Shown in pieces: positions 1-64,000 of a stretch of 64,000 nt of DNA (position 1 is its first letter; each line of letters begins with the position of its first letter). The stretch comes from Acorus gramineus. Taxonomy: Eukaryota > Streptophyta > Magnoliopsida > Acorales > Acoraceae. The notes beneath the pieces are model-generated. The model saw only the letters and a program-made list of their open reading frames with translations, was not told the origin of the DNA and made no database searches. The stretch lies in the NCBI GenBank assembly GCA_030737835.1, contig CM060848.1, forward strand, positions 7,958,063-8,022,062, read 5' to 3'. The position numbers were made by a program, and so were the translations under genes.

Positions 1-2624
1 GTGTGTGCCTAAATAGAAGTCCACGACCACATGATCCCTATTCATCATCTTCTCCACTCAATTTCTCTCTCTTCCCTCTCTTTAAAACCTCCATAAGACC
101 TAGCTATAGTGCTTGAAACCAAAAACCCTAAGGAAAGAAAGGTTAGGTTTTGTCCCGATCTATCTTCCGGTGGTCTTGGATTCGAGTTCCCACATGTGTG
201 ACCCCTTCTCACGCCCTCTTTTCTCCTCTGATTTCAGCCATTTCGAGGGCTGAAGGAGATCTTGGTGGTGGTGGTCCTTGAGGCGGTGTTTCGGTGCGCG
301 AAGAGCAACCGATCTTCCTTTCCTTCCTTGGGTAAGGTTTCTTTCCTTCCTTTTCTTGCTTAGATGCATGTTAGGAGGGTGTTTTTGGGTATGGGTGGCT
401 GTCGGTGGCGGTGGGTGGCCGTTGGCGGCGGTTGGTGGCTGTTGGAGGCCATTGGTGGCCGTCGGGGAGGTGGTAGGCTGTCTCGGGTAGGCTGGCAGCG
501 CAAGCAGCACAGGCAGGCGGGCTGGCAGGCAGGGCAGGCTGGCAGGGCACGCGCGCGTGCGCGCTGGCGTGCACGCGGGTGGAGCAGGAGCGTGCGGGTG
601 CTGCGCGCTGGGCGCCGTGCGGGGACGTGCGCGCGGGGCGCTGCGCAGAGGCGCAGTGCGTGCCGCGCGCAGGGGGCCGCGTGCGGATGATGCGCGTAGG
701 GCGCCGTGCGGGGGCGTGCGCGCGGAGCGCTGCGCAGAGGCGCAAGCGTGCTGCTGTGCGCGCGCGGTGAGGCAAGCCGGTGGTGCGAGCGAGGTGAGGC
801 GCTGGGGCGCAGGGCGTGCGGGTGTGCGCGCGAGTGCTGCGCTGGGGCGTAGTGAGCGCGCGGTGCACCGGGGGGGGGGCTCGGCAGAGTGTCCGGGCGT
901 GCGGGCTGGGCTCGGCAGTGCGTCTGGGCGCGCGGGCCGGGGCTCGGCTGTGCGCCCGGGGCGGGTGGCCGTGCGTACGGCTGCCCGGGGGTTCGGGAGT
1001 GAGTCGGGGTGCTCGGACTCGCGTGCGTACGGGCCGTATGTACGCTTGTCCGAGTGTTGGGTATTTTAGTGTATTTTTGTATATAATTGTGTATTTTACT
1101 CACCGAGTTGATTTCCCTGTCTTGCAGATCTTGACGGACGGTCGCGCGATGACCCGGTTATCGGTGAGTGGGACAACCCAACCCAGTAGGGAGGCGCTAT
1201 ATGCACTTGGGCGTGTACCGTCCTCCCCTGGGGCACCGTAGTTTATTATTAACCTGTTTATTATGTAATCTATGCAAGCATGATTAATATGTAGTATGCA
1301 TGCTACCCTAGACCGTGTATGTTAGGGACTTGCACCCTTAGGATATGTGTAAGAGCCATGCATCCTGTCACCTTGTTATCATGCTAGGAAAGCCTCGACC
1401 TATGCATGCGTCCTATTAGTTTAATTTATTAAATTAAATGTGAACTTATGGTATTTTAGCATGCCTTAGGGAATATTAAGGGGCCTTGCGAGGTCAACAT
1501 TGAGACCCGGGCTAGGGTACTCCGTGTTCCTTGTTTGGTTGTCGGGATGTCCTATATCGGGACCTCATGGTGCCCTCCCAAGGTTTCTTTTCCCGATAAT
1601 ATTATAATATATGTTTCCCCGCATCTTGGTTATGCGCCCTGGAGGAATTCTGAAGAATTCAAGACATTAGAGTTGTTGAGATGTGTTGTCGGCGGATCCG
1701 AGTGGATCATATGCGTATGGATAGGCTGTTCTGTTCCCTTCGTTGGATCCGTGTAGAGACTGCCCCAGCGTTAGAAAGGCCGTCCCGTGAGAGGGCTCCC
1801 ATCAGTAGGCACCTCCTGATTTGGGACGGACTGTGCTGAATGTGGGAGTGGCCAAGCGGCCTACGGAGTGGAGGAGAGACTATCGGTGGACCAAGGGTGA
1901 CCAACAGCCTAGTCAGTCCCAATATCCTATGTCACCATATTGAGGGGTGAGGGTGAGGGTGTGGTGGGTCGGCGATGTAGCGACCCACTGGTTTGTGTAA
2001 TTGTGGACCAAGGATGATTAACAGCTAGTCAGTCCCAATATCCTATGTCACCTATTGAGGGGTGAGGGTGTGGTGGGTCGGCGATGTAGCGACCCACTGG
2101 ATTGTGTAGTTCCTGCCACTTTGAGGCTTTTAAATGATTAATTGTGGTTAATATGAATTGTGATGCATGGGTTGTGCTATTCACTGAGCGTGTGGCTCAC
2201 CCCTCGCATATATATTTTTACAGTTATCACTGAGTCGGACCGGAAGGAGGAGCTCCCCGAGGGATTTCATCAGTAGCGGAGTAGCGCCACGTCCCGCGAG
2301 TGTTAGAGGCCATCAGCATCCTTTCTTTGGCTTGTATGTATTATTTTTCCGTGCTTGGGCACTCGTTTGTATATTATTTGGATGTATGTGTGTATATTGG
2401 CTCTCACAGGACAGTTGATTATGTATCGAGTCTGTAGTATGTTTTTGAATTACAGACTCAGTCTTTTAGCTTCCGCTATTTGTGTATATATCATGTCAGC
2501 CTTGTTTTAGTCTGTGTTGTCATTTTTAGCTGTTGTTAGAGTATGTTATTGACCTCCTGTATAGACTGCTGATATCATGTATACACTTGCCGCGTCCCGG
2601 GGACGGCCGCCCTGGGGCGTGACA
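1..2624 (+). mobile_element. Large Ty3/Gypsy LTR, right end intact, left end off-window (copy B)
   Basis: This is a plus-oriented LTR of the large-LTR Gypsy family seen again at 5229-7839 and 14945-17927 in the opposite orientation. Its right end carries the family signature, ending GGGGCGTGACA at 2624. The blocks before it (tail CTCACAGGACAGT, the CTCACCCCTCGCATA block, the GTGAGTGGGACAACCC block) all have reverse-complement partners in those copies. Positions 480-1030 form a very GC-rich, CpG-dense block. Sequence from 2625 onward belongs to a minus-oriented LTR, so B appears to have inserted into that LTR. The window opens inside B, so I cannot tell a solo LTR from the 3' LTR of a longer element. 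Old fossil. Confidence 0.75.
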
Positions 2625-3375
2625 ACCACCACCACCACCTCTTCAGCCTCTCCTCAGCCTCCTCCTTGGCTGAAAATCAGGGGGGAAGGATCATGAGGGG
2701 GAGCTTGAGAGAAGAGAAGATCAACAACAACAACACATGAACAACCCTTCTCTTCTTCCTTCACCATCTCCTTCTCTTTGGGGAATTAAAACAAACACCT
2801 AGGGGGGGCTTTGAAAAGAGAGAAGAGAGGGCCAAGAAAATGGACGTGGAAGTGAGAGGGAGAGAGAGAGAGAGAGAAGATATTTGTTGCACAAATAAAT
2901 ATCTAAAGAGGGATGGAAATGACCATTTCATCCCTGACTTAGAAATTCTGCGCATGCTTCACTGGAACAGCCATAACTTCCTCGATATAGCTCCGAATTG
3001 CACAATTCCAAGTCCGTTGGAAAGCTAAGAAGATTATCTACAACTTTTATGTTTATGCCAAGATCAAATAATCTCTCCAGATATTCCGAAATTAGAGCTA
3101 AACATAGAGCAGGGCTGCTGCCAGAATTTCCCTTCCCGGGGTATACTTGGAAAAATACCCATAACTTTTACTACAAGAATCCAGTTGATCTAATTCTACT
3201 TTTGTACGAAAGCTAACTCAAAACTGGACATCTCATAATAAAATCATATTTAAACCTCATCATCTTGGATTTTAACAAAATCAAATCCAAATACCAAATT
3301 GGAAATACATAACTTCGAGGAAAAATTATGTAACCAAATTTTAATCAGAGCGCTCCAAATGACACAGGCACAACA
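2625..3375 (-). mobile_element. Partial Ty3/Gypsy LTR (3' LTR side of copy A), interrupted by copy B
   Basis: Read on the minus strand, this starts TGTTGTGCCTGTGTCATTTG at 3375 and closely follows the U3 part of the LTR at 14945-17927. Shared stretches include those around 2945-3060, matching 17500-17610. The rest of this LTR is expected to the left of the window, beyond copy B. It sits directly next to the gag-protease remnant, where a 3' LTR would be. Broken fossil. Confidence 0.7.
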
Positions 3376-5228
3376 GAAGGAGTCTCCACGCATGGATAGA
3401 TGACACGAACCCCAAAGGGGCTATGTCACGATCGCCCACGAACTGGAAAGATCTCCTACCCGGAAGGTGGAAAGACACCGACTTTGCAAAGCAGTCGATG
3501 CTGGCGTGACTAGCTGAGAGCCAATCCATTCCCAGGATGGCATCGAAGTCCGTCATGGCGAGCTCTACCAACTCTACTGGAAACTCATGCTCCGCAATCG
3601 CCACGGTACACCCTCGGTAAACAGAACGGAGGAGAATACGGTCTCCGACGGGCAATGATACCTCCAGCACAACATCAAGAGGGGCGGACACCACGCCCAT
3701 CCGTCTCGCAAAAACGGGAGACACGAACGAGTGCGTGGCTCCGGAATCAAATAGCACATATGCAGGGAGCTGGGAGATCAAAACAATACCTCGGACCACG
3801 CAACCATCTAAAACTCGACCCTGAACAAACTGCGGTTGAGGAGCAGGGGCACGCCTCGCATGCTGCACTGGCTGCCTCCTCTGGTCAACTGCTGCTGACG
3901 CTGTGGCTGCTGCTGCTGGCGTGGCTGCTGGTGCAGCACACGGGGTCGGCCAGCATCAGGGCAATTATATAAAATATGCCCGACGCGCTGACAATGGTAA
4001 CAGCGCCGCATCTCCGGTTGCCTGGCCTGGACTGGTACTGCCGCAATGGGTGCTGGACCTCGCGCTGGCACCACATCGACTGGAGTAGCGGCGGCCGCTG
4101 ACTGATCAAAGCGGGGCCGCTTCTTCTTGCGATGTCCCTGGTCCTGGCTCCTGGGGGGCCTCTGGTCTGCAGAAGGGGTTGGAAACCCCAAAGGGACCCC
4201 AAGGTCTCGCTCGACCGTCCTCGCACGAGACACCAAGTCTGAGTACCTCGTGAACGCCTGTGAGGTGACATGCACCCGGATGGTGCTAATGAGACCCATC
4301 TCGAAACGACGGCATCGCGTCTCCTCATCCATCACCAAGGCGGGGGCGAACCGGAAAAGCCTCGTGAAACGTGTGGAGTAGTCAGCGACTGACATGGAGC
4401 CCTGCGTCAGCTGCTCGAACTCTCGCATCACGATCTGGCGTGTCGAAAACGGGAAGTACTCCTCCAGAAAGTACCTCCGGAACCCAGCCCATAGAAGTCG
4501 CTCCACTCCCTCGGGGATGTCCACCGATCGGGTAGCCCACCAGTCGGCGGCGCTACCCTTCAACATGAAGGTGGCCAGTGAGACACGCTGGCGGTCAGTG
4601 CAGTGCATGGTCGAGAAGATCTTGTCTACCTCCATCAACCAACACTCATGGGCAAGGGGGTCCATCGTCTCGCCATGGAACTCGGGAGGGTGAAGCTTCA
4701 AAAAGGCAGTGAGGCCGCTCTGATGCACTCGTGCCGCAGCCTCTAGCTCCACCTCCCTCTCCAGGGGATCCTGAACTCCCACTACCGGAATCACCACGGG
4801 GACAGGGGGTACGTCGGGCATAACCGGTGGATCTGCCACCAAGGGGACCTGTGGAACTGCCTCGCGGGCCGCCCTCAGCTCCTGGATCTCTCGTGCCTGC
4901 TCAGCTAACGCCCTAGTCTGGGCCTCCAGTGCCCTAGTCTGAGTCTCCACTAGATCTGCGATACGAGCGTAAGCACGCTCCCATGCAGGAGGCTCCTGCG
5001 CCGGTCCTGGCCCCATAGCCGAGGACCCTCCAGTAGACTCCTCACCTCTGGTAGGTCCGGAAACCTCCAAAGGCCGAGAGGGACCACGTCCACGCATTCC
5101 TCTGCGAGGAGGCATATCAGCAACCTAAGAAAACAGACACTAGGATCAGAATACTCATATAGAAATCCTAGGACTCATCTCTAAGAAAACAATTGGCTCT
5201 GACAGGACCAGGCTCTGATACCAACTTT
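3376..5228 (-). mobile_element. Ty3/Gypsy (chromovirus, Del/Tekay-like) internal remnant with gag and protease
   Basis: The internal part of copy A reads on the minus strand. A primer-binding site complementary to initiator tRNA-Met (TGGTATCAGAGCC, 5223-5211) follows the LTR at 5229. Next comes a gag frame (5115-3808) with a basic N terminus, a coiled-coil-like middle, the retrotransposon gag domain (FLKLHPPEFHGETMDPLAHE region) and a CCHC zinc knuckle (CYHCQRVGHILYNCP). A retropepsin-like region with a DSGATHSF active-site motif follows (about 3868-3400). Reverse transcriptase, RNase H and integrase are not seen between protease and the next LTR. The element is therefore an incomplete fossil. 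Confidence 0.85.
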
Positions 5229-7839
5229 TGTCACGCCCCAGGGCGGCCGTCCCCGATACGTGGCAAATATATATAATATCAGCAGTCTATACAGGAGATC
5301 AATAAAATACTCTAAACAACATAAAAAATGACAACACAGACAATAATGTAGCTGACATAATATATACAAATAGCGGAAGCTTAAACGACTGAGTCTGTAA
5401 TTCAAAGACATATTACAGACCCGAATACATAATCAACTGTCCTGTGAGAGCCAATATACACAATGACATCCAAATACAAGTGTGTGCCCAAGCACGGATA
5501 ACAATACATACAATCAAGAAGGGGATGCTGATGGCCTCTCACTCGCAGAACCCAAAACGTGACGCTGCTCCGCTACTGCTGTGGTGCCTCGGGGAGCTCC
5601 TCCTTCAGATCCGACTCAGATATAACTGGAGGAAAAGAATATGCGAGGGGTGAGCCACACGCTCAGTGAATGGCACAATCTATGCATCACAACTCATATT
5701 AACCTTAAATAATTTATAGTCCCTAAACGGGAGCAACTACACAATCTAGTGGGTCGTTTCATCGCCAACCCACCCCCCCTCACCCTCACCCTTTAAGGGG
5801 GGTGACATGGGCCTCTTGGGGCAGACTAGACCGCTCTCCACCCCTGGTCCACCCGGTAGCCTCTCCCACACTCCGTAGCCTCTACCTGGTATACTCCCAC
5901 GATCAGCACTGTCCGACGCATCGGAGGTACCTACAGATGGGAGCCCTCTGTCAGGTCAGCTTTCCAACGCCGGGGAGTCCCTACTCGGATCCAACCAAAA
6001 GGAGAAGACAGCCTACTCATACGGATACGATCCTCTTGGATCCGTCGACAACGATTTGTAACACTAATAATGTCATGAATTCTCAAGAATTCCTCCAGGG
6101 CGCATAACTAAGATGCGGGGAAACATATATTATAACAAGGTTATAATATTCTCTAAGGCATGCTTATAACAATATGCTCTCATTTTGATTTAATTAAATT
6201 AAACTAAATGGGAACATACATAGTTCGGGGCTTTCCAATCAAGGGACATGGTGTCTAGGCATGTATGGGCCTCTATACATGATATATGGGTGCATATCCC
6301 TAGCATACAAGGTCTAATGTGGCATGGTTACATCATATTAATCATGCATTACACAGTTTTACATTTATCACAAGTTAATACACAATTATGGTGCCCCAGG
6401 GGAGGGCAATGCACGCCTACGTGCATCGAACGCCTCCCTACTGGGTTGGATTGTCCCACTCACCGAAACCCGGGTCGTTGCGTGACCGTCCGTCAAGATC
6501 TGCAAGACATGGGCATTCAATATGGTGAGTAAACTACACAAATACACACGAAATTTACTAGAAATACCCAATACTCGGACAAGCATGCATACGGACTCGC
6601 ACGCATGCGAGCGCGCACGTACGCACGCGAGTCCGAGTGCCCCGACACCCTCCCGAACCCTCGGGCAGCCATACGCATGGCCCCCGCACGCGCACGCATG
6701 AATGCGCACGCACGCATGCGCCCCAGCGCCCCTGCCCGCGCGCCCAGACGCGCTGCCGCGCGCGCGAGCACGCTCGCCGCCTGCGCGCACCCCGCGTCCA
6801 GCCCAGCGCGTACCCGCGCGCACTGCGCCCCCGCGCAACACCCCGCGCGCACGCCCGCGTGTCTGCGTGTACGCGCGTGCGCCCGCCAGCGCGCCCGTCT
6901 GCGCGAGCAGACGCGCGCGCGCGCGCCCGAGCCCCTTCCACCCCCTCCTCAGCCCACCCCCACCCCCTACCACCTATGCAAAGCATGCATAACCATTTAA
7001 ACACCCTAATCAATCATCTAAACAAGCTAGGGGAGGAGGAAGACTTACCAACAAGGAGGGAAAGGAGAAGGGAGGAAGCTCGGGTGCCCTTTGCGCACCA
7101 AACCACCACAACCGCCACCACCAAGACCACCACCACCTCAGCCACTCTCAAGGCCTAACAATGGCTGAAAACAGGGGTGGGGGGAAGCCATGAGAGGGAG
7201 GTAGAGAAAGGGAAATCAAAACAAAAACCATACAAAGGTAGATCACACACATACCTTTCTTTTTCCCTTCTAGGGTTTTCTTTTTCTTCTCCTTCTACTA
7301 CCTCTAATGGGAGAAACAAAGAACAGGGGATGAGTGATGGAGTGAGTGAGAGAGATGGTGAAGAGAAGAGAAGAGGAGAGAAGGGGGGACGCCCACTAAT
7401 AGGGCCACACACACACACACACACACACTCACACACTTGGAACAATTTTTGTTGGTGGGGATTGACTTTGAGTCAACCCAACCACACAAAAAAAACAAAA
7501 TCATTTGACCAAGTCAATGGTCAATTTGACTTGGTCCAAGTCTTCTTTGACTTGGTCAAGTCCCCCCCTTTGACATCCCCACTCGGTCAAAACCCGGATA
7601 CGATTCGGAACTGCCAAATTCTGAAACGTTACCGGAATTCGATGAAATTTTCGTGAGTGGTTCGAAATGGCACCAGGACACATAATGTGCAGTTAGATTT
7701 TCAATCAGAGTTCTCGAGCTCATGCAGATAGCTAAAAGTCTAAAATTTTAGCGGTTCCGATCGAAAAAAGAAAAAGTTGAAAAACTGCCAGAAATGTCCC
7801 AAAGGTGGCCAAAAGGCCAAAGGTGACACATATATAACA
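5229..7839 (-). mobile_element. Ty3/Gypsy 5' LTR of copy A (2.6 kb)
   Basis: On the minus strand this runs from TGTTATATATGTGTCACC at 7839 to GGGGCGTGACA at 5229, immediately before the primer-binding site. It carries the family blocks: the GTGAGTGGGACAATCC block near 6450, the GC-rich block at 6590-6950, and a CACTGAGCGTGTGGCTCACC block near 5660. Its U3 part (about 7200-7839) is clearly unlike the LTR part on the other side of gag (2625-3375), so the two flanking LTRs come from different subfamilies. A (CA)n run lies at 7411-7430. The outer end at 7839 is my best estimate. Old fossil. Confidence 0.7.
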
Positions 7840-9379
7840 TTCAATGCCATTGTTCCTTCAAAAAATGACTGAATTTCAAATTCAAATTCCACCTAGATCG
7901 ACGGCTCTTATTGAGCCTGTCGCTCAATCACCCGACATCTCCACCAAGAGCCGTCGCCCAGGTGCCTGACAGCGCCTATAAGATTCGCTAGACACTGTCT
8001 GACTCCCTGCTACGGTTTGGTTCATAACTTGACCAATACTCTTCCGATTCAAGATCCGTAAGGAGCGTTGGAAAACCAACGAAGCAAAGAATTCAACCAT
8101 GCCAAAATATAAAAATTTTGGGGTACTAAACACACCACAAAAAAAATTTAATTCGAGGCCTAAAAGTCATAGTTGTTATAGATTTGTTGTGGAATGAACT
8201 TTTCCTAAAGAAGGTGATGGCTTGGGAGAGTCTCACAGGGCACTCTTGTTCGATTTGGTTCATTCAGAGGAGAGAGAGAGGTGAAAAGAGAATTTTAAAT
8301 ACCCTTGGTAATTAGGGGTATTAGGCAGGGTCTTTTTTGTCCTTTCGCAGGGCATCATAACGGGCGGATAGCGATTATTGAAAAAAAGGTAAGGTGGGAT
8401 GCACTGAATTTTCGGTGGGTTTTTCTACTGAATGAGGGTTTCATTAAATACTAATTTAGGATCCAACCAAACAATGTTTTCATATATAAGTATTGATTTT
8501 AAGGATTCAGCGAAATAAGTGCTTAAAATATGGCCAACCAAACACCACCCAATCTTCAATGAGCCCCAAATATCCCCAAATAAACCACGTTTCTACTCCC
8601 ACGTTGTCAAAAAAAAAAAAAAAAAACAAAACAAGAAGAAGGAAAAGAAGATTCATTGTGTGAAACCACGGACCCCATTGAAAAGCCTTCCCACACTATC
8701 CCCATTCAGTCTTGAATGTGTTGAATACTTTTTTTTTTTAATGATGTTTATTTTAAATACTTGATCTTTATTTTTTTTTCTTTATACTTGATCTGTATTT
8801 GCTTTCTATATGTCGATTTAATTTATTTTTATTGATTGAATTATGAGATTTGAAAAAAATTGAATTCATCTTTAATCTTTTAAATTTTTGTTACAGTAAT
8901 TTTTTATATAAATGTTTGTTGGGGATTTGATTGATTTTTGTGTGTATTTCAGTATTTGTTTGAATGAATTTGGGTTAGATTTGATGGGTTCAACAAAAAA
9001 TTATTATATGTGAATAGTGAATTTCATTGAGTTGCAGTGATTTTTTTTGTTAGATTTGGTTTAAAAAAACATATTAAAAATATGGATAATCTTGGACATA
9101 GCCCCAGGTGTCGTCCCTCATATATGTTTAATTCTTTAAGAAAATTAGAATATTGAATTATTAGACACTAACTGGATGCTAGTTGTGTTATTTTTCTTTA
9201 TGATATAGTTTTAGATGAATTTTATGTAATGAAAAATTGTCAAGCACAACTAAAATAGAAGATATGTAATTTCTTATTTATTTTTGTGGATATTAACAAA
9301 AATATCTACGAGATGATAATTGGTGCATTGATTTATTAAAGAGTGAGTTGAATTTTAAATTTTTTTCTTAAATTATCAT

Positions 9380-9410
<31 letters not shown>

Positions 9411-9939
9411 ATTCTTAATATTTTAATATATATGTGTGTGTGTGTGTGTGTGTAAAATAATTTTTATATTTTAAGTTTATTATTTGGTTTTTGGCCCCCC
9501 GTTGTAATAAATCCTGGGTCTGCCCCTGGAAACATATACATCATTAAACTATGTATATACTTCATTAAAAATTTTTTTACACTTACTAAAAATATGTTTA
9601 TTCAACTCAAAATTGGATGATATAAACTTTTTATCAAGACATATATCTCATTAGATGATTTTATCATTTTAAAAAATGAAAAAAATGTATGATATGAGTT
9701 TTAGACTGTAAAAATGATTGAGTCTAACATTTTCCTCACATAAAACAAATCCTAAACAAAGAGTCCATCCACGAAGTGAAACCATATATATTCATTCTCC
9801 GAATACATTAAAAAAAATCCTCTGTCATCTACAGTCAAAGGAAGCCCCAATTCATGACAAAGCCCCCATTGCATCGGCAACGGGCCGAGCCAGCCCGGGT
9901 CGTTGAAACAGGGGCCAAGCCCTGCGCAAGGGGCCCGGG
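7840..9939. other. AT-rich intergenic DNA without a recognisable gene
   Basis: I see no coding signal here. The stretch holds a GA run near 8270, A and T homopolymers around 8610 and 8730, a (TA)n run at 9379-9405 and a (GT)n run at 9433-9453. The patch around 9490-9530 resembles widely dispersed plant repeat ends, but I could not define an element. Confidence 0.6.
9932..9939. repeat. 8-bp target site duplication, left copy
   Basis: GGCCCGGG lies directly before the hAT-like element and is repeated exactly at 10762-10769. Eight bases is the duplication length of the hAT superfamily. Confidence 0.85.
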
Positions 9940-10761
9940 TAGGCCTGTCAACGAGTCGGGTTCGGGTCGGATCAGGGTGGACCCGGACGCGACCCGTAAC
10001 AGTACCTGACGGGTCCGGAGAAATGTGGACCCGGACCCGTCGGACCCGGGTTGGGTCCGAGTCCGACCCGACCCGGATGGTTGGGTAAAAAAAAAAAAAA
10101 AAAAAGAGAAGAGCTCATATATTTGTTTGTCTTATCATTCTATTTGAAATTTTTTGTAATAAAACATTATTGTTAATGAGACTATGTTTGAATATAATTT
10201 TATACAATTCAAAAGAAGTAAATGAATTATTAAACAACATCCAAAACAATAATCACTAACGTAAAAAACATATTAACCTAAATAATAAACATAACTAACC
10301 TAAACAACATTCAAAATAATATTAACCTAAACAACATTCAAAACAATAAACATTAACATATTAACCTAAATAATAAACATAAATCATGCAACAAACTAAT
10401 TAATCATATAAATTCAAATGCTAATAAGTTAATTGTCCAAAACAAACTGATTTATAGGCTTGTTATGATTATGATTTATGAACTTGTAGATACAAAAATA
10501 AGTTAAGTAAGAAATAAAATTATGTATCAACTAATACTAATGGTCTTATAATATATGAACATATATTAAAAAAAACAGTCGGGTCCAACGGATCCAACGG
10601 GTCAGGGCGGGGTGGACCCGGACCCGACCCGTTTGTTTGTTCGGGTCCGCCGGGTCGGGTCCAACTCGGGTCGGGTCCGAATCGGATCGGGTATATTACA
10701 CGTGTAATCGGGTCCGGGTCGGGTCGGGTCCGGGTCTGGACCCGACCCGTTGACAGGCCTA
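9940..10761. mobile_element. Non-autonomous hAT-type DNA transposon (822 bp)
   Basis: The ends are inverted: TAGGCCTGTCAACG at the left and CGTTGACAGGCCTA at the right. They are flanked by a perfect 8-bp duplication, GGCCCGGG. About 150 bp inside each end is packed with GGGTCGGGTCC-like motifs, pointing inward from both sides, as in subterminal transposase-binding repeats. The core (10090-10570) is AT-rich with no transposase frame, so any movement would need a transposase supplied elsewhere. The DNA on both sides is also rich in GGGCC and GGGTC words, so it may have landed in a related repeat. Superfamily assignment rests on duplication length and end structure only. Confidence 0.85.
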
Positions 10762-10769
10762 GGCCCGGG
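10762..10769. repeat. 8-bp target site duplication, right copy
   Basis: Exact partner of GGCCCGGG at 9932-9939. Confidence 0.85.
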
Positions 10770-11059
10770 CTTGACGGGCTGGGCCAGGCCTGCGAGACCA
10801 GATTTTAAACATCTTATTTTTTTTGATTTTTTTAATTTTAAGTTATTTATTTGTATATAAATGTTAAAATAATAAAAAATTGAAAGTATAATGTTGAAAA
10901 ACTATTTATGTTTATTGAATTTTTAAAAATAAAAATATAAAATGAATCAATTATTTGAAAAACTAAATAACTACATGTACCTAACTAGGTTGGCACCTAC
11001 ATAAATATCAATAATTTGCAGAATTCAACCATAATTCAAATAAAAATCATATAAAATTT
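10770..11059. other. AT-rich spacer between hAT element and protease promoter
   Basis: The first ~30 bases continue the GGGC-rich context. The rest is AT-rich, with no gene or repeat I can name. Confidence 0.5.
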
Positions 11060-11414
11060 CATGTGACTCATTTATTGGATTGTCCCATGCGGGCCTATAG
11101 GTCGGGCTCGTGGGTGGGCCAGTGGGTCGGGTCCGTGGGCAGGCTTGCAGACCAACCCGAGTGGGCCCAATTCAGACGAGCCTCCAAGCCGGGCTTTCAA
11201 GACTCGGGCTTTTTGGGGACCCTTACCCCACTCCCCGTGCACGTATGTCTTATTAGAGGTGGACAATGCCATCGAATCCCATCCCATCACCACCACCACC
11301 ACCATCACATCTACACCTAGTGGTCTCTCTCATACCGCACCAAACCCTAACTTTCAATCTCCACAATCATTCAAAACCTCCCCTTATATGCCACACCTTT
11401 GTTCTTTCCAACCA
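11060..11414 (+). repeat. Tandem promoter duplication, distal copy
   Basis: This 355-bp unit is repeated almost unchanged at 11415-11764, ending immediately before the protease start region. It starts CATGTGACTCATTTATTGG and ends TTCTTTCCAACCA. Its first half is rich in GGGTCGGGC/GGGCC words that look transposon-derived. Its second half holds a (CAC)n run, a CTCATACCGCACC segment and CTTATATGCC, a possible TATA-like site. The two copies differ by scattered substitutions and in the length of the CAC run. Confidence 0.9.
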
Positions 11415-11764
11415 CATGTGACTCATTTATTGGATTGTACCATACGGGCTTATAGGTCGGACTCGTGGGTGGGCCAGTGGGTCGGGTCCGTGGGCAGGCT
11501 TGTAGGCCAACCCGAGTGGGCCCAATTCAGACGAGCCTCCAAGCCGGGCTTTCAAGACTCGGGCTTTTTGGGGACCCTTACCCCACTCCCCGTGCACGTA
11601 TGTCTTATTAGAGGTGGACAATGCCATCCAATCCCATCCCATCACCACCACCATCACATCTACACCTAGTGGTCTCTCTCATACCGCACCAAACCCTAAC
11701 TTTCAATCTCCACAATCATTCAAAACCTCCCCTTATATGCCACACCTTTGTTCTTTCCAACCAC
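11415..11764 (+). promoter_or_regulatory. Tandem promoter duplication, proximal copy (putative promoter and 5' UTR of the aspartyl protease)
   Basis: Second copy of the unit at 11060-11414, directly upstream of the protease. CTTATATGCC near 11730 lies about 75 bp before the chosen ATG and is a candidate TATA element; that is inference. The open frame continues upstream through this copy, but its composition is repeat-like and no family member carries such an N terminus, so I treat it as noncoding. Confidence 0.65.
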
Positions 11765-11806
11765 ATGCACACTTCTCACAAACGAAGGTGGGACAAAAAA
11801 ACAACA

Positions 11807-13204
11807 ATGTCTCTTCTGTCTGTGTTCATTCTCATTGCAACCACCACCCAACTCACCCCATGCAATGCAAAGCTCACCCAACCCACTTCACTAGTCTTGG
11901 GTCTCATACACTCTAGAGCCCTTTTAGCACGAAAAGCTTCAAATCCAACAGAAATGCTTGACATGTTGGAGCCACTGATAGAACACAGAGATGGGTATTT
12001 ATTCCCACTCAAGCTAGGCACACCCCCACAAGTCTTCCAAGTGTACATGGACACTGGCAGTGACCTAACATGGGTGCCCTGTTGGAACCTCACTTTTGAT
12101 TGCATGAATTGTGATGACTATAGGATCTATAAGTTGATGGCCTCTTTCTCCCCATCCCTCTCCTCCTCCTCCCACCGGGACCTCTGCGGAAGCCCATTGT
12201 GCTCCAACGTCCACAGCTCCGACAACCCTTACGACACTTGCGCAGAGGCTGGTTGTTCGTTGAGCATCCTCTTGAAGGGCACATGCCCAAGGCCTTGCCC
12301 TTCATTCTCCTACACTTATGGTGGTGGTGGGGTTGTCACAGGGATCCTCACTAGGGATACACTAAGGTTCCATGGGGGTGACACTGGTGTCCTTAGGGAT
12401 GTAACAAATTTTTGTTTTGGGTGTGTGGGAACTACTTATAGAGAACCCATTGGGATTGTAGGGTTTGGGAGGGGCTCCCTTTCCTTACCTTCACAATTAG
12501 GGTTCCTTAACAAAGGCTTCTCTCATTGCTTCTTAGGGTTCCAATTTGCCAACAACCCTAACATGACTAGCCCTCTTGTAATGGGAGATCTTGCCATATC
12601 CTGCAAGGATCACTTTAAATACACACCCATGTTACGAAGTCCAATGTTCCCTAACTACTATTACATTGGGTTGGAAGCAATAGTAGTTGGCAACAATGTG
12701 TCAATTGAGGTGCCCTCAAATTTGAAGGCATTTGATTCTCAAGGAAATGGAGGGCTACTCATCGACTCCGGTACAACATACACTCAGCTCCCTAGGCCGC
12801 TCCATATTCGGCTTCTCTCGGGGATACAATCGAAGATGGCTTACCAACGATCAAGCAAGTTCGAGAAGCGAACAGGGTTTGAGCTTTGCTACAAGGTTCC
12901 TTGCTCGAAGAACTCCTGCATCGGAGATTTTCCCTCGATAACCTTACATTTTGTTAAAGATGTCAAGCTAGTCTTGCCAAAGGAGAACTGCTTCTATGCA
13001 ATGGCAGCTCCAGTGAACAACCATGTAGTGAAGTGTTTGCTTTTCCAAAGCATGGAAGATGAGACCTATGGACCAGCTGGTGTTCTTGGGAACTTCCAAC
13101 AGCAGAATGTGGAGGTTGTGTATGACTTGGAGAAGGAGAGGATTGGATTTCATCCAATGGACTGTGCTTCCTCAGCAGCCTCTCATGGACTACTTGAAAA
13201 GTAA
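11807..13204 (+). CDS. A1-family (pepsin-like, nepenthesin-type) aspartyl protease, secreted
   Basis: This single-exon gene encodes 465 residues and is predicted to be an endopeptidase entering the secretory pathway. Residues 1-21 form a hydrophobic signal peptide ending CNA. The first catalytic motif is DTGS at 82-85 (in YMDTGSDLTWVPC) and the second is DSGT at 320-323. The cysteine-rich insertion typical of plant nepenthesin-type enzymes lies at about 92-165. GFGRGSLSLPSQLG is at 220-232, and the C-terminal NFQQQNVEVVYDLE..RIGF block is at 429-448. Both aspartates are present, so it looks active. The closest known type is the group of Arabidopsis At4g16563 (probable aspartyl protease); substrate unknown. 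I chose the ATG at 11807 because it gives the signal peptide; an in-frame ATG at 11765 would place a basic stretch before it. Length is normal for the family. A candidate AATAAA signal lies near 13498. Confidence 0.92.
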   Translation: MSLLSVFILIATTTQLTPCNAKLTQPTSLVLGLIHSRALLARKASNPTEMLDMLEPLIEHRDGYLFPLKLGTPPQVFQVYMDTGSDLTWVPCWNLTFDCMNCDDYRIYKLMASFSPSLSSSSHRDLCGSPLCSNVHSSDNPYDTCAEAGCSLSILLKGTCPRPCPSFSYTYGGGGVVTGILTRDTLRFHGGDTGVLRDVTNFCFGCVGTTYREPIGIVGFGRGSLSLPSQLGFLNKGFSHCFLGFQFANNPNMTSPLVMGDLAISCKDHFKYTPMLRSPMFPNYYYIGLEAIVVGNNVSIEVPSNLKAFDSQGNGGLLIDSGTTYTQLPRPLHIRLLSGIQSKMAYQRSSKFEKRTGFELCYKVPCSKNSCIGDFPSITLHFVKDVKLVLPKENCFYAMAAPVNNHVVKCLLFQSMEDETYGPAGVLGNFQQQNVEVVYDLEKERIGFHPMDCASSAASHGLLEK

Positions 13205-13807
13205 GCTTTTCTATCTGAACACTTTGATAACAAAAAATAGTACTTATTCAAAGGTTGTTGAGATGCTCTTAGGAGAATATATAAAATATAAAGGGACAAT
13301 GAGCCCTCTTTTTCACTTCAAGGTTTGTACTCCTTCAGTGTATTGGATTGATAAAGAGTGATGGACAAATATTTATGTGGGGATGTAAAGGATGGTTATT
13401 TAATTATGAGATAGATTAATGTTCATGGTTTGCAAAAGATCTATTATTGCGTGTACTTTCATTGCCATCAATCACGCAGTTATGGTTTGCATCAAATAAA
13501 TAAATAAATCACACAGGGACGATAAAAGCCCAACCTTTTCTAACCCATAATATACTATCCTATTATGCATGTATTCCATTTATTTAAATTTATATTTTAT
13601 TTTATTTGTAAAGACGTGTATTTCTTTGAACAAATATAATAACTTCAGATGGGAGTGTGGGACTTTAACATTTTCTTTACTAAAAATTGATAGAAAAAAA
13701 AGATAGTTTTCATCCTGTTTAATGGTTAATTTTCATTCAAATTAGGAGCCTTATATAGGAATGCAAATCCATTGAGACATGATAACATCAGGATCTGGAT
13801 CAGATAA
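13205..13807. other. 3' flank of the aspartyl protease gene
   Basis: AT-rich sequence with a short AAT repeat containing AATAAA near 13498, plausibly the polyadenylation region. No other gene seen. Confidence 0.5.
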
Positions 13808-13822
13808 CATCATTGTATACAG
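13808..13822. repeat. 15-bp LINE target site duplication, left copy
   Basis: CATCATTGTATACAG is repeated exactly at 14194-14208 around the short LINE. Confidence 0.85.
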
Positions 13823-14193
13823 TTGGGTTGCCCGGCGGTTGTGTGGGCTATATGGCTTGCGCGGAACGGTCGGGTCTTCCGCAACACAAGAATCTACACA
13901 GAAAATGTATGGGACTCGGCGTTGTTCTTTATCATTGCTTGGGGAAAATCATGTCTGGGAGCTCGGGTGGTACTGTCTAGGGGCAAATTGGTGATTGATG
14001 GCTAGTGTTGCAGCCCCGGTTTGGCGGCGTCGGCAAAATCCTCTCTTGCTGAGGCAGTTTTTTGCTTAGTTTGGTTCTGTTCTGCATGTAAGGTTACTAG
14101 TTGGGTTGCCCCCTATTTAGTTAGCCATATTTCCTTGGGCTGTGGCTTCTTAATAAAGCTATAACCGAACCACTTGCTCAAAAAAAAAAAAAG
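13823..14193 (+). mobile_element. 5'-truncated L1-type LINE (371 bp)
   Basis: A short remnant of the LINE ORF2 C terminus (WAIWLARNGRVF..VWDSALFFIIAW, about 13830-14005) is followed by a 3' UTR with AATAAAG near 14153. It ends in an A tail at 14181-14192. An exact 15-bp target duplication brackets it. Extreme 5' truncation, A tail and long target duplication are the hallmarks of target-primed reverse transcription. It is dead on arrival. The exact duplication suggests it is fairly young. Confidence 0.9.
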
Positions 14194-14208
14194 CATCATT
14201 GTATACAG
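14194..14208. repeat. 15-bp LINE target site duplication, right copy
   Basis: Exact partner of 13808-13822. Confidence 0.85.
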
Positions 14209-14518
14209 GACCTCATGCATTTATGGTGAGATGGATTGCTTTGTTTAATTATTTTCTCCTCCTGTCTATTCGGATTTCCAATACATGCCTATGTGTAACG
14301 TATGTTGGTATCCTCTGTAATAATGGGTCACCATTGTGAAACAAGGGAATCAAATTATTCAGAGATTTTTATGGCTCGGTATACATACAACCAAAGGCAA
14401 GTTCTGATGTACAAGATTTAAAAATCATGCAGGACTGGCAAGCTATCCTTTGTAACGACCTTCAATTCACAGACATTCTTGGCAAATAGAGCCTCCTGTT
14501 ATCTAAGCCAGACAGTTA
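14209..14518. other. Intergenic spacer
   Basis: No gene, RNA or repeat recognised between the LINE and the Copia element. Confidence 0.5.
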
Positions 14519-14523
14519 ATGAG

Positions 14524-14654
14524 TGTTAAATGTGTATATATGTTAAGTTTATGGGTATATTTGTCTTTTCCTCTTTTTCCTTTTTGTACTATAAATATTG
14601 GGTATAAACTCTAATAATATTTTGGTTCATTCTCTTCAATTCATGATTCTAATA
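14524..14654 (+). mobile_element. Ty1/Copia 5' LTR (131 bp)
   Basis: Begins TGTTAAATGTGTATATATG and matches the LTR at 19400-19530 over its full length. It contains a TATA-like CTATAAATATTGG. It is followed at 14655 by TGGTATCAGAGC, a primer-binding site complementary to initiator tRNA-Met. The five bases before it (ATGAG) resemble the five after the 3' LTR (ATGGG). Confidence 0.88.
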
Positions 14655-14944
14655 TGGTATCAGAGCTTAAATCCATATTTTTTTTCTTTGATTTTTTGTT
14701 GATTTTATTCTCCGTTTGCTAGATCGACGCTCCGCTGTCCATCGCCCCGTTCATGTCACAGCTGCGCGGCCGCACCTAGATCCACTGCCCCCACGCAGCC
14801 CTGCCGCTGCTCCGTCGCAGATCCGCTACCCTTGTCACAGCCCCGCAGTTGCCCCGCTCAGATCCGCCCTTGTCGCAGCCCTATCGTTGCCCATCACCGC
14901 CTGAGCCGCCCTGCCCTGCCACGCCACGCGCCCTACCCTGCCGC

Positions 14945-17927
14945 TGTCACGCCCCGGGCGTCCCCGGGACGCGGCAAGTGTATATAAGATATCAGCAGTC
15001 AATACAGGAAGTCAATAACATACTCACACAACAGCTAAAAATGACAACACAGACAAAAGCAGGGCTGACATAATATATACACAAATAGCGGAAGCTAAAA
15101 GACTGAATCTGTAACTCAAAGACATATTACAGACTCGATACACAATCAAATGTCCTGTGAGAGCCAATATATACAATGACGTCCGAATACAATCCAAACT
15201 GGGTGCCCAAGCACGGAAATATATACATACAATCAAAAGGATGCTGATGGCCTCTGAAACTCGCGGGACGTGGCGCTACTCCGCTACTGGTGCAGTCCCT
15301 CGGGGAGCTCCTCCTCCAGATCCGACTCAGATGACACTGGAGAAAAATATTATGCGAGGGGTGAGCCACACGCTCAGTGAACAGCACAACCCATGCATCA
15401 CAATTTATATTAACCACCAGATATTATTAACCACAATCACATTACTCAAACCTCAAAATGGCTGGAACCAAACAATCCAGTGGGTCGCTATATCGCCGAC
15501 CCACTACACCCTCACCCTCACCCCTCAATAGGTGACATAGGATATCGGGATTAACTACACAAATCCAGTGGGTCGCTAACGCCAACCCACTACACCCTCA
15601 CCCTCACCCCTCAATAGGTGACATAGGATATTGGGACTGACTAGGCTGATGGTCACCCTTGGTCCACCGATAGTCTCTCCCCACTCCGTAGGCCGTTTGG
15701 CCACCCCCACATTCAGCACAGTCCGTCCCAAATCAGGAGGTGCCTACTGATGGGAGCCCCTGCACGGGACAGCCTTTCCAACGCCGGGGTAGTCTCTACA
15801 CGGATCCAACGAAGGGAACAGAACAGCCTATCCATCGCATATGATCCACTCGGATCCGCAGACAACACATCTCAACAAACTCTAATGTCATGAATTCTTC
15901 AGAATTCCTCCAGGGCGCATAACCAAGATGCGGGGAACATGTATAATAATAATAACAAGGGTTATAATATTATTGGGAAAAGAATCCTTGGGAGGGCAGC
16001 ATGAGGTCCCGATATAGGACATCCCGACAACCAAACAAGGAACACGGAGCACCCTAGCCCGGGTCTCAATGTTGACCTCGCAAGGCCCCTCCCTATAATA
16101 TTATCTAAGGCATGCTAATAAATCATATGCTAGCATTTGGTTTAATAAATTAAACTAGTAGGACGCATGCATAGGTCGAGGCTTCCTAGCATGATAAACA
16201 AGGTGACAGGATGCATGGCTCTTACATATATCCTAAGGGTGCAAGTCCCTAACATACAAAGTCTAGGGTAGCATGCATACTACATTTTTATCATGCTTGC
16301 ATGGATTACACATTACAACAAGTTAATATAAATCCATGGTGCCCCAGGGGAGGGCAATACACTCCCAAGTGAGTAGTACGCCTCCCTACTGGGTTGGATT
16401 GTCCCACTCACCGATAGTCGGGTCGTCGCGCGACCGTCCGTCAAGATCTGCAAGATAGGGTAATCAAATCGGTGAGTAAAATACACAATAAATACCAAAA
16501 ATACTCTAAAAATACCCAACACTCGGACAAACGTACATACGGCCCGTACGCACGCAAGTCCGAGCACCCCGACTCACTCCCGAACCCCCGGGCAGCCATA
16601 CGCACGGCCACCCGCACGCGCACGCACGAATGCGCACGCACGCACGCACCCCGACACCATCGGCGCACTGCCGCGCGCCTGCCCGCGTGCCCCGACGCAC
16701 TGCCGCACGCACGAGCATGCTCGCGCGTGCCCGCGCGCACCGCGCGTCTAGCCCAGCGCGCCCCCGCGCGCACTGCGCGCACGCACTGGTCCCCAGCCCC
16801 GCGCCTAGGCGCATGCCCAGGCGTCCTGCCCCGCACCCAGGCGCAGTGCGCAGGCGCCCTGCCCGCGCACGCGCACCCTCGCGCGCACGCCCGCGCGCAC
16901 CCCCGCTCACGCCTGCACCCGCGCGCACTCCCGCGCGCACCCGCGCGCAAACGACGCCCAGCACGCGCCCAGCCCATTCTAACCACATTTTAACCCCTCC
17001 AAACCTCTCACACACCCCCAAACACCTCTACCTAGCATGCATGACTTTCCCACAACCCCTTAAGCCAAGAAAACCAAGAAAAAAGGAGGGGAGGAGCTCA
17101 CCTTGGGAGGGAAAAGAAAGGGAGAGGTTCGGGGGCCCTTCGCGCACCGAAACGCCGCCACCGGAACCACCACCACCACCACCTCCACTCATCCTCCTCA
17201 GCCTCCTCTTCAGCCCTCTATGGCAGCAAAAACAGGGGGGGGGGAGAACATGCAAAAAGGGAGCTTGATCTAGAGGGGAGAACAACAAACAACACACAAA
17301 CACAAAGATCCACCTCCACTAGCACCTCCACCTTCTCCTTCTCATTGAATCATTTTATCAAACACCTAGGGGGAGGGGTTTGAAAAGAGAGGAGAGACCA
17401 GAAGAGGCTGGTCGTGGAAGTGAGAGGGAGAGAGAGAGCCTTTTTAGCACACAAATATCTAAAGGGGAAAAGACCTAGTCGCCCTTCGACTAGAAATTCT
17501 GCGCAAGCTTTACTGGAACAGCCATAACTTCCTCGATACAGCTCCGAATTGCTCAATTCCAAGACCGATGGAAAGCTAAGAAGATTATCTACAACTTTCA
17601 TGTTCATGGCAAGATCAGATAATCTCTCCAGCTAATCCGAAATTAGAGCTAAACATGGAACAGGGCTGCTGCCAGAATTTCCATCCCGGGGTATACTTGG
17701 AAAAATACCCATAACTTTTACTACAAGAATCCAGTTGATCTAATTCCACTTCTGTGCGAAAGCTAACTCAAAACTGGACATCTCATAATAAAATCATAAT
17801 TAAACCTCTTCATCTTGGATTTTAACAAAATCAAATCCAAATACCAAATCAGGAATACATAACTTAGAGAAAAAAATTATGTACCCAAATCTTCAAACAG
17901 AGCGCTCCAAATGACACAAACACAACA
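14945..17927 (-). mobile_element. Ty3/Gypsy LTR (2.98 kb, copy C) nested in the Copia fossil
   Basis: On the minus strand it runs from TGTTGTGTTTGTGTCATTTG at 17927 to GGGGCGTGACA at 14945. A polypurine tract (read on minus: TAAGGGGGGAAGAA) abuts the TGTTG end, so it is a 3' LTR. It has the same block order as copies A and B: GC-rich block at about 16540-16980, GTGAGTGGGACAATCC block near 16410, and the CACTGAGCGTGTGGCTCACC block near 15370. Its U3 part matches 2625-3375. This copy shows both ends best and defines the LTR length of the family. Confidence 0.88.
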
Positions 17928-18575
17928 TTCTTCCCCCCTTAGGAAATTTAGTCCTCGAAATTTAAGGAAACCCAAAAGGGAAGACCGAAAGTATCAAGCT
18001 TAGACCTTTGCTCCCAAGTGGTCTTCGCACCGGACTGGCGCTACCAACCCACTATAATCAAAGGAACGGTCTTAGCGTGGAGCCTCTTCTCATGCTTGTC
18101 CCTGACCTCGATCCACTGCTCCACGAGCGACAAATCCGGCTCGAAGACGAACGGCTCAAACGGGATGACAGGAGCAGGATCGTGGACACAACTCACACCC
18201 AACCGCGATGCCTCGGAGCAAACTGCGAACCCACCCCTCCCAGACGGAAGGGTAAGAACTGGCGCTGAGGTGAGCCTTCGCTTAAACTCCAGGAAGCTCT
18301 CCTCGCAAGACGGGGACCATTCGAACCGGACATCCTTCCGAGCGAGGCGGTTAGGAGGTACAGCTATCTTCGAGAAACCCTCGACAAACCTCCTGCAATG
18401 ACCCGCCAAGCCCAGGAAGCTCCGAATCTTAGTGGGGTTCGACGGTCGACGCCAATTTGACACGGCGAGCATCTTATCCGGGTCCACAGATATGCCCTCG
18501 CCAGAAATTCACGTGGCCCAGAAAGGCCATACTCTCCAACCAAACTCGCACTTAATCCACCATCAATTTGATGCT
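17928..18575 (-). mobile_element. Ty3/Gypsy pol remnant, 3' end of the internal region
   Basis: Upstream of the polypurine tract on the minus strand are pieces of Gypsy pol. One is the end of reverse transcriptase and start of RNase H (RSFLGLAGHCRRFVEGFSKIA, FVWS-type FEWSPSCEESF). The other is a chromodomain-region tail (LSLVEQWIEVRDKHEK, KTVPLIIVGW). This supports a chromovirus. The element is heavily reduced and broken. Confidence 0.8.
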
Positions 18576-18589
18576 TCTAAGGTATTCCT

Positions 18590-19197
18590 TGACTGGAAAA
18601 AGAAACCTTGAGAGAGCAACATGAGGTCCCGATATAGGATACCCCGACAACCAAACAAGGAACACGGAGTACCCTAGCCCGGGTCTCAACGCTGACCTCA
18701 CACGGCCCCTTAAACCAGAGAAGGAACACTAGAAGAAGACATCACTCTTAAAGAACACTACCAACCTCACTGGATCATCTACATCTAGATAATCACTCAT
18801 CGATATCCTTCAACATCCATCACAAGACCGGACCCAACATCCTTGGGAACGGTCGAACAACAATTGGGTCACGAGGCGACGCGTCTTCGCCTCATCCACA
18901 CCCTCACTCCCGAAAGGAGACATATTGGGACTTTGGGAGAGACTTAGACTGCTCTACACCCCTGGTCCACCGGTAGCCTCTCCTCCACACCGTAGGCCGC
19001 CTGGTCCGCTCCGACAATTCAGCATAGTCCGAACCCAAATCAGGAGGTGCCTACTGATGGGAGCCCTCTGTCAGGAAGGTCTGTCTAACACTGAGGAGTC
19101 CCTACTCGGATCCGACGAAGGGGAGAACGATTCCATGCTCGCGACATCATTCATTAATCCTTTCCCGGGTAGCCCCTACCTGGCATACTCCCACGAT
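18590..19197 (-). mobile_element. Displaced Gypsy LTR fragments
   Basis: The stretch at about 18600-18715 matches 15980-16090. The stretch at about 18900-19190 matches 15640-15850 and 5800-5990. They are pieces of the same LTR family lying beyond the pol remnant, at the junction with Copia RNase H sequence near 19197. Broken fossil. Confidence 0.75.
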
Positions 19198-19399
19198 CCA
19201 GTTTTTCATGAACGTACGAAGCACATTGAGATCGATTGTCACTTCCTCCGTCATCATTTTGTTGCAGGCACTATATCACTCCCATATATTCCTTCGTCTC
19301 TTCAGTTATCTGACTTATTCACAAAGTCATAAACTTCAGCGGCATGGTTTCTTGTTGAGCAAACTCTGGGTGTATGATCCACCATAAGTTTGAGGGGAG

Positions 19400-19530
19400 T
19401 GTTAAATGCGTATATATGTTAGGGTTAAGGGTATATTAGTCTTTTCCTCTTTTTCCTTTTTGTACTATAAATATTGGTTATAAACCCTAATAATATTTTA
19501 TTTCATTCTCTTCAATTCATGATTCTAACA
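19400..19530 (+). mobile_element. Ty1/Copia 3' LTR (131 bp)
   Basis: Same length and nearly the same sequence as 14524-14654, ending GATTCTAACA. Preceded by a GAGGGGAG purine tract. Confidence 0.88.
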
Positions 19531-20680
19531 ATGGGTAAGATTTCATAATTTGTAACTATTTGATATATGTTATATAGTCTACCTTTCACCTCAAGTAAAA
19601 TAATTTGATGGGATGACAATCCTTGAGATATTCGAATTCTGAGGTGAGAGCCTCAGGGCTGGATGGGGTTGGTATATCCACTCGAGTATTCTTTGACTGT
19701 GGCATGCAAACCTTACATCAGTTGACGCACTCAGAGGCAGAACCAAGAATTATGATATGATGGGGGCAAAAGACTTGGGGTGAGTTTGTGTCAAAGGAAA
19801 AATGAAAGAAAGTGAGGGAAAGTGAAATTTTTTCATTTGACTATTCAAAATTTTTAGTGTTTGTGTAAAATAATGGAAGGAAAAAAATTTCACAAACATA
19901 CACTCGAAATAAAGAGAGAAAAAATATTTATAAAATAAATAGATACATAAATAAATGATAACTTAAGACTATCATTTATGATAAAATTAAATTAAGATCA
20001 TCAGATCATGATGGATTAATTGACGTGATCATATGGATGGCTAAGATCAATGTTTATTTCACCTTTTTCCACGTCTAGAGATGAAATTTTTTTGGAAATT
20101 CTAGGAAAAACACATTCCCATAAAAAAAAAAATTAAAAGAATAAAGAATCTTAGAAAAAAAATTTAAAAAAATTGAATACATAGAGAACATTAATTATAA
20201 AAATGAGATCGGATTAGATCCACACGCATCAGACAATATGTGTATACATCCTTGGGGCAAACATGCACGCTCGGATTAGATGTACCCTCCTGCAATATCA
20301 GACTAGGAGCAACAAATTAAAGCCTCCCAACCTTCCATGATGCATGGGTCATCATACAACTGATCATTTTCTACATCATAATGTCACTCATGAGCAACAA
20401 TGAGACAATTCCCTAGACTCCAAATATAATGACATTACATTGGTAATCAATTTGTTTTTTTTATTCCAATGCATGTTTTGTGGTAATATGCTTCTTAATT
20501 TCTCATTCTTTTTATAAAAAAAATTTCTTTTTATGCTTTTTTTATATTGGTAATCAAGTATTTGTATTGCATATCTTTTGAAATTTTACAAATTCACGTC
20601 TCATTACAAAGAAGGTGAAAAAGCTATAATAAAAGAAGGATATCCTCGTTTGTTTTTTCCTCTTATTTATTTTCTCAATT
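19531..20680. other. AT-rich intergenic DNA
   Basis: No gene recognised. The left side of the CACTA element may extend into this stretch, but I could not find its CACTA-type terminus here. Confidence 0.45.
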
Positions 20681-21487
20681 TTACTCTTTCCTAATGAAAT
20701 TGAAACCTTCAAATTGCTCTAAAATTTCTAATCCAGAAAGTGTTTGAGGAGCAACTCTCCATTCCTGCTTGCCATTAAATCGATTCTTATTTGCCCGGAA
20801 GCTATGATCATGTGGAAGGAACTGACGATGAGCCATATAACAGTGCTTCTTTCCATGTTTCAATCTAACAGAACATGTGTCTTTGTTATAACAAGGACGA
20901 GCTAGTGCCTCTTTAGTGCTCCATCTTGAGAAAATAGCATATGCAGGGAAGTCATTTATAGTCCACAAAAGTGCCGCATGCATTTGAAAAGTCTCTTTCT
21001 TTAAGTGATCATAAGTGGAAATCCCATCTGTCCATAACTCCTTCAACTCCTCCATCAATGGTCGCATATACACATCAATATTATTGTCAAGCCCAATTGG
21101 ACCAGGAATAAGTAAAGACAAAATCATGTTAGGCTGCTTCATACACATCCATGGGGAGAAGTTATATGGAAACACAATAACAGGCCATGTGCTATATGTA
21201 CTACTCATGGTTCTAAATGGATTAAACCCATCACTTGCTAGAACAAGTCAGACATTACGAGGCTCGGTCCTAAAATGTTCATATTGATCATCAAAATATT
21301 GCCATGCTGGAGAGTTTCCAAGATGTCATTGTTTCTCGTCCTGGATCCCTTCCTCATGATGTCATGTCATGAAGGAAGAAGTCTTTGATGACATAAACAA
21401 CCTCTGTAACCTTGGCTTCAAGGGAAAGTGATGAAGGACCTTGGCAGGAACTTTCTTCTTCTTCTTGGAGTTCCCAACTTCCTCGTC
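20681..21487 (-). pseudogene. CACTA TNP2 transposase, C-terminal fragment
   Basis: A 175-codon open segment (21208-20681) carries the TNP2 core (MSSTYSTWPVIVFPYNFSPW, ELKELWTDGISTYD, LLWTINDFPAYAIFSRWSTKE). Upstream, to 21487, is readable homology (LKPRLQRLFMSSK, then WQYFDDQYEHFRTEPRNV, LVLASDGFNPF) containing at least one stop. Homology ends at the LINE insertion point near 21488. The downstream part of the transposase, past LEQFEGF, is not seen. Confidence 0.85.
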
Positions 21488-21496
21488 ATCTATGTT
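21488..21496. repeat. LINE target site duplication, left copy
   Basis: ATCTATGTT at 21488-21496 is repeated at 26078-26086 on either side of the minus-strand LINE. It lies within the transposase homology. Confidence 0.7.
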
Positions 21497-21726
21497 TTTT
21501 TTTTTGGTTGGTAAAGCAAAATTGTATTCCACTAAATATTAAACAGCATGTACAAGATGGTTAGGATTACAAAAGTTCAGGTATATCCAAAATGGAGATG
21601 GAAATGGGATGTTGCGAAGGAACAAAGCCAGCAGGCTACCTCTGTGCATCCACCCAACCCTTTTCTAGTCCAATTTGAGTATTCCATGAGAGCCTGTGAA
21701 TACAATTAGCATTAGCATCTTCAAAG

Positions 21727-22256
21727 TTACAGTGAGGAAATTAAGAGAATAGAGGGGGGTGCTCGAAGATCACTTGAGCTTCTCTTGAATAAAGGGGTCT
21801 CCGCTATGTCTCTGTCCAAAAGAGATTTGAGTTCTGGCCAAGCTTGGGTAGTGAGGAATCTGGTGGATCCCAATTGTGATTGCCAACTTGCACGGATGTC
21901 GGCAGGGGCATTTCCTTCCCTATGAATGTGTGACATCTTAAAATCAATGAAGGAACGATAATTGAACCTGATAGAGTTGCATAATCTGCATACTGTCCAT
22001 GGGACTATGTCACTCTTTGTAATCCAGTGCACTGCAACCTTGGAATCACTTTCCACCTAGAGATGATGAACCCTCAATTCCAATGCAGCTTTGATGCTCT
22101 GTCCAATGGCCAGTAGCTCTAGGAAATTAATGGATCTCACTTCTGTTTTAACCGCCTCTACTTGAACTAGTTGTCCATGGTGATCCCATAGCAGCCAGCC
22201 ATGCCCAGCCCTATTGTCGGATTTGGAACCATCAGTGTTGGCTTTGAGCCATTCAT
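21727..22256 (-). pseudogene. LINE RNase H domain remnant
   Basis: Two in-frame segments separated by a stop at about 22055 carry the plant LINE RNase H pattern: NTDGS, then E in INFLELLAI, then ESDS, and HIHREGN with a downstream AD. Coding continues across the LTR insert to 24792 and up, where minus-strand WVAPLSD joins EWLKAN in register. Confidence 0.85.
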
Positions 22257-22335
22257 GTAACGCCCCCGAACCCACGACTCCATTTTTGAAGCATGAAATC
22301 CGGTTGCGTTACTTTAATTCTTCAACATCTAATAG

Positions 22336-22338
<3 letters not shown>

Positions 22339-22381
<43 letters not shown>
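22339..22381. repeat. (TA)n microsatellite
   Basis: Pure TA dinucleotide run inside the solo LTR. Confidence 0.9.
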
Positions 22382-22385
<4 letters not shown>

Positions 22386-22778
22386 CATCTAGAGAACATA
22401 AGAATACATCACCATAAATATACATCCATTGTCAAGGCTAAAATCCAACACAAATTCAATATACATCGGGAATAACAGAATTTATATATCCACACTATCA
22501 TACATATGGGTCCCCTATATGCCAAAGAAATGACCAACACCTTCTACACAAGTCTAGTGCTCCAAAAATCATTATCTAATCACTACTACACGAGATCCAT
22601 CAATCTAAGTCTTTAACCTGAAAGCGGAAATAATGAGGAGTGAGCAACCACACGCTCAGTGAATAAACTATCGTTATCTCGTTAGTATAGTTGTGTTCAA
22701 AATATCATAATCATAGTATGCCCACACAGGCATACAATATATCAAAAGAGTAAATATACAAAAGGCCACCAAGACATG

Positions 22779-22779
<1 letters not shown>

Positions 22780-22852
<73 letters not shown>
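22780..22852. repeat. (AT)n microsatellite, ~73 bp
   Basis: Long pure AT run inside the solo LTR; the open frames it creates (repeated Ile-Tyr) are not genes. Confidence 0.9.
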
Positions 22853-22859
<7 letters not shown>

Positions 22860-24791
22860 ATCCTATCCAACATGGTGCATGCAACACCAAGAACACGCAT
22901 GTCCGTCTTCGCAGCACCTAGCTCGCAGGGCCTTTCACAGGCACGGTCACATAGACATAGCCACAAAGACTTGGGTCCTACATTCTCGGACCTGGCCACG
23001 TAGACGTACGCCCACCTAGACATTGGCCACTAAGACCGAGCCACCTAGACGAAATGCATGCATTTGATAATCTACCATATCTTCAAAACCACAAAAAAAA
23101 AACAGAGCATGCACGATCTTAACATACAGACCATAATATGATAAACATATCAACAAAAGCATGCTCACATTTTTATATCTAAACTAGCAGTTATATTCCA
23201 TAAAATAAGACGATCTTAGCATGAATACATAATATATATTCCTTTGAAATCTATATATGAGACTCAAGTCCACTCACCTCTAGTCCATGCAATACAAATC
23301 GATACACGTACATGAACGCTACACACTCGCACGTGAATAACCTAGCACAACAATTATGCGATAATAAATAAAAAAACCATTCAATCATGACCCAAACAAC
23401 TAACAACTAACTTACAACAACATTGGCCCAATAATCCCAAGAGCCCATACTTAATAGACTCACAATCCGCAACTCTCGTCAAAGGCCTAATGAAAATCCC
23501 AACTCCAAATAAATATTAAAATATTCATATACTCACAATGATCATCTGATAATCAGTATCCATTTATTTCATAAGGCCCACATAATCGATCAATCCTCGA
23601 ATAAATAATTAGATAAATCCAATAAGGCCCCACTACAACTCCAATGTTAACTCAACCAATTTACATCCAAATAACCATAATATCCAATTAATATTCATTG
23701 ATCACACTAAACCAAATTATCAATTTAAGATCTAATTTGAGTCACAAAGATCAATAAAATCATCAAAACCCAGAAATCAAATTATACTCATTAAACAGCC
23801 ATTTGGGATCCCTTTAATCTCTAAAATTCATCAAACTTGGTCATGAAGCTAAATATTAGATTCTAAGAAACTACACATAAATATTTGAAAAAGCATAACT
23901 TTCTACCTATAACTCCGAATTGGACGATTTATGATTCGTTGGAACGATCTTTTCAAAATATATTTCTGTTTCTGAAATACATTTTTCCCAAAAATGATCC
24001 CTTGATGGTCAAAAACACAGTTTAACGTCCAAGTATATAATCAACCCGAAAATAACTCTTTAATTCCCAAAACCAATAAATCTAATTTGATCTTAAGAAA
24101 TCCATTGAGACCCATTAAAACCTAATCAAATAATCATCTAATTAAAATCAATCAACCCTAACCCTAATCCATCAACCTTCTTCCCCAAACAATCGATTGA
24201 CACAATCATCTCCTAACCAAAATAAACTGAAATACTAAACAACAAAATCAATAGAGAATGATTTATCACCTTCTTATGGTACACGACGGGTAGGGTTAGA
24301 TTATCACCACCCTTCATGCCTTATGTGATTTGGATGAAAACCCTAACCCAAAACGTGCTATTTAAAGTGGGTTTACCAAAATTACAGAACGACCCCTTAA
24401 GTATTCTAGGTTTACAACTAGGTCCCTATCCAATTTACAAACACATTCCTATCCATTTTGCAAATAGATCCCTAAAGGCTATTAAAAAGTTTTCTGGATT
24501 CGCAACCAGATTCTGAGCCCAATAACTTGACACTTAAGCCTAAAAATCTAATTTCCCGAACTCCGAATCTCACCAAATTTCAACCAAAGTATCTTGAGAC
24601 TATAAAGATCTCTGGAAAAATACAAAATAAATATTTCAAGATCAATTTATAATTATCATAAATATAAATCAAATTGGACCCATTTGGGCTCACCGCCAAA
24701 TCCAAAAAAATGAAATAATAAAATTTCAATTTAAAATTTTCATTATATATTTAAAATAAATATATAAGGCTAAAAATACAAAGACGTTACA

Positions 24792-25850
24792 ATCCGAGAG
24801 AGGAGCCACCCAATGAATTTCCTGGGTCTCCAATGTTGGCTCAGTAATGCTAATGCAAAAGTTATCTCTCAATTGGATTACATCTGGAATGAGGATAGAT
24901 TTGAAAGGAAGGGGGGTGAATTTTTGTTTGATGTCTCATATGACCAAGGAGAGAACTACATCCATTTGCAGAGATTTATCTTGGGAGATTCTTCGATTTC
25001 TCGCCATCCATTTTGGCCAAACCAATGTAGAGAGAGCAGCCTGCATTATCTTCTTTGGAACTTCAGCTTTGAACTTGAGATCAAGCCAAATAATCTCAGG
25101 GAGGAGAGAAGAGATCATGCTCTTTGTAATTCCTGTTTTATATAGTATTGCTTGCCATAAAAAACAAGAGAATAGACATTGGAAAAAAAGATGTTGGCTG
25201 GTTTCAGGGCTTAAATTGCATATCTTGCAAGTTGGGTCCGAGATGAGATTTTTACGAAACAACCTTTCCAAAGTTGGCAGTTTATCTAAACATGCAAGCC
25301 ACAATGTGAATGCATGTTTTGGAACCTGTGACTACTGCCAGACCCAGTCAGACCACACCTTTTTTTCATTATGTTGTCGCACAGCTTTCCAGGACTCTTT
25401 GAGGTCGAGGGATCCAAATTTGCTAGGTCACCATATAAGTTCATCCCTGCCCTGTCCACAAATTTCAATCTGCGCAATTTCAGCCCAAAGTTGCAAGTTC
25501 TGCTGGCCATCTTCTTGGTTTGGACCATGTGCCTTGACTGATGAGTTTGCACACCTTCGCATCTTTCACTGGGCCCAACAAATTGTAGTTTCTTTCCCCA
25601 AAGTGAGCTCTAAGCCTTCACCCCCAAGCCAAGGGTCTGAGTTCAAGTTTATGTGTTCCCCATCATAGATTATATATCTAACATGCTGTGTAATCCAGGG
25701 TATAGATGCTAGTATCTTTCGCCAGACAGCAGTGCTGGTGGGTCTTGATTCAACTTCCCATATTGACTTCTTCTTTAGATAGTGGCTATGAATCCAGTTC
25801 ACCCAAAGGCTTTGTTTGTTGGCTGCAATGTCCCAAAAGTGCACCCCAAT
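24792..25850 (-). pseudogene. LINE ORF2 remnant: connecting region and zf-RVT domain
   Basis: Minus-strand frames 25844-25566 and 25304-24936 carry the region after reverse transcriptase and the zf-RVT zinc-binding domain (C-x2-C at CKIC, then HLFFQC). Between them the homology is interrupted by a frame change and stops. This is typical of an old plant L1 copy, and no reverse-transcriptase active site is present because of 5' truncation. Confidence 0.82.
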
Positions 25851-26077
25851 AGCAGCTAGATTCCAATATGATATTTTTTTGATGCCAAGACCCCCTTCTT
25901 CCTTTGGACTACAGACAGTAGGCCAGTTAGCATAGTGTGTAGTTCGCTTTTCTAGTTTATCCCGTCAGAGGAAGTCTCTGATCAACTTCTCCACCTCCTT
26001 GACTGTTCTCTTCATAAGTGAGTAAGCCTTTATCTAGTATAAGTGGAGGCCATTGAACACTGTCTTGGCTAGCTCCA

Positions 26078-26086
26078 ATCTATGTT
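26078..26086. repeat. LINE target site duplication, right copy
   Basis: ATCTATGTT, partner of 21488-21496. It marks the 5' end of the truncated LINE. Confidence 0.7.
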
Positions 26087-28529
26087 GCCATCAGTTATCT
26101 TCCATCTCAATGTTCCACAAGTGAAGCATGAAGTCAGGTTGCAGATTCTCTCTAATATAACATGCAATCATTAGGACATGCATGAATCTTGTCATAACTC
26201 AATCCCAACTCCCGAATAATCTTCTTCAGTGTTTCGACTATATCAAAGTCATATCAGTGAAGGAAGCATCACAACATCCTCAGTTTTCGTACGTATATTT
26301 ACAACATTACATATTCAAAACTGCAATATAAAAAACTCTTTAACAAAATTCATTTTAGTTAAATTGCAAGATGGACTGTGGGACAGTGATTATTCATATT
26401 ATGAGACAGCATGCCCTTCATGTAGAATTGCTAACAAACATGACAAGGAATGTGTGCACATACATCAGAACACACCTCATAATAAATTTCCTAAGTGACA
26501 AAAAGATGACATACACAGATATATGATGATCACAGAGTTAGAACAATGTAGCTTGATTGGTGACTCTGAGTGTTTAGTAATGTATATATATGAAAATTTT
26601 GTTATGTATATGAGTGCAAAACAAATTTTGAAAGATGCAAACATCTTTAGAATATATTGTGATGTGTTTAAATGAAAAATTATAATTTCTTATGCTTTGT
26701 ATGTTTTGAAGAATGTAAAGCAAGTGGTATTGGTTGATTGTTGATCACTAACATAGACTATGATTTATGCTAAATGTATCTAAAATTTGGAACATGTAGC
26801 AGTATTGTTACATAAAGTTACAATAATGTAAGTAGTTTAAACTGCAATGTAACTAACTTTTTATCAATGTAACTAACAATTTAAAAATGTAACTGAATTA
26901 TGATAAATGTAACTCAGTCTCTTGAAGAGCACATTACAAAACCTTTCAGAAATCAATAAAAATGTTACAAAACATGTCACTAAAAAAAGAAAACAAATGC
27001 TAAGGAAAATAAAGGAATCACAAAGCAGCAGATCCAACAGCTTCACCAACATTTTGGACATTGCAATTTTCATAAATCTTCACTTTTTTTCTCCTTGGCT
27101 TGAAAATCTTAGATGCCTTCCTTTTCAATGGAGCCACCTCTTACTTCGACCCTTGATTAGAGAGTGAATAATTCAGTCTGGCCATGATTTTTCACCAACA
27201 GTACTACAGTTAGAAATTTATGTCGAAAAGTTTATCAGAGATACATGCAAGAAATGTAACTGATTTTTGAATGTTGCTCAACAAGCCAATGCCAATATAA
27301 CATCAACACTCTAAAAGTTTCTCCAGAAAACAATTTTAACATAAAAAAAACAGTAGATTCTAACATGAAACATGAAATCCAATAAGAAAAATGAAAACAA
27401 ATGAAAAAACAAATAATAACAATGGTCAATTGATCAATTGTTATTTTAGATCAGATCACATGCTGAAAGTCCTCCAACAAATAAATCAGAGGTTCAAAAA
27501 CTAGAAAAAATCTTCTGATCTGCTTCTCTGTGTTCTTATAAAAAAATTATAGTGTTGAAAAAAAAATTATCGATGATGATGGACAATTAACAATTCAATT
27601 GTCATAACAAAATAAAACGGTAATTTAATCTCCATTAATCCTTCCACATAAGAAAATTCTAAGCGACCATTAAATGTGGAGAGTGATTATCGAAAATGGT
27701 TTCAAGGGTATATTAGTATTATCACCTATGCCACCTCATGGGGCTTACATAGGTTCTACAAGATGGGGCTTGTGAATCATTTCCCTTAAAATATTCTTGT
27801 AATTGTCTGAAATCTTTACAAATTAGAACAAAAATTATATTCAGACACTCAACTAAAAATAACCAAAATCTATGAGACACAATATAATTACTTGAAAATT
27901 GCTTCAAATAAAATGCCTAGGGTAGCTGATCTCCATATTGAAACCAAACCAATCCTAAATACCCATAAAAAATATTTTGTTTATCTTTGTCATTCATATT
28001 TCTTTCACCTTATTAATGATAAAAAAGATATAACAAATCCTTGAAAGAAGTAAAAATAATATCATAATACACAAATGCATAATTTGATATTCTATTAATA
28101 AATCCAAATAGACGACATGTCTGACAATAAAAACTATTTGTGGATAAAAAATAAATTTATTAATGGGTGTTTCAACAAATCACAAATAAAAATGAATTAA
28201 AAGAGAAGAGGAGAACCTGGTGGTTGTTTTGTCGCACGGGATTGGAGGATGCAGAGGAGATGATGGAGAAGGGTTGTGGGACTAGAGGAGAGGAGATGGA
28301 GAAGGGCTGACGTTGATAGTGGGGGTTTAATTTCAAATTTATTAGAATCTTTAGTGGTGGAATAATGTAAAATGGTAGAGAGAGAGACCAGTCCTTTTTT
28401 TTTCTTGTTTTACGGGGAAGCAATCATGGCCGAGGAATTGTAGTAGAATTGAGAGAAGACGCTGATTTTTTGCCTCTCTTGATTCTCATATATTTTGCAA
28501 GATTCATAATTACAATATAATTATATGGA
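26087..28529 (-). mobile_element. CACTA element, transposase N-terminal remnant and noncoding interior
   Basis: The part near 26087-26250 is TNP2 homology: CGTLRWKD-like, then IHACPNDCMLY and IIRELGLSYDK. Beyond it I see AT-rich interior without confident coding. A GA-rich patch at 28220-28310 may be a promoter or leader of the element. Small frames here do not resemble known proteins. Confidence 0.55.
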
Positions 28530-28862
28530 TACTAAATGTACCTTTTAAATTTAATTGTGAATATGCTTTTTGTGACATTTCATTAGTGTATTCACTTAAT
28601 AAATACAAATGGTAAAATTTCAATTATGTTTGTCACCAATAAATATCATTTGTAACCTTTTTAACAAGTGTGTTATAATAACTGGTATTTATGTGACACA
28701 TTTTAAGCAGCTATCATAAAAATAGAATTTTGCGATAAACAAATGTAATAGTCATCAAAAACTATGTTTTTTGTGACATGCATTCTTGGCTGTTACCTAA
28801 CGATAGTTTTAGGTGATAGCTATTCAAAATGTCTGTCACCAAAACCCTGTTTTGTTGTATTG
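28530..28862 (-). repeat. CACTA subterminal repeat region and terminus
   Basis: Repeated TGTGACA/TGTCACC-type words in both orientations end at TTTTGTTGTATTG (28862), near-canonical for a CACTA 13-bp terminal inverted repeat. Confidence 0.7.
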
Positions 28863-29310
28863 GATGTTGGGCATTGAAGCCCAGAGCACCCCAGATAAGC
28901 TATATCATAATAGTGTTTCCCCAGAATAGAGGAATAGATGTTTTGTTTTTCTGGAGGGTATGACAACCCCTGGTCGGCTCCTTCAACTATTATAATGCCC
29001 AAGGCTGGATAGGATTTGAGAGAACCTCATGGACAAGACAGCAAAAAGAAGGTGTGCACCCCTGGGGAGCTCCTTCAACCATTGTAATGTCTAGGCTAGA
29101 TAGGATTTGGAATCTCTGCACGAACTTAAACAACCATAATTTGCTTTTGCTTTGATGCATCCAACAGTGCAAAATAATTAGCTGATGCATAGAAATCCCT
29201 TCATAGAGCTATCTTTGTGCTAATTTGCTTCTTTATTTGTTGTCCCTTCATATTTTTGTTCTTGGAGTTTTTTTTTTTCTTTTCTTTTTGGTTATTCGAA
29301 GTCTCATTTG
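28863..29310. other. Intergenic stretch with an imperfect short duplication
   Basis: No gene seen. Two similar segments at about 28960-29010 and 29060-29110 share GGCTCCTTCAACNATTNTAATG-like sequence and look like a small diverged duplication. Confidence 0.45.
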
Positions 29311-30368
29311 TGGGACCGGATTATCAGGTCCATATTTTATCAGTTTGGTCAGTAGCCATTCAGAGCCTGATACATGTACAAAATATGCAATGAAAAAGAG
29401 TGATAAGGGAAGCACTCAATTACCATGAGCTTTCCTTCTTCTTTGTTTCTTTCTTTCCTCCCCCTGTCCCCTTGCACACTATTTTTCCACTCCCAATGTT
29501 ACTGAAAACCCTCCATGTCTACATCTCTATAAATCTCTAAATCAATTTAAATTGGATTTATTTTTAAATGTATTTTTTCAGATGTATGGATATGTACATA
29601 ACTTCCTTATCATGTGTTGGAGGTTTTTTTTTTTTTTGCTAGATTATGGCATGTTGAGGCTCCAATACAAATTTTATTCGAATTATAGAATTTTGTTAGA
29701 TGAGAGGAGTGGATAAAGTTTCAGTATTGATCATGTAAATGTGATAAATTGCATAATTTTATGTTGAACATGTAAATAAAATTTTATTGTGTTGATCATG
29801 TGAATGTGTTGAATTGCATAATTTTAAAATTAATATTGTAAAATGACCCAAACTTAGATACTATTGAATCAAACTGAACGATTTATAAATCAAATAAAAT
29901 TCTACAATGTGAATTAAAATTTGTATTGGAGCCTCCCACATGCTATAACCCAGCAAAAAAAATCTCTAGCACATGATAAGGAAGTCATGTACATATCCAT
30001 ACATTAGAAAATATATATATATTCAACAATTTCTATTTTAGGAATTGATTTAGAGATTTATAGAGATGGAGGGTTTTAAGGAACATACGGAGTGAAAAAT
30101 TAGAGTGCAAGGATAAATGGGAAGAAAGGAAAAAAAAAAAAGGAAATAAAAGGTTAGAGAGTTTCAGGGAAGAGAGAGATAAAAACGGTTAATGTGATAG
30201 GGGGTTTGGGAATAAAAGAAAAGAAAAAAAAAAAGCTCATGGTAACTGAGAGCTCCATTAGCACCCTTTTTTTTTTATCACGCTGAATGTATATGTTGTA
30301 CAGGTGTCAGGCTCTGAATGGTCACTGAATCAACCCATAAAATATGGGCCTCACTGAATCCGATCCCC
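29311..30368. mobile_element. Large imperfect foldback (inverted-repeat) element
   Basis: The left arm, about 29311-29702, is the reverse complement of the right arm, about 29888-30368. Paired landmarks are CCATTCAGAGCCTGA on the left and TCAGGCTCTGAATGG on the right. ACCCTCCATGTCTACATC pairs with the GATGGAGGGTTTT region, and GAGGCTCCAATACAAATTTT pairs with AAAATTTGTATTGGAGCCTC. The ~185-bp spacer contains a diverged ~90-bp tandem pair with ATTGCATAATTTTA. No coding sequence. Arms of 400-480 bp suggest a Mutator-like or foldback element. I could not assign a target duplication. Confidence 0.75.
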
Positions 30369-30398
30369 TCTTTTATCCATGTCTAGTATTTTACGTCT

Positions 30399-30407
30399 TA
30401 TTTAATT
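30399..30407. repeat. 9-bp target site duplication, left copy
   Basis: TATTTAATT, repeated exactly at 31323-31331. Nine bases is the Mutator superfamily length. Confidence 0.85.
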
Positions 30408-31322
30408 GGGTTAAAGACATCTAAGTCCCTACAAACATGGGAAAACCCATATAAGTCCCTACTAAAATTAGGACAGACGTACGAGTCCCTGAAAACTCAG
30501 AAAAACCCAATTATCATCCCTGAGTTAAATTTTCATCCAAACTTAACGGAATATTCCCAGAATATTCTGTCACATATAATTGTGTTGACATTGAAGTCCT
30601 TATAACCCCTGAAAGACTTTTACATTAAATTGTGTACACATTGCAGTCCCTGTAAACAATCATAAAGACAAATTAGTCCTTGCAAAAGACAAAATTGCCC
30701 CTGAAAGATTTTTACATTTAATTGGATAGACATTACAGTCCTTATAAATAATCGTAAAGACAAATTGGTACATGTAAAAGACAAAAATGCCCCTGAAGAA
30801 TTTTTACATTTAATTGTGTAGAAATTACAGTATTTTAGAGGGTATTTAATTTTTAAATTGCAATGTCTGCACAATTAAATGTAAAAATCTTTCAAGGGTA
30901 TTTTTGTCTTTTAGAGGGACCAATTTGTCTTTACGATTGTTTATAAGGACTGTAATGTCTATTCAATTATATGTAAAAGTCTTTCAAGGGCAATTTTATC
31001 TTTTACAGGGACTAATTTGTCTTTATGATTATTTATAGGGACTACAATATATACACAATTTAATGTAAAAGTCTTTTAGGGGTAATTTTATCTTTTGCAG
31101 GGACTAATTTGTCTTTATGACTGTTTATAAGGACTTCAATGTCTATACAATTATATGTGATGGAATATTCTAGGAATATTCCATTACATTTGGATGGAAA
31201 TTTAACTCAGGGATGATAATTGGGTTTTTCTGAGTTTTCAGGGACTCGTACGTCTGTCCTAATTTTAGTAGGGACTTATATGGGTTTTCCTATGTTTGTA
31301 GGGACTTAGATGTCTTTAACCC
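30408..31322. mobile_element. Mutator-like foldback MITE (915 bp) with tandem repeats in both arms
   Basis: The element starts GGGTTAAAGACATCTAAGTC and ends with its inverted counterpart, so each half is nearly the reverse complement of the other about a centre near 30865. An exact 9-bp duplication, TATTTAATT, flanks it. Each arm contains about three copies of a ~92-bp unit (TTTTACATTTAATTG, then ACATTACAGTCC, AAAGACAAATT, AAAGACAAAATTGCCCC). There is no open reading frame. The structure could fold into one very long hairpin RNA if transcribed. Confidence 0.88.
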
Positions 31323-31331
31323 TATTTAATT
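31323..31331. repeat. 9-bp target site duplication, right copy
   Basis: Exact partner of TATTTAATT at 30399-30407. Confidence 0.85.
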
Positions 31332-31336
31332 TACAC

Positions 31337-32192
31337 TAGGGGTCCATTTGGTAACATGTTTGGGGTTGTTTTTAGCTTTTATGAAAGCTAAAAATCTCAA
31401 ACTGAATGTCAAACACCATTGCTTAAATGAAAAGCCACCTTCCGATTCTGTAAAAAAATGTGTATTGAAATATGTGATTTATAAAGCGAAAAAAGGTATG
31501 CTTTCTGAGATTTTTATATTTTGAAATCAAACCATAGCTATGCAAAAGACTATATTACCCATGCATTTTCATAAATTACAACTCTATATCCACATGAAAC
31601 CCTCGAATATTTTCTTCTTCCCGTTCATGTTTTTTTTTTTTTGTCTCCCCTTGAGACCCCAAATGATGGAAGGTCCGATTCATGAAAATGATGAGGATCT
31701 CGTTAACAAGGCACATTTAAAAACCATAGATCAAAATAGTTTGCATTTGGAAGAGAGGATGAAAAGATTGATTGAGCGGCTGGTTAAGATCACTATCGGC
31801 ACACCGCCGAGAGGGTTGATGGTCGGCAGCCACGGTTGGGGGTAAAAATGTTCGAAGACAAACTGTCAAAGAGATGCTCATAGTGTGATGAGAAAGAATG
31901 GGACGTGGTGGTGAAACCCTCAATGGGTTTTTATTTGGTGAGGATGAGTGTTTATTTGGTGAAGATGGAGGCAAAAAAGTAATGTAACCCTTTTGTACTT
32001 TTTAATTATTGATTTGTAATAAAAAAAACACCCTGATTTCAAATATCTAAAAAGAGCTTCTGCTAGCAGCAACAAATATAATTCCTGAATTAAACAAAAA
32101 ATAGCCATAAAAATATATGATAAAAATGTAAGTGAAAAAACAGCTTTATACTTAAAACTACTTTTCAATCTGTGTTTTAAACGAACCCTGAA
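31337..32192. mobile_element. Possible hAT-like non-autonomous element
   Basis: The left end GGGGTCCATTTGGTAACATG and the right end, read inverted as CAGGGTTCGTTTAAAACAC, resemble each other and the GGGTTCGTTTGG ends common in plant hAT MITEs. No target duplication was recognised and the inside has no transposase. Low confidence. Confidence 0.35.
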
Positions 32193-33406
32193 TCATCATG
32201 AGTTCTGATCGTTTTGCGTACTTCATGCATATGAAGTTTGATGAGCTTTGTGTTTTTATATATCCATGAGGATTTTAACTTTTTCGGATTGTTTTTCTTT
32301 TTGTTAATTTATTACTTGCATGTCACACTATCACTAGTACGGGCCTCTCTGTTTCAGCCTCCAAGGAGGGTCGGTAGTCAATCCAAACTTTAAGTATCTT
32401 ATTGGATAGGGTATTAAGACTCCTATAACATGAAATAGCTTGGTATAAATCTATTTTAGGTGTTTGATTTTTCATAATCATAAGTGGGTCCATATTTATA
32501 TTTTTTTTTTTCATTTCAAATCAATTTTTTATACCTTATTCACATTTTATTTTTCATCAACCAATCACTCCAATCTTTATTGTTACGTTGACCGACGAGA
32601 ATAACTGAAAACACAACCAAACTGAAAAATCATTTATTTCATTGATAAAGTCAACAATACTTGAAATAGGTATAAACCCTAAAATAACTTATGCCTCTAT
32701 CTAAATGAGACAGATTTTTGTGGAGATTATTTAAGTGATGAATATTCACAGACTTTGTAGAGTTTCACATATTTTTATAGACTTCCACAGACTTTTGCGG
32801 AATTTCACAAATTAAATTTTATTGACTCTTATAGACTTTGACTTGTTTTTATAATTTTTAAAATAACAAATTTAAATATAAATTTATCTATAAAATATGT
32901 TTTTCAAATAAAATAAAATAAAATTTTAAGGTTCAACCCAAATATTCATACCGCCTCAGGGACTAAAAAAAATTCTTAATATTTTAGAGACCTAAAAATA
33001 ATTCACGGGTGTCTAAAAGGACCCCTAATTCCCCTATCTCAAATGCATACTGTTTTAATATCATCATTAAAAATATCATTTTTAATTAGATAAATATGTC
33101 ATTAGTTCACCATAAATATTGATGTCACGATCATCCCACATATGCTTAGCCATTGTTCTAAAAATCCCTTCTACACCCCGATTAATATTGTGCAGAAATA
33201 TAAGCATCCAAAGGCAAATCAAATCAAAGATTATGAAATTATTGCACATATAATTAACTAAATAATAAAATAAATATATATCTTTCAAAACTATTTATCA
33301 TTATAAATAATAAAATATAATAAAACTGATTGATTGCAATACAAACAAATTTACTATTCTCATATATTCATCAAATATATAAAATGATATCAATATTTCA
33401 TGCACA
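32193..33406. other. AT-rich intergenic DNA
   Basis: No gene seen. Around 32700-32860 short repeats of the type CACAGACTTTTGNGGAATTTCACA occur two to three times and may be a decayed MITE. Confidence 0.5.
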
Positions 33407-33411
33407 TAAGT
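33407..33411. repeat. 5-bp target site duplication of the LTR array, left copy
   Basis: TAAGT immediately before the first LTR; repeated at 47193-47197 immediately after the third LTR. Confidence 0.9.
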
Positions 33412-36179
33412 TGTAACACCTGTGCATTTTCTCTTATTTATATATTTGATTTAAATATATAAATAGGATATTTGAATTAAAATTATTGTATTTTGTGTGT
33501 TTTTAAATTTTGGCCCATTTAGTGTATCCTTATGGGCCCATTTTAGTTTGCAATTTTAAATACTATTTGTTCATTTTAAAAATTGTATATATTTTCTTTC
33601 GAAGATTTTCAAGGTTTTAAATGGTTACAATTTTATAAAATTTTAGAGCTCAAAAGATTAAGTTTTGAGATTTCATTATTATTTATTTTCAGGGACTTAA
33701 CTTTGAATTATGAATTTCTTGTAATAAGATGCAATGACCTATCTGTAATTCATATAGGGACCTATTTGTAAATCCGAAACAATCCAGGGCCAGTTTGTAA
33801 TTTTTGTTAGGTTTAGATATCTAATTATATATGTTGGGGTGAAAGAAAAAAAATGTGTGCGGCTGTGTATTCTATTCGGCAGAGAGAGAGAGAGAGAGAG
33901 AGGTACTCTTCTTGGCTATTGATTTTCTTTTAAATTATTGTTATTTATTAGTGATATTAGATTTATGTTTAGGTTATTAAGTCTTCTTTTTTTTAAAATA
34001 AAATTAGGGTTTTGATTTATTTTCATGGTTAAATATATTTTTATGTTATGGGATTTTTAGTTTTTGATCAAATTAGAGTTTTGATATATATACGTTCATG
34101 TTGTTAGATTTTTATGATTTTATAAAAAAAAAAAAACAAGGGTTTTGATCTATAATTTATTATTATTAGATCTATGTTAGGTATTTGGATTTTTGAGTCT
34201 TCATAAACTTAGGGTTTTGATTTATCATTTATTTTAAAGAATAGATATGTGTTTAGATTATTAAACTATGAGTTTTTAATTTATCATACTAGGTTTATGA
34301 TTTATACAAATCCATAAGATGATAAGTTTTATTTGTTTTCAACTTTTACTAATTAATAGTTTATTTTTATAGAGAAAAATATATGTTTTCATGTTATTAT
34401 ATCAATTTTTGTTATTTTATTATTATTTTGAATTTTCTGGATATTGTCTTTTTCTGTGTTTTATCTTTTCTGGTTTTGTCTTTTAGTGTTTGGTTAGATG
34501 GTAAATAGGTTTTTATTTTTCTTCTTAGGTTCTATTATATTTTCTTTTGTATGATTTATATGAAATAAATTTAGATCATTGGGTATAAAGATTTATACCT
34601 ATTGATTATGATTAGAGAAATTAGGTCTAGGCTTGAATTATAGGTTTTAATTAATAATTTATTTGGTTCATCTAGGTTGTAAATTTTGTTGCGGGCTTCA
34701 TTCTCCGGACCTAGGGTCCATTCGAGGTGAGTGGGCTTATCGATTTATTTCATGTGAGCTTTTGCTCTATAACGCTGAATTTCATATGCCAATGATATTT
34801 ATTGTGATAAATTTGCATGATTTGCATATTTTTTTCATATTGGTCAAATTTCATTTTTATTAAATAAAATTGCATGATTTAATTCATTCATTATGTCATT
34901 TAAAATAGCATGTATTATGCTATTCATGTTTCAAGAATTAATGTAATACATTTTCTAATGCTTATGTTTTTGAAATAACATTTGGATTAAGGATTATCAT
35001 TTTTGATATTTTTGGAAAAATTTAGGACTAGTGGAGACAACCTAGTCCTAGGTGATTTTATTAAGATGCACATCATAGCATATTTCAGGAATAAATCCCC
35101 CCGTTGTATTTCGCCTTTGGGGAGGAAGGTCTAGGACTCGAAGAGTCCCAAGATCGGTGAGGGGTGTGGTAAAGCATTCCTTGTAGCGGCGGATTCCTTT
35201 GTTTGGAGTTTGCAGCAACCGGGGCATCCTGTGCTGGTGTTCTCGTAGTGATGGCAGCGGCGACCCATCAGCGTCTTCTAGATCCGACGTCTCCTCGAGG
35301 GAGCTTTTTGAGCGATTTAGTCGCTTGGGGCTTGGCACACCTATTTTGGGGAAACGGTTCTTCCGATTAAGAACCCGACCTGGTCATATCATTTATCATT
35401 TAAACCTCATGATTTCTACAACGTGGGTCAATGATTGGGCCACATGATTGCTTTAAAAAATATATATTTTTTTAAGCTCATGCATAATTTATATTGATTT
35501 ATTAAAGGAAATTCTTGTTTTTAATATAACTTTATGTTATGTATATATATGATTGTATCATTTAACTCTCATGCTTTTTCTTGTGTGGGCCAAGGATTGG
35601 GCCATGTGCTTGCATTAAAATGTTTTTTTTTAAGTTCATGATTTTAAATCGATTTAATAAAATAAAAGATTTATTAAAAGAAATTTTGAATTTTATATAA
35701 CTTATTTTTATATATAACTGTCACGTGAAGTAATTTGTCAATGGGCTTATTCACTGAGTTAATTGCTCACCCTTTTCGATATGGGCTGGTTGTTTCATAA
35801 CCAGGTATCGCATATTTCGAGGATCAAATTGAAGTTTGGGCTTTTCGCATCTTTCATGAATATCTTCGAAGTAGTGGTTCAAATGTGAATTATAGTCACG
35901 ATCGACTATTTGGGTTTGTTCAGTTTAGATGGCTCCCACAGGGGTGTTTTATTGTGTATTTTCTTTTAGTATCTTGTTTCCGCAAAACTCTGATATTTTG
36001 TAAAACCATTGGTGATTTAAAAACATTGGATATTATTTATATTTATTATCATCTGTTTTATTATATTGTTATCATAAAAAAAAAAAAAGAGCTGCAAATT
36101 TTTGTCTTATATTTAGATTAAATTTAGTAGCGACGCATTTACCGTCCGATAAACGGTTAGGTAAATGTGGGGCGTTACA
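33412..36179 (+). mobile_element. Array LTR 1 (2768 bp)
   Basis: Starts TGTAACACCTGTGCATTTTC and ends GTGGGGCGTTACA. It is followed by TGGTATCAGAGCC at 36182, the initiator tRNA-Met primer-binding site. Near 33880 there is a GA microsatellite, and the GGGCTTATTCACTGAG..GCTCACCC block near 35740 is the counterpart of the block in the other large LTRs. Nearly identical to LTRs 2 and 3. Confidence 0.92.
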
Positions 36180-38927
36180 GATGGTATCAGAGCCACGTCC
36201 TGTCGGAGCCTAGGTTAGGGTTTTGTCTAGAAAAAAAAAGGGTGTTATTATTTGTGACATTTGTTATTTCATTTAGGATTTTCTTTATGACAGTAAGGGA
36301 TTGTAGTGTTGTCTCTATTACAGGTCATTCAACGTATGTTCTTTTTAGGGTTCCACACATTCATTCACTTTATTGGATTTGCAAAACTTTTAGTAAAGAA
36401 GTTTACAATCTTGATGTCTACTTTTCACATAACGATTGTCGTCGGTGAACAAGTTGTCACCAAGGTTCGCTTTCTCTCTTGCTTGGTTCAGATCAATGGG
36501 CATTAGATGCTTACTAATCTCTTCATTCTCGATATTCTTGGTTTCAAAGTTATCTTTGGCATGGATTTGTTGTTAGCCTGAACAAGTGTTGATTGTTTTT
36601 CAAAAGTTGTGACCTTTCGTATTCTCAACTGACAATCGTTCTGCTTTGGGGGTTTTGGTGGATCATATACGATCGGAGTCGTCTTTTCTCCTCATGCTCA
36701 GAGATTGCTAGATGAACAATGTCAGGGATATCTATCCATCATTGTGGACTTGAAGGCCTAAGTTAGTATAATTCCTATTGTATCTTAATTTCTTGAGGTA
36801 TTTCCAGATGAATTGTCATGTCTTCTCATGATCGTGACATCGAGTTTTCTATCGATCCCATTCTTGATTTTCTATGAGCCTAAGCTTAGTTAGCATGTGA
36901 AGTTTAGGACTTAAGTTTGATCATCCTAAGGAGATTATATTGGTCTATAAAAAAAAAAAAATTATTTGATTATTTTGGTTACCCTAGAGCCTAAATCTAT
37001 TGATTTCTTATTAAAGGGGAAGTGACCCATATTTTTTTTATATATATATACACGTTTTTACCTTGCCATAAATTTAGCGGTTACTCATGTTTATTTATTT
37101 ATTTAAATGAAAGATTTCAAATCATATTTATATAAATTGTAATTATATTTTTAGTTTTCAAAGTCAAATTTAAGTAAATCATATCGATATATTCAAATCT
37201 TAATAATTCAAAAATAAAAATATTACTAGATCTTTCTTAATTCAACTCTCTACATATTTATTACATTAATTTTATTACAATATAACTCTCTATATATAAT
37301 TTACACGGCTTATAAATTTATTATGCTATATATTAAATGGAATGAGCTTTAAATTCTTTTAATACATTATTTATACTTGTCTATCATGAAGGTTTAATTT
37401 TTATATATACAATATTTAATATGTTAAATATTTTTCTACTTTATGCTATGCATATCGATATTACAGTTGCATCTTGTAAATTCAGGTTCATATGCATTTA
37501 GCATGCATATAAATCTAGCTATATCTTTAAGAGTTTAGATTGCATTATTGGATCTTAGGACATCCCACCTGAGTTTTTGGATACCCTATCTTATAGAGCT
37601 TAGTTATTTGGGTTCATTGTAAATTATTATTTTCTTAGAGCCTCAAGATAAGCCAGTATGAGAGTCATTCCTTTGAAGCCTAGGATGAGTTGGGTCAATT
37701 AGGATTGATGCATATAGGATTTGCATTCTTATTAGTGGATATTCTATGTAAGAGCATATGTGGTGGATGATAGCTCATACTAAATATACGTTGAAGCATG
37801 CTCACATGAGAGGCATATCTTAACAACTGATATTTTCAAATTGTTCAATATGGCCATGTACCCACAATTTTATTAGGATGCTTTTCAGGTTTTGTATAAT
37901 GTCACAGATGGTTCAATCAATCCGTGAATGTCCATGTCAGCAGATGGGTTTCTTATATAGATAAATTCTAAAGATTGTAAATATCTTTAGTTTCATCTTG
38001 TTGTCATTATTATTGCCCGTATGTTGACGATACAAGTTTGATCATTTATGGTATGGGACGTAGATGAGCCTAACTTGTACAATTATGTATGAAATTGTTT
38101 GACGTGATTGTTTTTTTGATATTGTCAATGTTTGCATTGTATTAGTTGAACCACCTATGGTATGGGACATAGGTGGGCTTGGCTTATGCATTTGGTTGCT
38201 TGTAATGTCTTTGCTTGTTCTGTGCAAATGGAATCACCCATAGTATAGGACATGGGTGAGCTTGACTTGTATATTTTTATTGTATTGTTTGCCTTTTGCT
38301 TATGTTGTATGAGTTATAACACCTATGATGTGAAGAATGGGTGGATTTGACATATACGTTTAATTATTGCAAATGATTGTTATCATTGTTTGTGATGTAT
38401 AAGTTCATCCACTGTGATTTGGGTCACTAGTAGAGTGGCGCAGCGGAAGAATTGTGGGTATAATTTATATGATTATTTTGTTGTGTGATTGTATGTCACT
38501 TGTATTGATATTGATTGAAACTTTAATGCAGAGCATTGATAGTTTTGCTTGTGCATTTAATTGAATATTGTTTGTAGGGTATAAGTTAGAATCTTATACC
38601 ATTTTTTTCATATTATTGAGCTTGTTAGGTATGAGTTGGATTTGTAAGCCGACTTATATAATTATTGTATGGATGTCCATTTGTTTGATTGTTTGTGGGG
38701 TATAAGTTGGATTCTTATACCATTTTCTATATTATTGTGCTTGTTAGGTATTACACGGACGTGTAACCCTACTAGTAAAATGATTGTATTGATGTTGTTA
38801 TGAGTTAAAATTGTAAGACTACTCTTACAACTATTGGTTGGATGATTGTTATCATTGGATGTCATATATCTTTTATTTTGTGTTCTCCCCTGAATTTAGA
38901 GGACTAAATTCCTAAAGGGGGGAAGTA
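36180..38927 (+). mobile_element. Array internal region 1
   Basis: Begins with the primer-binding site and ends with a polypurine tract AAAGGGGGGAAGTA. Short stretches resemble Gypsy protease and the start of reverse transcriptase, but no full domain is readable. The second half holds repeated segments built on CACCTATGGTATGGGACATAGGTGGGCTTG-like words. Broken fossil. Confidence 0.85.
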
Positions 38928-39404
38928 TGTAACACCTGTGCATTTTCTCTTATTTATATATTTGATTTAAATATATAAATAGGATATTTGAATTAAAATT
39001 ATTGTAATTTGTGTGTTTTTAAATTTTGGCCCATTTAGTGTATCCTTATGGGCCCATTTTAGTTTGCAATTTTAAATACTATTTGTTCATTTTAAAAATT
39101 GTATATATTTTCTTTCGAAGATTTTCAAGGTTTTAAATGGTTACAATTTTATAAAATTTTAGAGCTCAAAAGATTAAGTTTTGAGATTTCATTATTATTT
39201 ATTTTCAGGGACTTAGCTTTGAATTATGAATTTCTTGTAATAAGATGCAATGACTTATCTAGTTATCTGTAATTCATATAGGGACCTATTTGTAAATCCA
39301 AAACAATCCAGGGCCAGTTTGTAATTTTGTTAGGTTTAGATATCTAATTATATATGTTGGGGTGAAAGAAAAAAAAAATATGTGTGCGGCTGTGTATTCT
39401 ATTC

Positions 39405-39438
<34 letters not shown>

Positions 39439-41704
39439 CTCTTCTTGGCTATTGATTTTCTTTTAAATTATTGTTATTTATTAGTGATATTAGATTTATG
39501 TTTAGGTTATTAAGTCTTCTTTTTTTTTAAATAAAATTAGGGTTTTGATTTATTTTCATGGTTAAATATATTTTTATGTTATGGGATTTTTAGTTTTTGA
39601 TCAAATTAGAGTTTTGATATATATACGTTCATGTTGTTAGATTTTTATGATTTTATAAAAAAAAAACAAGGGTTTTGATCTATAATTTATTATTATTAGA
39701 TCTATGTTAGGTATTTGGATTTTTGAGTCTTCATAAACTTAGGGTTTTGATTTATCATTTATTTTAAAGAATAGATATGTGTTTAGATTATTAAACTATG
39801 AGTTTTTAATTTATCATACTAGTTTTATGATTTATACAAATCCATAAGATGATAAGTTTTTATTTGTTTTCAACTTTTACTAATTAATAGTTTATTTTTA
39901 TAGAGAAAAATGTATGTTTTCATGTTATTATATCAAGTTTTGTTATTTTATTATTATTTTGAATTTTCTGGATATTATCTTTTTCTGTGTTTTATCTTTT
40001 CTGGTTTTGTCTTTTAGTGTTTGGTTAGATGGTAAATAGGTTTTTATTTTTCTTCTTAGGTTCTATTATATTTTCTTTTGTATGATTTATATGAAATAAA
40101 TTTAGATCATTGGGTATAAAGATTTATACCTATTGATTATGATTAGAGAAATTAGGTCTAGGCTTGAATTATAGGTTTTAATTAATAATTTATTTGGTTC
40201 ATCTAGGTTGTAAATTTTGTTGCGAGCTTCATTCTCCGGACCTAGGGTCCATTCGAGGTGAGTGGGCTTATCGATTTATTTCATGTGAGCTTTTGCTCTA
40301 TAACGCTGAATTTCATATGCCAATGATATTTATTGTGATAAATTTGCATGATTTGCATATTTTTTTCATATTGGTCAAATTTCATTTTTATTAAATAAAA
40401 TTGCATGATTTAATTCATTCATTATGTCATTTAAAATAGCATGTATTATGCTATTCATGTTTCAAGAATTAATGTAATACATTTTCTAATGCTTATGTTT
40501 TTGAAATAACATTTGGATTAAGGATTATCATTTTTGATATTTTTGGAAAAATTTAGGACTAGTGGAGACAACCTAGTCCTAGGTGATTTTATTAAGATGC
40601 ACATCATAGCATATTTCAGGAATAAATCCCCCCGTTGTATTTCGCCTTTGGGGAGGAAGGTCTAGGACTCGAAGAGTCCCAAGATCGGTGAGGGGTGTGG
40701 TAAAGCATTCCTTGTAGCGGCGGATTCCTTTGTTTGGAGTTTGCAGCAACCGGGGCATCCTGTGCTGGTGTTCTCGTAGTGATGGCAGCGGCGACCCATC
40801 AGCGTCTTCTAGATCCGACGTCTCCTCGAGGGAGCTTTTTGAGCGATTTAGTCGCTTGGGGCTTGGCACACCTATTTTGGGGAAACGGTTCTTCCGATTA
40901 AGAACCCGACCCGGTCATATCATTTATCATTTAAACCTCATGATTTCTACAACGCGGGCCAAGTATTGGGCCACATGATTGCTTTAAAATATATATTTTT
41001 TAAGCTCATGAATTTATATTGATTTATTAAAGGAAATTCTTGTTTTTAATATAACTTTATGTTATGTATATATATGATTGTATCATTTAACTCTCATGCT
41101 TTTTCTTGTGTGGGCCAAGGATTGGGCCATGTGCTTGCATTAAAATGTTTTTTTTTAAGTTCATGATTTTAAATCGATTTAATAAAATAAAAGATTTATT
41201 AAAAGAAATTTTGAATTTTATATAACTTATTTTTATATATAACTGTCACGTGAAGTAATTTGTCAATGGGCTTATTCACTGAGTTAATTGCTCACCCTTT
41301 TCGATATGGGCTGGTTGTTTCATAACCAGGTATCGCATATTTCGAGGATCAAATTGAAGTTTGGGCTTTTCGCATCTTTCATGAATATCTTCGAAGTAGT
41401 GGTTCAAATGTGAATTATAGTCACGATCGACTATTTGGGTTTGTTCAGTTTAGATGGCTCCCACAGGGGTGGTTTATTGTGTATTTCCTTTTAGTATCTT
41501 GTTTCCGCAAAACTCTGATATTTTGTAAAACCATTGGTGATTTAAAAACATTGGATATTATTTATATTTATTATCATCTGTTTTATTATATTGTTATCAT
41601 AAAAAAAAAAAAAGAGCTGCAAATTTTTGTCTTATATTTAGATTAAATTTAGTAGCGACGCATTTACCGTCCGATAAACGGTTAGGTAAATGTGGGGCGT
41701 TACA
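38928..41704 (+). mobile_element. Array LTR 2, shared middle LTR (2777 bp)
   Basis: Same ends as LTRs 1 and 3. Preceded directly by the polypurine tract and followed by the primer-binding site at 41707, with no target duplication on either side. Its GA microsatellite (39411-39434) is longer than in the other copies. At several variable sites it agrees with LTR 3 against LTR 1, and at some others LTR 1 and LTR 3 agree against it. Confidence 0.92.
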
Positions 41705-44428
41705 GATGGTATCAGAGCCACGTCCTGTCGGAGCCTAGGTTAGGGTTTTGTCTAGAAAAAAAAAGGGTGTTATTATTTGTGACATTTGTTATTTCATTTA
41801 GGATTTTCTTTATGACAGTAAGGGATTGTAGTGTTGTCTCTATTACAGGTCATTCAACGTATGTTCTTTTTAGGGTTCCACACATTCATTCACTTTATTG
41901 GATTTGCAAAACTTTTAGTAAAGAAGTTTACAATCTTGATGTCTACTTTTCACATAACGATTGTCGTCGGTGAACAAGTTGTCACCAAGGTTCGCTTTCT
42001 CTCTTGCTTGGTTCAGATCAATGGGCATTAGATGCTTACTAATCTCTTCATTCTCGATATTCTTGGTTTCAAAGTTATCTTTGGCATGGATTTGTTGTTA
42101 GCCTACACAAGTGTTGATTGTTTTTCAAAAGTTGTGACCTTTCGTATTCTCAACTGACAATCGTTCTGCTTTGGGGGTTTTGGTGGATCATATACGATCG
42201 GAGTCGTCTTTTCTCCTCATGCTCAGAGATTGCTAGATGAACAATGTCAGGGATATCTATCCATCATTGTGGACTTGAAGGCCTAAGTTAGTATAATTCC
42301 TATTGTATCTTAATTTCTTGAGGTATTTCCAGATGAATTGTCATGTCTTCTCATGATCGTGACATCGAGTTTTCTATCGATCCCATTCTTGATTTTCTAT
42401 GAGCCTAAGCTTAGTTAGCATGTGAAGTTTAGGACTTAAGTTTGATCATCCTAAGGAGATTATATTGGTCTATAAAAAAAAAAAAAATTATTTGATTATT
42501 TTGGTTACCCTAGAGCCTAAATCTATTGATTTCTTATTAAAGGGGAAGTGACCCATATTTTTTTATATATATATACACGTTTTTACCTTGCCATAAATTT
42601 AGCGGTTACTCATGTTTATTTATTTATTTAAATGAAAGATTTCAAATCATATTTATATAAATTGTAATTATATTTTTAGTTTTCAAAGTCAAATTTAAGT
42701 AAATCATATCGATATATTCAAATCTTAATAATTCAAAAATAAAAATATTACTAGATCTTTCTTAATTCAACTCTCTACATATTTATTACATTAATTTTAT
42801 TACAATATAACTCTCTATATATAATTTACACGGCTTATAAATTTATTATGCTATATATTAAATGGAATGAGCTTTAAATTCTTTTAATACATTATTTATA
42901 CTTGTCTATCATGAAGGTTTAATTTTTATATATACAATATTTAATATGTTAAATATTTTTCTACTTTATGCTATGCATATCGATATTACAGTTGCATCTT
43001 GTAAATTCAGGTTCATGTGCATTTAGCATGCATATAAATCTAGCTATATCTTTAAGAGTTTAGATTGCATTATTGGATCTTAGGACATCCCACCTGAGTT
43101 TTTGGATACCCTATCTTATAGAGCTTAGTTATTTGGGTTCATTGTAAATTATTATTTTCTTAGAGTCATTCCTTTGAAGCCTAGGATGAGTTGGGTCAAT
43201 TAGGATTGATGCATATAGGATTTGCATTCTTATTAGTGGATATTCTATGTAAGAGCATATGTGGTGGATGATAGCTCATACTAAATATACGTTGAAGCAT
43301 GCTCACATGAGAGGCATATCTTAACAACTGATATTTTCAAATTGTTCAATATGGCCATGTACCCACAATTTTATTAGGATGCTTTTCAGGTTTTGTATAA
43401 TGTCACAGATGGTTCAATCAATCCGTGAATGTCCATGTCAGCAGATGGTTTTCTTATATAGATAAATTCTAAAGATTGTAAATATCTTTAGTTTCATCTT
43501 GTTGTCATTATTATTGCCCCTATGTTGACGATACAAGTTTGATCATTTATGGTATGGGACGTAGATGAGCCTAACTTGTACAATTATGTATGAAATTGTT
43601 TGACGTGATTGTTTTTTTGATATTGTCAATGTTTGCATTGTATTAGTTGAACCACCTATGGTATGGGACATAGGTGGGCTTGGCTTATGCATTTGGTTGC
43701 TTGTAATGTCTTTGCTTGTTCTGTGCAAATGGAATCACCCATAGTATAGGACATGGGTGAGCTTGACTTGTATATTTTTATTGTATTGTTTGCCTTTTGC
43801 TTATGTTGTATGAGTTATAACACCTATGATGTGAAGAATGGGTGGATTTGACATATACGTTTAATTATTGCAAATGATTGTTATCATTGTTTGTGATGTA
43901 TAAGTTCATCCACTGTGATTTGGGTCACTAGTAGAGTGGCGCAGCGGAAGAATTGTGGGTATAATTTATATGATTATTTTGTTGTGTGATTGTATGTCAC
44001 TTGTATTGATATTGATTGAAACTTTAATGCAGAGCATTGATAGTTTTGCTTGTGCATTTAATTGAATATTGTTTGTAGGGTATAAGTTAGAATCTTATAC
44101 CATTTTTTTCATATTATTGAGCTTGTTAGGTATGAGTTGGATTTGTAAGCCGACTTATATAATTATTGTATGGATGTCCATTTGTTTGATTGTTTGTGGG
44201 GTATAAGTTGGATTCTTATACCATTTTCTATATTATTGTGCTTGTTAGGTATTACACGGACGTGTAACCCTACTAGTAAAATGATTGTATTGATGTTGTT
44301 ATGAGTTAAAATTGTAAGACTACTCTTACAACTATTGGTTGGATGATTGTTATCATTGGATGTCATATATCTTTTATTTTGTGTTCTCCCCTGAATTTAG
44401 AGGACTAAATTCCTAAAGGGGGGAAGTA
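41705..44428 (+). mobile_element. Array internal region 2
   Basis: Nearly identical to 36180-38927 from primer-binding site to polypurine tract. No full domain readable. Broken fossil. Confidence 0.88.
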
Positions 44429-47192
44429 TGTAACACCTGTGCATTTTCTCTTATTTATATATTTGATTTAAATATATAAATAGGATATTTGAATTAAAAT
44501 TATTGTAATTTGTGTGTTTTTAAATTTTGGCCCATTTAGTGTATCCTTATGGGCCCATTTTAGTTTGCAATTTTAAATACTATTTGTTCATTTTAAAAAT
44601 TGTATATATTTTCTTTCGAAGATTTTCAAGGTTTTAAATGGTTACAATTTTATAAAATTTTAGAGCTCAAAAGATTAAGTTTTGAGATTTCATTATTATT
44701 TATTTTCAGGGGCTTAGCTTTGAATTATGAATTTCTTGTAATAAGATGCAATGACCTATCTGTAATTCATATAGGGACCTATTTGTAAATCTGAAACAAT
44801 CCAGGGCCAGTTTGTAATTTTTGTTAGGTTTAGATATCTAATTATATATGTTGGGGTGAAAGAAAAAAAAAATATGTGTGCGGCTGTGTATTCTATTCGG
44901 CAGAGAGAGAGAGAGAGAGAGAGGTACTCTTCTTGGCTATTGATTTTCTTTTAAATTATTGTTATTTATTAGTGATATTAGATTCATGTTTAGGTTATTA
45001 AGTCTTCTTTTTTTAAAATAAAATTAGGGTTTTTATTTATTTTCATGGTTAAATATATTTTTATGTTATGGGATTTTTAGTTTTTGATCAAATTAGAGTT
45101 TTGATATATATACGTTCATGTTGTTAGATTTTTATGATTTTATAAAAAAAAAAAAACAAGGGTTTTGATCTATAATTTATTATTATTAGATCTATGTTAG
45201 GTATTTGGATTTTTGAGTCTTCATAAACTTAGGGTTTTGATTTATCATTTATTTTAAAGAATAGATATGTGTTTAGATTATTAAACTATGAGTTTTTAAT
45301 TTATCATACTAGTTTTATGATTTATACAAATCCATAAGATGATAAGTTTTATTTGCTTTCAACTTTTACTAATTAATAGTTTATTTTTATAGAGAAAAAT
45401 GTATGTTTTAATGTTATTATATCAATTTTTGTTATTTTTTATTATTTTGAATTTTCTGGATATTGTCTTTTTCTGTGTTTTATCTTTTCTGGTTTTGTCT
45501 TTTAGTGTTTGGTTAGATGGTAAATAGGTTTTTATTTTTCTTCTTAGGTTCTATTATATTTTCTTTTGTATGATTTATATGAAATAAATTTAGATCATTG
45601 GGTATAAAGATTTATACCTATTGATTATGATTAGAGAAATTAGGTCTAGGCTTGAATTATAGGTTTTAATTAATAATTTATTTGGTTCATCTAGGTTGTA
45701 AATTTTGTTGCGGGCTTCATTCTCCGGACCTAGGGTCCATTCGAGGTGAGTGGGCTTATCGATTTATTTCATGTGAGCTTTTGCTCTATAACGCTGAATT
45801 TCATATGCCAATGATATTTATTGTGATAAATTTGCATGATTTGCATATTTTTTTCATATTGGTCAAATTTCATTTTTATTAAATAAAATTGCATGATTTA
45901 ATTCATTCATTATGTCATTTAAAATAGCATGTATTATGCTATTCATGTTTCAAGAATTAATGTAATACATTTTCTAATGCTTATGTTTTTGAAATAACAT
46001 TTGGATTAAGGATTATCATTTTTGATATTTTTGGAAAAATTTAGGACTAGTGGAGACAACCTAGTCCTAGGTGATTTTATTAAGATGCACATCATAGCAT
46101 ATTTCAGGAATAAATCCCCCCGTTGTATTTCGCCTTTGGGGAGGAAGGTCTAGGACTCGAAGAGTCCCAAGATCGGTGAGGGGTGTGGTAAAGCATTCCT
46201 TGTAGCGGCGGATTCCTTTGTTTGGAGTTTGCAGCAACCGGGGCATCCTGTGCTGGTGTTCTCGTAGTGATGGCAGCGGCGACCCATCAGCGTCTTCTAG
46301 ATCCGACGTCTCCTCGAGGGAGCTTTTTGAGCGATTTAGTCGCTTGGGGCTTGGCACACCTATTTTGGGGAAACGGTTCTTCCGATTAAGAACCCGACCC
46401 GGTCATATCGTTTATCATTTAAACTTCATGATTTCTACAACGTGGGCCAAGGATTGGGCCACATGATTGCTTTAAAATATATATTTTTTTAAGCTCATGA
46501 ATTTATATTGATTTATTAAAGGAAATTCTTGTTTTTAATATAACTTTATGTTATGTATATATATGATTGTATCATTTAACTCTCATGCTTTTTCTTGTGT
46601 GGGCCAAGGATTGGGCCATGTGCTTGCATTAAAATGTTTTTTTTTAAGTTCATGATTTTAAATCGATTTAATAAAATAAAAGATTTATTAAAAGAAATTT
46701 TGAATTTTATATAACTTATTTTTATATATAACTGTCACGTGAAGTAATTTGTCAATGGGCTTATTCACTGAGTTAATTGCTCACCCTTTTCGATATGGGC
46801 TGGTTGTTTCATAACCAGGTATCGCATATTTCGAGGATCAAATTGAAGTTTGGGCTTTTCGCATCTTTCATGAATATCTTCGAAGTAGTGGTTCAAATGT
46901 GAATTATAGTCACGATCGACTATTTGGGTTTGTTCAGTTTAGATGGCTCCCACAGGGGTGGTTTATTGTGTATTTCCTTTTAGTATCTTGTTTCCGCAAA
47001 ACTCTGATATTTTGTAAAACCATTGGTGATTTAAAAACATTGGATATTATTTATATTTATTATCATCTGTTTTATTATATTGTTATCATAAAAAAAAAAA
47101 AGAGCTGCAAATTTTTGTCTTATATTTAGATTAAATTTAGTAGCGACGCATTTACCGTCCGATAAACGGTTAGGTAAATGTGGGGCGTTACA
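44429..47192 (+). mobile_element. Array LTR 3 (2764 bp)
   Basis: Starts TGTAACACCTGTG after the polypurine tract and ends GGGGCGTTACA, followed by the target duplication TAAGT. Confidence 0.92.
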
Positions 47193-47197
47193 TAAGT
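47193..47197. repeat. 5-bp target site duplication of the LTR array, right copy
   Basis: TAAGT, exact partner of 33407-33411. Confidence 0.9.
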
Positions 47198-47534
47198 ATT
47201 CATCAAAACTAAAAAAATAAAGATGATAAACAGACAAATTATAAAAAATTAGAACCACATGAGATAACTGAACATTTATAGAAAAATAAATATTTTTTCT
47301 TTTTATAAAAACAACATAAAAGTTAAAAAGTAGAAAAAGATTGGAGTTTTGTGGAAAAAAAAGTGCTAGAATGAAAGTTCAAGAGAATTCTACCCATTTG
47401 GGTAGGATTTTGAAATGACTTTTTTCTTCATATTTCACTCTCTAAAGCCCACAAAAGTCCATCACTTATGAAAGTCTTTACAAATCATGTTGAAATTGAA
47501 GAATATATGATAATATGTCTACAACAAGATGCTT
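47198..47534. other. Intergenic spacer
   Basis: No gene or named repeat recognised. Confidence 0.5.
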
Positions 47535-47790
47535 GACTTTTTGTCTATGAATTTATGTTTTAATCGACTAATACTAGACTTTTTATACATTGATTAATGC
47601 CTCAATCGAATAACCCTAGACTTTTTGTCCACAAATTAATGTCTCAATTGAATTATGCTGGACTTTTTGTCCACGATTTAATGTCTCAATCGAATAAAGC
47701 TAAACATTTTTATCACGAATTAAATGTTTCAATGGAATAACGCTTGACTTTTTATCTACAAACTAACATCCTAATTGAATAACCTAGAAT
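47535..47790. repeat. 42-bp degenerate tandem repeat, about six copies
   Basis: Units start near 47535, 47577, 47619, 47661, 47703 and 47746 with GACTTTTTGTC, followed by an AATTNATGTCTCAATCGAATAA core. Spacing is 42-43 bp. Although 42 is a multiple of three, no frame stays open, so it reads as a minisatellite. Confidence 0.85.
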
Positions 47791-47849
47791 TTAAAAATCC
47801 ATGGACATGGACATTTTATCCATAAAAGTCCAGATTGACTGCCCCCACC

Positions 47850-48103
47850 TAAGATTTGGATTGAATCAAATTCGACTACTGCTATCGCTTAGGTGCATGG
47901 CCGAGGAAAAATTCCTTGGAGCGCTTTCCGTTCACTGAGGATGATTCACCAAAGTCTTGAGCGGCTAGAGAGTTGGAAAGCCACACATATACATAGGGAG
48001 GATAATTCTCTAGCAGACTTACTTCCAGCCTACCAGTCTACAAGGGGTGAAACTATTATTCACGCTGCCCAGATTTGGAGTGAACTAGGGGTATATGCGC
48101 TCC
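47850..48103 (+). pseudogene. LINE RNase H C-terminal remnant
   Basis: The plus-strand frame 47893-48103 reads VHGRGKIPWSAFRSL, then THIHREDNSLADLL and IIHAAQIWSELGVYAL. This matches the end of plant LINE RNase H (HIHREGN..AD). Readable homology extends a little upstream with a stop. The rest of the LINE is absent. The 3' side meets a small CACTA-like element at 48104. Confidence 0.8.
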
Positions 48104-48302
48104 CACTACAACAAAAATTGGAATAGTCCATGGTCCTAACGATCATGATTAGTGACAAAACGTGATAATAAATACTTAAAATCGCATATATAGAAGATTG
48201 CACAAAAAATGTGATAATGTTCTTCTAAATTAATCTTCGCTCACGGTTGCGTGAAAAAACATGAATAAAGCTACCCGATTATCAAGATTTTCTATAATAG
48301 TG
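48104..48302. mobile_element. Small CACTA-like MITE (199 bp)
   Basis: The left end CACTACAACAAAAATTGG is canonical for CACTA elements. The right end, read inverted, is CACTATTATAGAAAATC. Subterminal GTGATAAT words occur inside. No 3-bp target duplication is visible. Cannot code for anything. Confidence 0.6.
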
Positions 48303-49480
48303 AAACACAAATTGATCATTTGAGGATGATTTGTATTACCTATGATCACAGTAATGTTCAAAGGGTGATTAAAACAATGCTCACAATGATACTTAATCAC
48401 TTATTATCAAAGAAGAAGAATAACGATCACAATGTAAATAATTCCGTGATCAAAAGAATGTTTTTTAAAATTTTTGGACCGATTGACAATATGACATGTA
48501 ATCCAGCTAATCACTTGGTCTGCAGTTGATTCATTGACCCTGCATCATTTGGGAGTGCTCCTATTTTGTATCTAACCCATCACCACTTCCTCAATTTTTG
48601 GTGAACAATGACAGCAGCAGTTAAATAGGGTGGGCATGCCTCTTTTAATGCCACATATCCTTTGTTGTAGCTCTTTTTCCTTCTCTTTTGTAAAGAGCTA
48701 TGTATTTGTATAGTTCTCAAAGTTACAGCAATACAAAATCTTGATTATCAATCATAAAAAAAAAGTCATTTTTTAGTTAATTAGTCTCACCTTGCCATCT
48801 TTGCACCTCTTCGAAATTAGTTAGAATATTTTTAACATTTCATCAATAGTGTTCACCATTGCAGTAAAGCTTGTTTTGTTTCTAATCTTGGAATTATTGA
48901 CTATTGAGATTTTGTAGTTTTTGTACCCTCTTCGGAGAGCGCTAAGGGAAATTATATAAGAGAACTTTAGTATTTTACTTATTAAGGGTTTTCAGTTTAT
49001 TTTTCATTATTTAGATTTTCACTTTTTATATCTAGTATTTTGACTTTTTCATAATAGTGATAAACATTTTTCTAGAATCTAATAAAGGAAAAGATATTCA
49101 AATTGGCAAATGACAAAACCCCCCCTTTGATGTCCCCCATCTATACTGCCTATTGTAACGTGCAGGTCAGATTTGGTTTTGAACTTGAAATCCGACCCGA
49201 ACTATATTAGAAATATAAAACTTCATGAATATTCTTTTCATTTCACCTCTTCTCTTTTATGGGTCTTAAAATAATTTGATTGGTTGAATTCTTTAATGTT
49301 ATGCATATTGATATATGTTTTAATAGAAATATTCTATGAGATCATTAATGTTATGAAAAATTATGTTCTATCTATTTCGATATTTTTATTTTGTTCATAT
49401 AGAAAAAATTGATTGTAATTTTCTTCTATGATAAAAATAATTTAATTTTATTAGATACTCCTTTTATTATGCTAACTACA
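48303..49480. other. Intergenic DNA, partly LINE-3'-UTR-like
   Basis: The stretch TTGTAGCTCTTTTTCC..TAAAGAGCT near 48665-48700 resembles LINE 3' UTR sequence and may continue the RNase H remnant beyond the CACTA-like insert. No gene seen. Confidence 0.4.
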
Positions 49481-49484
49481 TAAC

Positions 49485-49665
49485 CCAACCCATCGTCCAC
49501 AGGGTAGGCGCAGGTTCGACTTTTGCTACAAGCAAGAGTGAAAAAAACAGTAATAACAGCTCAGTTGGGCTTGTGTCATGGGCTACTAGGCCCAAGTTTA
49601 GTCTTATATTAGGTACTTGTAGCCCTTTGGAGCCTTTCTATAAAATAAAATAAAATAAAAAATAC
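49485..49665 (+). mobile_element. Possible tRNA-derived SINE remnant
   Basis: The sequence GCAGGTTCGACTTTT contains a GGTTCGA B-box-like core. About 120 bp later comes a TAAAATAAAATAAAATAAAA tail. Position and tail suit a plant SINE, but no clear A box or target duplication was found. Confidence 0.3.
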
Positions 49666-50054
49666 TATAGAACTCGACCCTATTAGTATGGATTTCAAGA
49701 TGTAAAATTCGAGATATGATAGTGAGTGTATGGATTCAAACACCATGACCTCAGGCTGGATTTGGGTTACTCCACTCCAACACCACCCATTATCATCCTT
49801 AATTAAGATCAATCTAAACATAACATAGAGTGATATCACTGAGATCTTTGCTTCCCTTGTTCATAAAATTGAGTACACATGAGATTGGAAAATTTGAGAG
49901 AAAGAAATAACAAATAAGATTCAATTAATATACGTGGTGGAGTGAGTGAGGGAGAGAAAGTTCAATAGGCAAAACTTAAATATTAAATACTTACTGTACT
50001 TTTTTTTTGTTGTGGGGGTGGAGTCACATAACCTTTGTTTGGGGATCATTTTAT
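49666..50054. other. 3' flank of the trihelix gene
   Basis: No coding sequence recognised. The gene's 3' UTR should lie just left of 50055. Confidence 0.45.
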
Positions 50055-52031
50055 TTAACCCTGGGTTGATCTGTTGCTAGCTGAGGCCAAGGCAAGGATG
50101 GAGTTAGCAAGCTTGTTGATGGAATCAAGGAGACCATCCATGTACTGCTTGGTGAGGTCTGCCTTTGTCTCTTGAATCCTCAACCTCTTCTCTTCCAAAC
50201 CCAGCATCTTTTTCTGCCTCTCCTTCTCTCTCTCCTCATTTGCCAATAATGCCTCAGCCAATACACAAGCACCCTTAGAAATGGCAGTGGCTAGCTCACT
50301 TGTAGGGTTGTTGTTGGTGGTGGTTGTGGTGGTAGCAGCATTGCTGGTCCCCTCTTCTTTTCTCCTCTTCCTCTTCTTCTTTGATAGTTGTGGTGAGCCT
50401 GATGAGTACTGACTCCCATCAGAGCCTGAGCTGCCACACAACTCCAACATGAGGAGATGTGCACGAAACAATTCAATACCAACAATCCCTCTCATAAAGT
50501 GTATCATCAATTGCATGTAATCATCAATGTCTATAAAAAAAAAAGACAGGAAGAGAGAAAGTCCAGTCAACCATCTCCTTTTTCTATAAAGATGGGCCAC
50601 TGAGAAGGGATGAGGACAAAATAGATATAAAGCCATTAGCAGAAACAGTGTCATTGCTTGAAGGAGAGATACAATGGGGAGAGAGTAAATGGGGAAGGGC
50701 ACTGATACAGTAATTTTGGGTCCCCACTTACTAGGGGAGGTAATTTATTCGAGCATATATATGTACATTTTTTTAGACAGATATATCCTTTTGTAAAAAA
50801 AATTTAGTATGGGCTGCAAGAAAAACTACAAGAATGGCTCTTCCATGGGGAACCAAAATGGATCAGATTGAATGCCTAAGATAATTAATGCAATGTTTGA
50901 AACTCCCTGAGTGTGGGAGATAGAGCCAATATTTTTCCCTGATTACCAAAAAACTGTACATTCCAAATGAACTATTGCTGTAACAGCTACAAACGCATGC
51001 TATGATGTGTGTGTGCGTGTGTGTGGTTGGGGGGGTTGTTGAGAGAGAGAGAGCAACACATGCAAGACAACCATACACTCCTTTGTCCTAATAATCAGAA
51101 GTTAGAAATAGGTTCACACATGAATCAACCCAAAGTAGCTTCACAAATTGTATGCTTCACATGAATCAACCCAAAGTAGCTTCACATGAATCAACCCAAA
51201 GTACCCCACTTACAAGACAGTCTAATGATGGCATGTCTGTATGCTTGTGTGAAAATATAGAGGGGTGGGGGAAGATTCATCCATAAAGAGAGCATATCAG
51301 ACAACCATTTTAATAGTGATGCAAGCTATCCATTAATAAAAACAAACAAAACAGCATGCAAAGACAGTCAAAGATTGTGGCTGAAAAGAATAAACTAGTA
51401 CTCCCAAAATGTCTCTTTTTGTTGTAACATAGAAAGAGAAATAGGGATACCTAATGTGGTTTGGCAAAGGAGCCAAACCATGTGTTGGTGGTGGTGGAGG
51501 TGGTGGTGGTGGAGGAGGAGGTGGTGGAGGTGCCACTGTCACATATTGCACTGTCAAAGGAACATCAGCAGCAGCAGACACTGATCTCTTCCCCCCCAAA
51601 ACCTCAGTCATGGCCTCATGAATCTCACCCAACATGTTGGAAGGCAGCCCCCTCTTCTTCCTCTCATTCCTCTCAAGCTTCCAATATGAAGAAAGATCAG
51701 AGCCCACAAAACCAGACTCATAGTCCCTCACCTTCTTGTAGTCCCTCATGAGGTTGTCCCACTTGTCATTGCATTGGTTCTGGCTCCTCAAACACCCAAG
51801 CCTCCAACAGTAGTCCTCAACCCACTTCCACCTCAGCTCAGATGGCCTGATGTGACTGCTGTTGCTACTCCCTTCACCACCACCACCTACCCTCTTCAGC
51901 CTTCTCTCATTGTCCATCTTTTTGGCTTCTATGAGGAGCATTGTCTCATGGAGTGTCCAGTTGCCTCTCCTGTACTCCCTCTTCTTATCTTCCTCCTCCA
52001 CCACTACCATTGCATGGCCTTGATCAACCAT
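50055..52031 (-). CDS. ASR3-like: Trihelix transcription factor, ASR3-like, two exons (52031-51451, 50430-50055)
   Basis: This gene encodes a predicted 318-residue nuclear DNA-binding protein. Exon 1 holds the trihelix (Myb/SANT-like) domain at about residues 22-102. The three helix tryptophans are at W25 (RRGNWTLHETMLLI), W70 (LRWKWVEDYCW) and W91 (CNDKWDNLMRDYKKV). A SSYWKLERNERKKRGLPSNM segment and a run of 15 prolines (168-182) follow. The donor is ATTAG|GTATCC at 51451/51450 and the acceptor is GTGGCAG|CTCAGG at 50431/50430. The 1020-bp intron splits a serine codon, and the joined frame matches the family. Exon 2 encodes a basic KKKRKRRK nuclear localisation signal and an acidic/basic coiled coil ending LLDSINKLANSILALAS. 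Arabidopsis ASR3 is a repressor of immune gene expression; the same role here is inference. Both exons are open, so the gene looks functional. Confidence 0.88.
51001..51055. repeat. GT and GA microsatellites in the trihelix intron
   Basis: A GTGTGTGTGCGTGTGTGTGG run and a GAGAGAGAGAGAG run lie within the intron. Just beyond, at 51115-51205, CACATGAATCAACCCAAAGTA occurs three times, with two copies nearly adjacent. Confidence 0.8.
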
Positions 52032-52216
52032 TGTAACTCAAAATCATGATTCAAACAATTAGCACCCTCTCTGTGTAGGTTAAAGATTTTGGTAGCTTGA
52101 TTTGAAGTGGGGTTTTTTATTTTATTGGGGGGGGGTTGTTGTAGTGTTTTAAGTGGGGTATGCATGCATTGAAAACAACCCGAGCATGAGATGTGAACAA
52201 GAAAATACCTGTACCT

Positions 52217-52286
52217 CTCTCTCTCTCTCTCTCTCTCCTCTTTTTGGGTGGGGGCTCCTTTGATCTCACATGGTCACCTTTATAGC
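52217..52286 (-). promoter_or_regulatory. Putative core promoter of the trihelix gene: TATA box and GA-rich 5' UTR
   Basis: On the minus strand CTATAAAGG (52285-52277) lies about 250 bp before the ATG. About 40 bp further on is a (GA)n tract (52238-52217), a common plant 5' UTR/GAGA element that binds BBR/BPC proteins. Position is right for a core promoter; function is inference. Confidence 0.6.
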
Positions 52287-52607
52287 CCCCTCTCGAAAAG
52301 TAAACTTGTTGTTATCGTTGTTTTTATTTGCTGCCTCACATGCAATTTCATATCTTAAACGAGATATGCATTTGTTTCAAGCGTAGATACACCGTTCAGT
52401 CCTTTCTACAGCACCGTCTATAGTCCCATATTTCATGATATAATAGTGTATATTGATTGTACTATCACACAGCATGAGCTCTATTATAATATATATATGA
52501 GGTTACAATTTTGTTATTTTTTTCAATTGCAAGGAAAAAATATGTTAGGGTAGCTCACTGTATACTTTAAATCATATGATAGTAAGTGTTTTTTTTTTAT
52601 ATGAGAG

Positions 52608-52740
52608 GTATTAAATATATTCATATGTATTAGGGGTATTTTAGTATTTCTTGTCATTAAGGGTAAATTAGTCCTTTTATTCATTCCTTTTGTATTATAT
52701 ATATTAGGTTTAAACCCTAATGAAATCTAAAGATCCAAAA
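52608..52740 (+). mobile_element. Possible solo Copia-like LTR
   Basis: The segment TATTAAATATATTCATATG .. TTTTGTATTATATATATTAGG .. AAACCCTAATGAA follows the same plan as the 131-bp Copia LTR at 14524-14654. It is well diverged and its ends are not certain. Confidence 0.35.
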
Positions 52741-53036
52741 ATCATTTAAACTATATCAAAATTCATGAAAACCCAAGAAAAACTCAAGAAACCATCCAAT
52801 CCTTAAATACATGCGAGACTTAATACCATCATCTAAAACATTGCAAAACATCACAAAAACAAAGATATTCCAAAATCATGAAGAAAAGTCAATCTTTTTA
52901 TTGAAAAACCTCAAAATCTGAAAATACGTACGAAGGGCTTCCAAGAGGATCATTATCAATCAAAAACACCTTGTAAATTAAGAAGAATACCTACCAAATA
53001 TGAATACTTATAATTGTTCTTCACTAACACACCAAT

Positions 53037-53071
<35 letters not shown>

Positions 53072-53460
53072 CATTTTTTTTGGGGTTTGAGGGAGGGAGA
53101 GAGGTGGAGGAAACTTATATAAAAAACTCACACGTTTAAGGGAAACTTATATAACCAATAAAAAAAAAAGTGATGAAGTGACATTATCATTACATTTCAC
53201 TCCATGTATTTTTACATAAAATTTGTAGCGTGATGAAGGAATAAAGTTGAAAGGAAGGGTGACGAAAACAACTCGTGGTTAGTAAAATTGAAAGATGGAA
53301 AATGATATGTCCAGTTGTGCAGTCATGTCCGCAACCCTCATTTTTTTTATTTTTTAAAACTATAAACTCACTCATCGAAATACATACTGTTATTGAAAGT
53401 AAAGTATACACTGAGATACATTAACTTATTTATAAAAAAAATTATTTTTAAATTTTTATA
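52741..53460. other. Intergenic DNA with a GA microsatellite
   Basis: A (GA)n run occupies about 53041-53069. I see no gene. Confidence 0.5.
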
Positions 53461-54597
53461 CACTGTTGAAGAGGTATTTTTTCCCTTTAATTAAAACAAT
53501 CGGTCGAAGCCGCTTTCTCGAATTCGTACTTGGTTGAATGTGGATCCTGCACTCAAAAGAAATTAGGGGGGACACTGGTGTGACACCAATCAAAGGGACT
53601 CCGAAGAGATGTATCAGTAAGGGAATTCAAAGGATAATATCACTCTAAAGTTGGCTTGTAGGCAAATGAAAGTTAGATACCTTGATTTGTTCATTCCCTA
53701 CCCTTTTATAGGGTTCTCCGACTTAAATAGCCGTTGTCACTGGTTTCATAACCATTGTAACAACTCTTGCTTAATGACTGCTTAGTGGGCGAGTTTTGTG
53801 ATAACTACCCTGCTTTATTGTAGCTAAACGTGCCCTTAATTACCCATGTTTTACGAGTAATGGGCCTTAATCACCCACCTGACAGTTATAAGCGTTATGG
53901 GTGTCTCACCGTTTCTCCGATCCTCCTCGTGGTTTTGGCCATATTAGTACACGGGATCTTACTCGGCACATACCTAGCCATTTATCTGCAAGGTGGAAGA
54001 CTGTCTAACCAGACTTTCAGTCCGGTCGTGTCTCACCTATACAAAATGACATTCGCCCACGAGGTGTAAAACCGTCCGACTAGACCTTCAATTTGGTCGA
54101 GTCTCACCTACTTGGAAGTGCCTATTCGGTATTCCGAATTTAAGTTCGGGTTCTCAGATATCGAATATGGTGGCCCACACTCATCTAAGCCCTGACACAT
54201 GTCATCTTTCAATTCGGTGCTAATTTTTCCCACAAATCCCCCCCCCTCCTGTTCTTTCAAGATTTTGTGAAAGTAGATGTGGAAAAAATCATTTTGTCCC
54301 CAATCCTTTAGAGTTTCAGAGATATCGTCGTCTGTCACCTTGGGATCTTCTGATCTACAGAGGATTCGATGGTTGATTTGTTGTGCCAATATTAATGATG
54401 TGTGGCTTTATTTTCCTTTTCAAAGAACTCCATCGACGGCGTCTCTTCGATTCTCGTGATTGATGTATTCTCGAGGCAATTATTGCCCCTAGATTTTCAC
54501 AGTTAATTATTGCAGATGCCTTTTCAAAGTGTCGCCAGGAGAGGATTTAAGGAATGGGTGGGATAAACTTATTTGTCCATCATCATCTTCTTTCTTG
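53461..54597. other. Probable retroelement-derived upstream region
   Basis: It includes CCCTACCCTTTTATAGGG near 53697, TATA-like on either strand. Repeated GTCTCACCTA-type segments near 54025-54110 are each preceded by CTTCAGTNCGGTCG or CTTCAATTTGGTCG. It leads into gag-like fossil sequence. Possibly an LTR or leader, not proven. Confidence 0.4.
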
Positions 54598-55970
54598 AAT
54601 TCTTGAACCAATGGTTGTGGCTTCTTCTTCCCTCTCTGCCCTTAACAAAGAGTTGGGAGTCCCCTCTACCTTTTCATTGGAGGAGCTCTTCGGGGATGAA
54701 ACCCCTTCCTCTATTCCTGACTCCGTGCTCCTTTGTCCCAATTATTTCAGGGATAGAGGTCTTTCCCTTCCTCTACTACATCTGGTGGTAGAGTTTCTTG
54801 ATTTCTTTCACCTTCATCCGTTCCTAGTGGTCCCCAATGTGTACCACATCCTAATGTGCGTGGTCACGCTGGGTGAAAAGATAGGGGTGAGACTTGGTCT
54901 ACCTGAAATTCCTTAGATTTATCAGGTCAAAGCCCCGTCCACCAGCCGATCCCCGTCCTTCTACATCTCCCGCTGGTCTAGGGCACAAGAGTTGGTCCTC
55001 GGCATGTTATGGGGTGACATCTTTGACTGGCGGGACCGAACGGTTCGTGTCCAGGGCCCCTGGATGCCAAATAGTTAGGACATGTCGCACCACCTATGTT
55101 GTCCCCGAAGGCCAAAAGTCGATGTTCCCGGGCCAAAGAAGGAGGAGGTGAGATTGGATGATATCCACCGGGTGATGGAGTATCCAAACCGATTATGGTG
55201 AGAGCTTCTCGGATTGGACGCGCCAAGATGTGCTCTACCGGCTACAACATTTCTTGCCGGTGTGATTGAGTCGACCGGAGGCTCTGGTTCGGTTCCCACC
55301 ACCTCTACCCGCTATGGTAGTCTGCGGCGGTGCTCAAGGCTCCTCCTATCAGGTTCAATGATGTGTTTCTAATATAATACAATTCCTTTATTGGGTTGGG
55401 TGAAAACAAAAAGTGTGTGTTTAGTAAGTGTGGGTTTGGGAGGGGGTTTTGGGAGGAGAAAGTCATTTTAGATCATGTTTCACTGCCCGATAGGTGGTTC
55501 TGTCCTCTTCATCACCATCCTCTTCTCGCGCTGCCACAGATATGGTTCCCCCCCCCCTCGCCTCCGACTGACTTGGATGTTGAATCTGCACCTGTAGAAC
55601 CTCTGGTGATTCCAGGTGTTGGCACGGATGCATCCTCATCTTTGGGAAGCAACCTTATGGGTATCAAGCTGGCTTTGGCAGGTTCATCAGTGGATTTGTT
55701 GATGACCACATATGCAACTCTCCTCTCCTTGAACTAGCAGATGCGCACTATTCGTGAAGAATGTGTGGGCACCGAGGAAGAGCATCTCCTAGAGTTCATC
55801 AGCGGATACCGCATGGGCTACTCTGATCATTCTCGTGGTTTTCAAGAGATGAGCAACCAGAAGCTTCCCAACCTCCACTCGGTAGCAAAGGAAAAGAGAT
55901 GTCGAGATGCCGTGGGGAAAGCGAGGGAGAGGGCTAATGATCCCGAATAGCATTTTTTTTTTTTTTTTGC
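54598..55970 (+). mobile_element. Gypsy-type gag-like fossil (Transposase_28 class)
   Basis: The start resembles the conserved N-terminal domain of plant 'putative gypsy type transposon' proteins: FSLEELFGDETPSSIPDS, then LSLPLLHLVVEFLDFFHLHPFLVVPNVYHIL. Sequence to about 55330 shows further family words, and 55741-55950 encodes a charged tail. A T-rich stretch and TGCATCTTGTAACCC..AATAAAGGTACT follow near 55960-56005 as a 3' end. Broken fossil with several breaks. Confidence 0.6.
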
Positions 55971-56735
55971 ATCTTGTAACCCTTAGCTTTTTTGCAAAAT
56001 AAAGGTACTCTTCATCCATTTCTGCTGTCTTTGTCACTTTCCAACTTAGCTGAGTATGAAATAATTGAAGACTTAGCTGAAAACGATAAACGATTCTTTT
56101 CTTCTTCGCATCTCAATTCTTCAAACCTAGAACACCTCGCCTTCGTTCCTCGTAACAATTTATCCAGGTGAGTAGAAAAAATTTCACTTAACGAGTAGAA
56201 ACTTCTTGGTAGCAAACAGAAAGATTATAGTGGTGAGCTGAATAATCTTGGTTTGGCTGTAAAGGGCTCCCTACGATCAGAGTAACGAAACAACCAAACT
56301 TAATTGGCCATGTATAGGGCTGGTGCCACGAGGAGAAGTTTGACCAATTAGTCGATGAGTGTGTCACGTCATCGACACGCCTGTCGAAATCAACGCCTCA
56401 CGTTTTGTGTCAATTGTACCTCAATCTCTATAGAAGATGATTGCTGCATATCTTCTGCGGTTTGATTTCGCGCATTCCTTCATGATTAGGGGTGATTTCC
56501 AAGGAAAACCTACTAAATGTAATACAGAGAAGATAAAGGGGGAGAGAAAACAAAAGTTGGTCTTTTGTTATCTCCTCTCCATCCCCAATCTACACTCCCA
56601 AACATACATTCCACTTTCCCCTTTCTCTGTCGCCACCATGTCTGCCTCAACATTATCAAGAAACTAAGGACCACCCTGTCCATTCCAGATTCCATTATCA
56701 TTATCCTGATTAATTAAAAGAACATCGATACGATA
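55971..56735. other. Spacer between two gag-like fossils
   Basis: No gene recognised; may be further decayed retroelement. Confidence 0.4.
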
Positions 56736-57375
56736 AAGGATCGTGGACTAAACAAGCTGTACATATATCTTTCCTAGATGTCAGGAGCGCACTCTCGTTT
56801 CCTCTCCCCTTATTGGTAAGAAGTTTTATGTGTCAGTTTAAGCTTCATCTGACCCAATGCTCTCCCAACCTTCTGAGGATTTTGATGTGCCTCATCTCCA
56901 TCAATCACTCACTGCATCTTGACCTCAGGGTCAATGATATCTACCATGTGTACAACTTGAGAAAGACAGGGGGCGCTTTTTATTTGCGAGCCAGAGAGGG
57001 CGTGGCCACCTTTGTGGAGTGTCTTCCCTCTTCGAACAATGGATGGAACCAAGAGAACCTAGTTTTGCGCATGGAGGCTTGACAATTTTTGACACACGGT
57101 CCTCACGAAGGACCCTTCATGCCCTGCCTCGCACCCCCTCTGTCTTGGTAAACATCATAGCATCATCCCACTGTTTCCTGTTCTCCCTAGTGCCATTTAG
57201 TTATCTCCATCCTTTTCCTTCTACATAAAGAACGAGCGCATACCCCCTGACCTGTCTGTGGTGAAACTCGACCAAATTGCTCAAGCTTGAGAATCTCAAA
57301 TCAGATTTCTGAAGCATACTTCACCTTCCTGTGCTGGAACCTAGCAACCTTCCGGAGCTGCTGGAGCTATCACGT
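56736..57375 (+). mobile_element. Second gypsy-type gag-like fossil fragment
   Basis: FKLHLTQCSPNLLRILMCL, then INHSLHLDLRVNDIYHVYNL and VECLPSSNNGWNQENLVLRM match the middle of the same Transposase_28-class protein family, in the SNKGWKxxFF-type region. Broken fossil. Confidence 0.55.
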
Positions 57376-60300
57376 TGTAGATACCCCAATTTTGACCGTC
57401 CAAAAGAAATGAAAATACTTCAAGTAATATTTAAAAATGACCACATTTAGACATCTAATAGAAAACATTTTTCAAAAAGGGAACAAGAGAAACCCTGGCC
57501 ATAACACTTAGAAAAATCAAAGAACCAGAGATGGGGCGGCTAGTGGAAGGTAGCCGCCGCTTACTTGGTGGCTAGTTTCAACTAGCCGCCCCTCTAACCG
57601 ACCCCAAACTGATTCCCTTAGATGGGATATAAAGCAGCATTTAATGCTGATGATTGCTGCGGTTTGTTTCCTTTAGCCGCCCCATCTTGGCCGGTTTAAC
57701 CCTAGTGACCGCCTCAAGCCACCGCTTGTCAGAGATGGGACATTGGGCAGGTCATCATTGGGGCGACAACTTGAGTGTAGCTGCCCTCCTCCTAGACAAT
57801 GTTAGAAGAACAAAGATCTAATGGGAGTCAAATCAAACACCCTATTATCCATTTTGATCTATTGTCCATTAGACATTCCCCTGCCTCTCTTTTACTATAA
57901 ATAGGGGGTGTCCAAGACATTTCTAACACATCATCTATCCCCAATATCAATCCATCAACCACAATTAGCTCAATCAAACCCCCTTACACTCACTACTTGA
58001 AACCTTTGAGAGAGAGATAGAGTCCTATTTTGAGAGAAGGAAACCCATTTCCTACACAAATCCACTCTCCAAACCACCTCTCCAAAACCCAGGTTAACCC
58101 TAGCTTAACCTTTGCCAAACCCTAACCCATTTCCTACCCAGATTCTGCCCAAATTGAACCAGAAGCCAAGCGGCTAATCACAACTAGCCGTCCCCCTTTA
58201 GGCGGCTAACTTGCACTAGCCGGCCCACACCCCACTCACACCCTGCCCTTTTAAACCCCCTTGTCAAGTTCCCGAAAGCAGAAAAGGATTCCATGTTTTT
58301 CACCTCTGTGTGCGGTAGGCCCGTATCTCAGAGTGGAGAATCCACAATCCCCTCACGAAGGCGATCAATTACAACACACAACGGCGATCACAACCAGCCC
58401 TAATAACCCGTATTTTTATACACTATTTGCTAGCATGATCACCTATCTGATATATAATGAAATATAGTGTACGGCATGCCTTAGGTAGTCCATTTGTAAT
58501 ACTACCTCTATGCTAGTAATTATTTAGTGTGGTTAATCATTAGTCGATCCCTATTATTCTATGCTTAACTCTTGCTAGGGCATCTGTATCAGCTTACTAG
58601 TAAGCATATGTTGAGATGTCATATGACATGTATATGTGAGTAAGAGTTGATAATCGATTAATGTTATGCATTTGGTGCATACTTTATCAGGCCTTGTTGT
58701 GGATTTGAGTGAGTGGTTTGAACACCTCACTTATTCAGTAAACATGCATATTTTGGGTGATTCCTATGTAATCGGAATGCATGCTAGTTATGAGCATATA
58801 AATGCATGTTGTATTTTAACCTTTTGACAGGGAAATTAATCAATTGTTTTACTAGTAATCCAATATTCACATGGCATGACCTTATGTTAATAAGTTACAT
58901 AGTGTTTTTCTTATACTGTTGTGTATGTTTCTAAGTAACATGTTCCTTGTGGTAATGTAGTTAAGACTCATTCGATAATGAAATTCTTATTTGTTAATGG
59001 TTTGCCTTTATTTTGAACTTTAGATGGGTCTTATTTGCCTCTATTTGATATTGGATGAGTCATTATGTTAAATTATAGTGATGAAGTTGTTTGTATTAGG
59101 AAATGTGATTTTCTTTCATTTCCTTAGAATATCCTATGAGGAGTGGTGAGTTTATTATCTCATAAGTTACTTAGCATTGTCATTCGTTGATTACCCGCTT
59201 GTTTAGGGAATCAAATTCCATGTGCTTGTACTTATTGATAGCTAATGAAATGGGTTCCACTATTATCTTGTGCATATGGTGGAATCATGTGATCGATTTA
59301 GGAAATATGCAGTTAATTCTTGAATGCTAGGTACTTTGTATTCTCTTTTGAGATGGAATATCTTCTGCGTTATATTGTGCGCATCTTAGACTCATCAAGC
59401 CTATCTATAATAGGTGAGTGTATGACCTTCTGTCGGTCATGCTTTAATATTTTTGTGCCTAAGAAAAGTAGTTAACTGCATCCATGCGATGCTTTCATAT
59501 GGGAATTCGGGATAATTCCTTTATTGTATTGGTGTTCGTTAGCAGATAGCTATGATATATGCTTGGCCTATCCTTAATAGGCGCGCGTGGAAGACTCGCA
59601 TTTAGGGTCATGCATTGTCATTGTTGAGTGCGAGAACTTAACTATATTTCCCCGCGTCCGAGTGATGCAACTGTATGGGAATGAAAGGGAATTCATTAGT
59701 ATCGGTATTTGCTAATCGATAATAATTGATCTGTAAGGATCGTATTGCGAGCTCGGAATGCTTATTCTCTATCTCGTATCCGCGTTGAAGCTACCCGGCG
59801 TTAGAGCTATCCTGGATTGTGCCGCTACATCGTAGGACGCCCAATGTGTATATCGATACCGTTTTGACGTCGGACCTACCATGCATGGCTGCTAGGAAGA
59901 GGGCTACCCGGGAGAGGGCTACCGGAAGGTTAAGGGAGTTAGCGAGTTGATTTCTTTTTTTTTTAATAGTCTCATGTCACCTCTAACGGTGAAGGTGAGG
60001 ATGAGGTTGGAGTGCTTCCTCTCCGTATCATCGTGCGTCGAAGCTTCCCTAGGTGGTGCCGCCGCATCGGAAGGCTGCCAGGGAGAGGGCTACAAGATGA
60101 TATCACGAGCACGGAGTACTGTTTCCCTACATCATCGTGCGTCGAAGCTACCAGGTATCGAATCTGTCCTGTGTTATGCCACCGTATCATTGGGAATGCC
60201 TAGAGTATGATGTGACTATCATACGAGGCTCGAGTACCAACCACCGGTGAGGCCGTATCGTTGGGAATTCTCAGAGTATGATGGCACTACCGTACGAGGC

Positions 60301-61061
60301 TTGAGTACCGACCATGGATGGCCGCCAGGATGAGGACTATTCGGGAGAGGGCTACCGGATGATGCGAGACATCGTAACGTATTATATATCGATGTGGATA
60401 ATCTTTGTAGTCTCGTGCTAGCTTGTGATACTACACGTTACTGTTAATGGATTAGTTGTTTTCCCAAATGTCCCCCCCGGGGGGTGAGAGTGAGGTGAGG
60501 TCACGTCTCCACGTGACATTTATATCTGTTAGGTTCTCCCATCCATATCTTTCCTTAGAAGAAAAATGTGCTAATATTGTATTATTATTGTAGACCTTGG
60601 ATTCTTGTCACTCACTAAGCTTGTAGCTCACCCCTTGTGTATTGTTTATCCACTAGGGATTGGGTTGGCGTGGAGTTGGAGCATTCCTCAAGCGTGGTTC
60701 GTGCGTGGAGCGTTCCACCTTTCGGTTGGCGAGTGCAAGGCTGTCAGCAATCCTTTTTTTGTTTATGTATTAGTAATCGTGCGTGTCGCACATGTGGTTG
60801 TATTTTGACTAGACTTGGACTCTCACAGGACAGTGATTGTGTATTCAAGTCTGTAATAATGGTTTTGATTTACAGACTTATTTTGTATTTTATGCTTCCA
60901 CATTTTTAATTGGCTATCGCTTCCATGTTGCCTTATGACCTTATTCGATCTTTGTTGGTTATTATTGTATTTTATTTGGAGTCATTATTGACCTCTTGTG
61001 TATGACTCCTGATATTGTATGATTGGTATGGTCCCGGGGACGGCCGCTCCGGGGCGTAACA
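57376..61061 (+). mobile_element. Large Gypsy-type LTR (about 3.7 kb)
   Basis: The right end GGTCCCGGGGACGGCCGCTCC..GGGGCGTAACA, the CTCACTAAGCTTGTAGCTCACCCC block near 60610 and the GGACTCTCACAGGACAGTGATTG block near 60820 are counterparts of copies A-C. The left end is placed at TGTAGATACCCCAATTTTG (57376) by form only. No target duplication is seen (CACGT on the left, TCGGT on the right). Positions 59760-60370 hold diverged tandem repeats. Old fossil; left half less certain. Confidence 0.6.
59760..60370. repeat. Diverged tandem repeats within the LTR
   Basis: Modules recur two to four times: CGTTGAAGCTACC / CGTCGAAGCTTCC / CGTCGAAGCTACC; GAGAGGGCTACCGGA; GAGTATGATGNNACTANCNTACGAGGC; and TGAGTACCGACCA. 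They suggest a variable minisatellite-like region. Confidence 0.7.
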
Positions 61062-62497
61062 TCGGTGCATATTTTTTCCTCCACAACTGTGATATCGCAA
61101 TATATACTGAGAGGTTATTTTCACCCCCTTTCATTGTTATCACCCCATTTTTTTAACCCACTCTACCCAAATTTTATAAATTACAACCACACCCATATGT
61201 ACATCAAACTTTACACCGTGGAACCCACCCCATTAGATTTTCCTTCTCTCTCTCTCTCTCTCTCTCTCTCATCTGGTTCGAACCTCGCTCCCTCTCTCCC
61301 TTGCCGGTTAACTTCACCTTCTCTAGTGATGGAGGTGACAGATGGGGCTACTTTATCCCATGTGTAAGGGCTTTACTCGACCACTTCTTCACCCACGCCG
61401 CCTTCGATGCACCAGTGGATTCGTCCCCTCTTGACTTGCTCCTTGAGAAAGGCGTGCTGCTGAGATTCCTTGCCATCACAGTTGCCTTCGACCACGCGCC
61501 ACCGTTGGTCCTTGTGAACCATTGCCACGAACTCATCCCCGCCGCCATAGGGTCCCCGCAGACCATCGTTGTCGGCCCTTATCCACTTCTTCTCCCCGAC
61601 CATGAACAGATCCTTCCACCTCCTCATCGGGGCCTTTCCGATTGGCTAGATTATCGGGATATGAATGGGCGGTTTGTGGTGGTGGTGCTAATGTACGAAA
61701 CACTCATCGGGGTTAGTCCATTTTATTGTTCAAAATATAGACAGCAAATGTTTCAAATTTATTTTTTAAATCATATATCTCATCTAATGAGGCATGTATT
61801 TTTGTAAAATGCGAAGTATATGCTCCAATGAATTGAATGATATTATTTATTGAAAATGTAAAAAAATTCCAATGAAGCATATACCTTGAGTGAAAAAGAT
61901 TAACAAGATATATCTGACTACATTTGGGACTTTAAAAATGACGAAATGTAACAAAGCTCATTTCTCAAAGGAAGTGAATAAAATACGGTCCCTATATACT
62001 TTTCGCAAAACTGATGGAGAGTATCCGAAGTGTCCAGATCTAGTCAAGCCTGGGTACTAGCAATACTAAACTGTGCAGCTTATTAATTGAATTACATATC
62101 ATATGAATTGAACTACACAATCAATTATTGGGTACAATGTCACTCTTTGTACAGTTCAATTCATAACTATATAGTTCGATTTACAGACCGTGGAGTTCAA
62201 TACTCATGGTATTGATGTTACGAAGACCTGAAGGGATCCGGACTCGTACCAGACGGCCTCATTAAATCCCGACCGTCCAGATTTGGATCTCGGCCGTTCC
62301 CTTCGACATACAACTATACAAGTCAAAGATGCATTCGGTCCATGTCGTTCGAAACAATACTCAGACAAAACGCCTTTACCCCCTCTCAAAGACAAAGAGA
62401 AGGCGATCGAAACGGAATTTTCGATCGTCTCCTCTCAATGCAAGAGGAGCCCTAACTACTCACTAAATCTCGAGCGATCGACGAAATCGATCCATCG
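61062..62497. other. Spacer with a GC-rich open stretch of unknown identity, then fucosyltransferase upstream region
   Basis: A (CT)n run at about 61244-61270 precedes a 168-codon open frame (61301-61807) whose GC-rich part (61370-61690) also stays open on the other strand. It matches no family I know. The (CT)n run and following CTCCCTC context look like a plant 5' UTR. The stretch 61810-62400 is noncoding. The last ~100 bases are probably the fucosyltransferase 5' UTR. Confidence 0.4.
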
Positions 62498-62860
62498 ATG
62501 GCTATCTTCGCAAGTTCTTCTTCCCTCCCCACCACCAACACCAGCAGCGGCGGAAGCCACGGCAGGAAGAGGTGGTTGAATCTGTTGTTCCTGCTGTTCG
62601 GCGTCGCCTTCTTGATCGAGATGACCTTCCTAGGCCGCCGCCTTGACTTGTCCGGCGAAGCCGAGGAGGTCATGCACAACTGGGCTCACACGTTCTTCCG
62701 TCCCACCCAAGTCACTCCTTCAGTCGCGACGTCCTATCGGCGGGCCGGAGGTGATGGGGATGGGATGAGGGAGTGCGAGGAATGGTTGGAGAAGGTGGAC
62801 TCTGTGAACTACAGTAGGGATTTCGGGACGGATCCTGTCTGGGTCGGTGGTTTCGAAGAG
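62498..62860 (+). CDS. FUT11-like: Glycoprotein alpha-1,3-fucosyltransferase (FucT A type), exon 1; gene continues beyond the window
   Basis: Exon 1 encodes 121 residues of a type II Golgi membrane enzyme that adds core alpha-1,3-fucose to N-glycans (GT10 family). After a short Ser/Thr-rich cytosolic tail (1-22) and GRKRW come a single membrane anchor (about 27-46: LNLLFLLFGVAFLIEMTFLG), a variable stem, and the conserved plant block CEEWLEKVDSVNYSRDFGTDP at 93-113. This block corresponds to [21 protein letters not shown] in Arabidopsis FUT11. Reading stops soon after a good donor, GAAGAG|GTCTTG (62860/62861), in phase 0, so the remaining catalytic exons should lie downstream. I find none before 64000. 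The ATG at 62498 is the first in frame and gives the expected short tail. Confidence 0.78.
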
Positions 62861-64000
62861 GTCTTGCTTTCTTAACTTGGATTGCGTGGATTTTTATTTT
62901 TAGATTTTGATGATTGTTAGGTCGTATAACTTGCTATAAGAAAATTTCCATGAAAACTGAATAACGGTGTCACCTTTGATAAATTGACTTGGGTTTTATG
63001 CAAAATGAATGCAAAAATTGATAATAGGTTAAAATCAAGGTTTCACCGAGTAGTTTCATTAACCTCATTCTTTAAGGGACAAAACCATTTGGACATATTT
63101 TTGTCTTCAATAAATGCATAAGTCTATTAGGATGTCTTCAGAATTCAAATAAAAAATACAAAATTTTATTCTTTGCACTATAGCTACATCAATGATCAAT
63201 GCCAGAGTGATCCTCTTTTTTTTTAATTCTTATTATAAGCTTTTTAAAATAAAATAATGGGTTTAAAATCATTTCATTTATAGAGCATATGACGCAATTG
63301 TAACTTATTGTATTATTTGAAAAATATTCTTTACTTAATCACATGAAATGTCATGAAGGGAATGGGGGTGAGGAACAGGGCCCAAGAAGAGATGAATTCA
63401 TAAAATCTTTGTGTCACTTAGACCAGTTGAAACAGGATTGTATTCCAGTAGCTTGTGTCACTTAAACCATTGGAAACAGGATTGTATTCCAGTAGCGTAA
63501 TCCAAAGCAGGAGTGGTTAGCAGGTAGGATTTCTTGCATCCATGGATTGCATGAATTGCTACTTTACTAGTCATGCAGACATATTCGTTGAACGATGGAT
63601 CCTTCTTATTTTACTTTATTTTATTCAAGAAGGTGGGATTTCCACCTTTATATATATGATAATATAAAGTTTATATCCCAGGTCAAGGTAGATCATAACA
63701 CACCATTCAAAACAAAAAATGGGAAGGACAAGGAATAAACAGATCTGTTCACCCCAGAAACCTTTTGCCCTATCTTCTTCTTGAGTTTCTTATGGTTCTC
63801 CCACATTTGTTGCATCGAGTAAAGTCAATCTTAAAGTTCCATACCCTTCACCTAGTTCCTTGCTGATAGATTATGAAGTAAGGAGATGGTCAGTGTTCTC
63901 ATCTTCAGCATTACTCAATTTGCAAGAACTGTTGCCTGTCTGGTCATCTATTTCTGTTCACACTTTTATTAGCAATTTATTTAAGCAAGTAGATGACATG
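62861..64000 (+). other. Probable intron 1 of the fucosyltransferase gene
   Basis: It begins GTCTTGC at the proposed donor and stays noncoding and AT-rich to the window edge. A near-perfect ~55-bp tandem duplication (GTGTCACTTA..CCAGTAGC) lies at 63410-63497. Intron size over 1.1 kb is plausible; the acceptor is outside the window. Confidence 0.5.

Follow-up and report, generated by a model that had tools for sequence, protein, structure and literature searches.

A tandem non-coding LTR retrotransposon in Acorus gramineus with a single target site duplication, possibly integrated as a dimer

A block of the form LTR-internal-LTR-internal-LTR (L3I2), enclosed by one outer TAAGT pair, occupies positions 33407-47197 of the window (the whole 64,000-nucleotide stretch of DNA analysed); this arrangement is read from the window sequence as assembled:

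33407-33411, no strand: left target site duplication TAAGT
33412-36179, plus strand: LTR1, 2768 bp, TGTAACACC...GGCGTTACA
36180-38927, plus strand: internal region 1, 2748 bp
36182-36193, plus strand: primer-binding site TGGTATCAGAGC
37637-37660, plus strand: 24 bp of internal region 1 that are missing from internal region 2 (junction there at 43161/43162)
38914-38927, plus strand: polypurine tract AAAGGGGGGAAGTA, abutting LTR2
38928-41704, plus strand: LTR2 (middle), 2777 bp, its first ~980 bp grouping with other loci and the rest with LTR1 and LTR3
41705-44428, plus strand: internal region 2, 2724 bp
41707-41718, plus strand: second primer-binding site, right behind LTR2
44415-44428, plus strand: second polypurine tract
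44429-47192, plus strand: LTR3, 2764 bp
47193-47197, no strand: right target site duplication TAAGT

By its directly repeated LTRs bounded by TG..CA, its primer-binding site (PBS), its polypurine tract (PPT) and its 5-bp target site duplication (TSD) the block is an LTR retrotransposon, and the two near-identical internals, three LTRs and one outer TSD define it as a tandem one. The seamless inner joins of the original prediction are borne out: LTR2 is preceded by a PPT, its 3' side continues as GA-TGGTATCAGAGC, a PBS which we take to be of the initiator tRNA-Met type, and no TSD was found on either side of it. Both internals were checked and neither contains a stop-to-stop frame of at least 100 aa, while Rfam at gathering scores and a tRNA scan gave no match across the window. 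Large retrotransposon derivatives (LARDs) are a class with long LTRs, a non-coding internal region and retained PBS and PPT, and the element has these traits in common with them, with an internal of 2.7 kb and with coding capacity checked on the window's two internals. It is a member of a non-coding LTR-retrotransposon family, possibly of the Tekay lineage of Ty3/gypsy, at which, in an element devoid of coding domains, only the LTR ends and the PBS hint.

When the left flank, one TAAGT and the right flank are joined, they align contiguously to two paralogous repeats, one on C7 (84% of 454 columns) and one on C5 (78% of 725 columns). The target site is single in each and slightly different from TAAGT, and, judged from the alignments, these repeats show the pre-insertion state; the host sequence of the insertion is a dispersed repeat. 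Since flank meets flank without a break in both, the block is one insertion, as had been proposed from its matching outer TSDs.

Each pair of LTRs differs by 16-17 substitutions per ~2760 bp, the two internals differ by 5 substitutions in 2723, and the divergence from unit to unit is 0.2-0.6%. Each of the five segments has variants of its own, so the block is no product of an assembly that repeated a single sequence. The 24 bp lost from internal region 2 are present in 8/8 other family internals aligned and are flanked by AGAG microhomology. We sorted the variants at the locus into locus-private and family-shared (allele present elsewhere in the family). All 25 LTR substitutions split 9/8/8 among the three LTRs, and the 15 private ones split 5/5/5. 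The ten family-shared alleles, present in close copies elsewhere, lie within the first ~980 bp without exception (10/10), and they account for 7 of the substitution sites between LTR1 and LTR3. Recurrent mutation may explain some of them, as at LTR sites 364 and 365, where the alleles resemble the two products that deamination of a single CpG would give. Equating the end of the family-allele mixing with the U3/R border was rejected; the sequence has several TATA-like motifs.

The original prediction had read the block as a product of unequal crossing-over and had expected a readable pattern of shared variants, in which the middle LTR would switch from LTR3-like to LTR1-like. No such switch is present at any breakpoint tried. 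Adding a pre-duplication phase to the model improves on a star by no more than 0.82 log units (all substitutions, internals counted), or 0.03 when the internals are left out. For private sites, the number of pre-duplication substitutions per lineage has a 95% upper bound of 1.25-3.5, which varies with the breakpoint, against 3.75-5.25 fitted afterwards. The equal private split indicates that insertion and tandem state are of about the same age, with no long single-element phase ahead of the duplication. Nor is the left third of LTR2 LTR3-like, as crossing-over had led one to expect: its first ~980 bp fall into a clade with LTRs from other loci (the 3' LTRs of C65, C82 and C78 and a solo LTR on C3; 91/90), apart from LTR1 and LTR3, in a tree of the first 985 bp in which most forks are weak, 11 of the 13 being open. 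LTR2 is the outlier in this tree, yet LTR1 and LTR3 differ from each other by 17 substitutions. Beyond ~980 bp the remainders of all three LTRs form one clade (97/92), and the window's two internals are sisters (90/86).

At a substitution rate of 1.3e-8 the LTRs would date to 0.22-0.24 My, the internals to 0.07 My and the private changes alone to 0.11 My. Raw LTR divergence was rejected for dating insertion against duplication, because the family-shared alleles inflate the LTR differences.

The genome contains 96 exact LTR starts. Three of them are those of middle LTRs, and 56 lack both a PPT and a PBS junction, a class which also includes truncated copies; a middle LTR is present at four loci. 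Three LTRs were read out to both ends, and each is a solo LTR inside a perfect TSD; these data support the view that LTR-LTR recombination is common in the family. Where both junctions of an internal were found, 17 of 19 measure 2716-2773 bp and two are longer, at 5648 and 6193 bp. The long internal at C57:1482868-1489062 was considered as a source of a coding partner; in the part of it examined, foreign sequence lies between family matches. C1 carries another complete tandem, likewise bounded by one TSD (GGACT). Its internals come from different sub-lineages, as internal b groups with the window's two internals (98/94) and internal a does not, and its outer LTRs are its most different LTR pair (24 substitutions). 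Copying of the tandem as such from C1 to the window locus was rejected, because the window internals are sisters and the C1 internals are not. An ordinary copy, C65 (TSD TGTAC), shows first-kilobase mixing between its two LTRs (5/6 differences), and having a foreign left third, as LTR2 does, is therefore no hallmark of tandems.

How, then, did the tandem arise? Our tentative preference, held with somewhat less than even confidence, is that a non-autonomous element with 2.77-kb LTRs and a 2.7-kb non-coding internal integrated once and has been a tandem since that moment or since very shortly afterwards. Reverse transcription could have joined two co-packaged RNAs from one family through a strand transfer within R, the repeated region; alternatively two cDNAs could have been fused LTR to LTR ahead of integration. 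A single act of integrase would then have placed the dimer and produced the one TAAGT duplication. Family alleles have since entered the first kilobase of the LTRs as well, with gene conversion the probable means, and C65 shows the like. We infer joining before integration from the single TAAGT together with the contiguous paralogous empty sites, from the even private split and from the two sub-lineages found under one TSD on C1. A dimer of two RNAs also allows the middle LTR alone to differ on its U3 side, provided that the first kilobase is U3, whereas crossing-over demands LTR3-likeness there. Against a dimer, the outer LTRs should have been identical at birth, yet LTR1 and LTR3 differ by the seven family-shared sites, so that later conversion or recurrent mutation is needed even under this model; that the outer LTRs are the most different pair on C1 also speaks against it. 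We further count against it that on one clock the internals are less diverged than the LTRs (25 vs 5 substitutions, P=0.006 for all; 15 vs 4, P=0.07 for private ones only), as well as the mixing in C65 and the weak forks of the first-kilobase tree.

The main competitor, which we regard as a substantial possibility, is that the 3' LTR and the 5' LTR of sister chromatids or homologues crossed over unequally shortly after insertion, and that parts of the LTRs then underwent gene conversion from other family members. The LTRs are long, slightly exceeding the internal region in length, and an early exchange would yield both the even private split and one-clock internals, while C65 displays conversion-like mixing in an ordinary copy. 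The 56 LTR starts lacking inner junctions and the verified solo LTRs, which support the original prediction to this extent, point to frequent LTR-LTR recombination in the family, but the crossover signature is missing from the middle LTR, and the exchange would have to fall early in the life of the insertion and be supplemented by separate conversions. Late simple crossing-over is disfavoured, and either a pre-integration dimer or a very early exchange with gene conversion fits better.

It is improbable that an incoming family cDNA recombined homologously with a resident single copy, adding a unit without a new TSD, as in the parallel of Ty1 tandem multimers in yeast. Such recombination would account for the mixed C1 tandem and for chimeric LTRs, but the window internals are sisters, as are the three LTRs over their 3' two thirds, so the cDNA would have to stem from the window locus itself or a near twin. 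We give equally little weight to an assembly artefact, in which two haplotypes or two repeat paths were joined via an LTR, or polishing swapped family alleles between LTRs. The unit divergence is inside the range of plant heterozygosity, and mis-mapped short reads could bring family alleles into LTRs. However, the units have private substitutions and the 24-bp deletion, middle LTRs recur at four loci, and uniform mis-polishing would not confine the foreign alleles to the first 980 bp when, among 12 close copies, 40 of 72 polymorphic sites lie beyond 985 bp; published tandems of like form, in the cases we draw on, were confirmed by long reads or by PCR and sequencing (PMC11899658; PMC4717578). 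Recombination between two neighbouring independent insertions with deletion of the DNA between them, the route described for the great majority of the complex elements known up to 2007 (PMC1950507), would yield a shared middle LTR and can practically be dismissed, as the matching outer TSDs already contradict it, the paralogous empty sites are contiguous and the 3' parts of the three LTRs form one clade.

Tandem LTR retrotransposons are already published and, in the portions of the literature considered here, described as common in plants (PMC11899658; PMC4717578); the window tandem is a further case of this known structure. Counts in this family bear out the claim that such forms are much rarer than solo LTRs, though those reports call tandems common. 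The plant tandems of Morales-Diaz et al. (2025; PMC11899658), in the sections of that survey used here, are mostly gypsy, 80% have LTRs more than 95% identical, and they share with ours alternating LTRs, near-identical internals sharing inner LTRs and a 5-bp TSD where kept. The 28 clear Nipponbare tandems described there contain conserved coding domains, whereas the window element has none. The same sections leave the origin of tandems (recombination or insertion as a tandem) open, while here timing and family alleles were examined at one locus. Sabot and Schulman (2007; PMC1950507) describe template switching with one TSD in four grass elements, and these complexes have in common with our block three LTRs, two internals, a flanking TSD and one integration. 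Their outer LTRs are reported to be highly homologous to each other, whereas the three pairs in our block have diverged to about the same extent. Tandemly arrayed TRIMs (Gao et al., 2016, PMC4717578; Wukong, PMC4528315; Cassandra arrays, PMC7215508) are non-autonomous like the window element, and in maize more of the arrays have the L3I2 form than any other (63/93), with a TSD in the examples shown; as characterised in the parts cited, TRIMs measure a few hundred bp, in contrast to our unit of 5.5 kb.

With 10 of 25 LTR substitutions matching alleles of close family copies, LTR differences are no plain clock at this locus, which is a warning against reading them as one in this family. The window locus and its sister tandem on C1 provide two cases without a simple crossover signature, and so bear on how tandem LTR retrotransposons arise. 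A bolder reading, which we consider rather unlikely at present, is that the family regularly integrates as pre-formed dimers of two different members; the middle LTR here would then bear the first-kilobase haplotype of the second RNA, and the C1 internals would be two sub-lineages brought in under one TSD. If this were true, retrotransposon tandems would be products of insertion and not of later recombination.

Self-comparison of the window yields three 2.77-kb direct repeats with two 2.7-kb segments between them, and the borders, read from the sequence, confirm the noted series of LTR-internal-LTR-internal-LTR within one TAAGT duplication:

directly before LTR1, left target-site duplication (TSD), TAAGT
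33412-36179, LTR1
36180-38927, internal 1
38928-41704, LTR2 (middle)
41705-44428, internal 2
44429-47192, LTR3
directly after LTR3, right TSD, TAAGT

The polypurine tract (PPT) and primer-binding site (PBS) noted to the left and right of the middle LTR are also in place: the left join of LTR2, AAAGGGGGGAAGTA, is identical to that of LTR3, and its right join, GA-TGGTATCAGAGC, to that of LTR1. Neither internal contains a stop-to-stop frame of 100 aa, so the element is non-coding. Its flanks are part of a repeat dispersed in this genome and, when joined through one TAAGT, align without interruption to paralogues on contigs C7 (84% of 454 columns) and C5 (78% of 725 columns), which indicates that the 13.8-kb block entered once, between one duplicated site. 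The case is strong for a single insertion, which either arrived as a tandem or became one almost at once. Elsewhere, family LTRs at two different loci (C78:316471, L014, and the C1:27543400 region, L040) have an identical right flank, GTACCACTCATGGGGAGGAACCTCACAGG, so either the LTR was carried along by its host repeat or the same site of a repeat was hit twice.

The window also contains a foldback (30400-31330) whose 206-bp arms, 94% complementary, enclose 92-bp tandem repeats in both orientations. A frame for a pepsin-like aspartyl protease with Pfam TAXi domains occupies 11612-13204, and a partial duplication in tandem, roughly 350 bp long, lies at its start or next to it (11060-11767). On the minus strand are frames with a Ty3-type gag (3808-5124) and with a CACTA-type transposase domain, tnp2 (Transposase_21; 20681-21247).

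Crossing-over between the 5' and 3' LTRs of a single copy should leave a middle LTR that resembles LTR3 before the exchange point and LTR1 beyond it. This switch, central to the original prediction, is not seen: the 37 variant events of the three-way LTR alignment, in which the odd one is LTR1 in 12, LTR2 in 14 and LTR3 in 11, are interspersed, and substitutions alone split 9/8/8. When sorted against 19 other family LTRs (some partial, 13 of them close; the fragmentary C82 5' piece was left out), 15 of the 25 odd alleles are missing from the 13 close copies, split 5/5/5, and 13 from all 19, split 4/4/5. Giving a Poisson model a pre-duplication phase and a free breakpoint improves on a star by no more than 0.82 log units, with all substitutions and the internals counted. 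The hoped-for late exchange mappable within LTR2 is disfavoured. At private sites, where alleles are specific to this locus, pre-duplication changes have a 95% upper bound of 1.25-3.5 per lineage, depending on the breakpoint, versus 3.75-5.25 changes after duplication. Since the private alleles split evenly and leave little room for pre-duplication changes, the tandem and the insertion are of about the same age; an LTR exchange early in the life of the insertion could still have taken place. Under one clock the internals are too little diverged when all LTR substitutions are counted (25 vs 5, P=0.006), less clearly so with private ones (15 vs 4, P=0.07; 13 vs 4, P=0.13). Four of the five differences between the internals are private to internal 1; internal 2 accounts for the remaining one, with an allele shared by C66, C78 and the two C8 copies.

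The other 10 of the 25 odd alleles occur also in close family copies (0.22 expected by chance under uniform mutation), and none of them lies past position 979 of the LTR, although 12 close copies have 40 of their 72 polymorphic sites beyond 985 bp. In a tree built from 16 LTRs over their first 985 bp, 11 of whose 13 inner forks are open, LTR2 groups with the 3' LTRs of C65, C82 and C78 and a solo LTR on C3 (91/90), apart from LTR1 and LTR3, while the remaining sequence (12 full LTRs) unites the three window LTRs in a clade (97/92). The trees agree with a confinement of foreign alleles to the LTR start. The ordinary copy on C65 has five of its six LTR-LTR substitutions in the first kilobase, four of the five at sites also variable among the window LTRs, and exchange of family alleles is therefore not confined to tandems. 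Gene conversion, which has been reported for LTR pairs (PMC7251063), offers the simplest explanation, recurrent mutation accounts for some of the shared sites, and polishing error may have contributed. Two copies on C8 (L044, C8:13969100; L045, C8:10202900) have a different module at the LTR start: their first ~850 bp are only about 82-91% like the window LTR, the remaining LTR about 94-97% and the internal 97%.

Across the 398.6-Mb genome we combined three pattern lists: PPT-LTR junctions (133 places at <=2 mismatches, of which we used 25 exact ones and 14 of 35 with one mismatch, leaving out as other families the 21 that had GAAGAATG or GAAGGATG), LTR-PBS junctions (109 places; 39 exact and 6 one-mismatch used) and LTR starts (121 places; 96 exact used). 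Both junctions flank three of the 96 exact starts, the middle LTRs of C1, C2 (the window locus) and C78; 25 have the PPT only, 12 the PBS only and 56 neither, a class that mixes solo LTRs with truncated copies and others whose junctions have mutated. The three read at both ends all prove to be solo LTRs with perfect TSDs (CTACC, GCATA, GAACT); among 12 3'-end stretches, nine, including these three, show an LTR end without PBS and three no end motif. On C57 there is a fourth middle LTR, whose start motif carries a mismatch. Internals with both junctions number 19, from 17 loci. The first unit of the C78 tandem is truncated and an internal of the C57 tandem shortened; the C1 tandem is complete, with GGACT on both sides. 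Its internal b groups with both window internals (98/94), leaving outside internal a, which has older alleles in the stretch from column 264 to 1442, and unit b is a possible source of the other copies. Its LTRs differ by 24 substitutions between left and right, 23 between left and middle and 9 between middle and right.

As to mechanism, we tentatively favour a dimer, two units joined before integration, at the window locus; a very early unequal exchange followed by conversion is a substantial, if lesser, possibility, and the same data are compatible with both. The 24 substitutions between the outer LTRs of C1 do not match the identical outer LTRs of the dimer model, and, unless there was conversion, the C1 pattern with its one TSD is also hard to obtain if alleles of a single insertion crossed over.

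Plant tandem LTR retrotransposons sharing inner LTRs have been described as common and polymorphic, with 28 clear tandems in Nipponbare, of which 10 have perfect 5-nt TSDs, in an account that leaves their origin open (PMC11899658). Template switching was proposed in 2007 for four grass elements (PMC1950507), and frequent intra-family recombination during reverse transcription is described for Onsen (PMC5668417). Tandem TRIMs are reported to be common (PMC4717578; PMC4528315; PMC7215508). The genome studied here also has a TRIM-like family (PBS join GGGGCGTTACA-ATTGGTATCAGAGC) arranged in tandems that repeat every 291 bp, with about 4 units at C58:756400-758400 (L049) and, by eye, three LTR-like units bounded at both outer ends by AGTCA at C64:1437900-1439300 (L050). 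Further joins spaced about 290-330 bp lie on C32, C43, C58 and C62. The window tandem is a further example of an already known kind of element.
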